Made by a program: the position numbers and the translations under genes
Shown here: in pieces, positions 1 through 64,000 of the stretch
Numbering within the stretch: the first letter of the stretch is position 1
Layout of the letters: every line of letters starts with the position of its first letter
Assembly (NCBI GenBank): GCA_018970395.1
Contig: JAGWWM010000001.1
Location: 1 to 64,000 of the forward strand
DNA: 64,000 bases
Direction of reading: 5' to 3'
DNA from: Bacteroidota bacterium
Lineage (GTDB): Bacteria > Bacteroidota > Bacteroidia > Chitinophagales > Chitinophagaceae
The notes under the pieces: model-generated
Databases searched by the model: none
What the model was told of the DNA's origin: nothing
Seen by the model: the letters and a program-made list of their open reading frames with translations, nothing else

Positions 1-9
1 AATTGAAAA

Positions 10-348
10 ATGAAAAAATATCTCTTCATCATTGCGGCCCTGTTCCTGATCGGCACTGCCACCACACAAGTACTTAAAAACAAGAAGTACAGAAATAAAA
101 GCAAGGAACATTTTACTATCAAGGACAGAACAGTATATTATGATGACAAACCACTGGCAAAGTATCAAGCCAAGACTTACTCCCTTGATGACAGTGAATT
201 GGTGGAAGAATACAATTTGTTACTACTCGATAATCAATTAACCAATAAGCAACTCATTGGAGATTTAATTGATTTTGTATCCGACCGACATTCCGGCGCA
301 GAAGTAGAAGTAGAGATTGATGCCAATGGAAGTGTGTTTGAGCTGTAA
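10..348 (+). CDS. hypothetical protein with N-terminal hydrophobic segment
   Basis: Complete ORF, ATG start, MKKYLFIIAALFLIGTATT signal-like N-terminus. Confidence 0.6.
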   Translation: MKKYLFIIAALFLIGTATTQVLKNKKYRNKSKEHFTIKDRTVYYDDKPLAKYQAKTYSLDDSELVEEYNLLLLDNQLTNKQLIGDLIDFVSDRHSGAEVEVEIDANGSVFEL

Positions 349-365
349 AGGTTCTAGCCGTCCTT

Positions 366-1412
366 CTACTTTTTTCGGTCGAGCAAGAATCCGAAGGTAG
401 TGCCAACATCAATGGTGCTGCGCACTCTGATAATTTTTTCGTGGGCATCAATAATATGTTTGCAGATAGCTAGGCCCAGGCCGCTGCCGCCTACTTTGCG
501 GGTTCTTGCCAAATCGGTGCGATAGAATCTTTCAAAAATTCTGGTTAAATGTTCCTCGGCTATACCATGCCCGTCATCGCTGATTTCAATTAGTATATCA
601 CCGTCGTCCGTTTCGTAACTGCTGAAAAAAACATGCCCTCCCTGTTTCCCATACTTAATGGCATTATCGACCAGATTAGTTAACACCATTCGAATTTTTT
701 CTTTATCTGCATTGACGGTCAACGGACTTTCTGATCCTTTTTTGATCGTCAGCCTGATTTCTTTTTCCGAGGCTTTCAGAGAAAGCGTTTCATATACTTC
801 GTGTATTAATTCTTGAATAATGAAATTGGTTTTATATAATTTTTGCTCGCCGCTTTCCAGTTTGGAAATTTCGTCCAAATCATCCACCAGGCTCACGAGT
901 CTGTCAATATTGCGGGAAGTGTTGTTGAGAAATTTTTTTGCCAGCTCTTCTTTTTCCATAGCGCCGCTAAGCAAAGTATCAACGTAACCCTGTATGGCGA
1001 AGATGGGGGTTTTCAACTCATGACTCAGATTTTGTAAGAATTCTTTTCGGTACTGTTCATTCTGCTGTAAGCGGGCAACTTCATCTTTTTTCTGTTCCGC
1101 CCAATCAGATACTTCTTTGCTCACTTCTTCCAGACCTTTTTCCGGCAATACCGATTTGTAAAAAAGCTCTTCTCTTTTGGTGGCTTTCGTTTGAGAAATC
1201 AGTTTATAAATCAGCTTGATTCTGCTGTAAATAAAACGATTGGTAAAGTATAGAATGAGGCCATAGCTGATCCAGAAAAGAATAAGAAAACTCAGCAGTG
1301 CTGTCGACCATTGCCTAGTTATCCATAAAGCGAAAACTCCTACCAGCAACGAAATTGCAAAAGCATTGATAGCGGCAATTTCGGAAGGTTTGAGATTTTT
1401 GTTTTGGAACAT
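366..1412 (-). CDS. sensor histidine kinase (PhoR-like)
   Basis: H-box FLQNLSHELKTPIFAIQGYVDTL, N-box LVDNAIKYG, G-boxes DDGHGI and GGSGLGLAICKHI. Start placed at MFQNKN rather than the upstream ATG, which lies in repeat sequence. Confidence 0.9.
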   Translation of the reverse strand: MFQNKNLKPSEIAAINAFAISLLVGVFALWITRQWSTALLSFLILFWISYGLILYFTNRFIYSRIKLIYKLISQTKATKREELFYKSVLPEKGLEEVSKEVSDWAEQKKDEVARLQQNEQYRKEFLQNLSHELKTPIFAIQGYVDTLLSGAMEKEELAKKFLNNTSRNIDRLVSLVDDLDEISKLESGEQKLYKTNFIIQELIHEVYETLSLKASEKEIRLTIKKGSESPLTVNADKEKIRMVLTNLVDNAIKYGKQGGHVFFSSYETDDGDILIEISDDGHGIAEEHLTRIFERFYRTDLARTRKVGGSGLGLAICKHIIDAHEKIIRVRSTIDVGTTFGFLLDRKK

Positions 1413-1487
1413 GGGGCAAAGATAATGCAGTTGTAAGTTGTAGGTTTCTGTCACCCCTTTACCTGCAACCTCCAACCTACAACTTCT

Positions 1488-2171
1488 TCACCCATTCACC
1501 TCAAACTTATATCCAACGCCCTTAATGGTTTTGATACAATCGAGATTTAGTTTCTGGCGGATTTTTCGGATGTGCACATCAATGGTTCGGTCGCCCACAA
1601 TGACTTCAGAACCCCACACCTGATTCAGGATTTCGTGACGTAAGAACACTCTGCCCGGCTTGGAAGCCAATAAGGCAAGCAGCTCAAATTCTTTTTTTGC
1701 TAATATAATTTCTTCATTTCTATTCTTTACCACATATTGCGATTTGTCAATCACAATGTTGCCCACTTTGATAATAGACTCTTCTGCTCGACTGCTTCTG
1801 CGAAAAAGGGCATTGATTCGACTGATTAAAAGTTTTGGACGAATGGGTTTGTTGATATAATCATCCGCTCCGTATTCGAGCCCTTTGACATGGTTGCTTT
1901 CGTCACTCAATGCAGTAAGCATCAGTATAAGCGTATCAAAAAACTCCGGTTGGCTGCGAAGAATCTGGCAGACTTCCATTCCATTTTTATGCGGCATCAT
2001 TACATCAAGTATGATGAGATCGGGCTGATTTTTTCTGGCTAGTTCCAGTGCTTCAAGCCCGTCCTTAGCCTTGATGACCACATATCCCTCAGCCTGCAGA
2101 TTGTATTCCAGAATTTCAAGAATATCCTGCTCGTCATCCGCAATCAAAATCTTTTTTTTACCGGAGTCCAT
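1488..2171 (-). CDS. response regulator transcription factor (OmpR/PhoB-like)
   Basis: Receiver domain (ILIADDEQDILEIL, LIILDVMMP, YINKPIRPKLL) plus winged-helix C-terminus (IDVHIRKIRQKL..IKGVGYKF); adjacent to the histidine kinase. Confidence 0.93.
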   Translation of the reverse strand: MDSGKKKILIADDEQDILEILEYNLQAEGYVVIKAKDGLEALELARKNQPDLIILDVMMPHKNGMEVCQILRSQPEFFDTLILMLTALSDESNHVKGLEYGADDYINKPIRPKLLISRINALFRRSSRAEESIIKVGNIVIDKSQYVVKNRNEEIILAKKEFELLALLASKPGRVFLRHEILNQVWGSEVIVGDRTIDVHIRKIRQKLNLDCIKTIKGVGYKFEVNG

Positions 2172-2302
2172 ACCTGATTATTATTACAAAGGTAGAAGGT
2201 TGTTTTGGTAGCCTGGTTAGTCGAATATTATATTATTGTTAACGCATAATTGAATTCAGGTCGCTTTGAATGAGTATATTTACCCTTATTCAGCAGGAAG
2301 AA

Positions 2303-4516
2303 ATGATGAAAATAAAGCAGCCTTCATTCTATTGGTATTGTTTGCTTTTCTGGGCAGGGATAATTAGTCAGGGAGCGTTTTTAACCGCATCGGCGCAGTC
2401 TGCTGATACCGTCGGGCTTTCCATTCCTTTCAATCGCTTGCTTTGGCATGAACAGATAGATACGATACAGGTTCAACTGGATCGGGCCGATGGTCTTCTG
2501 GATGGGAAGATGCAGCTTACGGCTGATATTGCAGCGAATGAAAAGATAACGGAAGTGTTATACCGTCAAACGGATGCACTGCAAAGAGAAGTTGAAATTG
2601 ATTCAGGTAACCACAACCGGAAGGTAGGACAATTAAGAAGTATTAAAGAAATGCTTCAATCTTATCAGAACCAGATTCGGCTTCAAAAAAAATATGTACC
2701 CTTTGCTCCGGAATTATTTAATGCATTCCGCGATTGTATGGCTATACAGAATGCCGGATTTTCCATGGAGTCGGTTTTTCGTCGGGTAAGTCATACTACA
2801 GGCAGTATTTTGCTTCAATTATTTCCCGGCCGACCCGAGGCCATTGCTTTAAAAAACATTATTTTTTTAAAAAGAGTGGCCGATTATCCGGATATCATTC
2901 TTAAAGAAATTCCTGCCTTTGCATCCGCCCCGTTCGCAGATAGCTTGATTGCTGTTGAATCGGCACGCAGACCATTGGAAGTATATGCTTATGCACAGGC
3001 TGGCGAGTCGGTGCAGGCGTCGCTTATTAGAGATTCAAAAGATCGGCGTACACGCATGCTGGCTTCACTGGCTGCTCAAACCAATGGCGCGCTGTTATTG
3101 CCTTTTCTGGATGATTTGACAAGCGGGGATTTGCATCCGGATACCCTTTCTGTATTGGTAGATGACCCTCGGGCTTATTATAAATTATTGGTGCAGACAG
3201 CCATCCGGTATCAATCAAGAATGATACTGGGAGATACTTCCGAAATGATCGGATCGTTGTCGGACAGGTTAAAGCGACAGGCATCGGAGGTGTTTGTACA
3301 GGTGATGAATGATTTACATGACGAGGCAGAACCGATTCGTTTTCGTGTAGCGGAAGATTTAACGGCAGCGGAAATTTATTATCTGATTGTTTCTACAGAA
3401 GATATTATTTACACTAGCACTTACACACAATTGTTTAAGCGAATGATGGAGCGGTCACCGGGCAATAGGGGTGATTCCTTGCTGATGCTGGTCCAGCTGG
3501 ATCATTTCAAGAAGTTCATCAAGATGGCGGCTGATTATAACCGGCTGGATGAATTTTTAAAATCCATGCCTGAACAAAGCAGCAAGCAGCTGGTGTATGC
3601 TTTTGCGAATGGGTTGCAACAAACTCGTTCATTGGAAGATGCAGTAGATGTTGCCGACAGTTATGCAAGCATAGTCAATCCTTCTATCAGAAAAGTAATT
3701 AAGGAACAAGTACTGCTTAATTATCAAAATGCGCAACAGCAGGAAGATCAAAGAGGGGAACTTATTTATGGAATTTTAAACACGTTGTTTCAGTCTCAGG
3801 AGGATACCACGTTGAATGTTTCTGATATTTTGGGGATTCCTTCCGTATATCGCTTGCCTTATGCGGCGCTTGCTGATGATAGCGGAAGAGTCGTGCAACA
3901 AGTGTTTTTTTATGGAGACGAAGATGGGGTTAATGCCTATAACAGATTCATTCGGCTTTTTCAATCGAAAACTGAATGGCGGGTAATTACGAAACCAGAG
4001 TGGGTGGAGATATTTTCCATAAAAGCCAAAAACTTTACGATTTATGCCAATCTGCCGCTTGATAATAAAACAGATTTGGATCAGCAGGCACAGGAAAATC
4101 TGTTGCGCTATCTGCAGGAAAATAAGATTGCGCCTTCTATTGTTGTACACCGCGGGCATAGTTATCATTTAAAATATACACTTCGTCAGCTAATGCCTTC
4201 CGCGGAAATTGTTGTACTGGGTTCCTGTGGCGGCTATCAGAACCTGGGAAAGCTGCTGGATATTAATGAAAATGCGCATGTTATCTCCACTAAACAAGTG
4301 GGCAGTTATTCCGTCAATGATCCCGTATTAAAATTAATAAATGAATATGTTCGCTCCGCGAAGAATATAGAATGGATTCCTTTCTGGAAACAGCTGTTTA
4401 AAAATTTACAAAACGACAGTAAAGCAACAGCACTTCTGAAAGACTATATTCCCCCGCATCAGAATCAGGGATTATTGTTTATGAAAGCGTACAGGAAGAG
4501 ATTCCCTGTTCAGTAA
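2303..4516 (+). CDS. large secreted protein, possible C-terminal caspase-like/clan CD-type domain
   Basis: Complete ORF. Start taken at MMKIKQ, which gives a signal peptide. C-terminal pattern VVHRGHS...VVLGSCGG resembles a His/Cys dyad. Confidence 0.6.
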   Translation: MMKIKQPSFYWYCLLFWAGIISQGAFLTASAQSADTVGLSIPFNRLLWHEQIDTIQVQLDRADGLLDGKMQLTADIAANEKITEVLYRQTDALQREVEIDSGNHNRKVGQLRSIKEMLQSYQNQIRLQKKYVPFAPELFNAFRDCMAIQNAGFSMESVFRRVSHTTGSILLQLFPGRPEAIALKNIIFLKRVADYPDIILKEIPAFASAPFADSLIAVESARRPLEVYAYAQAGESVQASLIRDSKDRRTRMLASLAAQTNGALLLPFLDDLTSGDLHPDTLSVLVDDPRAYYKLLVQTAIRYQSRMILGDTSEMIGSLSDRLKRQASEVFVQVMNDLHDEAEPIRFRVAEDLTAAEIYYLIVSTEDIIYTSTYTQLFKRMMERSPGNRGDSLLMLVQLDHFKKFIKMAADYNRLDEFLKSMPEQSSKQLVYAFANGLQQTRSLEDAVDVADSYASIVNPSIRKVIKEQVLLNYQNAQQQEDQRGELIYGILNTLFQSQEDTTLNVSDILGIPSVYRLPYAALADDSGRVVQQVFFYGDEDGVNAYNRFIRLFQSKTEWRVITKPEWVEIFSIKAKNFTIYANLPLDNKTDLDQQAQENLLRYLQENKIAPSIVVHRGHSYHLKYTLRQLMPSAEIVVLGSCGGYQNLGKLLDINENAHVISTKQVGSYSVNDPVLKLINEYVRSAKNIEWIPFWKQLFKNLQNDSKATALLKDYIPPHQNQGLLFMKAYRKRFPVQ

Positions 4517-4550
4517 TTTTTAAATAACTTTGGCCTCCCATTCCATTTCT

Positions 4551-6005
4551 ATGAGACGACTCATTTTTTCATTGCTGATTATCATTAATACCACCGCATT
4601 TGCACAAGGCTATCGCATCACGGCAAAATATGTCTATCAGCCCGACAGTTATCTGTATCTGGGGCATTACTTCGGGGATAAAAAATTTCTTAAGGATTCT
4701 GTCAAAATCATGCCCGACGGAAAAGCGGTTTTTAAAGGAGACAAACCTTTAACAGGAGGATTGTACATCATTGTGGATCCGGAGAAAAAAAGATTTTTTG
4801 ATGTGGTCATTGAACAGGATCAGCAATTTGAAGTGGATATTGATACCGGCTTCGTCGCAACCGCCTTCCGCAAAACAACCGAGAATGCTCAATTGGAAGC
4901 CTATAAAAATGCGACTAATGAAATCTTCAAACAATATCCGGAATGGCAAAAAGCGCTGAGTGAATCCAAAACAAAAAATGACAGTCTTGCTGTACAGGAA
5001 AAAATCAGCGCGGCGTCTAAAAATGCTGATCGCTGGCGCGACAGTTTTATTGTTAAGCATCCCGATTCTTACGTGGCGCTTCTGTTTCGACTGATGAAAG
5101 AGCCGGAGTATAAAATCGCCGGGGCAGTTACCAAAGAAGATACCCTTAATGCCTATTATGCCTACAAGGCAGCTTACTGGAATGATATTCCCATTGGCAG
5201 CGAGCGTTTGTTGCGCACTCCTATGTTTGAGGCGAGAGTTACCAAATACCTCGAGCAGGTGGTGGCGCGTCATCCCGACAGCCTGAAAAAAGAAATAGAT
5301 AAATTTATTTTATACAGCCGTTCAGATACGACGATGTTTAAGTATTACATTAATCGTTTTACCAATGAGTACATGCATCCTAAATACATGGGGCTGGATG
5401 TCATATTTCTTCATTTGTTTGAAAAATATTATCAAACCAATCAGGTTACCTGGCTGGATGTAAAAGATAAGGAAACAGTTTACAATCGGGCCTACAATCT
5501 GATGGGCAATATTGTAGGAGAGCGGGCAGCTGAACTTACCTTACTCGACACGCTTGATCAGAAACGAACTCTTTATTCCATACAGGCACCCTATACTTTG
5601 GTAGTTTTTTGGGATCCTGATTGTGGTCACTGTCGTGAACAGGTTCCCAAGATTGACAGTTTGTACAAAAGCGACTGGAGTAAAACCGGCATGAAACTGA
5701 TTGGCGTGTTGGTGGATACGCTTCGAACCAGCAATAAGACATGGCCTGCCGTGCGTAAAAAATGGGTGGATTATATCCGTGAACATCAGCTCAACAACTG
5801 GACGCATCTGTATCAGTCATTTGCCATGCGGGAAGAAGAGCAAAAAAACAATATCCCCAACTTCCGGCAGAATTACGACGTTTACCAAACCCCTACTATA
5901 TATTTGCTGGATAAAGACAAAAGAATTGTAGCGAAAAAGATTTCGCCTGAGCAAATTCATGATTTCATGGAATTCCAGAAAAATCAGGAGCCAACAAAAA
6001 AATAA
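4551..6005 (+). CDS. thioredoxin-domain (TlpA-like) secreted protein
   Basis: VVFWDPDCGHCREQVPKIDSLY (CxxC) in the C-terminal half and an N-terminal signal sequence. Start at ATG 4551. Confidence 0.82.
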   Translation: MRRLIFSLLIIINTTAFAQGYRITAKYVYQPDSYLYLGHYFGDKKFLKDSVKIMPDGKAVFKGDKPLTGGLYIIVDPEKKRFFDVVIEQDQQFEVDIDTGFVATAFRKTTENAQLEAYKNATNEIFKQYPEWQKALSESKTKNDSLAVQEKISAASKNADRWRDSFIVKHPDSYVALLFRLMKEPEYKIAGAVTKEDTLNAYYAYKAAYWNDIPIGSERLLRTPMFEARVTKYLEQVVARHPDSLKKEIDKFILYSRSDTTMFKYYINRFTNEYMHPKYMGLDVIFLHLFEKYYQTNQVTWLDVKDKETVYNRAYNLMGNIVGERAAELTLLDTLDQKRTLYSIQAPYTLVVFWDPDCGHCREQVPKIDSLYKSDWSKTGMKLIGVLVDTLRTSNKTWPAVRKKWVDYIREHQLNNWTHLYQSFAMREEEQKNNIPNFRQNYDVYQTPTIYLLDKDKRIVAKKISPEQIHDFMEFQKNQEPTKK

Positions 6006-6044
6006 ATTAATCGTTCTCATTCTATCATCCTTAAGCCATCCAAT

Positions 6045-7964
6045 ATGAATCGTTCATTATTGATTTTACTCTTAATCGCCTCTTCCTTCACAACAAATGC
6101 ACAGGTTATTTTCCGTTATGGTTCACAAGCTGTTCAGAAAGATGAATTCTGGAAAGCATATACCAAAAACAATACCGGTAATGCGACGGAAAAAAATATT
6201 CGGGAGTATCTCGATTTATATATCAAATTCAAACTAAAGGTGCAGGCAGCAAAAGATCAAAAGCTTGACACCTTGGCAAGTATCAAAAATGATGTGGCCG
6301 GATTCCGGGCGCAAATGGCTGAACAGTATCTGCAAAAGCTTCCTTTCCGTAAAACCATGATTACGGAAGCGGTGGAAAGAAGTAAATCGCAACTCGAGAT
6401 CGCACAGGTATTTGTGAGCTATGGCGCAGATTCTGCTGCTGCTAAAACAAGTATTGAAAATGCATACAAGTCGCTGCAGAGCGGAGCAGACTTTAATCTT
6501 ACCTCTCGAGAATACAGCTCTGATCCTGCTTTAAAAGCAAAAGACGGTTATGTTGGCTTTGTTACTGCTTTATCGCTGCCTTATGAAATAGAAAACATTG
6601 TATATGCACTCAAGCCCGGTGCTTATTCAAAACCGGTTGCAGGCAGAAGAGGTTGGCATATTATCAAACTGATTAAAAAAGAAAATAGTCTCCCCTTGCT
6701 GAAGGCGGCGCATATTTTACTTGCCGTAGATCCGGAAGGTGGACAAGAAGAAAAAGCACTCACCCAAAAAAAAGCCGATAGTTTATATCAGGCTTTATTG
6801 AAGGGGGCGGATTTTGGGGTAGTGGCACAACAATTTAGCAATGACAAGTTCAGTTATCAAAGCGGCGGTGAATTACCTTTATTTGGATTAACAGATGCAG
6901 ATCCTGCATTTGCAAAAGCGGCCTATGCTTTAAAGAATAATGGAGATATCAGTACGCCCGTAGAAACAGAAGCAGGCTTTCATATCATTCGGTTGATTGG
7001 TAGAGAGGAACAGAAAAGAGATCTCAATGAGCCGGAAGTGTATGAAAAGTGGAGTGAAAAAGTAAGTCAGAGTGATCGCATGCAGCTCGTATTGCAAAAA
7101 GAAAAAGATGCGGTAAAAACCGCGAGCGGTTACAAAGCACTTCCCTATAATGAAAAAGAATTATGGACTTTATCTGATTCGCTGCTTGCCGCTACAGATT
7201 ACGCGGCTATTTACAAAGCAAACAAACAAAAGAAACTTTTTGAATTGACCGGTCAGACGATAACTGTAACTGATTGGCTCAAGTTCATTAAAGATAAAAA
7301 ACTGGCTTCTGGCAATAGAGAACTGAATGGATATAAAGAATTGATGGAAGAATTTACCAATACGACGGTCAATCAATATTATAAAGATCATCTTGAAAAA
7401 TTCAATACTGATTTCCGATATCAGATGCAGGAGTTTTTTGAGGGAAGTTTATTGTTTGAAGTGATGGAGAGAAATGTGTGGAGTGTCGCACCCAAAGACA
7501 GTGCCGGCCTGCAACAATTCTATGCGCCTCGCGCTGCTCAATATACCTGGAAAAAAAGTGTAGGAGCCATCGTCTTCAATTGCGCTGATACCGCTACTGC
7601 CAACAAAGCATTGGCGAGTATGCAAAATGATCCGCTTCAATGGAAAACTTATATGGAAGAAGGAAATGGATATGTTTTGGCCGACAGTGCGCGTTTTGAA
7701 ATTGCGCAGTTGCCAATAGAAGAAAATACTTCATTGAGGAAAGGTTGGTTGTCGCCCGTTACCACTAATCCCAATGACGGATCGTCTTCTTTTTGTTATA
7801 TCACCAACATTTATTCCGATAATGAAGTACGGAGTTTTGAAGAAGCAAAAGGACTCGTGATTAATGATTATCAAATTTACCTGGAGGACAAATGGCTGGC
7901 AGAACAAAAAAAGAAATATCCGGTTAAGATTGATGAAACAGTAGTGAAATCACTTAAGAAATAG
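6045..7964 (+). CDS. peptidylprolyl isomerase, parvulin/SurA-PpiD type
   Basis: Signal peptide and two parvulin-like segments (GYVGFVTALSLPYEIENIVYALKPGAYSKPVAGRRGWHIIKL; GGELPLFGL..FAKAAYALKNNGDISTPVETEAGFHIIRL). Confidence 0.87.
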   Translation: MNRSLLILLLIASSFTTNAQVIFRYGSQAVQKDEFWKAYTKNNTGNATEKNIREYLDLYIKFKLKVQAAKDQKLDTLASIKNDVAGFRAQMAEQYLQKLPFRKTMITEAVERSKSQLEIAQVFVSYGADSAAAKTSIENAYKSLQSGADFNLTSREYSSDPALKAKDGYVGFVTALSLPYEIENIVYALKPGAYSKPVAGRRGWHIIKLIKKENSLPLLKAAHILLAVDPEGGQEEKALTQKKADSLYQALLKGADFGVVAQQFSNDKFSYQSGGELPLFGLTDADPAFAKAAYALKNNGDISTPVETEAGFHIIRLIGREEQKRDLNEPEVYEKWSEKVSQSDRMQLVLQKEKDAVKTASGYKALPYNEKELWTLSDSLLAATDYAAIYKANKQKKLFELTGQTITVTDWLKFIKDKKLASGNRELNGYKELMEEFTNTTVNQYYKDHLEKFNTDFRYQMQEFFEGSLLFEVMERNVWSVAPKDSAGLQQFYAPRAAQYTWKKSVGAIVFNCADTATANKALASMQNDPLQWKTYMEEGNGYVLADSARFEIAQLPIEENTSLRKGWLSPVTTNPNDGSSSFCYITNIYSDNEVRSFEEAKGLVINDYQIYLEDKWLAEQKKKYPVKIDETVVKSLKK

Positions 7965-9990
7965 TGGAGAGTTGTTGTTGTAATTCCAGCATCCGGTCGC
8001 GCAAACGGGCGGCTTCCATAAAGTCGAGATCTCTGGCTGCTTTCTCCATCGATTTTTTCACTTCTTTAATGGCTTTTTCCAGTTTCGGTTTGGAATCGAA
8101 TTCTACTTGTTCTTCTTCCGCTGCCAGCGGCAAACCGCTATCTCCTTTAAGTGCGTAAGGATTGTCGCTGTTGTAGCCTTTAATATCGAGTACGGATGTT
8201 TGCTTCATTACCTGCTCAATAGATTTTTTAATCGTTTGCGGTATAATATTATGTTCAGTGTTGTAAGCGATTTGTTTTTCTCTTCTTCTTTGCGTTTCAT
8301 CAATGGTTCGCTGCATGCTTTGTGTGATGGTGTCGCCGTAAAAAATAACCAAACCGTCTACGTTTCTTGCCGCACGACCTGCTGTTTGGGTCAGACTTTT
8401 TTCGTTGCGTAAAAAGCCTTCTTTGTCCGCATCCAGAATGGCTACCAATGAAACTTCAGGAAGGTCTAACCCTTCTCTCAATAAATTCACACCTACCAAC
8501 ACATCAATTTCTCCTAAGCGCAACTGGCGTAAAATCTCTACGCGATCCAGTGTGTCCACCCCGCTATGAATATATTTTGATTTGATCTCGATGCGCTGCA
8601 AATATTTATCCATCTCTTCTGCCATGCGTTTGGTGAGGGTTGTTACCAGCACGCGATCTCCCTTTTGCACCCGCTTGTCTATTTCATTCAATAAATCATC
8701 TACCTGATTCACGGCAGGACGTACTTCGATGGGAGGATCAAGCAGTCCTGTCGGACGTACTACTTGTTCTACCACTACGCCGCCTGTTTTTTCAAGTTCA
8801 TAATCATCCGGTGTGGCACTCACAAAAATCGCCTGATTGATCATGTTTTCGAACTCATGGAAATTGAGCGGTCTGTTATCCAATGCGCTGGGCAACCGGA
8901 AACCATAATCAACCAGTACCATCTTGCGGCTCCTGTCGCCTCCATACATGCCGCTGATTTGCGGAATGGTTTGATGACTTTCATCAATGATGAGTAAAAA
9001 ATCTTTGTGGAAATAATCGAGCAGACAGAAAGGACGGGTACCTGGTTGCCGGCGATCGAAGAAGCGCGAATAGTTTTCGATGCCGTTGCAGTAGCCCAGT
9101 TCACGAATCATTTCGAGATCATAATTGACCCTTTCGGTAACACGCTGCGCTTCAATGTATTTGCCGACTTTTTTAAAATATTCCGCTTGGGCAGCCACTT
9201 CGTCCTGTATTTCATAAATGATCTGCTGCATCATTTCCTTTGGAGCCAGGTATAGATTGGCAGGAAAGATGGCAGCATGATCCACTTTGCCGATTCGTTT
9301 GCCGGAGGCAATCTCAATCGTTTCGATGGTTTCAATTTCATCGCCGAAGAAACTGATGCGATACCCAAAATCAACATAAGGAAGATTGATATCAATCGTG
9401 TCGCCTTTTACGCGAAAAGTTCCCCTGCTGAAATCCGTTTGTGTCCGGTTGTATAGACTGTTAACAAGTGCATGTAAAAAACCTTGACGGGAAATCGTTT
9501 GTCCGGCGAAGATGCGGATGATGCCGTTTTCAAATTCAGTGGGATTGCCCATACCATAGATACAGCTCACACTCGCCACCACAATGATATCTCTTCTGCC
9601 GCTGAGTAATTCAGCCGTTGCCTGCAAACGAAGTTTGTCTAATTCCTCATTGATGTTTAAATCTTTCTCGATATAGGTGTCGGTAACCGGCAGATAAGCT
9701 TCCGGTTGATAATAGTCGTAATAACTAACAAAATATCCCACTGCGTTCTCCGGAAAGAATTGTTTGAATTCCCCATAGAGTTGTGCGACCAGTGTTTTGT
9801 TATGGGTTAAAACGAGCGTAGGGCGTTGTACATTTTGAATCACATTCGCCATGGTGAAAGTCTTGCCGCTTCCCGTCACCCCCAGTAAGGTCTGAAATTT
9901 TTCTCCGCTCAACACCCCTTCCGTCAGCTGACGAATGGCGTCCGGCTGATCGCCTGCGGGGCTATAAGGGGATTGAAGTTTAAAAGGCAT
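7954..9990 (-). CDS. uvrB: excinuclease ABC subunit B
   Basis: 678 aa; LLGVTGSGKTFTMANVI, YYDYYQPEAY, DESHQTIPQ, LLREGLDLPEVSLVAILDADKEGFLR, C-terminal UVR motif. Confidence 0.98.
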   Translation of the reverse strand: MPFKLQSPYSPAGDQPDAIRQLTEGVLSGEKFQTLLGVTGSGKTFTMANVIQNVQRPTLVLTHNKTLVAQLYGEFKQFFPENAVGYFVSYYDYYQPEAYLPVTDTYIEKDLNINEELDKLRLQATAELLSGRRDIIVVASVSCIYGMGNPTEFENGIIRIFAGQTISRQGFLHALVNSLYNRTQTDFSRGTFRVKGDTIDINLPYVDFGYRISFFGDEIETIETIEIASGKRIGKVDHAAIFPANLYLAPKEMMQQIIYEIQDEVAAQAEYFKKVGKYIEAQRVTERVNYDLEMIRELGYCNGIENYSRFFDRRQPGTRPFCLLDYFHKDFLLIIDESHQTIPQISGMYGGDRSRKMVLVDYGFRLPSALDNRPLNFHEFENMINQAIFVSATPDDYELEKTGGVVVEQVVRPTGLLDPPIEVRPAVNQVDDLLNEIDKRVQKGDRVLVTTLTKRMAEEMDKYLQRIEIKSKYIHSGVDTLDRVEILRQLRLGEIDVLVGVNLLREGLDLPEVSLVAILDADKEGFLRNEKSLTQTAGRAARNVDGLVIFYGDTITQSMQRTIDETQRRREKQIAYNTEHNIIPQTIKKSIEQVMKQTSVLDIKGYNSDNPYALKGDSGLPLAAEEEQVEFDSKPKLEKAIKEVKKSMEKAARDLDFMEAARLRDRMLELQQQLSTIS

Positions 9991-10077
9991 CCTGAATGCT
10001 TTGAGAAAAATTAGTGGTGTTCAAATTAAGGGATTTTTATTTCAATACCATATTGAGGAATATTTTTAACCTTACTT

Positions 10078-10304
10078 TTATGTCACCCCCTTCGGGGTTT
10101 TTGATTTTATGAGGCTTCATTTTGTTATAATTATATCATCCCTTCGGGATTCAATTGTAGTAAAGTAAACCCCGAAGGGGTGACATAATATTAAATATAA
10201 AACGATATATGTCTAACAGCTCCGTAGGGGTTGTAGAGACGCACAATTGTGCGTCTCTACGGGAATCAGGAAACTTTCAATTATTCTATCATCCCTTCGG
10301 GATT
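10078..10304. repeat. intergenic repeat island: inverted repeat, 28-bp palindrome and two exact 18-bp copies
   Basis: TTATGTCACCCCCTTCGGGGTTT (10078-10100) versus AAACCCCGAAGGGGTGACATAA (10167-10188); GTAGAGACGCACAATTGTGCGTCTCTAC (10233-10260); TATCATCCCTTCGGGATT at 10134-10151 and 10287-10304. Confidence 0.85.
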
Positions 10305-10556
10305 TTCCCACTTTACAAACTTTATGAACTCAAACCCTAAACCTCTCAACCCTAAACCATACATGTCTCAACATTTCAAAAATTCAGTCTCAAAGAAACA
10401 ATCATGCTAATGATTTAATCAGCTGAACAAAGTTCAGGACACTGATATTAAACGTTTAAAAACATATATAAGCGTTTATTATCATCTTTTTTGGGAATCA
10501 AATTTTAATTTCACAGTTATTTATAAAAATATTAGTAATACTCATAAACACCTACT

Positions 10557-11096
10557 ATGCATACACCCCTAATTATCAGCGAAGTACAAAAAAAGATTAT
10601 TTCATACAAAGACCAGAAAGTGATTCTTGATAGTGATGTAGCGTTATTATATGGAGTTGAAACGAAGCATGTTAATCAAGCTGTGAAAAATAATATAGAG
10701 AAATTTCCGGAGAATTACATAATCGAATTAAATCAAGAAGATTGGGAGAATTTGCGGTCAAAAATTTTGACCGCAAATTATAGTAAGACCAGGGTATTGC
10801 CTAAAGCATTTACCGAAAAAGGACTTTATATGCTGGCAACCATTCTGAAAAGTAAAAAGGCAACGGAAACCACCATTGCTATAGTAGAAGCCTTTGCCAA
10901 ACTCAGATCGCTAACGACGACTTTATCAGAAATCAATCAATCATCTGATCCTAAAAAACAAAAGCAACTCATGAATCGGTCGGGTGAAATGATTGCTGAT
11001 TTGCTGGATGATCAACTCCAAATTAGCGATACTGAAACCACCATTGAATTAAACTTTGCAGTAGTGAAACTGAAGCACACCATCAAAAGGAAATAA
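10557..11096 (+). CDS. ORF6N domain-containing protein
   Basis: KVILDSDVALLYGVETKHVNQAVKNNIEKFPENYIIEL...PKAFTEKGLYMLATILKS is ORF6N-like. Confidence 0.85.
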   Translation: MHTPLIISEVQKKIISYKDQKVILDSDVALLYGVETKHVNQAVKNNIEKFPENYIIELNQEDWENLRSKILTANYSKTRVLPKAFTEKGLYMLATILKSKKATETTIAIVEAFAKLRSLTTTLSEINQSSDPKKQKQLMNRSGEMIADLLDDQLQISDTETTIELNFAVVKLKHTIKRK

Positions 11097-11128
11097 AAAT
11101 CCGCCCGCATATTCCATGCAGACGGATT
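11094..11128 (-). terminator. Rho-independent terminator for the LamG/T9SS gene
   Basis: On the minus strand, AATCCGTCTGCAT-GGAAT-ATGCGGGCGGATT followed by TTTT; 13-bp stem with two G-U pairs. Confidence 0.75.
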
Positions 11129-11165
11129 AAAATAACCTACAACCTACAACGCACAACCTACAACC

Positions 11166-12233
11166 TTACCGAATCACAATCTTCCTGTTCTCCCTAACCT
11201 CTCCCTTACCATTAATCAGCTGCACAAAATACACCCCTTTAGCGCTAAAGGAAGAAAGAGCAATGGTAGAGATCCGCTGCGTGATATTGCTTTGAAATAT
11301 CTGCTGACCAACAGGATTAATCACTTTCATTTGATAGCCGGATAAAGTATTGATATTTCCGAAGTCAATGGTGAGTTGTCCTTGTGATGGATTGGGATAA
11401 ATTTTGATGGTATTTTCATAGGTGATGGGGTTGAAACTGGTAATAGTGGAATTGATAAACAAGGTATCCGTTACCGATACATTCTGAAAGCAGATATTGC
11501 CATTATAAAGATTTTTGATCTCCTGCTCGGATAAGGCGCGATTCCAGATGGCGATGTCGTCGAGTTTTCCTTTTAAATACCCGATTAAATTATTTGCAGG
11601 ATCTCTTGTTCCAATTAAAAGGGGGGAATTGTTTGAAAGCAAGGAAGAAAAACCTACTGCATATTCGCTATATAAAACTCCATTAATATAAATACTAATT
11701 TTCCCATTATTTAAAACAGCAGCCGTATGAAACCATTTAGAAGATTCGGCATTGATATTATAATTTGTTGTGCCATAAGCGTAATAACCCGGTCCGCCTG
11801 CAGTAAATTGCATTGTACCATTATCTCCTCCATTTCTAAAAATAAACTCATAACCAGAACCTGCTAAATATCCTCCTTTTGATATCCCCTTGTATTTATC
11901 ATCATTTAGATCATTATTTGAATTGATCCACAATGAAATTGATATTTGTTTGCCGGTAATGTTCAAGGAATTACTATTGGGAATAGAAATTAGATTATCT
12001 ACCCCATTAAAAAAATATGCTCTCCCGGAGATCCCAAATCTGTCCGATGTTAACGTAGCCCCATTCACCGTCCCATTATTTCCATTGCCGCTTTCATCAT
12101 TGGCATTTCCGTTGAAAGGCCACCAGCCAACCAGGCCGTCTTTAGTGACATAGGAGGGAATGTTTTGTGCGAGTGTTGTTTGAGCAAACAAGAGCGATAA
12201 AACTGCTGTGAGCCCGAGTAATCTATTTTTCAT
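11166..12233 (-). CDS. LamG/concanavalin A-like domain protein with T9SS type A sorting domain
   Basis: Signal peptide; DGLVGWWPFNGNANDESGNGNNGTVNGATLTSDRFG (LamG); C-terminal IKIYPNPSQGQLTIDF...GVYFVQLINGKGEVRENRKIVIR. Confidence 0.9.
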   Translation of the reverse strand: MKNRLLGLTAVLSLLFAQTTLAQNIPSYVTKDGLVGWWPFNGNANDESGNGNNGTVNGATLTSDRFGISGRAYFFNGVDNLISIPNSNSLNITGKQISISLWINSNNDLNDDKYKGISKGGYLAGSGYEFIFRNGGDNGTMQFTAGGPGYYAYGTTNYNINAESSKWFHTAAVLNNGKISIYINGVLYSEYAVGFSSLLSNNSPLLIGTRDPANNLIGYLKGKLDDIAIWNRALSEQEIKNLYNGNICFQNVSVTDTLFINSTITSFNPITYENTIKIYPNPSQGQLTIDFGNINTLSGYQMKVINPVGQQIFQSNITQRISTIALSSFSAKGVYFVQLINGKGEVRENRKIVIR

Positions 12234-12252
12234 TTTATTTGGTTTTTCTACT

Positions 12253-12417
12253 CTGTCCCGCAGTAGGTGTTGATAAAAAAATCAGCGTGGGACAGTTGCC
12301 TTCTCGCACAGGTGGGAGTCGAAGCCCAAGAAGCAGAGTAAAGCAAAGCCCACGCCTTGACGTGAGCGTTGTGCTTAATACTCCCTGCTTCTTTAGAATT
12401 TTCGACTTTTCCTGTGC
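12253..12417. ncRNA. candidate structured element: 43-nt hairpin plus 112-nt multi-segment hairpin
   Basis: CTGTCCC...GGGACAG (12253-12295). Nested complementary segments in 12306-12417: GCACAGG/CCTGTGC, AGTCGAA/TTCGACT, AAGAAGCAG/CTGCTTCTT, AGTA/TACT, AAGCA/TGCTT, CACG/CGTG. Confidence 0.5.
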
Positions 12418-12556
12418 AGGATTTTAGCAAACGCTAATAAGATATGTCAGCTTTCGCTGTTTAATTTATTCGATAATGATTTGTTTTAATAGTTCAAAAA
12501 TAGGTAAAAGTTGCTGCTTAACGGTTATCGGTTGTATAAAGAACGCTTCGATTAAA

Positions 12557-12634
12557 GAGATGTTTCGCTACCGCTCAACATGACGTCCTGTCCTTTGCGA
12601 GCTTTGCCTCTTTGCAGCTTTGTGTGAAATAATC
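12557..12634 (+). repeat. dispersed intergenic repeat, copy A
   Basis: AGAGATGTTTCGCTACCGCTCAACATGACG...GCTTTG..TGTGTGAAATAATCA; resembles copies at 43120-43190 (+) and 45985-46075 (-). Confidence 0.65.
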
Positions 12635-12681
12635 AAATCATCAAAAGAGTTAAAGCTACTGAAAATCAACGCATCAACAAC

Positions 12682-13473
12682 TCAATACCCATCTCCATCT
12701 AAAATATTACCCAATCCACCTAACAGACTACCTTCTTCTTTACGATTCATCGTGCCGTAAGAAAGAATACGTCCGGCTAATCTTGAAATCGGCAAGGTTT
12801 GGATCCACACTTTACCCGGTCCGCGGAGGGTTGCGAAGAAAAGTCCTTCCCCTCCGAACAAAGTATTTTTCACACCTCCTACAAACTGAATATCAAAATC
12901 AACGCCATGTGTATAGGCAACGACACAACCTGTATCTATTTTCAATAATTCACCCGGTTGCAGTTCACGCTCGAAAACATGTCCGCCTGCATGCACGAAG
13001 GCAAGACCATCACCTTCTAACTTTTGCATGATGAAACCTTCGCCCCCGAATAATCCGGTTCCTAATTTTCTCTGCAATGCGATGCCGACCGTTACCCCTT
13101 TGGCGGCACATAGAAAAGCATCTTTCTGACATACCACCGGTCCGCCCAGACGCATCAGATCCAATGGAATGATTTTTCCCGGATAGGGCGATGCGAAGCT
13201 TACGCGTTTTTTACCATGACCGATATTGGTGTAAGCGGTCATAAACAGACTCTCACCGGTTAGTAGTCTTTTTCCCGCAGAAAATAGTTTGCCGAGGAAT
13301 CCCTGTTGTTGTCCGCTTCCATCTCCGAAGATAGTCTGCATCTGAATTCCGTCATCCATCAGCATGAAGCTGCCCGCTTCTGCGACAGCCGTTTCCTGCG
13401 GATCGAGTTCGATTTCCACATATTGCATTTCCTCACCAATAATGCGATAATCAATTTCATGTGCTTGAGGCAT
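12682..13473 (-). CDS. TIGR00266/AIM24-family protein
   Basis: [36 protein letters not shown]..., [45 protein letters not shown]. Confidence 0.88.
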
Positions 13474-13506
13474 AGAAAAATTTTAATTGGGTTATTTTTT
13501 TTCAAT

Positions 13507-16500
13507 CTACAACTTACTTCCCATCCAAACCTTCTTTCCCTGAATCTTCCTTCCTACAAACATAATGCCGACGAATACAAAGAACAATGGTCCAAGGAAA
13601 CCAAACAATGCAATATATTTTGTGCCATAGAATTTTTCCATGGGTCTTCTCAGGCGCTCTGCAATGATATACATGCTGGGTACCATCATGAGGGTTAAGA
13701 AGAAGGAGAAAATCAATCCGTAAATAATCGTCCAGCTTAGCGGCCCCCAGAATACAACACTGTCTCCGCCGAAGAAAATCTTCGGATCTAAATGTTGGAA
13801 CATCGACACGAAATCAATATTGAATCCAACAGCCAGTGGTACGAGTCCGAAGATGGTTGCCAGTGCTGTAAGTAGTACGGGAATAATCCGAATCTTACCG
13901 GCCTGTATGGCTGCTTCTTTGGTTCGGTATCCTCTGCCTCGTAATTCATCGGTAAACTCAATCAGTAAAATGCCGTTCTTAATCACAATGCCGGCTAATC
14001 CAACAATACCCACGCCCATCATAATAGTGGCAATTGTTTTTCCGGTGATCGCATAGCCCAGCAATACACCAATGACGCTGAAGAAAATTTCCGTAATCAC
14101 GATGAAGGCCTTACTCATACTGTTAAACTGTAAAACAAGAATTAAAAAGATAAGCCCAATGGATATCAGTAATGCGCTGCCCAGGAATTTCTGAGTCTCC
14201 GCTTCCTGCTCGCTTTGTCCACTCTGACGAATAGAAACATTCTCGGGAAGTTTTGTAATGTTTTTAAATTCGTCAATCTTTGTTTTCAACGCAGCGTTGA
14301 TGACGGCAGTCTGACTTGGATCCGCTACATTGGATTGAAGCTGAATGGTACGTTTTAAATTCTTTCTTTTAATGCCGCCACTTGTAAGTGTATAATCAAA
14401 TGCGGCAATGGCATTGATAGGCACCTGCTTGATTTGTCCGGTGTTGAAATCACGGAACGTGATTTTCATATTCATCAAATTCTGAATATTGTTTCTTTCC
14501 AGATCGCTGTAACGCAACTGAATTTTATAATCGTCATCTCCTTCTTTCAGTTTGCTGACTTCTTTCCCAAACAAAGCTGTTCTTATCTCTAACCCAACCT
14601 GTGCAGTACTAACCCCTTCGATCAGTGCTCTTTCCCTGTCAACCTTAACTGTAATCTCCGGATTTTTTAAATCCACATCCAGCTGCAGATTATCAATACC
14701 TGCCACTTTATTGGTGTCGAGAAAATTAAAAAGATCCTGTGAGACTTTTGTGAGCTGCGTATAATCGTCGCCACTCACTTCAATATTTACCGGAGGATCG
14801 GTGGGCGGACCTCCTTCTTCTTTCTCAACACTTACTTCCGCTCCGGGAATATCCTTGATATTTTTTCTGATGGCCTCCATATAAACACCGGAACTTTTCC
14901 CATGCCTTTTTTCAAACTCTACAAAAGAAATCTGAATACGACCGAGATTGGGTTGCACACTCCTGTTGTTGTCGCGCGGATTATTCGCGCTTACCGCTAC
15001 ATTGGCGATGACACTTTCTACAATAGAGCCGGGTGCACCGGGTTGCTGGTTACCCAGACTTTTATAGACTTTTTGTTCCAGTAAACGGGTTACTGAATCT
15101 GTATATTTCACATCAGTGCCTACCGGCATTTTCAGATATACATATATGAAATTGGGATCACCGCTGGGGAAGAAAGTAGTCGGATTGCCTCTCCAAATCA
15201 TCATCATTAACGAAATGGGAAATAATACAAAAAGTGCAATCAGCATATATACCGGTCTGCGACCAACCAAGACCCAGCGAAGCATTTTTTCATATCGATT
15301 CATTAAGCCAGGAAGCGCTTTTTCCTGAAACCAATAGATCAGATCACGTAATAGGTATCGGTTAATTACCAGAACGATTGCCATGAAGAATAAGAAATTT
15401 CCCATGCCATGACTACCGGCAATATGTGCAAGTAAACCAACCGCCCAGAATGTCCACCAGTACCATTTTTTGAAAATAGCATTTTTCTTGTCGTCATATA
15501 TTCTTCCTTCCGGCTTCATAAAGCTGACAGCGAAAACAGGATTGATGATGAAGGCAACAATGAGAGAAGCGGTAAGTGTAAGAATCAGCATGGTGGGCAA
15601 GTAGATCATGAACTTGCCGATGATTCCTTTCCAGAATAAAAGAGGGAAGAATGGCGCTAAAGTGGTGGCGGTTCCTGCTAACACAGGGATAAACACTTCT
15701 CCCGCAGCTTCCTTCGCACTTTTAATGATCGGAACTTTCCCATTGTTATAGATACGATGCGTGTTTTCAATCACCACAATGGCGTCATCTACAATGATTC
15801 CTAATCCGAATAACAAGGCAAATAATACAATGAAGTTGAGTGTTACACCGGTGCCAACAATTGCATCCGCAATCGGGAGGAACAAAAATGCAACAAACAC
15901 GCTTAACGGCACACTCAATGCCACAAAGAAGGCATTCGATACACCCATGAAGAACATCAGAATCAACAATACCAAAATGAATCCGATGATGATCGTATTT
16001 ACTAACTCGTTGAAAGAAGTTTTTGTCTGCTTGCTTTGATCTCCGGTAAGTGTAACAATCAGATCCTTGGGAAGCAGATCGTTTTTGCGCATGTCGTCAA
16101 TTACCGATTTAATGCGATCAGCCGCATCAATCAGATTCTCTCCGCTTCTTTTTACTATATTGAGAGTAATTACATTTTTGCCATCTAAGCGCGCATAGCT
16201 TTCTTTTTCTCTGACAGTATCTTTCAATGATGCAATATCGCGCAGGTAGATAGGCGCTCCGTTGACATTCTTCACAATAATCCTGTCAAGATCCTTTACG
16301 CTCGTGAATTGTCCTTTCACCCGAACGGTTCTTTTCATACGACCTACTTCTACCTGTCCGCCGCTGATATCATTATTCTCTCTTCTGATGGCATTTTCAA
16401 TATCATTGAATGTTACCCTTGCTCCGGCCATACGGTAAGGGTCTGCCAGTATTTGAATTTCTCTTTCAGGCGCACCCACAATATCCGCTCGGGTAATTTC

Positions 16501-17055
16501 TTTGAGTTCTTCAAAACGATCTTGCAGTTTGTCTGCATATTGTTTCAGTTTTACCGGATCGTAGTCTCCACTAATGTTGACAAACATAATCGGCAGCTCG
16601 CTGAACGCAAATTCCTGTACATCGGGTTGTTTGGTTAAATCCTGCGGCAGATCACTTTGTGCTTTGTCAACCGCATCTTTTACTTTTTGTTTGGCAAGCG
16701 CCACTTTTACATCGGTATCAAATTCTACCACAATCAAACTGAAATCCTGTTGGGAGGTCGATTGTACTTTCACAACGCGCGCGCCACTGATACTTTTGAT
16801 TTGTTTTTCTATAGGGCGCGTTACCAGATTTTCAATATCGGCAGGAGAGTTTCCGACATAGATGGTGGCTACTGAAATCGTTGGTACCACAATATCCGGG
16901 TATTGCTCTTTGGGTAACGTGTTGAATGTAATCAGTCCGTAAGCGGTGATGATCAGCGTTACGATATAGATGGCAGTGCGATTATCAACGCTCCAGCTGG
17001 TGGGCTTGAACTCCTTGATTTTATTGGCGACTCCCTTTATGAAATTTGTTTGCAT
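13507..17055 (-). CDS. efflux RND transporter permease subunit (AcrB/MMPL superfamily)
   Basis: 1182 aa; LPKEQYPDIVVPTISVATIYVGNSPADIENLVTRPIE and LFGLGIIVDDAIVVIENTHR. Confidence 0.96.
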   Translation of the reverse strand: MQTNFIKGVANKIKEFKPTSWSVDNRTAIYIVTLIITAYGLITFNTLPKEQYPDIVVPTISVATIYVGNSPADIENLVTRPIEKQIKSISGARVVKVQSTSQQDFSLIVVEFDTDVKVALAKQKVKDAVDKAQSDLPQDLTKQPDVQEFAFSELPIMFVNISGDYDPVKLKQYADKLQDRFEELKEITRADIVGAPEREIQILADPYRMAGARVTFNDIENAIRRENNDISGGQVEVGRMKRTVRVKGQFTSVKDLDRIIVKNVNGAPIYLRDIASLKDTVREKESYARLDGKNVITLNIVKRSGENLIDAADRIKSVIDDMRKNDLLPKDLIVTLTGDQSKQTKTSFNELVNTIIIGFILVLLILMFFMGVSNAFFVALSVPLSVFVAFLFLPIADAIVGTGVTLNFIVLFALLFGLGIIVDDAIVVIENTHRIYNNGKVPIIKSAKEAAGEVFIPVLAGTATTLAPFFPLLFWKGIIGKFMIYLPTMLILTLTASLIVAFIINPVFAVSFMKPEGRIYDDKKNAIFKKWYWWTFWAVGLLAHIAGSHGMGNFLFFMAIVLVINRYLLRDLIYWFQEKALPGLMNRYEKMLRWVLVGRRPVYMLIALFVLFPISLMMMIWRGNPTTFFPSGDPNFIYVYLKMPVGTDVKYTDSVTRLLEQKVYKSLGNQQPGAPGSIVESVIANVAVSANNPRDNNRSVQPNLGRIQISFVEFEKRHGKSSGVYMEAIRKNIKDIPGAEVSVEKEEGGPPTDPPVNIEVSGDDYTQLTKVSQDLFNFLDTNKVAGIDNLQLDVDLKNPEITVKVDRERALIEGVSTAQVGLEIRTALFGKEVSKLKEGDDDYKIQLRYSDLERNNIQNLMNMKITFRDFNTGQIKQVPINAIAAFDYTLTSGGIKRKNLKRTIQLQSNVADPSQTAVINAALKTKIDEFKNITKLPENVSIRQSGQSEQEAETQKFLGSALLISIGLIFLILVLQFNSMSKAFIVITEIFFSVIGVLLGYAITGKTIATIMMGVGIVGLAGIVIKNGILLIEFTDELRGRGYRTKEAAIQAGKIRIIPVLLTALATIFGLVPLAVGFNIDFVSMFQHLDPKIFFGGDSVVFWGPLSWTIIYGLIFSFFLTLMMVPSMYIIAERLRRPMEKFYGTKYIALFGFLGPLFFVFVGIMFVGRKIQGKKVWMGSKL

Positions 17056-17103
17056 ATAAGTGCTGTGTTAAATGCTGAAATGCGATTGTTGTTGGAGTTG
17101 GAA

Positions 17104-18279
17104 TTATTCTACTCTGATACCTTGCCCGTTGTACAAACTTTGATAGCCTTCGGTAATCAATATCATGTCGGAACTCAGACCGGTCAGAATTTGTGCTTTA
17201 TCTCCGTAGGTTTCTCCCATTGTAATCATTTTCTTGACGGCAACTTTATTCCCTTTTGTATCTTTCTCCGCTACATATACATATTTTCCTTTATCATCAG
17301 TTTGAATAATATTCAGGGGAATCACGATTGAATGAGCTGCCGCATAGTCTTTGATTTTTATTGCTGCTACTGAATTGGGGCGCACTTCGCCACCCGGAAT
17401 AGCGGCTTCCAATGTAAAAGTGCGGGTGTTCGGATTGATTACTTGTGAAGTTCTGCGAATTGTACTCTTATAGGTTTTTTGTAAATCCGGAATTTCAACG
17501 ACCACTTCGCTGCCGGTTTTAACACGACTCATATAATTTTCGGGTACTTCAACAATTGCTTTTAATATACTGTTATCCACTACCCTGATTTGATAGCCCA
17601 GCTGATTGGCACCGGTAAATAATTCACCTACTTTCACGTTCACCTGATCTACGATGCCGTCCACTGGAGAAACTACGGCGAATTGACGAATCTGTTCCTG
17701 TGCAGTTGCAATGCCTCTTTCGAGCGCTTCCACCTGTGCTTTAGCTTGTAACAATTGTATTTCGGAGCCGATTTTTTGCTCCCATAATTTTTGCGTACGC
17801 TGATATACTTCTTTTGCAAGTCCCAACTGAGTTTGGCTTACTTTGATTTGTTGTTGCAACAAACGATCATCCATCTGTAGAATGCGCTGTCCTTTTTTGA
17901 CATATTCTCCTTCTTTCACATACAAAGCGGTAACCACTCCGCCCTGTCCATTCGGCGGTGCGATGTATGAAATCTGATCCGCGTCAATTTTTCCCTGAAG
18001 ATCTATATAATGAACAAAATCCTCCACCACAACCGGCTCAACGCCTACCAGCTTACCGCTATTAATCTTCCCTGTATCAAGGGAAGCAATTTCATCTTCC
18101 AGTTTTTTGATTTCAACGGCAAGGGCAGCTTGTTTTTTCTTGAGCGACTCCAACGCTTCTTTTTTCGCTGCCAATGCATTTGACTGTTGATTTCCTTTGC
18201 CGCAAGAGAGAAAAATCATCATTCCCGTCATTGCCATAATCCATGTTATCTTTTGCATATAAATCATTTTAAATTCCAA
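17104..18279 (-). CDS. efflux RND transporter periplasmic adaptor subunit
   Basis: Lipoprotein-like N-terminus; coiled-coil/lipoyl segments (YVKEGEYVKKGQRILQMDD; VVSPVDGIVDQVNVKVGELF); lies between RND and TolC genes. Confidence 0.92.
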   Translation of the reverse strand: MEFKMIYMQKITWIMAMTGMMIFLSCGKGNQQSNALAAKKEALESLKKKQAALAVEIKKLEDEIASLDTGKINSGKLVGVEPVVVEDFVHYIDLQGKIDADQISYIAPPNGQGGVVTALYVKEGEYVKKGQRILQMDDRLLQQQIKVSQTQLGLAKEVYQRTQKLWEQKIGSEIQLLQAKAQVEALERGIATAQEQIRQFAVVSPVDGIVDQVNVKVGELFTGANQLGYQIRVVDNSILKAIVEVPENYMSRVKTGSEVVVEIPDLQKTYKSTIRRTSQVINPNTRTFTLEAAIPGGEVRPNSVAAIKIKDYAAAHSIVIPLNIIQTDDKGKYVYVAEKDTKGNKVAVKKMITMGETYGDKAQILTGLSSDMILITEGYQSLYNGQGIRVE

Positions 18280-18292
18280 CGATTAATACTTG

Positions 18293-18380
18293 TTATCTAG
18301 TTACTAATTCTTAATTTTCAATTATCAATTATCAACTATTAATTACTAATTATTAATTAATAATTATTAATTAATAATAA
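18293..18380. repeat. AT-rich degenerate tandem repeat (TAATTATTAATTACTAATT-like)
   Basis: Low-complexity ATTAATTA/ACTAATTATTAATT sequence between adaptor and tolC, running into the tolC stop codon. Confidence 0.75.
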
Positions 18381-19789
18381 TCCAACTTCCCAATCGCTTT
18401 CTGAAAATTAATCTTCGCGATTACTGCATTATACAGCGCTTCGAAATAACTACCTTGGGCTCTTTGCCACTCGGTGTCAGATTGCAATACTTCAAACGTA
18501 CTGCCAATTCCCTGTTCATATTTCTTTTTCGTGGTTTGATATACCTGTTCTGCGAGTTGCAGATTTTTTTGCTGCATATCCATATTCAGTAATGCATTTT
18601 TTAGATTAATGCGTGCAGAATGATGTTCCAGGTCGGCACCCCTGCGAAACTGTTCTTTAGAGTTTCTGGTTTTCTCCAGTGCTATTTTAGCTTGCTCTAT
18701 TTTGTATTTCTTTTGTAGCCCGTCGAAAATGGGGACGTTCAAACTCAGTCCGATCAAGTTTGAATTGAACCAGAACCAGTCTTTTCCGGTGAAAGGCGTA
18801 AAGTTTTTATTGAGTTGCCCTTGTTGCTGAAACTGATAGAAGAACGCAAGTGTCGGTATATAGCCCAGCTGATATCTTTTTAAATCAATTTTGCCCAGTT
18901 TTTCTGCTGTTTGCAGTAGCTGCATCTCACTCCGGTTGTTGAAATCTATTTCTTCTTCCAGAATATCTTTCTTTATTAACTCATTATTAAGCATATCGGT
19001 CAGTATCAGGGTATCTTCCTGCATGACGCCGGTGGCAAATTTTAAAGCGGCATAGCCTAAATCAATTAGGTTGCTGAGCTGGGTTTGAGTGGATCTGACA
19101 TTGTTCAGCGAAACAGTTGTTTTATCAATATCCAGTTTTTCAATGAATCCGTTTTTATATAATTCCTGCTGATCGGCATATAATTTTTCAATTCGCTGAA
19201 TGGTTTTATCGAGTACTTCTTTCTGTTGTTTGGCAATCAGTACCTGGTAATATGCCTTTTGTACCTGTTCCTTTGTTTTATCCTCCGCTACTCTGATATT
19301 TTTATCCGCAAAATCCATCAGCGTTTTTCTGGCGAGCAAACCGGTAAATACTTCCGGCTGGAATAACAATTGATTGACCGTAATGCCGGTATTGATACTC
19401 CAGGGCTGTACGAAGGAAAATTCCTGTACGAAGAATTCTCTTTTGGGTTGGATAGCATTTCCATTTCCATCTTTCACGCCTTCTTTGCTCAATACGTTGT
19501 AAATATCTGTTTGTCCCTGACTCGGGAAAAGTACAAAGGGAAGCGTGAGATAGTGAGCGGCCTGTGCGGATCCGTTAACCTGAGGGAGCGAAAGTCCGGT
19601 AATTTCACGGTTTTGCGCTTTCTGTTTCGCTTTATCGAGCCGAAGATTTTTTAACTCAATTGTATTATTAAGCGCCATTGAAACCGCATCTTTCACGGTA
19701 ATCGAATACTTCTTTTGCGCAAAAGCAGGAAGAAAGCCAAGGAGCAGTACCCACGCCAACAAAATTTTAATTGCCATTAATCGTCCCAT
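18371..19789 (-). CDS. TolC family outer membrane efflux protein
   Basis: Signal peptide; YSITVKDAVSMALNNTIELKNLRL; C-terminal KKKYEQGIGSTFEVLQSDTEWQRAQGSYFEALYNAVIAKINFQKAIGKL. Confidence 0.93.
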   Translation of the reverse strand: MGRLMAIKILLAWVLLLGFLPAFAQKKYSITVKDAVSMALNNTIELKNLRLDKAKQKAQNREITGLSLPQVNGSAQAAHYLTLPFVLFPSQGQTDIYNVLSKEGVKDGNGNAIQPKREFFVQEFSFVQPWSINTGITVNQLLFQPEVFTGLLARKTLMDFADKNIRVAEDKTKEQVQKAYYQVLIAKQQKEVLDKTIQRIEKLYADQQELYKNGFIEKLDIDKTTVSLNNVRSTQTQLSNLIDLGYAALKFATGVMQEDTLILTDMLNNELIKKDILEEEIDFNNRSEMQLLQTAEKLGKIDLKRYQLGYIPTLAFFYQFQQQGQLNKNFTPFTGKDWFWFNSNLIGLSLNVPIFDGLQKKYKIEQAKIALEKTRNSKEQFRRGADLEHHSARINLKNALLNMDMQQKNLQLAEQVYQTTKKKYEQGIGSTFEVLQSDTEWQRAQGSYFEALYNAVIAKINFQKAIGKLDYY

Positions 19790-19794
19790 ATTTT

Positions 19795-19857
19795 TTATTA
19801 TTAATTCTCAATTTTTAATTACTAATCACTAATTATTAATTACTAATTATTAATTAT
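19795..19857. repeat. AT-rich degenerate tandem repeat
   Basis: TTAATTACTAATCACTAATTATTAATTACTAATTATTAATTA between tolC and tetR; same character as 18293-18380. Confidence 0.75.
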
Positions 19858-20455
19858 CTCTTTTGTATTTCAATATCAACTTATGTCCTTTCAGCGTTGC
19901 CAATCCGAATAAATAATGCTCCATCAGTTCTTTTGTGACGGCAGCCAGACTAAATTTTGCAGGCGGATAAACAGATAGGTTGAACGGAATCATGATAGAT
20001 TCAAGCCGATATTTGGTGATCACTTCTGTATCAATCTCTTCCCGGTATAATCCTTCTTCTATACCTCGTTGTAAATTTTTATGTATGACTTTAAAGAGAT
20101 GATCATATTTCATTTTCTGAAACCGGTTGTGCGCTTTTGGGTGAAATCTTTCCATGTCAGAAATGACCACGGGATTCATCTCAGAAAACTGCACATAAAT
20201 ACGGGAGATGGTCAACAGAAATTCTTGAACCGCATCTACGGATTGTTCAAAACATTCTTTGGTGTCGTTTTGAATTCTCTTTTCTTCCTCCTGCATGACT
20301 GCATCTACCAGTTCATCTTTATCCGCATAGTACTGATAGATGGTTTTTTTACTCACACCCGACTGATTCGCTATCTCATCCATAGAAACCGAGCGGATGC
20401 CCGATCGCATGAAAAGTTCCGTTGCCTTCTGTAATATTTTTCTACGGTTTTCCAT
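19850..20455 (-). CDS. TetR/AcrR family transcriptional regulator
   Basis: ENRRKILQKATELFMRSGIRSVSMDEIANQSGVSKKTIYQYYADKDELV is a TetR-type HTH. Start set at MENRRK. Confidence 0.93.
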   Translation of the reverse strand: MENRRKILQKATELFMRSGIRSVSMDEIANQSGVSKKTIYQYYADKDELVDAVMQEEEKRIQNDTKECFEQSVDAVQEFLLTISRIYVQFSEMNPVVISDMERFHPKAHNRFQKMKYDHLFKVIHKNLQRGIEEGLYREEIDTEVITKYRLESIMIPFNLSVYPPAKFSLAAVTKELMEHYLFGLATLKGHKLILKYKRDN

Positions 20456-20472
20456 TGAAGGGGCAAAACTAT

Positions 20473-20500
20473 GGAAACTTTTTAAGTTTAAAAAGTTTCC
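20473..20500. promoter_or_regulatory. putative TetR-family operator
   Basis: GGAAACTTTTTA-AGTT-TAAAAAGTTTCC: perfect 12-bp inverted repeat, 4-bp spacer, just upstream of the tetR start. Confidence 0.7.
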
Positions 20501-20584
20501 AGCTACTTTTTTTGTCATTCCTTAATCACTATTCCTGCTGTACATTTGCCGCGGAAATTTTACTTCTATTTTCATAAAAAATAT

Positions 20585-22432
20585 ATGAGCGAAGAGATCA
20601 AACATGAGTGCGGACTTGCTTTCATCCGTTTGCGCAAACCTATTGCCCACTATCAAAAAAAATATGGAACTGTCATGTACGGCCTGAATAAGCTGTATCT
20701 CCTGATGGAAAAACAGCATAACCGCGGACAAGATGGGGCAGGCGTAGCAGTGGTAAAGTTGAATGTGGAGCCCGGTTATCCTTTTCTTCACCGGCTAAGA
20801 AGCAATAATCCTCAGCCCATCGCACATATTTTTTCTCAGATTGGAAAAGAAGTGGATGAACTGGAAAAATACTTGCCGGATATACGTCGACAACCCGGAC
20901 TCATGAAAGGCCATCTTCCTTTTTTGGGAGAATTGTTGCTCGGACATCTGAGGTATGGGACACAAGGGAAAAATGATGTTGCTTTTTGTCATCCGTTTAT
21001 CAAAAGAAGTATTCAGTCTTCGCAAAATCTTGCTTTGGCGGGAAATTTTAATCTGGTGAATACAGATGAATTATTTCATTTTTTGCAAATAGAACCGGGC
21101 ATCTTTCAGCAGCAAAGTGATCTGGCTGCTATGCTGGAAATCATTCATCATTTTTTGGTGAAAGAGGATGAGAAAAATCCAAATGCTCCTGTGCTTTCTT
21201 CAGTTCTTAAACAAGCTGCACCGCTTTTTGATGGTGGCTTTACAATTGGGGGTATCACGGGTAACGGAACAAGTTTTGTGTTGCGTGACGCGAATGGTAT
21301 TCGTCCGGCTTATTATTATATCAATGATGAAGTGATGGTAGCTGCCAGTGAAAGAGCCGCTATTCGTACTTCCTTTAATGTGCCGGAAAATGAGGTGGTG
21401 GAGTTGATGCCCGGACAGGCACTGATTACGGAGCCGGATGGGAATTACCGGATAGAAGAAATTCTTCCGCCTAAAGAGAGAAGAGCTTGTTCATTCGAAA
21501 GAATTTATTTCAGCAGAGGAAGTGATGAAAAGATTTATCGTGAACGCATTGCACTCGGTTATCATTTGAGTAAAAGAGTACTGGAGTTGATTGATTATGA
21601 TTTAAAGAATACCATTTTCTCCTATATCCCCAATACTGCCGAAGTGGCTTTTTACGGTCTGGTAAAAGGGATGGAAGATTATCTGAATCAGATTAAAATA
21701 CAGCGTATCCTAAGTTGGGGAAATGATTTTGATGAGGAGAAGCTGACGGAAATGATTACCCGCAAAATCCGTCAGGAGAAAATAGCTATCAAGGATGTGA
21801 AGTTGCGGACATTCATTACCGAAGATACCGGCAGAAACGAAATGGTGCAGCACGTGTATGACATTACTTATGGAACGGTAAGAGCCGGATTAGATACATT
21901 GGTTGTGATTGATGATTCTATTGTAAGGGGAACAACCTTGAAGGAAAGTATTGTTCGCATGCTGGGACGTCTTCAACCCAATAAAATCATTATCGTTTCT
22001 TCAGCTCCTCAGATTCGTTATCCGGATTGCTATGGCATTGATATGAGCAAACTGGGTGATTTTGTCGCTTTTCGTGCAGCGATAGAATTGTTGAAGGCAA
22101 ATGGACAGGAGTCTGTGATAGAGGAAGTATATGCTGCTATAAAAGAACTGCAGTCAAATAGTAACCTTCACTCTGAAAATCTGGTACGTAAAATTTACAA
22201 GCCTTTTACTACAGAGGAAATAAGCAAGCAAATTGCTCAACTGATCACACCTCCCAATTTCTCTGTACCGGTGGAGGTATTGTATCAAAATATAGAAGAT
22301 CTTCATGCCAGTTGTCCCACCAATACCGGCGACTGGTATTTCACCGGTAACTATCCTACGCCCGGAGGCAACCGGGTTTGCAATAAAGCGTTCCTTAATT
22401 ATATAGAGGGCAAAAATGTGAGGGGGTATTGA
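20585..22432 (+). CDS. amidophosphoribosyltransferase-like protein (class II glutamine amidotransferase + PRTase)
   Basis: N-terminal Cys region HECGLAFI, EKQHNRGQDGAGVAVV, PRPP loop TLVVIDDSIVRGTTLKESIVRML. Start at MSEEIKHECG. Confidence 0.9.
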   Translation: MSEEIKHECGLAFIRLRKPIAHYQKKYGTVMYGLNKLYLLMEKQHNRGQDGAGVAVVKLNVEPGYPFLHRLRSNNPQPIAHIFSQIGKEVDELEKYLPDIRRQPGLMKGHLPFLGELLLGHLRYGTQGKNDVAFCHPFIKRSIQSSQNLALAGNFNLVNTDELFHFLQIEPGIFQQQSDLAAMLEIIHHFLVKEDEKNPNAPVLSSVLKQAAPLFDGGFTIGGITGNGTSFVLRDANGIRPAYYYINDEVMVAASERAAIRTSFNVPENEVVELMPGQALITEPDGNYRIEEILPPKERRACSFERIYFSRGSDEKIYRERIALGYHLSKRVLELIDYDLKNTIFSYIPNTAEVAFYGLVKGMEDYLNQIKIQRILSWGNDFDEEKLTEMITRKIRQEKIAIKDVKLRTFITEDTGRNEMVQHVYDITYGTVRAGLDTLVVIDDSIVRGTTLKESIVRMLGRLQPNKIIIVSSAPQIRYPDCYGIDMSKLGDFVAFRAAIELLKANGQESVIEEVYAAIKELQSNSNLHSENLVRKIYKPFTTEEISKQIAQLITPPNFSVPVEVLYQNIEDLHASCPTNTGDWYFTGNYPTPGGNRVCNKAFLNYIEGKNVRGY

Positions 22433-22436
22433 CAAG

Positions 22437-22649
22437 TTAACTTTTATTTCCCTTCCACCACCTCCAACCGATAATGGCAATGATTGCCAAGGGAGCCAGC
22501 ATTAGATATAAGATGGCTGTATTCAGAGCGGCAGCCGGCTTTTCTCCCAATTGAGAAGCCGTTTTGGTACAAATAGAACATTGTGACCATGAAGGGAACG
22601 TTGCTAAAAACCACACACAAAAGAATAAAATTCTAACCCTGATTTTCAT
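22437..22649 (-). CDS. small membrane protein, hypothetical
   Basis: 70 aa; N-terminal signal/TM, CSIC motif and C-terminal TM helix. Confidence 0.6.
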   Translation of the reverse strand: MKIRVRILFFCVWFLATFPSWSQCSICTKTASQLGEKPAAALNTAILYLMLAPLAIIAIIGWRWWKGNKS

Positions 22650-22697
22650 TAGGTAAAGTTAAGGAAAAGGATAAAGTGTTGATGACGATCTATGCCT

Positions 22698-23708
22698 CTA
22701 ATCTTTCCGCTCTAAATAGACGATTGCGTTTTTTTGTAGCGAAGCAGTAAAGAAAATCTGATAGCGCTGGCTACCGGTATTGATTACAACTAATCCGGTA
22801 TTGGGCGGTGTTTTACCTAAGCTCTCTGCATACAGTTCAAGTCGGTTTACCTGATTGCGCGGCACTGCCACGGTAATTTTAAAAGGTTTTTCTGTTAATG
22901 AAATCTGTGAGGCAATGGGTACATCATTTAAAATCAGACTGACGATATCGCCGTCAATTTCCCCATTATCATACAAGGCAAGTGTTACGCTGTCTTCAAA
23001 GATGTCATACGATTTTGCCTGTACGGGTTCGGCCACTCTTTTTTCAAGTGTAATTTTTTGTACTGCGATTTTGGGAGCTCCGATACCGGGTTTGGCAGCA
23101 AATACTAATGCAGAATCGCTGCCTGCTTGATTCGGATTGGCATTCGCCATCAAGCCCAATGAGTCTTTTCCCATTGTAGTAGGGTTGGCTGCTGCAATAA
23201 CCGGAGGTTCAAATCCTACCTCATCCAGCTTTTTTACTTCTGCTAAACGGCTGTAGAGCTGTGTTTTTTTGTATTCTCGTTCTCTGTTTACGGTTACTTT
23301 ACCGGATAAAGCCATAATATCAGCCCAGGCATTGATTTTCCATTCGCCGGGTAACACTAAGGCAGTATCGGCAATATCTTCCAGTCTGAAATAAAAACTG
23401 GTTTTCCGATTTTTATTGTAATAGGGAAAATTGTTTGAAACGGAGTAATCGTCTTCTACTACCAGTATATTATTTTTAATTTTAGCAGTTACTTTAACAA
23501 GATTGTATAATAAAGTATCTCCTACCAGAAACTGACGGTGGCAAAAGCCCGTTAACTTACCGTTTTTTTGTTGTAGAGTCAATTCAAAGTTAATCGTATT
23601 CTTGGGGCTGTCAACCTCCATTATCCCTTTATAAACTCCGGCTACTTTTTGAGCTTCTGTCTGTAATACTGTGGAAGTCAAAATGAATAGGGTAATTAAA
23701 TACTTCAT
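22698..23708 (-). CDS. secreted hypothetical protein
   Basis: 336 aa ORF with signal peptide MKYLITLFILTSTVLQTEAQ. Confidence 0.65.
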   Translation of the reverse strand: MKYLITLFILTSTVLQTEAQKVAGVYKGIMEVDSPKNTINFELTLQQKNGKLTGFCHRQFLVGDTLLYNLVKVTAKIKNNILVVEDDYSVSNNFPYYNKNRKTSFYFRLEDIADTALVLPGEWKINAWADIMALSGKVTVNREREYKKTQLYSRLAEVKKLDEVGFEPPVIAAANPTTMGKDSLGLMANANPNQAGSDSALVFAAKPGIGAPKIAVQKITLEKRVAEPVQAKSYDIFEDSVTLALYDNGEIDGDIVSLILNDVPIASQISLTEKPFKITVAVPRNQVNRLELYAESLGKTPPNTGLVVINTGSQRYQIFFTASLQKNAIVYLERKD

Positions 23709-23820
23709 GTATTTTGATTTAACAGGTTATGGATGTCTTTTTCGGTAACGGTTTCACAGGGTATTTTAATGAATTATTTTGATAAGTCTGGACAGCCGCA
23801 TCAAACGATATATGGGACGT

Positions 23821-25452
23821 TTAACCATTCATATTCAGCAAGAACTCTCGGTTATCTTTTGTTCCTTTGATATTTTGCAGCAGCATGTTCATTGCTTCTT
23901 CCGTATTCATATCGGCAATATGTTTGCGCAATACCCACATACGATGAGCCACTTCTTTTTCCAGCAACAGATCGTCGCGGCGTGTGCTTGACGCTACAAT
24001 ATCAATAGAAGGGAATATGCGTTTGTTCGCAAGTTTTCTATCGAGTGCAAGCTCCATGTTACCGGTTCCTTTAAACTCTTCAAAGATCACTTCATCCATT
24101 TTACTGCCGGTATCAACCAGCGCGGTAGCCAGAATGGTAAGCGAACCTCCGTTTTCAATTTTACGGGCAGCACCGAAGAACTGTTTGGGTTTTTGCATGG
24201 CATTGGCTTCCACCCCTCCGCTTAGGACTTTGCCGCTTGCAGGAGCAACTGTATTATGGGCACGGGCCAGTCGTGTTATGGAATCCAGCAAAATCACCAC
24301 ATCATGTCCGCACTCTACCAGTCTTTTTGCTTTTTGCAAAACAATAGCCGAAACTTTTACATGTTTTTCTGCAGGCTCGTCAAAGGTTGAAGCGACTACC
24401 TCTGCTTTCACGCTGCGTTCCATATCGGTCACTTCTTCAGGTCGCTCATCTACCAGCAAAACGATCAGATATACTTCCGGATGATTTTCAGCAATCGCAT
24501 TGGCAACTTCTTTCAGCAATACCGTTTTTCCTACCTTAGGTTGAGCCACGATCAAGCCGCGTTGTCCTTTACCAATGGGCGTAAATAAATCCATAATCCG
24601 TGTGCTGTAGATGTTCGGATTCGTAGAAAGATTTAATTTTTCGTAAGGAAAAAGCGGGGTCAGGTAATCAAATGGAACACGGTCTCTTACTTCCTCTGGC
24701 CTTTTGCCATTAATCGTATCTACTTTGAGCAAGGCGAAATATTTTTCTCCTTCTTTTGGAGGTCTTACCGAGCCATAAACTGTATCACCGGTTTTTAATC
24801 CAAACAATTTGATTTGAGAAGGAGATACATAGACATCATCCGGACTGGATAAATAGTTGTAATCACTTGAGCGCAGGAAGCCGTAGCCGTCAGGCATCAT
24901 TTCCAATACCCCTTCTCCTTGAATAATACCATCAAATTCCACATTAAAGGCGGGTTCTTTACGGGTGAACGCAGGTTTAGAGGTATAACCGGAAGACTCC
25001 GCTGCAGGTGTGGCAGCATTCTCTGTAAATTCTGCAGCATCTTCAACGATAGGATCTGCAACATAGTCATCAATACCGGGAATAGTGATAGAAGAAAGCA
25101 AATCGAAGTTGGGCATTTCCGGCTGCTTTTTTTCCTGAACAGGTTCCTGAGCAGAATTTGTTACTTCTTCTTTTTTTCTTCTTCCTCTTGAAGGCGCAGG
25201 CGCTTTATCTCCGCTTTCCACAATAGCTTCTTCAGTGCCGGTAGCCGTTGAAGTTTTAATGATTCTTTTGCGTTTTGGTTTTTCTTCTCCGCTGTTTTTG
25301 TTTTCACTTGCCATGATTGCTTGTTTGTCGAGTATCGTATAAATCAATTGTTGCTTATCCAGTTTTCTACCACCCTCAATTTTGAGTTGTTCCGCAATAT
25401 CAAGTAATTCAGGAACGAGCATGTCGTTCAATTGTAAAATGTCGTAAGTCAT
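23821..25452 (-). CDS. rho: transcription termination factor Rho
   Basis: [68 protein letters not shown]-terminal Rho domain with an acidic/basic insert. Confidence 0.97.
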
Positions 25453-25686
25453 TATTTTTTCATTATGAATGATTAAAAGTTTGTGTGAAATGCTGCAAAC
25501 ATTTAATCGGGAAATTTTTGGGAATCGGAAACGTTTATTTTGATGAACTGATGAAGAGGTATATTCTTTGAATCAGATTGTTTCCGAAGACAAAATTAAG
25601 GTAACATTCAGGAAATGCAAAAAAATATTATTTCAGTATTGTTTTACTTGCCTCGAGCGCTGATTACTGCACAAAATTTCTCTGAT

Positions 25687-25694
25687 TATCTTTG
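25687..25694 (+). promoter_or_regulatory. candidate Bacteroidota -7 element upstream of asnS
   Basis: TATCTTTG matches TAnnTTTG, about 18 bp upstream of the asnS ATG. Confidence 0.45.
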
Positions 25695-25711
25695 CCACAA
25701 ATTTTAAGAAT

Positions 25712-27148
25712 ATGTTTAATCAAAGAATCAAAATAAAAGACCTTCTCGCTACTCATTACGAACAACAGGAAGTAGTGGTTATGGGCTGGGTACGTACTTT
25801 CAGAAACAATCAGTTTATTGCACTGAATGACGGCAGTACAGGCTCTAATTTACAGGTAGTGCTTGAATTAGGATTATTTGAAGAATCCCTTCTTAAGCGC
25901 ATTACAACCTCTGCTTCACTTAAAGTTCGAGGATTAGTAGTACCTTCTTTGGGAAAGGGACAAACCATTGAGCTTAAAGCAAAGGAAGTAGAGATTTTGG
26001 GTGATAGTGATGCGGAAGCCTATCCGTTACAACCCAAAAAACACAGTCTTGAATTTTTAAGAGAGATTGCGCACCTGCGTTTCAGAACCAATACATTTGG
26101 CTCCGTATTCCGCGTGCGTCATGCATTATCATTTGCCATTCATCAGTTTTTTAATGAACGAGGATTTGTGTACATGCATACGCCTATTATTACTGCCAGT
26201 GATGCAGAAGGAGCAGGTGAGATGTTTCGGGTAACGACACTTTCTCCCGATAAGCCTCCGATGAATGAAGAGGGAGGTGTTAATTTCAAAGAAGATTTTT
26301 TTGGCAGAGCAGCCAATTTAACTGTGAGCGGTCAGCTGGAAGGGGAGTTGGGGGCAACTGCTTTCGGAGAAATTTATACGTTTGGCCCTACTTTCCGTGC
26401 GGAGAACAGCAATACAGCCCGACACCTGGCGGAGTTTTGGATGATAGAACCTGAAATGGCTTTTTGTGATCTGGAAGACAACATGAATCTTGCGGAGTCT
26501 TTTATTCAGCATATTATCCGCTATGCGCTCAAGCATAATGCTGCCGATTTGGAATTCCTGGATCAGCGTTTGGCAGAGGAAGAAAAACAATTGCCTCAGG
26601 ACAAACGCAGTGAGATGGGATTGTTGGAGAAACTATCGTTTGTGGTGAACAATCAATTTGAGCGAATCACTTACACCGAAGCCATTGATATTTTACTGCA
26701 GAGTCCGGCCTACAAAAAGAAAAAATTTCAATATGATGTAAAATGGGGCATTGATATGCAAAGTGAGCATGAAAGGTATTTGGTGGAAAAACATTTTAAG
26801 AAGCCGGTGATTGTGACCAATTATCCTAAAGACATTAAAGCGTTTTATATGCGTCAGAATGACGATGGTAAAACAGTAGCGGCAATGGATATATTAGCGC
26901 CCGGTATTGGAGAGATAGTAGGCGGTTCGCAGCGGGAGGAGCGACTGGATCGGTTGGTAGCAAGAATGCAGGAGATGCATATTCCGACGGATGAGTTATG
27001 GTGGTATTTGGATACCAGAAAATTTGGCACGGTGCCCCATGCCGGGTTTGGCCTGGGCTTCGAGCGGATGGTGCAGTTCGTTACCGGCATGGGGAATATT
27101 CGCGATGTGATCGCGTTTCCCAGAACGCCCAAAAATTGTGAGTTCTAA
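25712..27148 (+). CDS. asnS: asparagine--tRNA ligase
   Basis: 478 aa class II aa[26 protein letters not shown] and [34 protein letters not shown]. Confidence 0.97.
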
Positions 27149-27151
27149 CAA

Positions 27152-27175
27152 AAAGCCCCCGCAAGCGGGGGCTTT
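27152..27175. terminator. terminator hairpin between convergent asnS and hsp20
   Basis: AAAGCCCCCGC-AA-GCGGGGGCTTT: perfect 11-bp stem, 2-nt loop. Confidence 0.8.
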
Positions 27176-27181
27176 GACTGC

Positions 27182-27622
27182 TTATTTAATTTCGATTTTT
27201 TTCTGCCACCCAATTTTCTCTTCTTCGAGTTTGGGCAGGAGGAGCAGCAGTTCTCCGTTTTCATAGTGGGCTTCAATTTTTTCCGCCTTTATATTCTCCG
27301 GTAAAGTGAAAGTCCTTGAGAAAGAAGTATAGTTGTATTCCTTACGCGTGTACTTGCGATCTTTTTCTTCCTTACTGGTGCTTTTTTCTGCACTGATAGT
27401 AATCAGGTTGCCCTCCACATTTACCTTGAAATCATCTTTTTTCAACCCGGGTGCTGCAAGCGCAATCTCATAAGCATCACTTTTTTCTGTCACGTTTACC
27501 GCCGGGATGGTCGTCACTCTTTCCCAACCCATATCAAACCACTCTCTCCAGGGTTTGAAAAAATCATCAAATAAGGTAGGCAATGCCTCTGCCCGTTTAA
27601 CAGGAATGTTTCCGTTGTTCAT
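27182..27622 (-). CDS. Hsp20/alpha-crystallin family small heat shock protein
   Basis: PAVNVTEKSDAYEIALAAPGLKKDDFKVNVEGNLITISAEK...FSRTFTLPENIKAEKIEAHYENGELLLLLPK. Confidence 0.96.
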   Translation of the reverse strand: MNNGNIPVKRAEALPTLFDDFFKPWREWFDMGWERVTTIPAVNVTEKSDAYEIALAAPGLKKDDFKVNVEGNLITISAEKSTSKEEKDRKYTRKEYNYTSFSRTFTLPENIKAEKIEAHYENGELLLLLPKLEEEKIGWQKKIEIK

Positions 27623-27740
27623 AAAATAAATTTAAAAATGAATAATTTGAATACTCCTCAAAATTCATATTCGTGAACGGAGGTATCAATAATCAGTGTC
27701 ATCGTCTCAACTGAAACGAGTCACCCATCTGTAAAAAAGA

Positions 27741-28907
27741 TTACTTTAACGGATAAGCAGATAAAATATCCCGAATGATTTTAGGAAAAGGAAGAGATTG
27801 AATTTCAATTACGCTTTTCCATTCTCCCTCAAGCGGCAGTGAAACTCTGGAAGATAAGCTCAGTATTGCCACTGCCGCTCGAATGTTTTGATGCGTCAGC
27901 GCTTGCTGGTAAATTTGTGCGGGTAACATAAGGGATGTAATTTCCTTTTGTGGATTGCCTTCTAGTATTTTCGACACCACATAGCTGGATTGAAGGTCGT
28001 TGGCCGACATCTTTATTTTAGTACGGGGTTCATTACAGGTTTGCTTTATAGCGTTCAGGATGTTGGTAAAATCTTTCCCCTTCTCCGCTTCTAATTTGGG
28101 AAATTCATAGAGGTTCGACCATATATCCTTGCCGGTTCTTTTTGAAATCAAAAACTTACCCTTTTGTTCAATGATGAAATAAATAAACCATCTGTTTCTT
28201 TTCCGGATTATTTTTTCTGTTACGGGTAAAGAAGTTACCTGATTGGTTTGAAAGGCAATACATTTTTTTTGGAGCGGACAGCTATCACATTTCGGCGCGA
28301 GGGGTTTGCAAACGGTGGCCCCAAAATCCATGATTGCCTGGTTGTAAAGTGCAGGTTGCGATTCGTCTATACATTGAGATGCCAGACTCCAAAACTGCTT
28401 TTTCCCTGCTGTTGAATCTATGGCAGTATTGACTCCAAAAAAACGACTCAACACACGAAACACATTTCCATCTACCACCGGCACAGGAAGATTATAGGCA
28501 AAAGAAGCGATGGCTGCTGCAGTGTAGGGTCCAACGCCTTTAAGTTGCAGTAGTCCTTCATAGGTATCCGGAAAAACTCCTTGGTATGCTACCGCAACTT
28601 GTTTTGCAGTGGCGTGCAGATTGCGGCAACGACTGTAATAACCCAGCCCCTCCCATAATTTCATAACCGATTCAAGAGGCGCGGCGGCCAGATCATGAAC
28701 CGTTGGATATTGAGCAACTATCTTTTCATAATAGGCAAGCCCTTGCTCCACTCTTGTTTGTTGGAGTATGATTTCGCTGAGCCATATACGATAAACGTCT
28801 TTAATGCCTTTCCAGGGCATCGTACGTTTGTTGATTGTTTGGTGCCAATGCAGCAGTTTTGTTGAAAAAAAAGACAAGTTTTTCTTCAAATTATTTGTCA
28901 ATTTCAT
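27741..28907 (-). CDS. mutY: A/G-specific adenine glycosylase
   Basis: PWKGIKDVYRIWLSEIILQQTRVEQGLAYYEKIV, LKGVGPYTAAAIASFAYN, FeS Cys cluster CKPLAPKCDSCPLQKKC. Confidence 0.95.
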   Translation of the reverse strand: MKLTNNLKKNLSFFSTKLLHWHQTINKRTMPWKGIKDVYRIWLSEIILQQTRVEQGLAYYEKIVAQYPTVHDLAAAPLESVMKLWEGLGYYSRCRNLHATAKQVAVAYQGVFPDTYEGLLQLKGVGPYTAAAIASFAYNLPVPVVDGNVFRVLSRFFGVNTAIDSTAGKKQFWSLASQCIDESQPALYNQAIMDFGATVCKPLAPKCDSCPLQKKCIAFQTNQVTSLPVTEKIIRKRNRWFIYFIIEQKGKFLISKRTGKDIWSNLYEFPKLEAEKGKDFTNILNAIKQTCNEPRTKIKMSANDLQSSYVVSKILEGNPQKEITSLMLPAQIYQQALTHQNIRAAVAILSLSSRVSLPLEGEWKSVIEIQSLPFPKIIRDILSAYPLK

Positions 28908-29071
28908 TGTATTGGATTAATTTAATTTTTTAAATTGTAATAAAAAGCATCGGTTCACGTTATTAAAAATCAATTAGTTAGATTATTTTTTTTCTACAAT
29001 AAAAATTTTTCGCACCTTTAACGCGAACAAATGCTTGTTTGCTTTAGAAAATTTTAAAAAATATCCATTCA

Positions 29072-29374
29072 ATGAGAAAAGCTGATCTAGTTAACCAAAT
29101 ATCAGAAAAAACGGGGATTCCGAAAGTAGATGTGCTGATAACTTTGGAAACAATGTTTAAAGAGGTGAAAGATTCTTTATCTAAAGGACAAAACATTTAC
29201 ATCCGGGGCTTTGGTAGTTTTATTACCAAAAAACGCGCGGCAAAAATCGGAAGAAATATTAAGAATAATACGGCGGTACAAATTCCGGAGCACTATATCC
29301 CGGCCTTTAAACCTGCCAAGGAGTTTACACAGGAAGTAAAGGAAAATCATCAGGCTGATACCGAAAGAAACTGA
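29072..29374 (+). CDS. HU/IHF family DNA-binding protein
   Basis: KADLVNQISEKTGIPKVDVLITLETMFKEVKDSLSKGQNIYIRGFGSFITKKRAAKIGRN. Confidence 0.95.
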   Translation: MRKADLVNQISEKTGIPKVDVLITLETMFKEVKDSLSKGQNIYIRGFGSFITKKRAAKIGRNIKNNTAVQIPEHYIPAFKPAKEFTQEVKENHQADTERN

Positions 29375-29420
29375 GCTATATTCACCATATTGAATTAGTT
29401 TTGTCACTCAATATTTCTTT

Positions 29421-30302
29421 TTGAGCAGACAACAACTATACGTCATTATCACAGCAGTCGTTACCCTGTTGTGCTTGTTTTTTTTCGGAAGAACAAAACC
29501 GAATATCGCAAAAAATCCTTCTACAGAAGCAACACGCCCTTCTGCAACTCCTCCCGCAAAAAGTTTTGAAGCCATGTTGGATGTCTCCAAAAAAAGACTT
29601 TCCCCTGCTCAGCTTCAATGGGTGGAGACAGCAGAAAAAAGAATACAAGTTACTGATAATCAGCAGGAAAAGGTAGAAGCGTATCGCCGGCTTGGCCAAT
29701 ACTGGATGGACTCAGCCGGAACATTTGTACCTTATGTTAAATATCTTTCCGAAGCAGCTAAGTTGGAAAATTCAGAGAAAAACCTCACCTTTGCAGCCCA
29801 TTTGATGCTGGCAGAGCTTCTTACCGTAGAGGAGCCCGGCTTGCAGACATGGCTGGCAATCGAAGCCAGGCAGTTATTTGAAAAGGCAAAAGCGCTGAAT
29901 CCTTCCAACGATTCTACGCTGATAGGATTGGGAAGCTGCTATTTTTTCGGAGCTGGCGGATCTGAACCTCCCATGAAGGGGATTATGCTGGTTCGGGAAG
30001 TAGCTGAAAAAAATCCCTCTAACGTGTTTGCCCAGTATATGTTGGGGGTAGGCGCAATGGTGAGCGGACAAAAAGCTAAGGCCATTGAAAGATTTACCAA
30101 TGTCCTGAATCTACAACCGGAAAACCTGGAGATTCGGTTGAGATTAGCGGATGTTTGTGAGCAAAACGGAAACCCTGCACTGGCAAAAACCCACTACAAA
30201 GCCTTTTTGGAAACGGTTAAAAAAATGGAAGCAAAAGGGCGCTTTCAACCCAACCCCGAAATGATTCGGGAAATTGAAGCACATATTGAGACATTAAAAT
30301 AA
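29421..30302 (+). CDS. tetratricopeptide repeat protein, membrane anchored
   Basis: TTG start giving an N-terminal TM; TPR-like GQKAKAIERFTNVLNLQPENLEIRLRLADVCEQNGNPALAKTHY. Confidence 0.78.
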   Translation: MSRQQLYVIITAVVTLLCLFFFGRTKPNIAKNPSTEATRPSATPPAKSFEAMLDVSKKRLSPAQLQWVETAEKRIQVTDNQQEKVEAYRRLGQYWMDSAGTFVPYVKYLSEAAKLENSEKNLTFAAHLMLAELLTVEEPGLQTWLAIEARQLFEKAKALNPSNDSTLIGLGSCYFFGAGGSEPPMKGIMLVREVAEKNPSNVFAQYMLGVGAMVSGQKAKAIERFTNVLNLQPENLEIRLRLADVCEQNGNPALAKTHYKAFLETVKKMEAKGRFQPNPEMIREIEAHIETLK

Positions 30303-30332
30303 TTTATTAACTGAACTTAAATCTTATTAGGT

Positions 30333-30428
30333 ATGCCTTGCGGTAAAAAAAGAAAGCGTCATAAAATTGCGACGCACAAGCGTAAGAAGCGTCTGAGAAA
30401 GAACCGCCATAAGAAGAAGAATAAGTAA
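30333..30428 (+). CDS. AURKAIP1/COX24 domain-like 31-aa basic protein
   Basis: Hand translation: MPCGKKRKRHKIATHKRKKRLRKNRHKKKNK*. Not in the supplied ORF track because of length. Confidence 0.8.
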   Translation: MPCGKKRKRHKIATHKRKKRLRKNRHKKKNK

Positions 30429-30565
30429 TCTTCTCATAACGGGCATCTGTCCCCTGTCATTATTTGCCGTGCAGTATGATGTAGTTGTTTCTATAATCAC
30501 TGTACTATATGCGGCATCCTTCCTGATCAGGTGAGGTAAGATGGTTCAATTTAAAGACGGTAATC

Positions 30566-32116
30566 GTGAACAAGGAACTGATCATTAATGCTGCTCCTAG
30601 CGGAGTTGAAATTGCATTATTAGAAAATAAACATTTGGTCGAGTTTCATCAGGAAAGTCATAACGCCAGTTTTACGGTGGGTGATCTTTATCTGGGGAAA
30701 GTCAAAAAGATAGTGCCCGGTATGAACGCCGCATTCGTGGATGTCGGCTTCGAGAAAGACGGCTTCCTGCACTACACCGATTTGAGTCCGTATATCCGAT
30801 CTCTGGTAAAATTTACACGGGAAAATATACAATACAATCAGGAGGGTATTCCTGATTTTTCCCAGTTCAAAAACGAACCCGAAATTGTAAAGACGGGAAA
30901 GATTGCGGAAGTCTTCAATGCCAAACCCTCTGTATTAGTTCAAATTTTAAAAGAGCCCATCGCAGCGAAAGGCCCCCGCCTGAGTTGTGAGATTTCTTTG
31001 CCCGGCCGCTTTGTAGTCGTAACTCCTTTCAATGATATAGTGGCCGTTTCCCGGAAAATTCATTCTTCCGATGAGCGAAAAAGATTGCACAAGATTGTGG
31101 AAGCCATCAAGCCAAAGAATCTGGGTGTGATTGTTCGTACAGCTGCTGAGGGAAAAAATACGGCTGAACTGCACGATGATATCAACCACCTGGTAGCGAC
31201 CTGGAAAGAGATTCAGAAGAATTTAAAAAATGCCAATCCTCCTGTTAAAATTCTAGGAGAAAAGGATAAAACCACCAGCATTCTCCGCGATCTGCTCAAT
31301 GCCGATTTCAACCGCATTGTTGTAAATGATAAAAATATTTATCAGGATGCACGAGCTTACATTCAGAAAGTGGCACCGGACAAAGCGGATATTGTAAGTT
31401 ATCATCAAAATGGATCTCCCATATTCGACATATTTGGCATTACTAAACAGGTTAAAGCTTCATTTGGCAAAACCGTTACACTTGCCAGTGGTGCCTATCT
31501 GGTGATTGAGCATACGGAAGCGTTGCATGTTATTGATGTCAACAGTGGTTACAAAAGCGTAAGCGCCAATCAGGAAGAAAATGCGTTACAGACCAATCTG
31601 GAAGCAGCGGCAGAAATTGCGCGTCAACTTCGACTACGAGACATCGGCGGCATTATTGTGGTTGACTTCATTGACATGAAACTGCCGGATAATAAACGCA
31701 AACTGGCGGAAGCGATGGAGCAGTTCATGAAAGCCGATCGCGCGAAACATTCCATCTTACCTATTTCCAAATTCGGACTGATGCAGATTACGCGTCAGCG
31801 CATGCGTCCGGAAGTAACCATTAATACCCAGGAAATTTGTCCGGGCTGCGGCGGCAGTGGAAAAGTTTCTTCCTCTCTTATACTGGAAGATGAGATAGAA
31901 AAGAACCTGAATTATCTGATCATGCAGAAGCATCGCGGACTCTCGCTGGTGGTACATCCCATCATGGAGGCTTATTTACGCAAGGGGCTCCCTTCTCGGA
32001 GGATGAAGTGGTCGTGGAAGTACAAGCAAAAAATAAACGTTAAAAGCGACAGTAACTATCAGCTCACCGAATACCGCTTCTTTGATGCCAATGAAGAGGA
32101 GATAAAAATGATGTAA
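30566..32116 (+). CDS. ribonuclease E/G family protein (RNase G)
   Basis: GTG start; S1-like GDLYLGKVKKIVPGMNAAFVDVGFEKDGFLHYTDL; ALHVIDVNSGYKS, GGIIVVDFIDM, CPGCGGSGK. Confidence 0.96.
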   Translation: MNKELIINAAPSGVEIALLENKHLVEFHQESHNASFTVGDLYLGKVKKIVPGMNAAFVDVGFEKDGFLHYTDLSPYIRSLVKFTRENIQYNQEGIPDFSQFKNEPEIVKTGKIAEVFNAKPSVLVQILKEPIAAKGPRLSCEISLPGRFVVVTPFNDIVAVSRKIHSSDERKRLHKIVEAIKPKNLGVIVRTAAEGKNTAELHDDINHLVATWKEIQKNLKNANPPVKILGEKDKTTSILRDLLNADFNRIVVNDKNIYQDARAYIQKVAPDKADIVSYHQNGSPIFDIFGITKQVKASFGKTVTLASGAYLVIEHTEALHVIDVNSGYKSVSANQEENALQTNLEAAAEIARQLRLRDIGGIIVVDFIDMKLPDNKRKLAEAMEQFMKADRAKHSILPISKFGLMQITRQRMRPEVTINTQEICPGCGGSGKVSSSLILEDEIEKNLNYLIMQKHRGLSLVVHPIMEAYLRKGLPSRRMKWSWKYKQKINVKSDSNYQLTEYRFFDANEEEIKMM

Positions 32117-32134
32117 TTAAAAGTGGAAAACGAT

Positions 32135-32527
32135 TTATTCGTTTCCAATGGCAACTGCGCTGATTTCAACATTCACATTTTTCGGCAATCCTTTTACGGC
32201 TACTGTTTCCCGTGCAGGAAATTCTCCGGTAAAATACTGACCGTAAATCTCATTCACTTTAGGAAACAGACTCATATCGCTTAAAAAAATGGAAGTTTTG
32301 ATGACTTCGCTAAAATCCATGCCCGCTGCATTCAAAACTGCTTTTAGATTTTTCATCACCTGATGAGCTTCCGCTTCAACATCACCCCCTACCAATTCCT
32401 GCGTTAATGGGTCAAGGGCAATTTGTCCGGAGACAAAGAGCATATTCCCTTTTTTTACTCCCTGACTGTAAGGGCCGATAGGTGCCGGTGCCGATTCGGT
32501 ATGTATGATTTTTTTATTGGTTGACAT
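32135..32527 (-). CDS. RidA family protein
   Basis: SAPAPIGPYSQGVKKGNMLFVSGQIALDP...EFPARETVAVKGLPKNVNVEISAVA. Confidence 0.95.
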   Translation of the reverse strand: MSTNKKIIHTESAPAPIGPYSQGVKKGNMLFVSGQIALDPLTQELVGGDVEAEAHQVMKNLKAVLNAAGMDFSEVIKTSIFLSDMSLFPKVNEIYGQYFTGEFPARETVAVKGLPKNVNVEISAVAIGNE

Positions 32528-32579
32528 GCTGAAATATTTCGTGGCACAAACTTAGCTGAATTCTTAATAAATTACACGC

Positions 32580-33275
32580 ATGGCATTGATTCTTTGTATA
32601 GAAACCAGTCAGCAGGAAGCTTCTGTTGCCCTTTCGGTAGCAGGTGTAACGGTCGCGCTTGAATGCTGTAAGACACAGAAGGAACACGCTGCTTTTCTGC
32701 ACCCCGCTATTCAGCGAGTAATGAAAAATCCAGGATTTAGGCTCGATGATTTGGATGCGATTGCGGTGAGTGAAGGGCCCGGTTCTTATACCGGATTAAG
32801 AGCGGGGATGGCCGCTGCCAAGGGACTTTCTTTTGCCTTGCATAAACCACTTATTTGTATTTCAACGCTGATGCTGATGGCGGCTGCAAGTCGGGAAGCA
32901 TTCAAAGCCGAATTCGTAGCATCCGATTATCTGCTTGTGCCCATGATAGATGCGCGCAGAAATGAAGTGTTTACGGCGGTATATGATGGAGCATTACAAA
33001 CGATTACTCCTCCCTTCGCCTGTATTTTGCACGAAAATGCTTTTATGAATTATGGCGATAAAAAACTGGTTTTTTCAGGAGGCGGGGCAGTCAAATGGAA
33101 GCCACAATGCAAGCAGACCGATTCTTATTTTCCGGCAGTTGATTTCAATGCTTCCTGCATGACAACCCTAGCAACGGAAAAATTTAATCGTTCTGAATTT
33201 ACCCCACTGGAAATAGCAGTTCCATTTTATTTGAAGGACTTTCAGGCAGTAGGTTCCCCGGCTCTAAAGCAATAA
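32580..33275 (+). CDS. tsaB: tRNA threonylcarbamoyladenosine biosynthesis protein TsaB
   Basis: LCIETSQQEASVALS, AIAVSEGPGSYTGLRAGMAAAKGLSFALHKPL. Confidence 0.93.
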   Translation: MALILCIETSQQEASVALSVAGVTVALECCKTQKEHAAFLHPAIQRVMKNPGFRLDDLDAIAVSEGPGSYTGLRAGMAAAKGLSFALHKPLICISTLMLMAAASREAFKAEFVASDYLLVPMIDARRNEVFTAVYDGALQTITPPFACILHENAFMNYGDKKLVFSGGGAVKWKPQCKQTDSYFPAVDFNASCMTTLATEKFNRSEFTPLEIAVPFYLKDFQAVGSPALKQ

Positions 33276-33333
33276 CTTACAACATCCAACCTACAACTTC
33301 TTTCCTGTACTTTTTTTATCTTGCATCTCATTT

Positions 33334-33672
33334 ATGGCTTCAGCATTTCCTCATAAAGATGATCATGCTTCAGGGTCATTGTCTTTACCCGATGCTCATT
33401 TGGTTCGAAAATCGCACTTGATTTTTCGCGCACTTAATCATCCCTTGCGACAGAAAATGCTGGCACTATTACTGGAAACTCCGGAGTTGACGGTTACAAC
33501 TGTATTTGAAAAATTGTTTTTAGAACAGTCGGTCGCATCACAGCATTTGGCTATTCTGCGAAGGACAGGATTTGTGAAAACCAAAAAGAAAGGGAAGTTT
33601 GTCTGGTATATGATTAATGCAGATCGTCTGCAGGAGATTCATGAAGTGGTTCGTATTTTAATGAAGCCTTGA
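33334..33672 (+). CDS. ArsR-like winged-helix regulator
   Basis: IFRALNHPLRQKMLALLLETPELTVTTVFEKLFLEQSVASQHLAILRRTGFVKTKKKGKFVWYMIN. Confidence 0.87.
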   Translation: MASAFPHKDDHASGSLSLPDAHLVRKSHLIFRALNHPLRQKMLALLLETPELTVTTVFEKLFLEQSVASQHLAILRRTGFVKTKKKGKFVWYMINADRLQEIHEVVRILMKP

Positions 33673-34572
33673 TTAAGGAGAAGGCAACTCCTGATCCGCC
33701 CATCTTTCCGCATAATGTGCCTGCCATTGATGTTTCCATCTTTTATGTGTCCATAAATAATTATCCGGTCTTGCTATGACAGACGATTCAATTTTTTTTG
33801 CCAGCAAATAGGTTAAGGCAGGTTCGGAATACTGCGTTGGTTCTGTTGTAATTGCTTCAAAAACTACCTCATAATAACCTCTTCTGACTTTATAAAAATC
33901 GGCATAGATAACGATGGTATTTCTTTGAATGGCACCTTTCGCCGGACCTTGCACAAAAGGGGCAGGACGAGAGAAAAAATGCAACCACCAGCCCATGGAG
34001 GCGTTGCTTGGATTTTGATCTGCTACCAGGATAAGCGCGTATTGATTTTTTAAATGTTCATGAACATGATGCTTAAAATCGGAAGTTGGAATCAGAATAG
34101 TGCCAAAACGTTTTCTGAGCTTCAAAAAAAGCCGATTCATGGTTTTACTTGTTAAGGGTTTATATACCCCTAAGAAGGGAATTTCACAACCGGATGACAC
34201 TGCCAGATTTGCCAGTTCCCAATTAAAAAAATGCCCGGTAATCACCTGAATACTTTGTTCTTTTCCTTTCCATTGATTCAACACTTCAATATTTCCTTTA
34301 AACCTTTTCTGCACTTCTGTTTTACTCCAGGAAAGCATTTTAACGATTTCAATAAATGTGTCTGAAAAATTGTGGTAAAACCGATTGATAATTTTGTCGC
34401 GTTCTTTTTCAGAAAGATGCGGGAAGGCAATAGCAATGTTGGTGCGTACAACGGATTTACGGTATCTGACTACATAATTGAGGATGAGATAAACAATATC
34501 GGCAATGACATATAGCAGTCTGAGCGGCAGCAGCGAAATCAATTTCAACAAACCATAAATCAAATAATACAT
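33673..34572 (-). CDS. lipid A biosynthesis lysophospholipid acyltransferase family (LpxL/HtrB-like)
   Basis: VVRTNIAIAFPHLSEKERDKI, VITGHFFNWELANLA, LVADQNPSNASMGWWLHFFSRPAPFVQGPAKGA. Confidence 0.9.
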   Translation of the reverse strand: MYYLIYGLLKLISLLPLRLLYVIADIVYLILNYVVRYRKSVVRTNIAIAFPHLSEKERDKIINRFYHNFSDTFIEIVKMLSWSKTEVQKRFKGNIEVLNQWKGKEQSIQVITGHFFNWELANLAVSSGCEIPFLGVYKPLTSKTMNRLFLKLRKRFGTILIPTSDFKHHVHEHLKNQYALILVADQNPSNASMGWWLHFFSRPAPFVQGPAKGAIQRNTIVIYADFYKVRRGYYEVVFEAITTEPTQYSEPALTYLLAKKIESSVIARPDNYLWTHKRWKHQWQAHYAERWADQELPSP

Positions 34573-34634
34573 GCCGCGAAGTTAACATGAACGTTGCGAT
34601 TATTACTACATCCGACCTTTAGGGCGGAGAGGGC

Positions 34635-35465
34635 TTATGCAAGCCGACAACCCTCCGGCATAATGATAATCTTCCGTTCCTTATACAGCCTGCCAATCGC
34701 TTGCTTGAATGCTTTTTTACTCATGCCGAATTTTTCATAGAGAATCGCCGGATCTGTTTTGTCGTGGTAGGGGAGAAATCCTCCTGCCTTGTGCAATTGT
34801 TCAAGAATTTTCTCTGCTTCAGCATCGGTACGAATGAAGCCCGGTTTGCCCAGACGAATGTCAATAGTTTGGTCAGGGCGGATTTTTGAAATATATCCCT
34901 CCCGCACATCACCCGGTTGCAGGGTTTGATAGACTTCATTGTGATGCAATACCCCGGTATGGCGATGGTTGATAATCATTACATATCCGATATCCGTTTC
35001 CCGGTAAACCGTAAGATGAACGATTTCTTTTTCCTTCACGGTCAAAGGGTCATTCTGCAGGTCGGCATCAAAATACTGTGTACCCATCAGGCGTCCGCTT
35101 TTGGGGTCGGTGGTAATCTGAATCAGGTAAGAGCCTCCTTTTCGGAAAGCTGTTTTCATCGCGGCTTTGGGAACAAAAAGATCTTTCGGCAAACCCCAGT
35201 CCATAAAGGCACCGTACGGACTTGTATCTACTACCTGCAGTAATACGATTTCCCCTTTTTCCCCTTTGGGATGAAGGGTAGTGGCAATGGGTCGGTCTTC
35301 GGAATCGTGGTACACAAAAACTTGTACCACATCACCAAGTTGTAGATCCGGAGAGGCATATCGGGAGGGGAGCAATATTCCTTCTGCTCCATCATCCAGA
35401 TACAGGCCTGCTTCTTTTTTTCGAAGCACTTTTAATTCATGGTATTCTCCTGCTTGTAGTGGCAT
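34635..35465 (-). CDS. S1-like RNA-binding protein (CvfB-like)
   Basis: Tandem S1-like segments and C-terminal winged-helix-like FGMSKKAFKQAIGRLYKERKIIIMPEGCRLA. Confidence 0.85.
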   Translation of the reverse strand: MPLQAGEYHELKVLRKKEAGLYLDDGAEGILLPSRYASPDLQLGDVVQVFVYHDSEDRPIATTLHPKGEKGEIVLLQVVDTSPYGAFMDWGLPKDLFVPKAAMKTAFRKGGSYLIQITTDPKSGRLMGTQYFDADLQNDPLTVKEKEIVHLTVYRETDIGYVMIINHRHTGVLHHNEVYQTLQPGDVREGYISKIRPDQTIDIRLGKPGFIRTDAEAEKILEQLHKAGGFLPYHDKTDPAILYEKFGMSKKAFKQAIGRLYKERKIIIMPEGCRLA

Positions 35466-35707
35466 CACTTTATTTTACTAATCATCAAAGTTAGACTTAA
35501 TAATAAAGTATAGTGAGATTTTTAAACACAGAGGCTCGGAGGCACGGAGACACAAATAGCGAAAAACGAACAATGAATAACGAACAACGAATAAAATTTT
35601 CATTGTATCTTTACATTCTTGTGAAATACAGGTTGTTTTATTTGATACAAGAAGTTGCCGAACCGGAAACAACAGATGCAAAAGAGACGTGATAATAAAA
35701 GCATATT

Positions 35708-35745
35708 AAAGTAGGTATGGTGTAGCACCGCACCTGCTTTTTTTT
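35708..35745 (+). terminator. Rho-independent terminator-like hairpin in the leader of the polysaccharide locus
   Basis: AAAGTAGGT A TGGTG-TAG-CACCG C ACCTGCTTT followed by TTTTTG, about 72 bp upstream of the UpxY-like start. Confidence 0.75.
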
Positions 35746-35816
35746 GTTTTAATGTAGCTGCTTCAGTTTTAAATGTGACTGACGACGCGAAGCTTTTGTC
35801 TAAAATTTGATACACT

Positions 35817-36320
35817 ATGAATTGGCATGCCATTTACACTAACCCCAGAAGCGAGAAAAAAGTTGCGGCACGTTTGGTAGAAAAAGGGGTGGAAGTCTAT
35901 TGTCCGCTCAATAAAGTCCGCCGTAAATGGTCGGATCGGTATAAAGTGGTGGAAGAGCCCCTTTTTAAATCCTATGTTTTTGTGCGCATAATACCGGAGG
36001 ATCAGTTGAAGGTTCGGATGGTGGAAGGAGTTGTGAATTTTGTCTATACTATGGGAAAGCCGGCCGTTATTCGGGAAAAGGAAATAGACTTGATCCGGAA
36101 ATTTCTCAAAGAATATGAAGAAGTACAGGCAGCTCCAGTATCTTTAAGTAAGGGAACTAAGGTAAGAATTACTTCGGGGGTTTTGATGGATCGAGAGGGG
36201 ATTATTATCGACATTCAAAAAAAGACGGCTTCCGTTTTGCTGGAAACTTTGGGATTTGAATTGACTGCACGATTTGATACTTCCAGTCTCGAGCCCTTGC
36301 CGGAAGGAAGATTACCTTAA
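35817..36320 (+). CDS. UpxY/NusG-like transcription antiterminator
   Basis: NGN domain NWHAIYTNPRSEKKVAARLVEKGVEVYCPLNKVRRKWSDRYKVVEEPLFKSYVFVRI plus KOW-like SGVLMDREGIIIDIQKK. Confidence 0.9.
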   Translation: MNWHAIYTNPRSEKKVAARLVEKGVEVYCPLNKVRRKWSDRYKVVEEPLFKSYVFVRIIPEDQLKVRMVEGVVNFVYTMGKPAVIREKEIDLIRKFLKEYEEVQAAPVSLSKGTKVRITSGVLMDREGIIIDIQKKTASVLLETLGFELTARFDTSSLEPLPEGRLP

Positions 36321-36333
36321 AAATATTTTATAT

Positions 36334-37140
36334 ATGCGTTTTACTTGCCTGATAATTTCTTTGATTCTATTGCTTGGTGCTTGCGTGAGTCCAACAAAGC
36401 TCAGGAAAGAAATTGTCTTCTTTAATGAGGGACTTGACAGCGCGGCAATTCAGTCTTTGAATATTACAGAGCCTGCCATTCAGAAAGGAGATCTGTTGCA
36501 GATTATCATTTCCACACGCAGCAGCGCTACCAATCTTTTATTCAGTCAAAACCTCATTCAGCCGAATGTGGGCGGCAATGCCGGCGGAAATGCTTCCGCT
36601 GTGGCAGATATGGCAAATCAGTATCTGGTGGATATTGCCAGCGGAGACATTAAAATTCCGCTGATCGGTACGCTTCATGCGGAAGGATTAACCAAATCGC
36701 AGTTGGAAAAAGAAGTATTGAACCGTGCAATGAAATATGTGAATGAGGAGCCGGTTGTAAATATTCGTTATCTCAATTTCCGCATTACCTTTTTGGGAAG
36801 CGTGGGCGCACAGGGTACCAAGCAGTTTCAATCGGAGCGGGTAAGTTTCTTGCAGGCATTAGGAGAAGCAGGAGGGATTACTCCAGGAGGTGATTTAAAA
36901 AATATTTTATTGTTTCGAGAGCAGAATGGAAAAAGAACCGTTCACAAAATTGATTTGACAAACGGAGATTTCCTGAACAGTCCGGAAAATTTCCTCCGGC
37001 AAAATGATATCTTGTATGTATCTCCCACTACCCGACAGTTGGTTGCAACGGATATGAGCTTCCAGCGCAATTTTCAATTTATCAATTTAGGGGTAACTGT
37101 ATTGAACCTGATCTTTATTCTTACCAATATATTCCGCTGA
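36334..37140 (+). CDS. polysaccharide export lipoprotein (Wza-like)
   Basis: Lipobox LLLGAC; poly_export/SLBB-like segments. Start set at MRFTCL. Confidence 0.93.
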   Translation: MRFTCLIISLILLLGACVSPTKLRKEIVFFNEGLDSAAIQSLNITEPAIQKGDLLQIIISTRSSATNLLFSQNLIQPNVGGNAGGNASAVADMANQYLVDIASGDIKIPLIGTLHAEGLTKSQLEKEVLNRAMKYVNEEPVVNIRYLNFRITFLGSVGAQGTKQFQSERVSFLQALGEAGGITPGGDLKNILLFREQNGKRTVHKIDLTNGDFLNSPENFLRQNDILYVSPTTRQLVATDMSFQRNFQFINLGVTVLNLIFILTNIFR

Positions 37141-37152
37141 TAAAAATTCATC

Positions 37153-39546
37153 ATGTCAAATGAGTTAGCACAATCCACAGAAACTACAAAGGATACCCGG
37201 TTTCTTACTTTCAAGGAGATTCTTTTTAAGTATATCTCCAATCTTCCCTTGTTTTTCTTTTCACTGGGAGTGGCTTTGATTCTTGCCTGGGGTTATTTGC
37301 GCTGGGCTACGCCCGTCTATAGTGTTTCCTCTACCATGGTGATAAAGCAGTCAACTCCCTCCACGATTAAAAGCGGAGAGAAATTCAGTAATATTTTTGA
37401 GCCGCTGGATAAAATCAATCTCCAGGATGAAATTGAACTGATTAAGTCAAAGGAATTTTTGATTAAGACGGTCGAGAATCTCGATTTGAATAATAATTAC
37501 ATCGAACATGGCAAGGTGAGGAGTTCCGAAGTGTACAAGCAGCTGCCTTTTTCCATCAAGCCGCTTCGCATTGCCGACAGCAATGCCACCTATCAGATGG
37601 ATCTAAAATTTCTGGGATCCGGTCGCTTGCTGCTCGGAAAGGAAGCGAGTCCAAGAAGCATCAAACAGCCCATTGAAATCTCAGGTTCTTCATTCAGTGT
37701 AGTTACTGATCCTCAAACTGAATACGATCTGGCAGGCAGACAATTTACCTATCAATGGATTCCTTCTGTTCAGATGGCCGGACAAATCGGTGGGGGATTG
37801 TCAGTGACACAGGTGACCAGAAATTCCAATGTGCTTACATTCAGTTACCAAACCCTGAATGTGGACAAGGGTAAAGATATTCTCAATCAGATCATGCGCG
37901 ATTATGACGCCTATAGCGTCATGGAAAAAGGCAGGATATCCAGTAATTCTTTACAATTCATCAACGACCGTCTGTATATGATCGAAGATGAGCTGGCGGA
38001 CGTAGAAGGCGGCTTGCAAAAATTCAGGGAAAATAATCAGTTGATAGATCTGGAAAAACAATCCGACTATTATTTTGAAAAGATGAATGTTACCGATGAA
38101 GAGCTCAATCGTCAGGAAATACAAATCAAAATTCTCGCTTTGCTGGATGATTATATCCGCGACAAAAAAAACGCTTTCAATTTAACTCCCACTAATCTAG
38201 GTATTACAGACCCCACCCTGAATTTTTTAATAACTGAATATAATCGTTTGATCATCAAAAGAGAAAGCGATTTGAGAACTAGTCGAGCTGATAATCCATT
38301 AGTGCAGGAGATAGAACAGGAGATAGAAAAGACAAGAGCATCCATCATCGAAACTTTGCGCAATATCCGCTCGGCGTATAAACTTTCTCAAAATGAACTC
38401 GAGCGACGCAGAGGAATGATGAAATCGGAAATCTTTAATCTCCCCGAAAAGGAATTGCAGATCCGTGAAATCAAAAGGCAACAACTCATTAAAAACGAAC
38501 TCTATAATTTCTTGTTGCAAAAAAGGGAAGAAACGGGAATACAGTTGGCCTCTATTGTATCCAGCTCTAAAATATTGACGGAAGCCGAAGGGGGCGCCAT
38601 GATTTTGCCACAGTCAAATAATGCCTATACGATGGCAATCTTTTTTGGCTTGCTCATTCCGGTCATCATCATCTTCATTCGCGATATGATGAATGATAAA
38701 GTGACGGTAAGAGCAGATATCAGCAAGGAAACCAAATTGCCGGTGCTTGGAGAAGTGGGGCATAATGATAAGCCCCAGACACTGGTGGTGGTGAAAAACA
38801 GCCGTACTATTCTTGCTGAACAGTTTCGGATTGTTCGCTCCGGCCTGTCTGGTTTTCTGAAAAAAGATTCTTCTACCATCATCCTGATTACTTCTTCTTT
38901 CAGTGGAGAGGGGAAATCATTTGTAGCCACCAATCTCGCCTCCTCCATTGCCATTACCGGTAAAAAAACAGTCATTGTTGAATTTGATCTTCGCAAACCC
39001 AGGGTATTGTCAGGATTGAATATGCCGAAATCGCTTGGTCTTACTCACTATATGATTGGTAAAGCTTCTTTTGATGAATTACCGGTTGCCGTACCGGATA
39101 CCGATAATTTATTTGTCATCGGTTGCGGTCCAACGCCCCCCAATCCTTCCGAACTGTTACTTGAAAAAAGAATGGAGGATTTCTTCCGTGAGTTGCGCAG
39201 TCACTTTGATGTGATTGTACTGGATACAGCTCCGGTTGGTTTGGTGAGCGATTCCTTTTCTCTTGCCGGATATGCCGATGCTACTTTGTTTGTTGTTCGT
39301 CAACGCTATACTTATAAAAAACAAATTCGTTTACTGGATGAATTGTATCGTCAGGATAAATTTCCAAGTCCTGCCATAATGGTCAACGATATCAACGTGG
39401 AAGGATACAATAGTTACTATGGCTATGGCGGCTACGGTTATGGTTATGGCTACGGCTACGGATATGGTTACGGGTATTATGATACTAAATCGGATGGAAC
39501 TAAGTGGTACGACAATTATTTTTTTAGAATGATTGGTCTTCGCTGA
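37153..39546 (+). CDS. polysaccharide biosynthesis tyrosine autokinase (BY-kinase, Wzc-like)
   Basis: Wzz N-terminus; Walker region ILITSSFSGEGKSFVATNLASSIAITGKKTVIVEFDLRKP; DVIVLDTAPVG; Tyr/Gly-rich C-terminus. Confidence 0.95.
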   Translation: MSNELAQSTETTKDTRFLTFKEILFKYISNLPLFFFSLGVALILAWGYLRWATPVYSVSSTMVIKQSTPSTIKSGEKFSNIFEPLDKINLQDEIELIKSKEFLIKTVENLDLNNNYIEHGKVRSSEVYKQLPFSIKPLRIADSNATYQMDLKFLGSGRLLLGKEASPRSIKQPIEISGSSFSVVTDPQTEYDLAGRQFTYQWIPSVQMAGQIGGGLSVTQVTRNSNVLTFSYQTLNVDKGKDILNQIMRDYDAYSVMEKGRISSNSLQFINDRLYMIEDELADVEGGLQKFRENNQLIDLEKQSDYYFEKMNVTDEELNRQEIQIKILALLDDYIRDKKNAFNLTPTNLGITDPTLNFLITEYNRLIIKRESDLRTSRADNPLVQEIEQEIEKTRASIIETLRNIRSAYKLSQNELERRRGMMKSEIFNLPEKELQIREIKRQQLIKNELYNFLLQKREETGIQLASIVSSSKILTEAEGGAMILPQSNNAYTMAIFFGLLIPVIIIFIRDMMNDKVTVRADISKETKLPVLGEVGHNDKPQTLVVVKNSRTILAEQFRIVRSGLSGFLKKDSSTIILITSSFSGEGKSFVATNLASSIAITGKKTVIVEFDLRKPRVLSGLNMPKSLGLTHYMIGKASFDELPVAVPDTDNLFVIGCGPTPPNPSELLLEKRMEDFFRELRSHFDVIVLDTAPVGLVSDSFSLAGYADATLFVVRQRYTYKKQIRLLDELYRQDKFPSPAIMVNDINVEGYNSYYGYGGYGYGYGYGYGYGYGYYDTKSDGTKWYDNYFFRMIGLR

Positions 39547-39552
39547 TAATTC

Positions 39553-41346
39553 ATGTGTCGCATTGCAGGAATATATAATCCGGCTTCTCAACAATTAGAT
39601 CGGGAGATCATTGCCATGCGCGATGCCATGCAACATGGCGGTCCGGATGATGCAGGTGTCTTCATGCATCCTGAATTGCCGCTTGCATTAGGTCATAGGA
39701 GATTGTCGCTGATAGATCTTTCTTACAATGGACATCAGCCGATGCAGGATCGAGAAGCCGGGCTCACCCTTGTATTCAACGGAGAGATTTATAATTACCG
39801 CGAACTTCGAAATACTTTACAAAAAAAAGGACATGCTTTTCGTACTGAAACAGATACAGAAGTTATCCTGAAAGCCTATCTCGAATGGGGTACGGATGCT
39901 TTTGAATTATTCAACGGCATGTTTGCCTTAGCCATTTGGGATGCATCCCAATCGCAACTCGTTTTAGCGCGCGATCATGCAGGGATGAAACCTTTATACT
40001 ATGGACTTACAGAAAATCAGTTTTGCTTTGCATCGGAGATGCGTTCCTTCGCTTATTCAGGTATTTCTTTTGAGGAAAGAAAAGATTGGGAGATCGCTTT
40101 TCTCGCCTTCGGTTATTTGCCTGAACCGGTAACAACTTTGCAAGAGGTTGTTCCATTGGAAAAAGGAACTGTGATGACGGTTGCATTGCCCTCGTTGAAA
40201 ATCAGGAAGAAAAAATTTTTCGAGTGGCAACTGAAAGGAGAATTGCAAAATGAAAAAGAAGCGATTGCTTTATTAAGAGAAACCCTGGAACAATCGGTAG
40301 AACGTCATTTGATTGCCGATGCACCCCTCGGTTTGTTTTTAAGCGGCGGGATAGATTCAAGTTTACTTACCGTGATTGCTGCACGTTATCGGAAAGAACA
40401 AATAAAGACCTTATCCATCGTTTTTAAAGAAAAGGTTTTTTCAGAAGATCGTTTTCAAAGCATGATTGTCCGACAAACCGGAACAGATCATGGCGCCTAT
40501 GAGGTTTCCAAAGAAATTTTCAATAATCATCTTGAAGATGCGCTGCTGGCAATGGATCAGCCATCCTTTGACGGCATCAATACTTATTTCATTTCGAAAT
40601 ATGCCCGAGCGCATGGATTGAAAGCGGTTTTATCAGGAGTAGGAGCCGATGAATTATTCGGAGGATATCCTTCTTTTTTTAAATACAGGGAATTGCAGAT
40701 GCTTCGTAAAATTCCCGGCCGTTTATTGGAGGGCTTGCATCATTTTCCTGATCAGCGCGTTCGCAAGATCACCTATGCGGGCATGCGACATATTGTAGGA
40801 GAGTATCTGCTGATGCGGGGATTGTTTGTGACACAAAACATTGCCGAACTGCTGGATTGTTCACAACAGGAAGTAGAGGAGGTGCTGGAAGGCATTAGTC
40901 AGTCTTACGAAACGCCTAACTGCTCCAATGGCAACAGGGTGAGTAGTCTGGAAACGAATTTTTATTTGCTCGGACAATTGCTGAAAGATGCTGATTGCAT
41001 GAGCATGTGGCATGGACTGGAAATCAGGATGCCGTTTTTAGACAAGGAGTTGATGATGATGGTTGGAGTGATTGATGAAGTTATTAAATTCAATCCTGTC
41101 CGTCCAAAATATTTATTGCTCAAAGCATTTGAGAAAGACCTTCCTGCTGAAATCTGGAATCGGAAAAAACAGGGATTTACTTTTCCTTTTGAAGGATGGT
41201 TGAAGTCCAATGAATATACCCTGCCATCCAATGCTGAAGAGGAGAAGTTGTATGGCAAGTTTCAGAAAGGGCAATTAAACTGGAGTCGCTACTGGTGCGC
41301 GATATTGATGAGTCGTTATGCTCAAAAACATAAGATAGCAGCGTGA
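39553..41346 (+). CDS. asparagine synthase (glutamine-hydrolyzing) family protein
   Basis: N-terminal MCRIAGIYN, GHRRLSLIDLS, FNGEIYNYRELR, PP-loop FLSGGIDSSLLT, LSGVGADELFGGYPSF. Confidence 0.95.
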   Translation: MCRIAGIYNPASQQLDREIIAMRDAMQHGGPDDAGVFMHPELPLALGHRRLSLIDLSYNGHQPMQDREAGLTLVFNGEIYNYRELRNTLQKKGHAFRTETDTEVILKAYLEWGTDAFELFNGMFALAIWDASQSQLVLARDHAGMKPLYYGLTENQFCFASEMRSFAYSGISFEERKDWEIAFLAFGYLPEPVTTLQEVVPLEKGTVMTVALPSLKIRKKKFFEWQLKGELQNEKEAIALLRETLEQSVERHLIADAPLGLFLSGGIDSSLLTVIAARYRKEQIKTLSIVFKEKVFSEDRFQSMIVRQTGTDHGAYEVSKEIFNNHLEDALLAMDQPSFDGINTYFISKYARAHGLKAVLSGVGADELFGGYPSFFKYRELQMLRKIPGRLLEGLHHFPDQRVRKITYAGMRHIVGEYLLMRGLFVTQNIAELLDCSQQEVEEVLEGISQSYETPNCSNGNRVSSLETNFYLLGQLLKDADCMSMWHGLEIRMPFLDKELMMMVGVIDEVIKFNPVRPKYLLLKAFEKDLPAEIWNRKKQGFTFPFEGWLKSNEYTLPSNAEEEKLYGKFQKGQLNWSRYWCAILMSRYAQKHKIAA

Positions 41347-42386
41347 AGAAGGTGAAGTTTCTCCTGGCAGGTTGTGGCAATATTGGAAAGCGACATGCTT
41401 TGTTGGCAGCAGAGAAAGGGGTGTTGCTGGCAGTTTGTGATACAGAGGAGAAAAAGCTAAAACAGTTCAGTAGTGAACACGAATGTTACGGGTATACTTC
41501 ATTTGCTGAAATGCTCAGACAGCATCCGGAAGCAGACGTGACAGTGATTGCCACGCCCAATGGGTTGCATGCCGAACACAGCATTGCTTCCTTGAAAGCC
41601 GGGTTGCATGTATTGTGTGAGAAGCCGATGGCATTACAAGTATCGGATGCGAAAAAAATGATTGCCGCTGCGAAGAAGTACAATAAGCATTTAATGGTGG
41701 TGAAGCAGAATCGTTTCAATCCATCCATCGTAGCGTTGCAAAAACTGGTAGAGAAAAACAAGCTTGGTAAAATTTACAGTCTTCAGTTGAATTGTTTTTG
41801 GAATCGTCCTGCAACTTATTATCGTCATTCAGATTGGAGAGGAACCAAAGGGCAGGATGGCGGCATATTATTTACACAGTTCAGTCATTTCATTGATTTA
41901 TTGTATTGGTTTTTCGGAGACTTGAAAAAATGTGAAGGGCAGCTCTACAATCTTGCGCATCCGGAGATTGAGATAGAAGATACAGGAGTATTTACCTTTC
42001 TTACAAAATCCGGCATTCCCGGAACCATGCATTTCAGCAACAATGCGTACCATAAAAATTATGAAGGCTCTATAACGATTTTGGCAGAGAAAGCTACCCT
42101 TAAAATCGGCGGAGCCTATTTGAATCAAATTGAATATCAGGAACCTGTTGTTATCTCACAAAGTACATACGGCAAAACCAATCCTCCCAACCAATACAAC
42201 GGATATGCAGGTTCCATGAATAATCATGATTTGGTGTATGAGGAATTGATGTCGGTTTTATCCGGTAAGAAAAAAGAGTACACCTCCGGAGAAGAAGCCA
42301 TTCATAGTATTCGGATGATTGAGCAAATGTATCGTGCCGCCACCGTAGGGGCGAAAAATTTTTCGACCGACACCCCGACAACATGA
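41343..42386 (+). CDS. Gfo/Idh/MocA family oxidoreductase
   Basis: FLLAGCGNIGKRHALLAAEKGV, VCDTEEKKLKQF, HVLCEKPMALQVSDAKKMI; GTG start overlapping asnB by 4 bp. Confidence 0.94.
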   Translation: MKKVKFLLAGCGNIGKRHALLAAEKGVLLAVCDTEEKKLKQFSSEHECYGYTSFAEMLRQHPEADVTVIATPNGLHAEHSIASLKAGLHVLCEKPMALQVSDAKKMIAAAKKYNKHLMVVKQNRFNPSIVALQKLVEKNKLGKIYSLQLNCFWNRPATYYRHSDWRGTKGQDGGILFTQFSHFIDLLYWFFGDLKKCEGQLYNLAHPEIEIEDTGVFTFLTKSGIPGTMHFSNNAYHKNYEGSITILAEKATLKIGGAYLNQIEYQEPVVISQSTYGKTNPPNQYNGYAGSMNNHDLVYEELMSVLSGKKKEYTSGEEAIHSIRMIEQMYRAATVGAKNFSTDTPTT

Positions 42387-42409
42387 CAACGTCTCGCCCA
42401 AGGCGAGAC
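42345..42409. repeat. REP-like sequences at the 3' end of the oxidoreductase gene
   Basis: GTAGGGGCGAAAAATTTTTCG (42345-42365) contains palindrome CGAAAAATTTTTCG; hairpin GTCTCGCC-CAA-GGCGAGAC at 42391-42409. Confidence 0.7.
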
Positions 42410-42448
42410 CGACAACATTTCCACAATAGCGGTAAATTTTTTTGACGA

Positions 42449-42907
42449 ATGCCACCCCCCTATCACATAAAACAAACCTCCATTCGCGATATCACATGCG
42501 GCAAGAACGTAGTGATCGTAGAGCCCGCCAATTTGTATGAATGCAAGTTGGGCGATGATTGTTTTGTGGGGCCATTTACGGAAATTCAAAAAGGGGTAGA
42601 GATCGGCAATCGCACGCGTGTGCAGAGTCATAGTTTTATTTGCGAGTTGGTAACCATTGGCGAGGATTGTTTTGTCGGACACGGCGTGATGTTCATCAAT
42701 GATACTTTCAGCAGTGGCGGTCCCGCAGGCGGCGATCGTTCCCAATGGAAATCAACCCAAATTGGCAATCATGTCTCCATCGGCAGTAATGCCACTATTT
42801 TACCCGTCAGCATTTGTGATGGAGCCGTCATCGGCGCCGGCGCCGTAGTGACGAAAGATATTACGGAGAAGGGAGTGTATGTGGGGAATCCGGCGAGGAA
42901 GTTGTAG
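42449..42907 (+). CDS. acyltransferase, left-handed beta-helix hexapeptide type
   Basis: Hexapeptide pattern: DDCFVGPFTEIQKGVEIGNRTRVQSHSFICELVTIGEDCFVGHGVMFINDTF...SIGSNATILPVSICDGAVIGAGAVVTKDI. Confidence 0.93.
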   Translation: MPPPYHIKQTSIRDITCGKNVVIVEPANLYECKLGDDCFVGPFTEIQKGVEIGNRTRVQSHSFICELVTIGEDCFVGHGVMFINDTFSSGGPAGGDRSQWKSTQIGNHVSIGSNATILPVSICDGAVIGAGAVVTKDITEKGVYVGNPARKL

Positions 42908-42920
42908 GGTCGAAATATTT

Positions 42921-43027
42921 TTCGCCTTTATGGAATGAGCATTGATTTTTTAAATTGGGAGGGGCGAAAAATAGTTCGTGTTTACGGAAGGAGCATGGAT
43001 TTTTAAATTGGGAGGGGCGAAAAATAT
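42921..43027. repeat. two tandem ~54-bp direct repeat units
   Basis: TTCGCCTTTATGGAATGAGCATTGATTTTTTAAATTGGGAGGGGCGAAAAATAG then TTCGTGTTTACGGAAGGAGCATGGATTTTTAAATTGGGAGGGGCGAAAAATAT. Confidence 0.85.
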
Positions 43028-43119
43028 TTCGCCCGTACTTATTGAGGCTGTGAGAGTTGAGTTATTTAGAATTTATCCCCCTCTAGAGGGGGTGAAGGGG
43101 GAGGTCTAGAAAGATTTGT

Positions 43120-43190
43120 GAGATGTTTCGCTTTCGCTCAACATGACGCCTCTTAGCGGGCTTTGCTCCTTTGTCCCTTTGCGTGAAATA
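43120..43190 (+). repeat. dispersed intergenic repeat, copy B
   Basis: GAGATGTTTCGCTTTCGCTCAACATGACG...GGGCTTTGCTCCTTTG...GCGTGAAATA, parallel to 12557-12634. Confidence 0.65.
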
Positions 43191-43305
43191 AAAATGATAA
43201 ATAGAAATTGATAATTTAGAATTACTAAACAGATTTTTTGATATAAAATTCAACAACTCGAATTGCAATTAACTTAATCAAATCAACGCATCAACAATTA
43301 ACTTA

Positions 43306-44172
43306 ATGTCTTCCCACCCAAACTCCCCCACCCATTGGGATCTTGAAATAAAACCCCAATCTTCTCTCTTCGATTTGAATCTGAGAGAAGTGTGGCGGTA
43401 CCGGGATCTGATGATGTTGTTTGTGAAGCGGGATTTTGTGGCGCAGTATAAGCAGACGATACTTGGGCCGTTATGGCATCTCATTCAACCGCTATTTACC
43501 ACGATTGTGTTTCTGATGGTGTTTGGCAATATTGCAGGCATTCCGACCGATGGCGTTCCGCCCGTGTTGTTTTATATGAGTGGCATTACTATCTGGAATT
43601 ATTTTAGTTCCTGTTTGACGAATACATCTAATACTTTCGTGGCCAATGCAGGCATTTTTGGAAAAGTGTATTTTCCCCGTTTAGTAATTCCGGTATCAGT
43701 GGTGTTGTCAAATATCGTGCGGTTGGGCATACAGTTTGGGTTGTTATTGGGAGTGATGGTGTTTTATTGGATAAGAGGGGAGGCGCAGGTTCATATTGGA
43801 CTATCCTGGATGTTGTTGCCCTTGCTGGTATTGTTGATGGCCGGTATAGGTTTAGGAGTAGGCATTATCATTTCATCGCTCACCACCAAGTACCGCGATT
43901 TTACTGTGTTGATTGGATTTGCCGTGCAATTGCTGATGTATGCAACACCCGTAGCGTATCCCTTATCATTTTTGAAAAGTAAAAATTTTGCCTATCTCAT
44001 CGAATGGAATCCTTTAAGTGCCGTAGTCGAAGGCTTTCGTTATGCTTTGTTTGGCGTGACCAGTTTTGATATGTCATCATTAATATATCCGTCGGTGTTC
44101 ATGGTAGTCGTGTTATTCATCGGCACGATGATATTCAGTAAGGTGGAGAGGACGTTTATGGATACAGTGTAA
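43306..44172 (+). CDS. ABC transporter permease for polysaccharide export (Wzm-like)
   Basis: ABC-2 type: LFVKRDFVAQYKQTILGPLWHLIQPLFTTIVFLMVFGNIAGIPTDGVPPVLFYMSGITIWNYF. Confidence 0.94.
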   Translation: MSSHPNSPTHWDLEIKPQSSLFDLNLREVWRYRDLMMLFVKRDFVAQYKQTILGPLWHLIQPLFTTIVFLMVFGNIAGIPTDGVPPVLFYMSGITIWNYFSSCLTNTSNTFVANAGIFGKVYFPRLVIPVSVVLSNIVRLGIQFGLLLGVMVFYWIRGEAQVHIGLSWMLLPLLVLLMAGIGLGVGIIISSLTTKYRDFTVLIGFAVQLLMYATPVAYPLSFLKSKNFAYLIEWNPLSAVVEGFRYALFGVTSFDMSSLIYPSVFMVVVLFIGTMIFSKVERTFMDTV

Positions 44173-44203
44173 ACTCAAAGGTCAAAAGTCAAAACCAAAA
44201 AAA

Positions 44204-44469
44204 CGCATCAACGCATAAACGAATCAACAAATCAACATAAAATTGCCTTCCATCATCATCCATACCTCACCCGTCAATATTCAAAAAGAAAGAATATTGC
44301 GCCAGAGAGCCAAAACGCCAGAGCAGCGATTTTATGAATTATTACGACTGAATGAATTAGCCCTGAAATTATCAGGAAGAAAATTTTTACGAGAACCGCA
44401 GGGGAAGGGGATTGTGTTAGTAAAGAAAAAATAATGTTCGGAGGGTTGATTCGTTGATGCGTTGATTCG
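44204..44469. repeat. 25-bp inverted repeats (23/25) flanking a small ORF
   Basis: CGCATCAACGCATAAACGAATCAAC (44204-44228) versus reverse complement of GTTGATTCGTTGATGCGTTGATTCG (44445-44469). Confidence 0.8.
44243..44434 (+). CDS. small hypothetical protein (63 aa)
   Basis: TTG-start ORF, conserved-looking RQRAKTPEQRFYELLRLNELALKLSGRKF; no family recognised. Confidence 0.4.
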   Translation: MPSIIIHTSPVNIQKERILRQRAKTPEQRFYELLRLNELALKLSGRKFLREPQGKGIVLVKKK

Positions 44470-44500
44470 TTCAGTCGGGGAATAGTTTAGATGTTTAGGC
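44445..44500. repeat. 56-bp direct repeat, left copy, bracketing vapBC
   Basis: 48/56 identical by eye to 45327-45382. Confidence 0.8.
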
Positions 44501-44627
44501 AGATAATTTATGAGCAATAAATAACCTACAACCTACAACATCCAACCTACAACCGCCAATAACGCCACAATGATGACAGTGTACCTCCACAAGAATTAAT
44601 TCATTAAATTTGGATAAAAATAGTGAT

Positions 44628-44849
44628 ATGAACACCGCGCAATTAGAAAAAAAATTACTAGAACATACCAAAAACCTTTCTAAGGAAGCTTTAAGGGAAG
44701 TGATTGACTTCGTTCGCTTTTTGCAGCATAAAATGGCGCGCCAATCATCTGATTATATTAATATTGAAACATCTTCCCTAAATAAATCACAAATTGTCCA
44801 TTTAGAAGAGGAATTCGAAGATTACAAAAAACTATATCCTCGTGAATAA
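44628..44849 (+). CDS. putative VapB-type antitoxin
   Basis: Short ORF immediately upstream of, and overlapping, a PIN-domain toxin. Preceded by TAAATTTG at 44605. Start set at ATG 44628. Confidence 0.75.
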   Translation: MNTAQLEKKLLEHTKNLSKEALREVIDFVRFLQHKMARQSSDYINIETSSLNKSQIVHLEEEFEDYKKLYPRE

Positions 44850-45234
44850 ATATGTAGCCGACACGATGGCCTTTATTCTCAGGTTAGAGAAAAGAAAAAT
44901 GCCACATGAAATCAAGTCAATATTTATACAGGCAGAAAATGGTTTAGCTGAAATCAGAGTTCCTGCTATTGTATTTGCTGAGTTGGGTTATCTTTCAGAG
45001 AAAGGTAAAATTGATATCAACTTGAATGATGCACATGAATATTTAGAAATGAATCAGAGTATATCAGTACATCCTTTATCGTTTGAAGTAATAGAATATG
45101 CATTTAGAATTGATGATATTCCTGAGCTGCACGATCGTCTGATTGCTGCTACGGCGAAGGCGTTTAATGTGCCTATTTTAACAAACGATTCCGATATAAA
45201 AAAATCATTACATGTCGAAGCGTTTTGGGAATAG
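44842..45234 (+). CDS. PIN-domain toxin (VapC-like)
   Basis: GTG start overlapping the antitoxin; PIN acidic residues in KYVADTMAF, IVFAELGYL, LHDRLIAATAKAFNVPILTNDSDI. Confidence 0.9.
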   Translation: MNKYVADTMAFILRLEKRKMPHEIKSIFIQAENGLAEIRVPAIVFAELGYLSEKGKIDINLNDAHEYLEMNQSISVHPLSFEVIEYAFRIDDIPELHDRLIAATAKAFNVPILTNDSDIKKSLHVEAFWE

Positions 45235-45326
45235 CTAAGATTTTGGATAAAGTATTTAATATAATGTTTTTCGCTTTTTTATTTGATCTGTCAATTCTAA
45301 CCCATATCTCATATTAGAACCAAAAG

Positions 45327-45382
45327 GTTAATTCGTTGATACGTTTATTCGTTGATTCGGGCAATGGTTTAGATGTTTAGGC
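45327..45382. repeat. 56-bp direct repeat, right copy, bracketing vapBC
   Basis: GTTAATTCGTTGATACGTTTATTCGTTGATTCGGGCAATGGTTTAGATGTTTAGGC. Confidence 0.8.
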
Positions 45383-45514
45383 GTTAAGTTGTTTAGTCGG
45401 AAGAAATAATCGCCACCTAAACGATTCTACCTCTAAACCCTAAACGACTATACGACTAAACGCCTCAACAAATCAACAAATCAACCCTATACCCCTAAAC
45501 CTCTCAACTTCCTC

Positions 45515-45805
45515 ATGCTCGAAAACCTCTCCCCCCGCCTCTTTTGGGATGTCAATCCCCACCTGCTGGATTGGGAAAAAGACATGCCCCTGATTATTAC
45601 AAGGGTAGCTGAAAGGGGAACCCTGGAAGAGTGGAGAACCATTGTGCGCAAATATGGTATGGATAAAATTGTTGCTGTTGCGAAGGAAGTCAGATCCATG
45701 GATTTGCTGGCAGTCAATTTTATTGCTCAGATTTCCGGCACACCCATTACAGAATTCAGATGTTACAATACCAGACAGTTGAGCCAGCGACACTGGATTT
45801 ATTGA
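45515..45805 (+). CDS. hypothetical protein (DUF6922-like, antitoxin-partner type)
   Basis: MLENLSPRLFWDVNPHLLDWEKDMPLIITRVAERGTLEEWRTIVRKYG; overlaps the start of an AbiEii-like ORF. Confidence 0.65.
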   Translation: MLENLSPRLFWDVNPHLLDWEKDMPLIITRVAERGTLEEWRTIVRKYGMDKIVAVAKEVRSMDLLAVNFIAQISGTPITEFRCYNTRQLSQRHWIY

Positions 45806-45957
45806 AAAATATATCCGGTCAACCTTTGTTTGCGGACCATAGATTGGTAGGTGGTACCGCATTAGCCCACTTTTTTAAAGTGTATAACGTAGTTTATAAG
45901 ATATTTTTTAAAAAATTAGGGGGCTGTCCGGTTAAAAATAAAAATGAATACTTTTAA
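45760..45957 (+). pseudogene. truncated AbiEii/AbiGii-type nucleotidyltransferase
   Basis: MLQYQTVEPATLDLLKNISGQPLFADHRLVGGTALAHFF resembles the N-terminus of AbiEii-type proteins; the ORF degenerates after about 40 aa. Confidence 0.65.
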
Positions 45958-45984
45958 AACAAAAATTAATTCTTTTGATAATTG

Positions 45985-46075
45985 ATTATTTCACGCAAAG
46001 CTGCAAAGAGGAAAATCTCCTAAAGAACATCATGTTGAGCGATAGCGAATTTATCCCGAGAATCGGGAACATCTC
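45985..46075 (-). repeat. dispersed intergenic repeat, copy C
   Basis: TATTTCACGCAAAGCTGCAAAGAG...CATGTTGAGCGATAGCGAA...ACATCTC is the reverse complement of the pattern in copies A and B. Confidence 0.6.
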
Positions 46076-46198
46076 ATAATTCGAAGCGCTCTCAAAACAG
46101 GAGATCCTTCGCTTAAGCTCATCATGACGCTACCGAAATGTGTGGCGCTGGCAAGGCAGAACGCGCGGAGCGATCGGGTCTGCCTAGATTTTTCTTTG

Positions 46199-46233
46199 GT
46201 TACTTTCTTTGTAGCAATGACAAAGAAAGTAAC
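46199..46233. repeat. perfect 13-bp stem hairpin
   Basis: GTTACTTTCTTTG-TAGCAATGA-CAAAGAAAGTAAC. Confidence 0.85.
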
Positions 46234-46418
46234 AATAAAAATTCAGGAGCAAGAATCCTGTTGAAGAACGAAAAAGATCCTAAAAAAGGTATAAAAATAT
46301 TTAATCGGACAGCGATGCCTCTAAATCCTAAACCCCTCAATCCGCCTGCAGCGCCAGATACGGGCGGACAAGCGACTAAACGCCTCAACAAATAAACGAA
46401 TCAACAAATAAACATCCA

Positions 46419-47675
46419 TTGAGCACTGTAATCAAAGTCGAAAACCTCTCCAAACAATACCGTCTTGGCACAGTAGGCACCGGAGCGCTTGCTCATGATA
46501 TCAATCGCTGGTGGCACAGAGTGAGAGGCAAGGAAGATCCCTATATAAAAATTGGGGAGACCAATGACCGCGCCACTTCAGGAAGCAGTGAATATGTATG
46601 GGCATTAAAGGATATCAACTTCGAAGTGAAGCATGGCGAGGTGCTGGGTATTATCGGACGTAACGGAGCGGGTAAATCTACCTTATTAAAAATATTAAGT
46701 CGTACCACTGCGCCCACTACCGGCAGCGTGAAGATCAAAGGAAGAGTGGCGAGTTTGCTGGAAGTAGGCACCGGTTTTCATCCTGAGTTAAGCGGCAGAG
46801 AAAATATCTTTTTGAATGGTGCTATTCTCGGCATGACCAAAAAAGAAATTGCTGCAAAGTTTGATGAAATCGTGGACTTTGCCGGCGTGGAAAGATATAT
46901 TGATACGCCGGTGAAGCGCTACAGCAGTGGAATGTATGTTCGCCTTGCTTTTGCCGTGGCCGCACATTTAGAACCGGAAATTCTGATTGTGGATGAAGTG
47001 CTGGCGGTCGGGGATGCGGAGTTTCAAAAGAAGTGCTTGGGTAAGATGAAGGATGTGAGTGAGAAGGATGGAAGGACGGTTTTGTTTGTGAGTCATAATA
47101 TGGCGGCTGTAGCTAACCTTTGTAATAAAGGATTGGTGATGAGTAATGGCTTACTTGAATATAGCGGCACAGTTGATGAAGCGGTAAAGTATTATATGCA
47201 AAAGAGTGTGGTGAGCGGATGTCACTATGTTAATCAACAACCCGGTAATGCAGATAAAATCAAAGAAGTGAAAATGGTTCGTGATGCAAAGAAAGACAGC
47301 GAGTCCTTTCTTTTTAATGAACCTTTGCGCATCCAAATCAATGCACAACTGCCCTCATCTGTAGAAGGTACACATATTGGTGTGGCAGTGCTTGATAAAT
47401 GGCATCACAAAATATTTACTAATACCTACAGAATTACTGCACAACAATTGACAACTGGTAAGGTGTTTGTAGAAATGCAAATACCTGCAGCAACATTACT
47501 TGACGGTGTTTATTTTATGGATGTTGCATTGTTTGTTCCACGCATGAATAATTTCGATTATGTAGCAGATGCCTGCACATTTGAAATTGAAGATCTCAAT
47601 TCTGAACTTTCATTATTCAGCGGTGCTGATATTGGAAATGTAATGGTTAAATGTAACTGGAAAGAGTTGGCATGA
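46419..47675 (+). CDS. ABC transporter ATP-binding protein for polysaccharide export (Wzt-like, with C-terminal domain)
   Basis: Walker A GIIGRNGAGKSTLLKIL, signature YSSGMYVRLAFAVA, Walker B ILIVDEVLAVGD; about 170-aa C-terminal extension typical of Wzt. Confidence 0.95.
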   Translation: MSTVIKVENLSKQYRLGTVGTGALAHDINRWWHRVRGKEDPYIKIGETNDRATSGSSEYVWALKDINFEVKHGEVLGIIGRNGAGKSTLLKILSRTTAPTTGSVKIKGRVASLLEVGTGFHPELSGRENIFLNGAILGMTKKEIAAKFDEIVDFAGVERYIDTPVKRYSSGMYVRLAFAVAAHLEPEILIVDEVLAVGDAEFQKKCLGKMKDVSEKDGRTVLFVSHNMAAVANLCNKGLVMSNGLLEYSGTVDEAVKYYMQKSVVSGCHYVNQQPGNADKIKEVKMVRDAKKDSESFLFNEPLRIQINAQLPSSVEGTHIGVAVLDKWHHKIFTNTYRITAQQLTTGKVFVEMQIPAATLLDGVYFMDVALFVPRMNNFDYVADACTFEIEDLNSELSLFSGADIGNVMVKCNWKELA

Positions 47676-48235
47676 TACAACAAATCATCAATACAATTAA
47701 ACGCATCAGTGTCAGTAAAGAGCAGAAAAATAAACTAAAAGATCTTGCTGCAAAAAACGTGAATGCAGGTGATGCTAATAAATTTCATGATACTGTTTTG
47801 TTTAATACATCAGCAGGCGGAACGATTACTATTGGCAGTAATACTGAAATTTTAAATGGCTGTTTGCTCATGACATACGGCGGCAGTATTAGCATTGGTA
47901 ATAATTGCAGCATAAATCCATATACAATTCTTTATGGGCATGGAAAAGGATTAGTAATTGGCAATAATGTTCTTATTGCAGGGCATTGCCTCATCATACC
48001 ATCTAATCATGTTTTTAACCGAACAGATATACCCATCAATCAACAGGGCGAACATTCAAAAGGAATTGTAATTGAAGATGATGTTTGGATTGGCGCCGGA
48101 TGTCAAATATTAGATGGTGTTACCATTGCCCGTGGAAGTATTATAGCTGCAGGCAGTGTTGTAAATAAATCAACAGAGCCATTCAGTATAATGGGCGGCG
48201 TACCTGCAAAGCTCATTAAAAAACGTAGTGAATGA
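47672..48235 (+). CDS. acyltransferase, hexapeptide repeat (WbbJ-like)
   Basis: TITIGSNTEILNGCLLMTYGGSISIGNNCSINPYTILYGHGKGLVIGNNVLIAGHCLIIPSNHVF...GIVIEDDVWIGAGCQILDGV. Confidence 0.94.
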   Translation: MIQQIINTIKRISVSKEQKNKLKDLAAKNVNAGDANKFHDTVLFNTSAGGTITIGSNTEILNGCLLMTYGGSISIGNNCSINPYTILYGHGKGLVIGNNVLIAGHCLIIPSNHVFNRTDIPINQQGEHSKGIVIEDDVWIGAGCQILDGVTIARGSIIAAGSVVNKSTEPFSIMGGVPAKLIKKRSE

Positions 48236-49116
48236 AGAAAAGTTTACAAAAAGCAATAGCTGTTTTTCCGTTTCAGCAGCAATTGCAGTTATTATTTTTT
48301 TTCTTTTGGAGGAAGTTTGGGATAAATACAGGGGGGGAAGCAACGAAATTAGCAGCCGAATGTGAGCAATATGTACAGTTAATCGAAAATGGAGTTTCCA
48401 TTAAACGGGAAAACAAGAACATTCTTCAACTACATTATTCAATTAATCAAAGGTCTTGTTTATTTTTTATCCGGCGAAAAGGGAGTGATATCAAAGTATT
48501 TGAAACTGTTATTCTTCAAGAAGAATACAAGTCTTCAAAAGACCAACTTGCATTTGCCAATAACCATCAACCACAAATCATAGATGCAGGGGGGAATATT
48601 GGGTTCACTACTATCTATTTGCATGCATTTTTCCCGGCCGCAAGTTTTATTGTTATAGAGCCCGATGTTGATAATTATGAGTTGCTGAAAAAAAATATTG
48701 TGGCCAATGAAATTGAGAAGGCCACTTTATTGCAAAATGCGTTATGGGTGAATGAGGATGAGCTGGAGATCGATGATTCTTTCAGAGATGGACAGGAATG
48801 GTCGTTAACTGTTTGTTCTGCCAACAGCAGTGCTGAGAAAGGGAAACAGAAAAATGTAAAAGGGGTTACACTTTCAGCGTTACAAAAGCACACTAACTTT
48901 CACGAAATTGATTTATTAAAAATTGACGTGGAAGGTACAGAGCGTTTTTTATTTCGTGAGCATACGTTTGTAAATACACTGCTTGATTTTGTAAAAAACC
49001 TGGCCATTGAAATACATGATGAATACGAGATTCGACAGGTTATTTACAATACCATGCAGAAAGAAGGCTTTGAAAAGAAGGAGGATGGTGATGTTACACT
49101 CTTCTTTAAAAAATAA
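48232..49116 (+). CDS. FkbM family methyltransferase
   Basis: IIDAGGNIGFTTIYLHAFFPAASFIVIEPDVDNYELLKKNI; IDLLKIDVEGTERFLF. Confidence 0.92.
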   Translation: MKKSLQKAIAVFPFQQQLQLLFFFFWRKFGINTGGEATKLAAECEQYVQLIENGVSIKRENKNILQLHYSINQRSCLFFIRRKGSDIKVFETVILQEEYKSSKDQLAFANNHQPQIIDAGGNIGFTTIYLHAFFPAASFIVIEPDVDNYELLKKNIVANEIEKATLLQNALWVNEDELEIDDSFRDGQEWSLTVCSANSSAEKGKQKNVKGVTLSALQKHTNFHEIDLLKIDVEGTERFLFREHTFVNTLLDFVKNLAIEIHDEYEIRQVIYNTMQKEGFEKKEDGDVTLFFKK

Positions 49117-49186
49117 AAACATTCAATTTTCGGTACTAAGAAAGTTAATTTTTTAATGTAGAACCAACATTTCCAAAACTTAGAAA

Positions 49187-50008
49187 ATAAAAATTCTTTT
49201 CTCCGTTGTTGCTTTAGTATTTGGATTTGCATGTAAACGAGAAAAAAGCAAGGAAGATGTCAAAATTATTAAAGCTTATGATATTTTCTGCATACTGGGG
49301 CAATCCATTGCCTATTATGGGTTGGGTCTTGACAGTTTGCTGGACAGGCTCAATGAATTGATTTTTCAATCGGGTCATTTTGGTGAAAATAATATGAAGC
49401 TTATACCGGCAAGACATCCTCATGAACATCACCAGCCCGTAAATAACCGTATCAGGTTCGCTATGACCTTTACCAAACCCTATCTGCAAAACTATTCGGC
49501 CGCTAACCGCAGGGTTTTACAATACCCTGTGCTGAAAATGGCAGTTCCTTTCGTTTCAGAAGATGGAACAAAGGGAACACACTTTATAATGAAGCCGTTA
49601 ACCATATTAAATATGTTTTGAATAAATACCCCGGCATTAAATGGCGTGCTTTTTTTATGGCACAAGGGTGAAAGTGATGTATACTGGAGACGTGATTAAG
49701 CACAATTACTTGACAGAATGATTACCAACATGCGCAGGGATATTGTGGGTTCGGCAGGTGATTCAATTTCGTTTATCCTGGAAGGGCTTGCGCCTTACTG
49801 GGTAAGCCAACGGAACGACTGGAAAATTACCGATTTTGTTATTCAAGAAACGCCCGCAAGAGTTGCACGTACCGGATATGCCAGCGCACGGGAACCTTTT
49901 GTTATGAGCAAGCCGGATAATACTGTTGATGCGGTGCATTTTGAAGCAGCTGGACAGAGAGAATTAGGCAGAAGACATTTTAATGTTTACAGGGTATTAA
50001 AAAAATAA
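49187..50008 (+). pseudogene. decayed sialate O-acetylesterase-like (SASA/SGNH) lipoprotein gene
   Basis: Split reading frames give KILFSVVALVFGFACKRE (lipobox), ILGQSIAYYG, WHKGESDVYWRRD and DAVHFEAAGQRELGRRHF. ATG->ATA start, frameshifts and an in-frame TAA at 49697-49699. Confidence 0.8.
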
Positions 50009-50031
50009 GTTTTTTTAAAGATTAAGAATTC

Positions 50032-50745
50032 ATGAAGCAACTAATTAAGAAAGTTTTCAAGTCATTCGGTTACGAAATTCGGAAGATCCCCAAAGGGGAA
50101 ATTGTAAAGTCGACAGGGGATTTAAAAAAAATATTCTGTTACGTATATTCCGATAATATATGGGGAGGTGATAAGGGTGAGTTTTATTCTGGACCTGGCA
50201 GCGATGAGAATGTTACAGCGCCATATATTGATTTGATTAATGCTTTTATTAAAGAAAAAGGAATTAATTCAGTTGTAGATTTAGGTTGTGGAGATTTTCG
50301 AGTTGGAAATTTAATTGATAAAACTAGCATCGATTATATTGGTGTTGATATTGTACCTGCTTTAATAGAAAGAAACAATAAAGCCTTCGGCGCAAAAAAC
50401 GTAAAGTTCATATGTATTAATGCTGTTGATGAAGCCCTGCCTTCTGCTGACTTATGTTTAATCAGACAAGTATTACAGCATCTCTCTAATGATAATATAA
50501 GAATTATTTTGGAAAAGTGTAAGCAGTATAAGCATGTTATTGTTTCTGAACACATACCAGCAGATAAGACTGTAGAACCGAATATTGATATGAATTCGAA
50601 TTGGGATATCCGGTTAACTCAAAACTCTGGTGTTTACGTTGATAAAGCTCCCTTTAACTATAAAGCATCAGTTCTTCTTGAAATCGATCCTTCACATGAA
50701 GGGTTTTCTAATTCATTTATACGAACCTCATTAATTGAGAATTAG
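50032..50745 (+). CDS. class I SAM-dependent methyltransferase
   Basis: INSVVDLGCGDFRVGNLIDKTSIDYIGVDIVPALIERNNKAF; DLCLIRQVLQHLSNDNI. Confidence 0.88.
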   Translation: MKQLIKKVFKSFGYEIRKIPKGEIVKSTGDLKKIFCYVYSDNIWGGDKGEFYSGPGSDENVTAPYIDLINAFIKEKGINSVVDLGCGDFRVGNLIDKTSIDYIGVDIVPALIERNNKAFGAKNVKFICINAVDEALPSADLCLIRQVLQHLSNDNIRIILEKCKQYKHVIVSEHIPADKTVEPNIDMNSNWDIRLTQNSGVYVDKAPFNYKASVLLEIDPSHEGFSNSFIRTSLIEN

Positions 50746-50746
50746 A

Positions 50747-51577
50747 ATGATTCCTAATGTTTTGCATTTTATTTTTGGCCTAAGTGAAGACTTCGGAGGG
50801 AAGCCTTTTTCTTTCTCTCATTACATGGCAATCCGGTCAGCAATTATTGTAAATAAACCAGATGATGTAATTTTTCATTATCAGTATGAACCATCCGGTG
50901 AATACTGGGATATGATTAAGGGGCAGATAACACTTAATAAATTAGAACCTCCGTCTGAAATTCATGGAAATAAACTTTTTCATGTAGCACATAAAGCAGA
51001 CATCATACGCCTGCAGGCTTTGTATAAGACAGGAGGAATTTATCTTGATGCTGACACTATAAGTATAAAGTCACTAAATATTTTTAGGAACCATAGTTTT
51101 GCAATAGGTCATGAACTAGAACAACCGGTAGAGTATACACTAAAGGAGAAGTTGAAAAAAATGGTCAGGCATGCTACTTTAAGACCTTTTCGTGTAAATA
51201 TAGCAGGGCTTTGTAATGCAGTAATGCTTGCTGAACCTGGAGCCCCTTTTATTGAGCATTGGCTCGAATCGTATAAAACATTCCGTTCTAACGGGAATGA
51301 TCATTACTGGGGAGAACATTCGGTGTTAGTTCCTTACTGGCTTAGCAAAGAACATCCTGAATTAGTACATAAAATCAGTCCGTTTGCATTTCATTATCCA
51401 ATTCACAATGCAGCCGGTCTTCAGCTGCTTTTCGAAAAATCAACTGTTTTCCCCAAAGCATATGTCCATCACTTATGGGAGTCTGCTTCATGGAATAAGT
51501 ATCTTAAGCATTTGAATATTGAAGTTGTTCGTACAAAGAACACAACCTATAATCTATTAGCCAGGAACTATCTGTAA
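50747..51577 (+). CDS. glycosyltransferase with DXD motif (Gly_transf_sug-like)
   Basis: IPNVLHFIFGLSEDF; HKADIIRLQALYKTGGIYLDADTI. Confidence 0.9.
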   Translation: MIPNVLHFIFGLSEDFGGKPFSFSHYMAIRSAIIVNKPDDVIFHYQYEPSGEYWDMIKGQITLNKLEPPSEIHGNKLFHVAHKADIIRLQALYKTGGIYLDADTISIKSLNIFRNHSFAIGHELEQPVEYTLKEKLKKMVRHATLRPFRVNIAGLCNAVMLAEPGAPFIEHWLESYKTFRSNGNDHYWGEHSVLVPYWLSKEHPELVHKISPFAFHYPIHNAAGLQLLFEKSTVFPKAYVHHLWESASWNKYLKHLNIEVVRTKNTTYNLLARNYL

Positions 51578-51582
51578 AACTT

Positions 51583-52578
51583 ATGCAAGGTTTTTCTTTT
51601 ATTGTTTGCACCCACAATCCTGATCAAATAATGTTTAGAGATGTGGTTATAAACCTGCTGTCAATTATGAAGCACAGTAATGCTGAATCGGAATTGATTA
51701 TTGTTGATAATGATTCAACTCCTCAACTTCAACATAATGAATTTTTGAATAAAATTCTAATCACTAATAAAAGCATTCAACTTGTACGGGAAAATAAACC
51801 CGGTTTAACGTTTGCACGAATAGCAGGCTACCAAAAAGCTAAGTATAGTTGGTTGATTTTTGTTGATGATGACAATTTACCGGGAAATGATTATTTGAAT
51901 GAGTTAGCAATACTTTCTGAGAAGTATCCCAAAGTCAGGTGTTGGGGCGCAGGGAAAATTCAGGTTGTTTTTAAAAACCAAAAGGAAACACGCTTTCTAC
52001 ATAGTCTTAGGCTATTGTTTCAAGAACGTAATTTTAGTGGAGTGAATTATAGTTGTAAAATCAAAGGCGAAGAGTTTTATCCACCCGGATCAAGTATGTG
52101 CATTGAAAAAAATGCATTTGGAAAATATTTAGAATTAATAAATGAGGGGACTATTACTTCAAGCGACCGAACTGGGTATAGTTTAAATAGTGCAGGAGAT
52201 GTACAAATTATATACTGTTGTTTAAAATTTGGGCATTCAGTTGGATGTTCGGAAAATTTAAATCTGAAACATGTAATAAGTAATACAAAGACCAAGCTTT
52301 CTTATTTGTTGAGACTGAGATATGCGTTAAGCAGTTGCCAAATTAAGGCTTTTAATGAGATTTTTTCTAATGCTGCTATACCTGTAAAGCCAGTTACTAA
52401 TAAGGAATTATTAGTTGCAATATATTCACACCTAAGAATAAAAAACATATTCCCTTTAAAGAATTCTCTACTCGAATTTGCCGCAACAGTGGGTATGTAT
52501 AATGCGAGGATTTTAGCAGGTGGTTTTCATAAACCTGCTTTGCTTCGTCTTTTTGAAAAACTAATTAATCACAGATGA
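51583..52578 (+). CDS. glycosyltransferase family 2
   Basis: FSFIVCTHNPDQIMF...ELIIVDNDST...ENKPGLTFARIAGYQKAKYSWLIFVDDDN. Confidence 0.92.
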   Translation: MQGFSFIVCTHNPDQIMFRDVVINLLSIMKHSNAESELIIVDNDSTPQLQHNEFLNKILITNKSIQLVRENKPGLTFARIAGYQKAKYSWLIFVDDDNLPGNDYLNELAILSEKYPKVRCWGAGKIQVVFKNQKETRFLHSLRLLFQERNFSGVNYSCKIKGEEFYPPGSSMCIEKNAFGKYLELINEGTITSSDRTGYSLNSAGDVQIIYCCLKFGHSVGCSENLNLKHVISNTKTKLSYLLRLRYALSSCQIKAFNEIFSNAAIPVKPVTNKELLVAIYSHLRIKNIFPLKNSLLEFAATVGMYNARILAGGFHKPALLRLFEKLINHR

Positions 52579-53549
52579 GCAATTTATTTTATAAGGGTGG
52601 TCGATTTTTGTATCGGAGCCTAGGTCTTTCTGCGAATCAAAGAATGCATGCGGTATATACAGATGTTGTACAGAATGCAGAAAGCAGCAATCGAATGATT
52701 TATGATCTTATTCTGGCGGGGAAACCGGCAATGGTAAGCAGGTTTGGCACTCCTGAATCAAAGAGCCTATTAAATTACTTAGAACTGCAGGATTCAAGAA
52801 AGAAAGGCTTACTCCATACGCTGCATGCTAAGTTTACCGGTTCTGTATCTACCTGGCGTACAGATGTAAAAACTGACCTTCAGGATCTTGTTGGTTTTTT
52901 TCCAACAACAGATGAGATGCTTGAACGCTTTGCTGCGTTTTATATTGAACAAATAGAGGAAATTGACGCAGTTGGCATTTGGAGGTTTGTTCCCGGAGAA
53001 ACTTTTCTGATTAAAAAGTATTGTCCAAATGCTGTAACCTATGATCCCCAGGCATTAGAACCTTATTTTTTTACTAATCCATGGTCGAAAGCATTAGAAG
53101 GGAAGAAGGTACTTGTAATTCATCCTTTTATTACGTCAATTATAAAGCAATTTGCAAACAGGGAAAAGTTGTTTGCAGATCAATATGTTTTACCTGCTTT
53201 TGAACTTAAAACAATTACGGCTGTACAATCGATAGCCGGAACAAAAACACAGTTTTCCAACTGGTTTGATGCGCTTGCTTCCATGCAAAATCAAATAGAT
53301 GCGACAGACTTTGACGTTGCAATTATCGGTGCAGGATCCTATGGATTACCATTGTCAGCCTATGTAAAGGAGAAAGGGAAAATAGCTATACATATAGGCG
53401 GAGCTACACAAATATTATTCGGAATCAAGGGTAAACGTTGGGATGATCATCCCTCTATTGCTCCATTATACAACGAACATTGGGTACGCCCAGATGCTTT
53501 TGAACTTGTACCAGAAGCACAGAAAGTTGAAGGAGCTTGCTATTGGTAA
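52575..53549 (+). CDS. putative GT-D fold glycosyltransferase-like protein
   Basis: KPAMVSRFGTPESKSLLNYL; DVAIIGAGSYGLPLSAYVKEKGKIAIHIGGATQILFGIKGKRWD. Confidence 0.65.
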   Translation: MSNLFYKGGRFLYRSLGLSANQRMHAVYTDVVQNAESSNRMIYDLILAGKPAMVSRFGTPESKSLLNYLELQDSRKKGLLHTLHAKFTGSVSTWRTDVKTDLQDLVGFFPTTDEMLERFAAFYIEQIEEIDAVGIWRFVPGETFLIKKYCPNAVTYDPQALEPYFFTNPWSKALEGKKVLVIHPFITSIIKQFANREKLFADQYVLPAFELKTITAVQSIAGTKTQFSNWFDALASMQNQIDATDFDVAIIGAGSYGLPLSAYVKEKGKIAIHIGGATQILFGIKGKRWDDHPSIAPLYNEHWVRPDAFELVPEAQKVEGACYW

Positions 53550-54493
53550 AAATGACAGCAGTACTTTTAATAATTTTTAACCGACCATCTACAACAAGAC
53601 AAGTGTTTGAGGCTATACGCTGTGCTCGGCCTGCCAGGTTGTATATTGCTGCCGATGCCCCTAGGCCCGGGAACATTACAGATGTAGAGAAATGCCTTGC
53701 AACGAGAGCTGTTACCGAAACCATCGACTGGCCTTGTGAGGTAAAGCGGTTGTACCAGGAACAGAACCTGGGCTGCAGCTTTGGTCCACGTGCAGCATTC
53801 AGCTGGTTTTTTTCAATGGAGCCCGAAGGTATTATTCTGGAAGATGATTGTGTGCCCCATCCCGATTTTTTCAGTTTTGCGCGCGCCATGCTGAATCGTT
53901 ACCGAAACGATCAACGAATTCTTTCCATTAATGGTTCAAATCTCGGATATCAACTGAGCAATGGAAATAGTTATACTTACAGCCGGTTCATGAACATGTG
54001 GGGCTGGGCTACGTGGGCCGATCGTGCACAGGTCATTGATTATTCGTTGAGTGAATGGAAGCAGGTACACAAGCCGCTTTGGTTTTTATATCAACGCATG
54101 CGCCAAGGTTTATTTGATACCGATATTAACTGGTATAAGTACTGGCAGCATAAGTTTGATTTAACGGTAACAAGAGAAACGATTACGTGGTGGGACTGGC
54201 AATGGATTTATCATCAACTTAGAAACAGGAAGTTGTCTGTAGTGCCTTCAAAAAACTTAATTTCTAATATTGGTTTTATCGAAGATGCTACGCATACTAA
54301 AGCATCTGATAATCCCGCAGCTAATCTTCCGTTACAAAGTCTACCTAAGCAATTGAAATATCCGGCAGAAATAAAGTATGACCGGGTGTACGAAGAGTTT
54401 TATGTTAAATGGGTATGGTGCTATCATAAAAGATTATCTGCTTTTTTTTATTTAAAGCAATATATAAGTCGTTTAATTGGCAGAAATGTTTAA
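53537..54493 (+). CDS. nucleotide-diphospho-sugar/GT2-like glycosyltransferase
   Basis: TAVLLIIFNRPSTTRQVFEAIRCARPARLYIAADAPRPG; EPEGIILEDDCVPHPDFFSF. Confidence 0.85.
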   Translation: MLLVKMTAVLLIIFNRPSTTRQVFEAIRCARPARLYIAADAPRPGNITDVEKCLATRAVTETIDWPCEVKRLYQEQNLGCSFGPRAAFSWFFSMEPEGIILEDDCVPHPDFFSFARAMLNRYRNDQRILSINGSNLGYQLSNGNSYTYSRFMNMWGWATWADRAQVIDYSLSEWKQVHKPLWFLYQRMRQGLFDTDINWYKYWQHKFDLTVTRETITWWDWQWIYHQLRNRKLSVVPSKNLISNIGFIEDATHTKASDNPAANLPLQSLPKQLKYPAEIKYDRVYEEFYVKWVWCYHKRLSAFFYLKQYISRLIGRNV

Positions 54494-55385
54494 TTCATAT
54501 CCCAAAATTTCAATTGTTACCTCCTCTTTCAATCAAGGCCAATATCTTGATCAAACAATAGAAAGCGTATTAAGTCAGAAATATCCTAATCTTGAATACA
54601 TTATTATAGATGGCGGGAGCACCGATAACTCTGTTGAGATTATAAAAAAATATGAACATCATCTCACCTATTGGGTGAGTGAAAAAGATAAAGGTCAAGC
54701 CAATGCCATTAATAAAGGTTTAAAATTATGTACAGGGGAAATATTTAACTGGCTGAATAGTGATGATTATTTGGAACCTGGGGCTCTACATAAAATAGCA
54801 ATGGCATTTTGTGAAAAAAATGTAAGTCTAGTTGCGGGCAAGGTGCGAAACTTCTCATCGAAAGAAGAAGAGTATATACAAAATCAAAATTTATCCGCAC
54901 AAGGATTGATGTGTTGGGAACCTAATGTTCAGTTTGTCCAACCTGGTGTTTGGTTACGTAGAGAATTAATTGAAGCATGTGGTGGAATTGATGAACAATT
55001 TCATTATGCTTTTGATTGGGATTTATATATTCGTTATCTCTATCACTTTCCCAAGGTTAAAGAAATAAATGATCATTTAGTCCATTTCCGTATTCATGAT
55101 AACTCCAAAACTAAATCTGCATTATCCCGTTTCGCAGAGGAGGAGGGTAGAATTATAGAAAAATTGTACAATCTTAATGAATATGAGGGTCTAAAAGATG
55201 CTTGTTTGTATAAAATTCAGAAAGCGAACTGGACAAACTTGTTATCTGAATTGTCTAAGTCTGACCTTTCTTTTGTTAGTAAATTAGTCGTCGTTATTAA
55301 AACTATGCGAGAACATAGTAAGGTCAGTTTGTCAAGACAAACATTGGGTGCTTTGAAAGCCTTTATGTTAGAGAGAACTATCTAA
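54486..55385 (+). CDS. glycosyltransferase family 2
   Basis: PKISIVTSSFNQGQYLDQTIESVLSQKYPNLEYIIIDGGSTDNSVEII...FNWLNSDDYLEPGAL. Confidence 0.95.
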   Translation: MFNSYPKISIVTSSFNQGQYLDQTIESVLSQKYPNLEYIIIDGGSTDNSVEIIKKYEHHLTYWVSEKDKGQANAINKGLKLCTGEIFNWLNSDDYLEPGALHKIAMAFCEKNVSLVAGKVRNFSSKEEEYIQNQNLSAQGLMCWEPNVQFVQPGVWLRRELIEACGGIDEQFHYAFDWDLYIRYLYHFPKVKEINDHLVHFRIHDNSKTKSALSRFAEEEGRIIEKLYNLNEYEGLKDACLYKIQKANWTNLLSELSKSDLSFVSKLVVVIKTMREHSKVSLSRQTLGALKAFMLERTI

Positions 55386-55399
55386 GCTTTTTTATTTAT

Positions 55400-56491
55400 A
55401 TGAAACCATTAGTAGTTTGGCAACTTCATGAAGGCAATATTAGTGGTGCTAATATCGCTATGATTGAATATGTAACTGCTTTGTCTGACACTTATCGTTT
55501 TCATGCTATTCTGCCGCACTCTGGAACAATGTGTGCTGCTTTAGAGAAACAAAATATCCCCTTTTCAATTATTTATCAGTATGGATGGGCAGGAAAAAAA
55601 GGAAATCTAATCCAAATATTTAGAAAAATTATTCGAACATTCATTGCTATCATAACAGTCAGAATGCTCTTACTTAAACTAAAACCATCTTTTGTTTTTA
55701 CAAATACATTAATCCCCTTTGTTAGTGCCAAAGTTTCTATCGGTTTAAAAATACCTCATGTTTGGTTCATTCATGAATTTGGCTGGGAGGATTTTGGTTT
55801 TCGTATTGGATGGGGAAACGAATCGTATGCGTTCAAGAAAATGTCTGATTGGAGTAATTTTGTTATCGTTAATTCAGATGCTGTATTAAAAAAAATTCAG
55901 ACTTTATTAAGAAATGTAGAAATAAAAAGAATCTATCAACCCGTAAGTTGGGACAGTCATGACAATTTCAATAGGACTAAAATTGCTTGTTTTTTGATGT
56001 TTGGACAGCTTGCCCCCACTAAAGGTCATATAGATGTTTTGGAAGCTTTGGCTATTGCACATAAAAAATCTCCTGCTAAAAAAGTCAGCTTACACATAGT
56101 CGGTCCTTCAGAGGATAAACAATATGTAAATTTTTTGTATAACGTGATAGAACAGTTACAACTACAGGAAATCGTTAAAATTAAAGAAGGCTATTTCGAT
56201 AAAGAGCAAATAATACCTAGGTATGAAGCACTAATTGTGGCTTCGAATTCTGAGGCTTTTGGACGAGTAATAATTGAGGCAAAAAAGGCAGGTTTAGGTA
56301 TAATTGCGCGAAATACAGGCGGAGCTCCAGAGTTATTATCAAAACCTCAAGATCATCTTTTCGAGTCCATAGAAGAACTAGGTGGCATTTTAAGCTGCTA
56401 TAATCATCTGTCACATAATGATTCTTTTTTGCCTTACGATGAAGGTGAAGAGATCCTGAAATTGAAAAACTTGTTACAGTCAATCATATAA
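55400..56491 (+). CDS. glycosyltransferase family 4
   Basis: GT-B fold C-terminus: FGQLAPTKGHIDVLEALAIA...YEALIVASNSEAFGRVIIEAKKAGLGIIARNTGGAPELL. Confidence 0.92.
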   Translation: MKPLVVWQLHEGNISGANIAMIEYVTALSDTYRFHAILPHSGTMCAALEKQNIPFSIIYQYGWAGKKGNLIQIFRKIIRTFIAIITVRMLLLKLKPSFVFTNTLIPFVSAKVSIGLKIPHVWFIHEFGWEDFGFRIGWGNESYAFKKMSDWSNFVIVNSDAVLKKIQTLLRNVEIKRIYQPVSWDSHDNFNRTKIACFLMFGQLAPTKGHIDVLEALAIAHKKSPAKKVSLHIVGPSEDKQYVNFLYNVIEQLQLQEIVKIKEGYFDKEQIIPRYEALIVASNSEAFGRVIIEAKKAGLGIIARNTGGAPELLSKPQDHLFESIEELGGILSCYNHLSHNDSFLPYDEGEEILKLKNLLQSII

Positions 56492-56492
56492 T

Positions 56493-57449
56493 ATGGATCA
56501 ACCTCTTTTTACTGTCGCAACTATCACCTACAACTCATCCCGATGGGTTAGGCAAGCCATAGAAAGTGTACTTGCCTCGAGCTATACTGATTTTGAATAT
56601 ATAATTTCAGATGATTGTTCTACAGATGATACTTGGGATATTATACAGCTTTATAATGATCCCCGAATCCTAACCTGGCAAAATGAAACTAATCTTACTG
56701 AGTATCCGAACAGAAACAAAGTGTTAAGTGTGGCCAGAGGAAAGTATATTCTTTTTGTAGATGGCGATGATATTTTGTATCGTGATTCACTTCGGAATCT
56801 TTCTGAATATGTTCATGTTTTTCCTTCGGCCGGGATGTTATGGGGCTTAAATCCGCAGCATTTTCCTTTTTATGTGTTCCCATACCTCGTACAGCCTGTG
56901 GAAATAATGAAACTGATTTACACCACACCGATTCCTATTTCAAATCTTGGTTTTGGAGAGATGTTGTTTAAAACAGACTTGCTTCGAAATATCGGAGGTA
57001 TGAGTGAACAGTTTAAGATTGGCGATACATACATAAAAAAAAAGCTGGCATTATCAAGCCCAGTACTGTTTGTTACAATTGGTTTTATGTTTTGGCGGCA
57101 AAGTCCGCATCAGGCATCCAAAAAATTAGCTAGTGGTTTGTTTGGTTATTTTGAACGTATTGCTATTGATGAAGCAATTATTAACGATCCCACTTTTCCG
57201 TTAAGTGGCAAGAATAAAGAAATTGTTACACGAAATGTTCGAATAAGTACCGTGAAGTTATTTTTCAGTTCAACTCTACTGAAAGGAAAGCTGCTTGACT
57301 TTTTTAAGTTTCGTCAAAAGATTAGTTTACAATGGAAAGATCTTTTGTTACTATTTGTTAAGGGCGATTATTCCTATAAGCCATCTTTTGACCTTGACAG
57401 CCCTCTTATGAACAGTTATCACTTTGGCAAACCGGATACACATGCATAG
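56493..57449 (+). CDS. glycosyltransferase family 2
   Basis: PLFTVATITYNSSRWVRQAIESVLASSYTDFEYIISDDCSTDDTWDII...YILFVDGDDILY. Confidence 0.94.
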   Translation: MDQPLFTVATITYNSSRWVRQAIESVLASSYTDFEYIISDDCSTDDTWDIIQLYNDPRILTWQNETNLTEYPNRNKVLSVARGKYILFVDGDDILYRDSLRNLSEYVHVFPSAGMLWGLNPQHFPFYVFPYLVQPVEIMKLIYTTPIPISNLGFGEMLFKTDLLRNIGGMSEQFKIGDTYIKKKLALSSPVLFVTIGFMFWRQSPHQASKKLASGLFGYFERIAIDEAIINDPTFPLSGKNKEIVTRNVRISTVKLFFSSTLLKGKLLDFFKFRQKISLQWKDLLLLFVKGDYSYKPSFDLDSPLMNSYHFGKPDTHA

Positions 57450-58170
57450 AATTAAATACTGGCAAATCCGCTTTTATGTAACTCTGTTTGTATTGGTAAA
57501 AAACATATTTCGGAATTACTGGCATGTAGTTCGGGGTATTTATCTTCCTTTAACAAGGGATATCGGTTTTAATACACTCCGCTGGATTATTAACGGTCAA
57601 TACGAACAAGGAGAAATTGAGATAATCAGGCAACGGATCGATCCGGGCGACAGAGTCATGGAAATTGGAACCGGACTTGGATTTGTTTCGGCTTATTGCG
57701 CCAAGATTGTTGGTTCTGACCATGTATATACTTTCGAGGCAAATCCTTTGAATGTGGAAATGGCTTTACGTGTACATGCTAAGAACAATGTTGCGCCTCA
57801 TTTGCAGAATGCTCTGCTGGCAGATCGAAGAGGTATCATTGACTTTCCAATAAACCGGAAAAGTCGTCTTTCCTCTTCCTTATTAAAGTCATCGTGTGAA
57901 ATTGTTAAGGTGCCTCAATTGAATTTAAATGAAACCATTGAAGCGTTGAGCCCTGATTTTTTGATTATGGATATTGAAGGTGCAGAATATGAGATATTTC
58001 GTATGATCCGTTTTCAAAGTATAAAAAAGATACAAGTAGAACTCCATCCATCGATTTTAGGTAAAGTCAGAATGAATGAAATCTTTGATGTTTTGAAAGA
58101 AAATCAATTCGTTACAGATATAGCTATGCCGGACGGACGGAATTATTTTTTTAAACGGGTTCAGGCGTAA
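57442..58170 (+). CDS. FkbM family methyltransferase
   Basis: PGDRVMEIGTGLGFVSAYCAKIVGSDHVYTFEANPLNVEMALRVHAKN; PDFLIMDIEGAEYEIF. Start set at MHRIKYW. Confidence 0.88.
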   Translation: MHRIKYWQIRFYVTLFVLVKNIFRNYWHVVRGIYLPLTRDIGFNTLRWIINGQYEQGEIEIIRQRIDPGDRVMEIGTGLGFVSAYCAKIVGSDHVYTFEANPLNVEMALRVHAKNNVAPHLQNALLADRRGIIDFPINRKSRLSSSLLKSSCEIVKVPQLNLNETIEALSPDFLIMDIEGAEYEIFRMIRFQSIKKIQVELHPSILGKVRMNEIFDVLKENQFVTDIAMPDGRNYFFKRVQA

Positions 58171-59496
58171 ATGAAAGTTCTCCAGGTTCTTTCTTATTTT
58201 CTTCCTCATCAAACAGCAGGTACAGAGGTTTATACATACGCACTTTCTAAAAATTTAAAGCTTCTAGGTGTGGATGTGAGTGTCATTATACCTAATTATG
58301 GGAAAAACACAACTGATCAATATGAATATGATAGCATAATTGTTCATCAATATCCTGAGCCGTCACTGGTAGATCGAGCATTGATTATGGGGAAGAGAAA
58401 ACCGGATGGATTAAAATCGTTTATAGATTTGTTGCTTGAGCAAAAGCCGGATATTCTACATTTCCACGAATTAGCAGGCAGTAATGGGATTTCTATCAAC
58501 CATGTCAAGGCAGCAAAAGAGTTGGGTTTTAAAGTTGTTATGACTTTTCATTTGGCAGGCTATACTTGCATGACTGGTACTTTGGTCTATAAAGGCAAAA
58601 AGCTATGTGATGGTGAAATAAAAAAAATGACCTGCAGTAAATGTTATCTTCATTATAAAAGATACGAACTTATATCTTCTTTTTTACCAACTATTTCTTC
58701 ACTCATCAATTACTCCGGTATAGATACATTATCCTGGCAAAATAAATTAGGTACAGCCTTGGGTACAATACAATTGATTGACCAAAAAAAATTGCTATTT
58801 CAAAATCTTGTTAATAATTGCGATAGTCTAGTTGTTTTAACACAATGGTATAAGAAGATATTGGTTTTAAATGGAGTTGATCCTGCCAAGATTACTTATA
58901 TACCTCAAGCTTTACCATATCCTTCCTATTGCGACAAATCTAAATTCTACATTAAGAATGATTTACCCCTCAGATTAATGTTTCTAGGTAGAATTAGTCC
59001 CTTTAAAGGATTGCATCTTTTGCTTGATGCAATTAAAGAATTTAACAAGAATCAAATTATCTTAGATATATATGGCCAAACAAACGATGATGCATATGAG
59101 AATCAATGCAGAGGCTTGAGTAAAGGAAAATCCAATATTCGGTGGATGGGGATTTTGCCAAATGACAAAGTAATTAGTACAATGCAGACATATGATGCTT
59201 TATGTCTTTGTTCTACTTTTTCTGAAATGAGCCCTCTTGTTATTCAGGAGGCCTTTGCAGCAGGTATCCCTATTATTGCAAGCCATGTATATGGCAATGC
59301 AGAGCAAATTCAACATGGAGTTAACGGTCTCTTGTTTAAATTTAATGATGTAGAAAGTTTACGGGAACAAATACAGTTATGTATTGATAACCCCAATTTA
59401 ATCCGTCAAATGGAGCAGAATATCAAACCTCCTGCTGATTTTTCTGAGGTTGCTTCTGCATATTATCAGCTATATCAGAATTTATTGTATGATTGA
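58171..59496 (+). CDS. glycosyltransferase family 4
   Basis: MKVLQVLSYFLPHQTAGTEVYTYALSKNLKLLGVDV; RLMFLGRISPFKGLHLLLDAIKEF; FSEMSPLVIQEAFAAGIPIIASHVYGNAEQI. Confidence 0.95.
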   Translation: MKVLQVLSYFLPHQTAGTEVYTYALSKNLKLLGVDVSVIIPNYGKNTTDQYEYDSIIVHQYPEPSLVDRALIMGKRKPDGLKSFIDLLLEQKPDILHFHELAGSNGISINHVKAAKELGFKVVMTFHLAGYTCMTGTLVYKGKKLCDGEIKKMTCSKCYLHYKRYELISSFLPTISSLINYSGIDTLSWQNKLGTALGTIQLIDQKKLLFQNLVNNCDSLVVLTQWYKKILVLNGVDPAKITYIPQALPYPSYCDKSKFYIKNDLPLRLMFLGRISPFKGLHLLLDAIKEFNKNQIILDIYGQTNDDAYENQCRGLSKGKSNIRWMGILPNDKVISTMQTYDALCLCSTFSEMSPLVIQEAFAAGIPIIASHVYGNAEQIQHGVNGLLFKFNDVESLREQIQLCIDNPNLIRQMEQNIKPPADFSEVASAYYQLYQNLLYD

Positions 59497-60749
59497 GTAA
59501 TATAATCAAAATGTTTATTAATTCTGGATATAATCATTTCCCAAATCATACACTTGCAAAAAAAATACTTTTCATTACTACAACTAATCTTGCCGCAAAT
59601 CCTCGTTTATTAAAAGAACTACGACTTGCCGTCAGCCAAGGATACAAGTGTACGGTTCTTCAATTTTATCTTGGTAATTGGAGTGATGCTGCTACCAAAA
59701 CTATTGAGCAGGAGTTTGGCAAAGTTCGATTTGTACACTTGTCTGCTTTGCGTAAGCCATTTTGTCCATGGCTGATCAGCACTTTACTGGAGCTTTTTTT
59801 TTCAATTTTACCGCGCAATATACTGCGGACGTGGATGCTTTCAATTGCCGTTGGCAAGCGCTCTTTATTATTATTATGGAAACTTTGGGACCTAAAAGGC
59901 GATCAGTACGATTGGGTCATTGCTCATAATCCCGCATCCTTTTATCCGGGTTTATACGCAGCAAGGAAATTCAACGCCAAATTTGGAGTGGATATTGAAG
60001 ATTATCATCCAGGTGAATCAAACATTCGTATTAATCAAAAACGTGTGCGTATATTGATGAGCAAAGTTCTTCCCCATGCTGATTATTGTTCCTACGCTTC
60101 ACCTTTGATTGCAAAAGAGACTCAGCAAGATATTGCGGAATTAAAAAATCATCAACTGGTGTTGCTAAATGGTTTTCCTGCAAAAGAGTTTTTGATTCCA
60201 AAACATAACTCAGAACCAATTTTGAAAATTGTTTGGTTTTCTCAGCATATTGCAGAAGGTAGAGGTTTGGAACAAGTAATACCTATAGTTAATAAGTTAT
60301 ATCCCAAGTTAGAATTACATCTTATTGGAAATTTAAATCGTGATTTTGAGCAAAATTTTATTCAGGATAAGACAGGTATTGTCTTTCATGGTATACTGTC
60401 ACAGAAGGAACTACACCATAAACTCTCTGAATTTGATGTAGGCTTAGCTACTGATTTGCCGGTCAACCGGAACAGAGAAATTGCTCTGACAAATAAAATA
60501 ATCGCTTACGCCCAGGCAGGTTTAGTAGTTGCTGCCATGCATACAGATGCACAGGATCAGTTTTTACAATCCAGTGAACTACAATTTGTACAAATGCACA
60601 ATAAACCTGCAGCCATCGAAAATGCTTTTTTACAATTGTATCAAAATAAAATATCAGGTAAATTCAACATGTTGGATCAGTATCAAAAAGCACAGCAATA
60701 TTGCTGGGAGAAAATCAGTCAGCCTCTAAATACAATTTGGGAATCATAG
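59493..60749 (+). CDS. glycosyltransferase (GT-B type)
   Basis: LFITTTNLAANPRLLKELRLAVSQGYKCTVLQF; KIVWFSQHIAEGRGLEQVIPIVNKL. TTG start, or ATG at 59511. Confidence 0.82.
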   Translation: MSNIIKMFINSGYNHFPNHTLAKKILFITTTNLAANPRLLKELRLAVSQGYKCTVLQFYLGNWSDAATKTIEQEFGKVRFVHLSALRKPFCPWLISTLLELFFSILPRNILRTWMLSIAVGKRSLLLLWKLWDLKGDQYDWVIAHNPASFYPGLYAARKFNAKFGVDIEDYHPGESNIRINQKRVRILMSKVLPHADYCSYASPLIAKETQQDIAELKNHQLVLLNGFPAKEFLIPKHNSEPILKIVWFSQHIAEGRGLEQVIPIVNKLYPKLELHLIGNLNRDFEQNFIQDKTGIVFHGILSQKELHHKLSEFDVGLATDLPVNRNREIALTNKIIAYAQAGLVVAAMHTDAQDQFLQSSELQFVQMHNKPAAIENAFLQLYQNKISGKFNMLDQYQKAQQYCWEKISQPLNTIWES

Positions 60750-60757
60750 AATTTAGC

Positions 60758-62038
60758 ATGCGAAGAAAAATCCTCATTATATCCCCGCATTACCCACCCT
60801 CCAATCTCGCAGCCGTCCATCGCAGTCGTCTCTTTGCACAACATCTGCCTTCTTTCGGTTGGGAGCCCATTATTCTTACGACACATGAGGATTATTATGA
60901 GGAATCGTTAGACCGCAATTTGGAGCAATTGTTGCCTAAGGGACAGCGAATTGAAAAAGTGAAAGCTTTTGGTGTTACAAAACCCCGCTTAATTGGAGAT
61001 ATAGGGCTTCGTGGTTTTTTTCAATTGCGCAAAAAGGCGCTGGAACTGGTGCGTCGTGAGAAAATCGACTTTGTATATATTCCTATTCCTTCCTTTTATG
61101 TATCGCTAATCGGCTCCTACTTGCACCGCAAAACAGGTGTGCATTACGGCATTGATTATATTGATCCATGGGTACATGTGTTTCCAGGTTCTGAGAAAAT
61201 CTTTTCAAGACATTGGTTCAGTACACAATTCGCAAAATGGTTGGAGCCAAAAGCTGTGAAACATGCTTCCCTTATTACAGGTGTGGCGGAAGGGTATTAC
61301 ACAGGAGTGCAGGAGCGCAATCCTAACCTCCATAGAACTTGTGTTTTCGGCGCTATGCCTTATGGTGGAGAAGAAAAAGATCATCTGGCTCTTAAAAGAT
61401 TAAACTTACAGCCATATCTTTTTCAGAGAAATGGAAAAATTCAATTGGTTTATGCAGGAGCCATGTTGCCTAAAGCCTATGTTTTATTAGAGGCTATATT
61501 TAAAGCAATAGCTGAGAATAAATATTTATTTGCAAATATTGAGTTTCATTTTATTGGCACGGGTAAAACACCTAACGATCCGGAAGCTTATAATATAAAA
61601 CCTCTAGCAGCGCAATATGGTTTATGGCATTCCATCATTTTTGAATATCCTAAAAGAATTCCTTATTTGGATGTACTCACACATTTGGAAGCTGCAAGTG
61701 CTGTATTTATTTTAGGAAGCACAGAGCCTCATTACACGCCTAGTAAAGTTTATCAAGGGGTACTCAGTGAAAAACCAATTTTGGCTGTATTGCATCATCA
61801 AAGTACAGCTGTATCTATTTTACGTGAATCCGGTGCTGGACTTGTTTTAGATTTTAGCGAAAATCAATTAGATAATGAGTTTGAGAATAAGTTCCCTTCC
61901 TTTTTTTCTGAATTTATTCAATACACATTCGGCTTCAATTCCTTATCTGTAAACAAAGATGTTTTTCAACAATACACTGCAATATCATCAGCTAAAATAT
62001 TATCTAACTTACTTTATGAGGCAATTGGAATAAAATGA
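60758..62038 (+). CDS. glycosyltransferase (GT-B type)
   Basis: RKILIISPHYPPSNLAAVHRSRLFAQHLPSFGWEPIILTTHEDYYEE; IQLVYAGAMLPKAYVLLEAIFKAI. Start set at MRRKIL. Confidence 0.88.
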   Translation: MRRKILIISPHYPPSNLAAVHRSRLFAQHLPSFGWEPIILTTHEDYYEESLDRNLEQLLPKGQRIEKVKAFGVTKPRLIGDIGLRGFFQLRKKALELVRREKIDFVYIPIPSFYVSLIGSYLHRKTGVHYGIDYIDPWVHVFPGSEKIFSRHWFSTQFAKWLEPKAVKHASLITGVAEGYYTGVQERNPNLHRTCVFGAMPYGGEEKDHLALKRLNLQPYLFQRNGKIQLVYAGAMLPKAYVLLEAIFKAIAENKYLFANIEFHFIGTGKTPNDPEAYNIKPLAAQYGLWHSIIFEYPKRIPYLDVLTHLEAASAVFILGSTEPHYTPSKVYQGVLSEKPILAVLHHQSTAVSILRESGAGLVLDFSENQLDNEFENKFPSFFSEFIQYTFGFNSLSVNKDVFQQYTAISSAKILSNLLYEAIGIK

Positions 62039-62922
62039 AAAAATTACTTCAGATAATCAGGTTTATTAACAATCATCCCCTTGCCTCAAAACATCCATCT
62101 AAAGCACTTTCCCGTTTTATTACCTGGCAAATCGTACAATTGATTTATCCTCACACTAAATCAGTAAAATTTATCGGAAGCACTAGACTCATCATGAAAA
62201 AAGGAATGACTGGTGCTACAGGTAATTATTATGTTGGCTTACATGAGTTTTATGAAATGTCTTTTTTATTACACCTTCTCAGAGAGGGAGATCTTTTTGC
62301 AGACGTAGGGGCAAATGTTGGAAGTTATACTGTTTTGGCATCCGGATATTGTGGGGCAACAACTATGGCATTTGAGCCAGTTCCTAAAACCTTTAGTTGG
62401 TTAAATAAAAACATTAAAATTAATAAAATTGAGAACAAGGTTTATGCATATAATATAGGTCTTGGTTCAAAGGAAGGTGAGCTATCTTTTTCTCATAAAA
62501 ATGACACAGTGAATCATGTCGTAATGAATAGTCAAAATGAAGATGTTATAAAAGTTCCGATAAGTTCACTTGATTTATTTGTCCAAAAACATGGAACACC
62601 CGCACTTATAAAAATAGATGTAGAGGGTTTTGAAAAGGAAGTGATTGATGGTTTGAGAAATCTTATTTATGACGAAAACTTGAAAGCAATTATTGTTGAG
62701 CTAAATGGTTCAGGGATAAGATATGGATTTGATGATAATCTCGTAAGTAATTACTTGCTCAGTATTGGTTTCCAGACTTATGAATACGATCCTTTCAAAA
62801 GGGATTTAAAAATTGTTAATGCTTTAGGGAAGCATAATACATTATTTATTCGTGATTTTGAATTTGTGAATAACAGAATAAAAACCGCTTCCAAGAATAG
62901 AATATTTGGTGAAACATTTTAA
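62035..62922 (+). CDS. FkbM family methyltransferase
   Basis: LFADVGANVGSYTVLASGYCGATTMAFEPVPKTFSWLNKNIKIN; PALIKIDVEGFEKEVIDGL. Confidence 0.94.
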   Translation: MKKLLQIIRFINNHPLASKHPSKALSRFITWQIVQLIYPHTKSVKFIGSTRLIMKKGMTGATGNYYVGLHEFYEMSFLLHLLREGDLFADVGANVGSYTVLASGYCGATTMAFEPVPKTFSWLNKNIKINKIENKVYAYNIGLGSKEGELSFSHKNDTVNHVVMNSQNEDVIKVPISSLDLFVQKHGTPALIKIDVEGFEKEVIDGLRNLIYDENLKAIIVELNGSGIRYGFDDNLVSNYLLSIGFQTYEYDPFKRDLKIVNALGKHNTLFIRDFEFVNNRIKTASKNRIFGETF

Positions 62923-62950
62923 AACTATTCATTAATCATTAGCTAAACAG

Positions 62951-64000
62951 TTGAAACGGCTTGCAATTATAACTTCACATCCTATTCAATACAATGCACC
63001 TCTATTTAAGTTGTTAGCTGAAAGGAACCGTATTGAGTTGAAAGTTTTTTACACTTGGTCGCAATCTCAATCAGGGAAATTGTATGATCCGGGTTTTGCC
63101 CAATCAAGAGAATGGGATATACCCTTGCTAGAAGGTTATGATTTTGATTTTGTTGAAAATACAGCCAAAGATCCCGGTTCGCATCATTTTCGAGGCATAA
63201 TCAATCCGGATTTGATTCAAAGGATAAAAATTTATAATCCGGATGCCATATTGATTTACGGTTGGAGCTTTCATAGTCATCTAAAAGCGCTGCGTCATTT
63301 CAAAGGTAAAATTCCTGTATTATTTAGAGGTGATTCCACCTTGCTCAATGAAACGTCTAAATTATCGTTTAAAAAAATACTTAGACGTATCTTTCTTCGA
63401 TGGGTGTATCGTTCTGTTGATAAAGTATTCTATGTAGGTTTATCCAATAAACAATATTTTTTATCAAACGGACTTCATACAGATCAATTGATTTTTGCAC
63501 CACACGCAATTGATAATGAACGTTTTTTTTTAAATAATGAGTATTATGAAAAGGAAGCCTCTTTATGGAGAAAGCAGTTAAATATACCTGAAAATAGTAT
63601 GGTGTTTCTCTTTGCAGGGAAATTAGAACCCAAAAAAAATCCTTTACTTCTTTTAGATGCGTTTCAATCAATAAGTGATGCTTCAATCAGATTGGTTTTG
63701 GTTGGAAACGGTATCCTTGAAAGGGATATAAAGGATAAAGCTAAAAATGATCCTCGGATTATTTTTTTGGATTTTCAAAATCAATCTCGCATGCCCATTG
63801 TCTATCGCCTGGGTGATGTATTTATTCTTCCGTCACGAGGTCCTGGTGAAACCTGGGGTTTATCCGTTAATGAAGTCCTGGCCTGTGGTCGCTCTGCTAT
63901 CTTGAGCGATAAATGTGGTTGTGCAGTTGACCTGAATATTGCAAATAATTCTGTTTTTACTTCAGGAGACAAAAACATGTTAGTTGGGGTTATGAATAAA
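62951..64000 (+). CDS. glycosyltransferase family 4, 3'-truncated by the window edge
   Basis: Hand translation from TTG 62951: LKRLAIITSHPIQYNAPLFKLLAERNRIELKVFYTWSQSQ...FAGKLEPKKNPLLLLDAFQSI...FILPSRGPGETWGLSVNEVLACGR. Open to the end. Confidence 0.88.
   Translation, partial: MKRLAIITSHPIQYNAPLFKLLAERNRIELKVFYTWSQSQSGKLYDPGFAQSREWDIPLLEGYDFDFVENTAKDPGSHHFRGIINPDLIQRIKIYNPDAILIYGWSFHSHLKALRHFKGKIPVLFRGDSTLLNETSKLSFKKILRRIFLRWVYRSVDKVFYVGLSNKQYFLSNGLHTDQLIFAPHAIDNERFFLNNEYYEKEASLWRKQLNIPENSMVFLFAGKLEPKKNPLLLLDAFQSISDASIRLVLVGNGILERDIKDKAKNDPRIIFLDFQNQSRMPIVYRLGDVFILPSRGPGETWGLSVNEVLACGRSAILSDKCGCAVDLNIANNSVFTSGDKNMLVGVMNK

Follow-up and report, generated by a model that had tools for sequence, protein, structure and literature searches.

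A pseudoknotted RNA family of the Bacteroidota, probably a switch-like leader that spreads between unrelated genes

The hairpins at positions 12253-12417 of the window (the whole stretch of 64,000 nucleotides analysed here, from a Bacteroidota bacterium) together form one member of a family of large, pseudoknotted RNAs, not catalogued before, that occurs across the phylum Bacteroidota. Our preferred interpretation, to which we assign a probability of about 0.62 and which we draw from sequence comparison, is that the window copy is a cis-acting leader RNA on the minus strand, placed before a LamG/T9SS gene, and that the phylum-wide family behaves as a switch-like, portable cassette. In general terms, the family is best read as a cis-regulatory leader that is indifferent to the gene it precedes, spreads horizontally and has a putatively bistable fold.

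A sequence-only reading of the window had described a rod of six nested complementary segments with a second hairpin beside it. All six segments and their complements were located in the correct order. The outermost pair was GCACAGG (12306) with CCTGTGC (12411), followed by AGTCGAA (12317) with TTCGACT (12401), AAGAAGCAG (12328) with CTGCTTCTT (12385), AGTA (12337) with TACT (12379), AAGCA (12341) with TGCTT (12372) and, innermost, CACG (12351) with CGTG (12361). For the second hairpin, the outer arms CTGTCCC (12253) and GGGACAG (12289) and the inner segments TGAT (12271) and ATCA (12281) were present, but the inner TGAT-A6-ATCA formed no true stem; it is part of the strand termed D below and of the conserved U-run, viewed from the opposite strand. 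The distance to the minus-strand LamG/T9SS gene had been given correctly, with the gene start at 12233. The claim that so much pairing exceeds chance also held, with folding energy z-scores of -5.5 on the plus and -5.1 on the minus strand and none of 200 dinucleotide shuffles as low. Composition or chance is thus ruled out as the explanation, because the fold is far more stable than the 200 shuffles on both strands. The element functions on the minus strand of the window, where the full leader gave a folding z-score of -5.7 against dinucleotide shuffles. The described segments are real, but the element is bigger than had been proposed, with further strands at 12430-12438, 12448-12461 and 12248-12252.

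On the minus strand, the parts of the RNA follow one another from 5′ to 3′ as a 5′ hairpin, strand A, the 5′ arms of helices P1, P2 and P3, strand B, a loop, strand C, the 3′ arms of P3, P2 and P1, strand D, a U-run, strand E and the start codon. Upstream of the RNA, a Bacteroidota -7 promoter box, TATTTTTG (TAnnTTTG), was located at 12495-12502; the box is enriched across 158 loci. The small 5′ hairpin, ACAGC GAAA GCTG (12448-12461), was recognised from the sequence and from the alignments, in which the stem of relatives differs in sequence and retains its self-complementarity. Strand A, ATTAGCGTT (12430-12438), pairs with B in a pseudoknot (A:B). The 5′ arm of P1, GCACAGG (12411-12417), pairs with 12306-12312, the 5′ arm of P2, AGTCGAA (12401-12407), with 12317-12323, and the 5′ arm of P3, AAGAAGCAG (12385-12393), with 12328-12336. 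Strand B, AACGCTCACG (12361-12370), pairs either with C, forming the apical hairpin P4, or with A. Strand C, GGCGTGGGC (12348-12356), has B (P4) and D (pseudoknot C:D) as its partners. The 3′ arm of P3 occupies 12328-12336 and that of P1 12306-12312, and between them lies a local GGG..CCC hairpin (12314-12327), the loop of which is the 3′ arm of P2 (12317-12323). Strand D, CTGTCCCACGCTGAT (12281-12295), pairs through its 3′ part with C and through its 5′ part with E. The conserved U-run (12275-12281) lies immediately 3′ of D, and strand E, GCGGGACAG, follows at 12253-12261. A possible extra pseudoknot, S2, would join CTACT (12262-12266) to AGTAG (12248-12252); this complementarity (12248-12266 overall) was seen in the window and in several close relatives. 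The gene itself, encoding a LamG (Laminin_G_3) protein with a T9SS sorting tail, spans 11166-12233, and its start codon is 48 nt past D.

No Rfam model matched the window at gathering score (Rfam 15, 4,227 models), and no relevant Rfam match was obtained in 18 loci of relatives at E-values up to 5 or 1. A search at the nucleotide level detected matches in 18 of 399 genomes of the order, and 13 of these sequences were used to build a covariance model, R1, whose E-values are rough. R1 detected about 160 full-length copies in 100 of the 399 genomes, with one to six copies each and 47 of 165 genera represented, and copies in 57 of 397 genomes sampled across the phylum. Searched for in GTDB contigs, the exact core AACGCTCACG-N4-GGCGTGGGC gave at least 110 stretches, almost all of them titled as Bacteroidota (among them Flavobacterium, Pedobacter, Sphingobacterium, Capnocytophaga, Chryseobacterium and Prevotella), with Ignavibacteria in addition. 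When 83 of the exact-core loci were searched with R1, 82 matches were confirmed, one of them, on a Ruminococcus contig, only marginally. This Ruminococcus match (L172) scored 27.7 bits and is probably due to chance, and a core match at 93 bits in a metagenome-assembled genome labelled Mycoplasmatota (L202) probably lies on a mis-binned contig. Applied to the copies with their flanking DNA, R1 returned 92 matches in 91 loci (755 kb, E up to 1e-6) and no stray matches. Many of the loci come from metagenome-assembled genomes, and their open reading frames were called mechanically. A phage or plasmid origin was considered and rejected: the window element had no match in collections of phage and plasmid records, the copy from an ICE-type element had none in plasmids, that from a viral contig had none in phages, and the core was present in only three viral contigs.

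The helices were examined in an unsupervised scan of all column pairs in 92 aligned copies, which placed P1, P2 and P3, and then C:D, B:C and A:B, among the top helices. C:D and A:B are no artefact of fitting, because both are absent from the alignment model. Pair counts, which for the modelled helices lean towards the structure in the two alignments (A7 and A8) fitted to a model holding P1, P2, part of P3 and P4, gave 95.2% of cells paired, against 67.7% in shuffled controls and 36-43% when the partners were slid, with changes on both sides in 33 of 37 pairs. The unmodelled helices are independent of the alignment model, and compensatory changes in P1 and P2 were already present in the first, unfitted alignment. 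B:C was paired in 99.2% of cells, a helix that is not independent in A8, whose sequences were found through the exact B-loop-C pattern. P1, P2, P3 and C:D emerged once more from 69 non-redundant sequences that were analysed separately. P2 was almost purely Watson-Crick, with one G-U among 644 cells, and in the 3-bp hairpin that holds its 3′ arm in the loop the third pair covaried (UA 43, CG 29, GC 7). A:B is supported by fewer changes than P1-P3, given the high conservation of strands A to D. A closing helix A:D found no support as a separate helix and is rather a by-product of A:B and C:D. Both the covariation among homologs and the conservation outside the source genome, whose lack the sequence-only reading had named as grounds for giving it up, are therefore seen in the family.

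A:B and C:D are incompatible with B:C, so that the RNA has mutually exclusive folds, in which B pairs with A or with C, and C with B or with D. The predicted energies of the competing helices were nearly equal, -13.5 kcal/mol for the P4 hairpin and -14.6 kcal/mol for C:D. Moreover, D is complementary in its 5′ half to E, which usually ends 26-35 nt further on, and this pairing exceeded that in shuffles or with other loci.

Of 91 loci, 85 have their nearest downstream gene on the strand of the RNA and 6 have it in the opposite direction, and the start codon lies at a median of 54 nt past D. The TAnnTTTG box is enriched upstream of the RNA, with 95 occurrences against 39 ± 6 in shuffles and 25 on the other strand, and was found in 69 of 159 upstream regions, as against 2 of 159 regions separating the RNA from the gene. 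A U-run (at least 5 T in 8 nt) immediately follows D in 78% of the copies. The own promoter box and the U-run after a GC-rich strand would also suit a stand-alone, trans-acting small RNA running from the upstream promoter to the U-run that follows D, the gene being a mere neighbour or reached by read-through. Such an RNA would agree with those loci in which no gene starts within 130 nt (in 37 of 174 loci no ATG-started frame of at least 45 aa begins within that distance, although some loci end too soon). Nevertheless, we consider it unlikely, if the foremost of the alternatives: the same-strand start codon stands, at most loci, at a near-constant short distance with no promoter between, E lies past the U-run and is complementary to D, and no shared target is known.

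RNAs that are 92-99% identical were found amid unrelated flanks (L158/L208 at 99%, L230/L195 and L115/L140), and a set with 92-99% identity (L028, L025, L184 and L185) precedes LamG, FISUMP and other genes in different families. In a sister species, an ECF sigma factor ortholog with 72% identity is not preceded by the RNA. The occurrence of near-identical RNAs amid unrelated flanks implies that the RNA passes as a unit from gene to gene and from species to species; judged from these comparisons, it is gained and lost independently of the gene, sometimes together with the promoter region. Some copies adjoin genes of conjugative or integrative elements, which suggests these elements as one route of movement. 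At L178, L181, L206, L215 and L223 (Sphingobacterium, Pedobacter, Chryseobacterium and Allomuricauda), near-identical RNAs lie between excisionase-like HTH and response-regulator-like genes, and these loci probably represent one conjugative-element family. We also observed IS1595-type transposase genes (family assigned by eye) 1-2 kb from the RNA at L049, L051, L059, L063 and L069.

The source genome holds one further full copy, on contig C72, directly upstream of a paralogous LamG/T9SS gene. Its flanks, small hairpin and apical 26 nt are near-identical to those of the window copy, whereas both arms of the long stem are of other sequence with their complementarity retained; the flanks are 95 and 84% identical and the central part 60%, and the copy folds with a z-score of -4.2. 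A programmed diversification of the stems, which this copy had brought to mind, was rejected after an all-pairs comparison of copies gave no second such pair, and block exchange or gene conversion is the more likely origin of the replacement. A third LamG paralog, on contig C11, has no element, and its start codon adjoins the DNA that is found beyond the RNA in the other two. Direct repeats resembling AAAAC-CAAAT border the insertion in the source genome, but the DNA there is AT-rich. Positions 12557-12582 of the window belong to an interspersed repeat (GAGATGTTTCGCTACCGCTCAACATG). When as many as 3 mismatches were allowed, the source genome contained 43 copies of the repeat, whereas the reversed control gave none; two or three of the copies lie beside the LamG paralogs on C72 and C11.

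The near-identical RNAs with unrelated flanks, the patchy distribution, the empty paralog and ortholog and the exchanged stem block could also come from a selfish or passive element, that is, a small non-autonomous element or a retro-copied RNA that lands before genes and is kept by chance, with a structure serving its own movement. We find this explanation improbable, and it comes second among the alternatives, as the copy number is low (one to six per genome), orientation and spacing to the start codon are consistent, and the loci yielded neither a shared transposase or reverse transcriptase nor a proven target duplication.

The genes that follow the RNA share no function. A scan of 114 downstream proteins gave 72 Pfam families, none present in more than five proteins, and a common downstream function was accordingly rejected. 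The proteins include response regulators, ECF sigma factors, T9SS-tail, LamG, FISUMP, PKD, collagen-like and kelch proteins, TerD, and DNA methylases of the type III restriction kind. Mod-like methylase genes of type III restriction-modification start 26-30 nt past the RNA in three different genomes (L081 4854, L085 4596 and L144 4371). The diversity of downstream genes weakens the interpretation as a metabolite riboswitch, for which it would be unusual. A more specific proposal, which we put forward tentatively, is that the RNA is a gene-agnostic mobile switch that has its own promoter, senses one general signal through the exchange between pseudoknot and hairpin, and acts as a plug-in controller of accessory genes, its central stems being replaceable as blocks. 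The genes so controlled would be those of surface adhesins, restriction-modification methylases, sigma factor/SusCD operons and conjugative elements.

Roughly one in three copies in the order has a small divergent HTH gene upstream of the RNA. Divergent genes of the XRE type or of other HTH types lie directly upstream at L091, L099, L102, L113, L131, L140 and about 25 more loci, and fall into several unrelated families. A protein-binding leader controlled by such a divergent XRE/HTH gene, RNA and regulator forming one module, would account for this arrangement; we regard it as very improbable, given that the HTH genes are of unrelated families and are missing at most loci, the window included.

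The strand on which selection acts was examined through the wobble pairs, as a G-U pair on one strand is an A-C mismatch on the other. On the gene-sense strand, C:D had 79 G-U cells against 1 A-C, and P4 had 99 against 1. The retention of G-U and not of A-C on the gene strand indicates selection on the gene-sense RNA and argues against a single-stranded-DNA substrate. Of the latter proposal in the sequence-only reading, the DNA mechanism falls with this asymmetry, and the mobility stands in part, through the near-identical RNAs in unrelated flanks. Its other proposal, a structured ncRNA or 5′ leader, is borne out by the compensatory changes in relatives, by the same asymmetry and by the promoter box, which occurs upstream and almost never between RNA and gene. 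At the level of sequence, orientation, distance, promoter and the G-U test together fit a 5′ leader on the sense strand, as expected of a riboswitch. A recombination site or single-stranded-DNA hairpin of the integron attC or IS200/IS605-end type was rejected, since the equivalence of G-T and A-C did not hold (79 vs 1; 99 vs 1). A DNA-level structure (a cruciform, recombination site or single-stranded-DNA substrate), to which the long inverted repeats and the loci immediately after tyrosine recombinase genes might point, is scarcely credible, being already contradicted by the one-strand tolerance of G-U and opposed by the pseudoknots and by the promoter and leader position.

If the leader is a switch, the B:C-paired form would be one state and the form with A:B and C:D the alternative one. 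The C:D helix adjoins the U-run and could thus create a terminator-like state or a state that controls the start region, with D and the U-run holding the place of a terminator's 3′ half, as in the logic of an attenuator. The alternative pairings are present in the RNA, and the U-run and E suggest an expression platform that might act on termination or on translation. A GC-rich helix followed by a U-run, as in an attenuator, is provided by C:D, but not as a local terminator hairpin: a distance of about 55 nt, which includes the 3′ arms of P3-P1, separates C from D. The RNA might also control translation, because C:D is a long-range pseudoknot and E would act after the U-run. The D:E pairing beyond the U-run would not be needed for simple termination, a point against the preferred interpretation. 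Whatever stabilises one of the folds, be it a small molecule, a protein, temperature or another RNA, would turn the gene on or off. The promoter and the RNA together would form a portable cassette, set before many unrelated accessory genes by horizontal transfer. We must also note that the competing pairings might represent successive stages of folding instead of a regulated switch.

In its four strands with exclusive neighbour pairings (A:B, B:C and C:D) and a U-run directly after the fourth, the RNA resembles the trp-type attenuators. It differs from them in that no leader peptide was noticed, that the strands lie within the large P1-P3 rod, that C:D spans about 55 nt as a pseudoknot, and that the genes downstream do not form biosynthetic operons. 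Riboswitches for second messengers, such as c-di-GMP-I (GEMM), are compact leaders before many unrelated genes, including those of surface proteins and mobile elements. The RNA described here shares the compact structured leader and the unrelated genes with c-di-GMP-I, but it matches no Rfam riboswitch and spreads between genes as a unit. The Rfam scans, which presumably included the Flavo-1 model, gave no Flavo-1 match in any scanned locus of the family. The Flavo-1 motif of Flavobacteria (PMC2864571; see also PMC9723704) is likewise a Bacteroidota RNA motif whose position did not reveal its function. Palindromic candidate RNAs from Bacteroidetes of human microbiomes, some of 106-132 bp and near phage, TPR or TonB genes, are similar in size and host group and stand among thousands of listed candidates (PMC8040213). 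The RNA was not found described in the open literature, and an unnamed partial entry among supplementary computational candidates is possible.

To our knowledge, few regulatory RNAs have been reported in Bacteroidota, the accessory surface proteins, restriction systems and conjugative elements of which are central to gut and environmental ecology. The present family, absent from Rfam, adds an RNA that combines two pseudoknots with a clear alternative fold and of which several hundred copies can be detected, and it lends itself to direct tests. Should it prove to be a switch that answers to a common signal, many unexplained accessory genes would be tied to one input, and its spread before unrelated genes would make it a natural portable RNA controller.

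Follow-up and report, generated by a model that had tools for sequence, protein, structure and literature searches.

Accessory gene modules and gene-edge octamer repeats in the Wzm-Wzt spacer of a Chitinophagaceae genome

The Wzm-like permease gene and the Wzt-like ATPase gene found in the analyzed stretch of Chitinophagaceae DNA (64,000 nucleotides, referred to as the window) are intact and co-directional and lie 2,246 nt apart. The interval between them, the island, contains small accessory genes and arrays of short tandem repeats. The reading that we favor, and regard as fairly likely, is that a tolerant operon spacer collected accessory modules, which are exchanged via ordinary recombination between repeats dispersed at gene edges. 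Three unrelated modules, namely the 63-aa ORF, the VapBC-like pair and a decayed DUF6922-AbiEii pair with a MITE-like element, would have gathered between the two exporter genes. The repeats would represent a genome-specific family of 8-bp period that lines gene edges, rather than recombinase sites delivered by the modules. If this is true, the island shows how small toxin-antitoxin (TA) and orphan genes sit in conserved operons without breaking them, and recombination between gene-edge repeats would be a turnover route that needs no dedicated integrase.

The exporter domains PF01061, PF00005 and PF14524 all scored above their cut-offs, as expected for a Wzm/Wzt polysaccharide ABC exporter. 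Close proximity of the Wzm and Wzt genes is usual, not essential. An initial annotation of this DNA had placed the permease and ATPase genes 2.2 kb apart, with a 63-aa ORF, a VapBC-like pair and DUF6922/AbiEii genes between them, and both its coordinates and its gene calls hold (Table 1). Profile searches with the 63-aa ORF matched no family. The VapB-like protein stayed below both cut-offs, reaching 24.5 bits with DUF2281 (cut-off 26.5) and 18 bits with the NCBIfam VapB model (cut-off 60). Its ORF shares 8 nt with that of the VapC-like protein, one of two PIN proteins encoded in the genome. The pair resembles VapBC modules in that a PIN toxin has a small upstream partner; here, the VapB match is sub-threshold. 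In the same way, the order of DUF6922 and AbiEii is that of AbiE (AbiEii) modules, but AbiEii is cut short. The remnant aligned over 36 residues with the N-terminus of a 208-aa AbiEii relative (locus L191; 47% identity, tblastn) and the remainder is missing. The truncation claimed for this gene is real, and an intact AbiEii nucleotidyltransferase of the AbiE type IV TA kind is not present, as 36 of about 208 residues are left. The toxin-antitoxin function of the island modules is putative.

PADLOC found no defence system among the island proteins, with a single marginal match of 13.9 bits, and a search of the window against Rfam returned nothing. The island ORFs include neither a recombinase or integron integrase gene nor a PF05635 (23S_rRNA_IVP) gene; the four PF05635 copies of the genome are located elsewhere. 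Just past the AbiEii remnant, we found an element that had been overlooked in the initial annotation. It has the terminal inverted repeats and the many non-coding copies of a MITE: its segments occur as dozens of partial copies in the genome and account for many of 72 genome-wide matches. Pieces of it also adjoin a DUF4160-DUF2442 pair on contig C68.

Table 1. Features of the Wzm-Wzt region. Positions refer to the window.
Feature	Position	Strand	Remarks
Wzm-like ABC-2 permease	43306-44172	+	PF01061, 67 bits
Octamer array A	44201-44238	+ (AC strand on +)	ends 5 nt upstream of 63-aa ORF; left copy of outer direct repeat
63-aa ORF, TTG start	44243-44434	+	without family match
Array block B1	44444-44500	- (GT strand on +)	left copy of the 57-nt direct repeat flanking VapBC
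Heptamer CCTACAA array	44523-44552	+	C14 and C29 carry nearly identical blocks
VapB-like antitoxin	44631-44849	+	weak DUF2281/VapB match, below both cut-offs
VapC-like PIN-domain protein	44842-45234	+	PF01850, 42.5 bits, above cut-off
Array block B2	45326-45397	- (GT strand on +)	right copy of the 57-nt direct repeat; forms left arm of predicted intergenic hairpin
AC-rich arrays up to DUF6922 start	45416-45510	+	right arm of predicted hairpin (z = -2.0)
DUF6922 protein	45515-45805	+	PF21956, 72 bits
AbiEii remnant	45760-45957	+	homology limited to first 36 residues (to about 45867)
MITE-like interspersed element	45923-46313	.	17-nt terminal inverted repeat GCTGTCCGRTTAAA, 15/17 matching
Octamer array C	46376-46415	+	ends 3 nt upstream of ATPase start; right copy of outer direct repeat
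Wzt-like ATPase with Wzt_C domain, TTG start	46419-47675	+	PF00005 (ABC_tran) 81.5 bits, PF14524 45 bits

The repeats of the island are tandem octamers with the approximate consensus [A/C][A/C]T[C/A]AAC[G/A], represented by units such as AATCAACA, CATCAACG, ACTAAACG and CCTCAACA. The outermost copies (44201-44238 and 46378-46415) form a direct repeat with 89% identity over 38 nt, and the VapBC-like pair is flanked by a 57-nt direct repeat with 88% identity (44444-44500 and 45326-45382). A long hairpin was predicted for the spacer between the VapC-like and DUF6922 genes (z = -2.0). Array orientation in the island is mixed: the AC strand lies on the plus strand at 44201, 45456 and 46376 and on the minus strand at 44443 and 45325/45365. 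Because the arrays differ in orientation, the proposal that each cassette is bounded by the same repeat family applies only loosely. The arrays on either side of the 63-aa ORF (44207+ and 44443-), in particular, have opposite orientations, an arrangement that simple direct-repeat capture would not lead one to expect.

To place the arrays in their genomic context, we searched the home genome (2.42 Mb in 74 contigs, approx. 90% coding; the window is part of contig C1). A sample of 463 kb, consisting of the window and 399 kb of stretches chosen regardless of arrays, contained seven arrays of at least three units. Six of these belong to the island, and the 399 kb contributed the seventh. Such arrays did not occur in four Markov shuffles. 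Genome-wide, a 19-nt pattern matched 57 times (reversed-pattern control: 0) and a broader octamer pattern 81 times in about 40 places, nearly all intergenic (control: 0). The related AC-rich repeats described in the initial annotation are thus real and not due to chance. With approx. 43 arrays per 2.42 Mb, the island is about 150-fold denser in arrays than the genome average. Dispersed, short, intergenic and present in many copies, the units make up an intergenic short tandem repeat family resembling the short tandemly repeated repetitive (STRR) sequences. A description of the octamer repeat was not found in the open-licence literature.

The arrays are oriented with respect to genes. At 32 of 43 arrays the AC strand points into the gene edge closest to it, be it start or stop (binomial p approx. 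0.001, based on mechanical ORF calls). The AC-rich strand leads up to the start codon or, equivalently, the GT-rich strand leads away from the stop codon. Several exceptions arise from ORF-calling artefacts, among them window arrays A and C, which end immediately before the 63-aa ORF and the ATPase gene, respectively. Base skew at gene edges was considered as a trivial cause of this polarity. The upstream GC skew was -0.22 (C over G); since the downstream skew was close to zero, skew alone is insufficient to account for both edges. Roughly half of the arrays adjoin ordinary housekeeping genes such as secY, lgt, ald, mazG and a phosphomannomutase gene. Found beside such genes and in about 43 places of the genome, the repeat is not cassette-specific. 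The polarity rule alone makes any gene look 'bounded'. Moreover, distant arrays have exact unit orders in common, over 40 nt at C4:20037 and C4:20900 and over 31 nt on C3 and C57 (CTAAACCCCTAAACCTCTAAACGACTCAACG).

It had been suggested to ask whether other copies of the repeat also lie at TA or defence cassettes. In the genome-wide search, array clusters were found around several TA-like or orphan modules. The cluster at C4:17-21 kb (L172, 17000-21000) comprises four arrays of the same orientation around an HTH gene, DUF1016, a zeta toxin pair and DUF433-DUF5615, the last of which lies between the arrays that have 40 identical nt in common. This repeat-lined island is larger than that of the window and has a bacilliredoxin-like gene on one side and a collagen-repeat gene on the other. 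Three same-orientation arrays accompany two ORF6N genes at C27:25-28 kb, and two accompany AAA_14/DUF4143 and a HigBA-like pair at C21:22-23.5 kb. AAA_14 and DUF2442 genes are found in a cluster on C3, and the DUF4160-DUF2442 pair on C68 lies between two same-orientation arrays. All five clusters resemble the window island. The common orientation inside a cluster could also be explained by gene orientation together with the edge rule. In three accessory families (PIN 1/2, ORF6N 2/3, AAA_14 3/10), 6 of 15 genes adjoin an array, compared with a rough expectation of 0.6 of 15 that supposes uniform placement and ignores spacer length and local gene content; the choice of these families was made once arrays had already been noticed beside them. 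The third ORF6N gene of the genome (10337-11096) has a two-unit array 205 nt upstream.

Comparison with relatives revealed that the position of the island is recurrently occupied. Among 94 related Bacteroidota operons in which both genes could be placed, the median Wzm-Wzt spacer was 43 nt. In 20 of these operons, it exceeded 300 nt and was filled with unrelated genes, so that the Wzm-Wzt spacer can be considered a recurrent landing site. Accumulation of accessory genes at this site, as proposed initially, is borne out by these operons. The long spacers held sugar-biosynthesis and glycosyltransferase genes, single 23S_rRNA_IVP four-helix-bundle genes or genes of an AlbA-like ATPase type (assigned by eye). 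At locus L154, the spacer holds an intact DUF6922-AbiEii pair, and this kind of pair reached the position there independently of the window island. Polysaccharide export loci seem to host DUF6922 modules repeatedly. In a Draconibacterium record (L114), a Wzt-like gene has three DUF6922 copies within 13 kb. In other genomes, the gap contains different genes, and repeats are different or absent there.

The repeat itself has a patchy distribution. None of 13 same-genus genomes contained the octamer pattern, which rules out a genus trait. It was detected in 21 of 394 genomes of the family, mostly with one or two matches; G161 and G214 had 30 and nine, respectively. These two genomes (L290-L298) belong to unrelated genera of the family, while the genus mates of the window are devoid of the octamer. 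A mechanical count in the other octamer-bearing genomes gave 11 arrays pointing toward and 10 pointing away from the gene edge. Carriage of the repeats by the DUF6922-AbiEii pair was also ruled out. On inspection, 12 DUF6922 loci in sister genomes had no repeats, and the eight loci with a usable partner showed no pairing of flanks (1,512 of 5,000 permutations were as good). Since sister-genome DUF6922 loci are repeat-free, the modules do not carry the repeats.

Taken as substrates for homologous or short-repeat recombination, the copies of 38-57 nt with 88-100% identity, mostly direct around modules, could mediate module turnover. Being dispersed, of this length, similar and mostly direct, they could allow the gain, duplication and loss of neighboring modules. 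An exchange between the outer copies by recombination would reduce the permease-ATPase distance to 69 nt. This calculated single-copy spacer compares with 61-113 nt in six same-genus relatives (L076-L081). The gene-edge repeat probably serves ordinary recombination. Recombination may be the route of gain and loss, and read-through transcription across the island may continue.

An alternative, which we regard as unlikely, is that the island belongs to hairpin-bracketed spacers resembling intervening sequences (IVS). Inverted short-word repeats at gene edges would form an RNA stem that brackets an empty loop or an orphan gene and may insulate it or process it out of polycistronic mRNA. IVS are known from 16S and 23S rRNA genes, where a stem that RNase III cleaves encloses an S23 ORF (PMC4990558). 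PF05635 genes offer a parallel. They number 1-16 per genome in the genus genomes G000-G013 (L224-L253), and most of those sampled lie between operon genes, for instance before argD, hisC, purE, leuB-like or ruvX genes (names by eye). Their flanks are complementary in a site-specific manner: duplexes formed by own flanks had a mean of -48.8 kcal/mol compared with -34.0 (sd 1.2) in 5,000 permuted pairings, whereas ordinary small genes showed a much smaller effect (-36.4 vs -33.3). For seven 23S_rRNA_IVP inserts in Wzm-Wzt spacers, 43 of 5,000 permutations were as good. In the hisD-hisC spacer (L300-L313), a PF05635 gene is present in three of 14 genomes and a different hairpin-like repeat in four others; in G006 and G013, this spacer shows arm-like repeats but no gene (by eye). 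The polarity, GT out and AC in, is the same, and the predicted hairpin between the VapC-like and DUF6922 genes fits as well. The window island, however, holds no complementary repeats around an S23/IVP gene: it lacks a 23S_rRNA_IVP gene, its outer arrays are direct instead of inverted, and DUF6922 modules at the eight loci elsewhere are armless.

The likeness between PF05635 genes in operon spacers and the rRNA IVS with their S23 ORF (PMC4990558) consists of an orphan ORF, complementary flanks and a tolerated insertion; the window island differs from the latter in that it has no S23 gene and that its outer repeats are for the most part direct. The operon-spacer PF05635 genes are candidate mRNA-borne intervening sequences. 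If confirmed, PF05635 genes in complementary-flanked spacers of biosynthetic operons would extend IVS elements from rRNA toward mRNA, a directly testable idea. IVS-like elements in Bacteroidota operons were not found described in open-licence papers. Very tentatively, spacers of Bacteroidota operons might have a sequence-independent architecture of polar short-word repeats (GT out, AC in), an RNA stem and a loop that acts as landing site for orphan genes. The window island would then be a multi-occupied case, in which the arms have turned into a genome-wide recombination repeat family.

In integron cassette arrays, small accessory genes are arranged in series with repeats between them, and the island shares this appearance. 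The proposal that the octamer arrays are sites of an unseen recombinase inserting TA cassettes, in an integron-like or other site-specific manner, draws on the clusters at TA-like modules in at least six loci, mostly of the same orientation. We consider it improbable. About half of the arrays lie next to housekeeping genes, and DUF6922-AbiEii pairs of sister species are array-free. The core consensus of attC sites is RYYYAAC. Read from the sequence, most units do not fit this core, ACTCAAC being the only one that does. Furthermore, the arrays differ in length and in the order of their units and have neither a fixed core nor a crossover point, so that an attC-type site does not accompany each cassette. 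The lack of attC-like core or structure, the absence of a recombinase gene within the island and the repeats at housekeeping genes distinguish the island from integron arrays. An integrase-type mechanism or an integron-like array is unsupported; the repeats are a genome-wide gene-edge decoration, dense around accessory modules. Of the initial interpretation, the recurrent landing site and the clustering of arrays at TA-like modules stand, whereas the cassette-specific repeat and integron-like capture do not.

Low-complexity, lineage-specific and almost exclusively intergenic tandem units, which recur sporadically in unrelated genera, would also be expected of passive filler grown by replication slippage in relaxed spacers, where accessory genes use the same permissive sites and the arrays have no role, but this is hardly likely because the non-random edge polarity and the long exact unit orders in distant arrays (C3 and C57) point to copying rather than independent slippage. 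The STRR sequences of cyanobacteria are short intergenic tandem repeats with 7-bp units, dispersed and lineage-specific. The repeats described here share these features with them; they differ by 8-bp AC/GT units, their occurrence in Chitinophagaceae, a fixed gene-edge polarity and a high density at TA-like modules.
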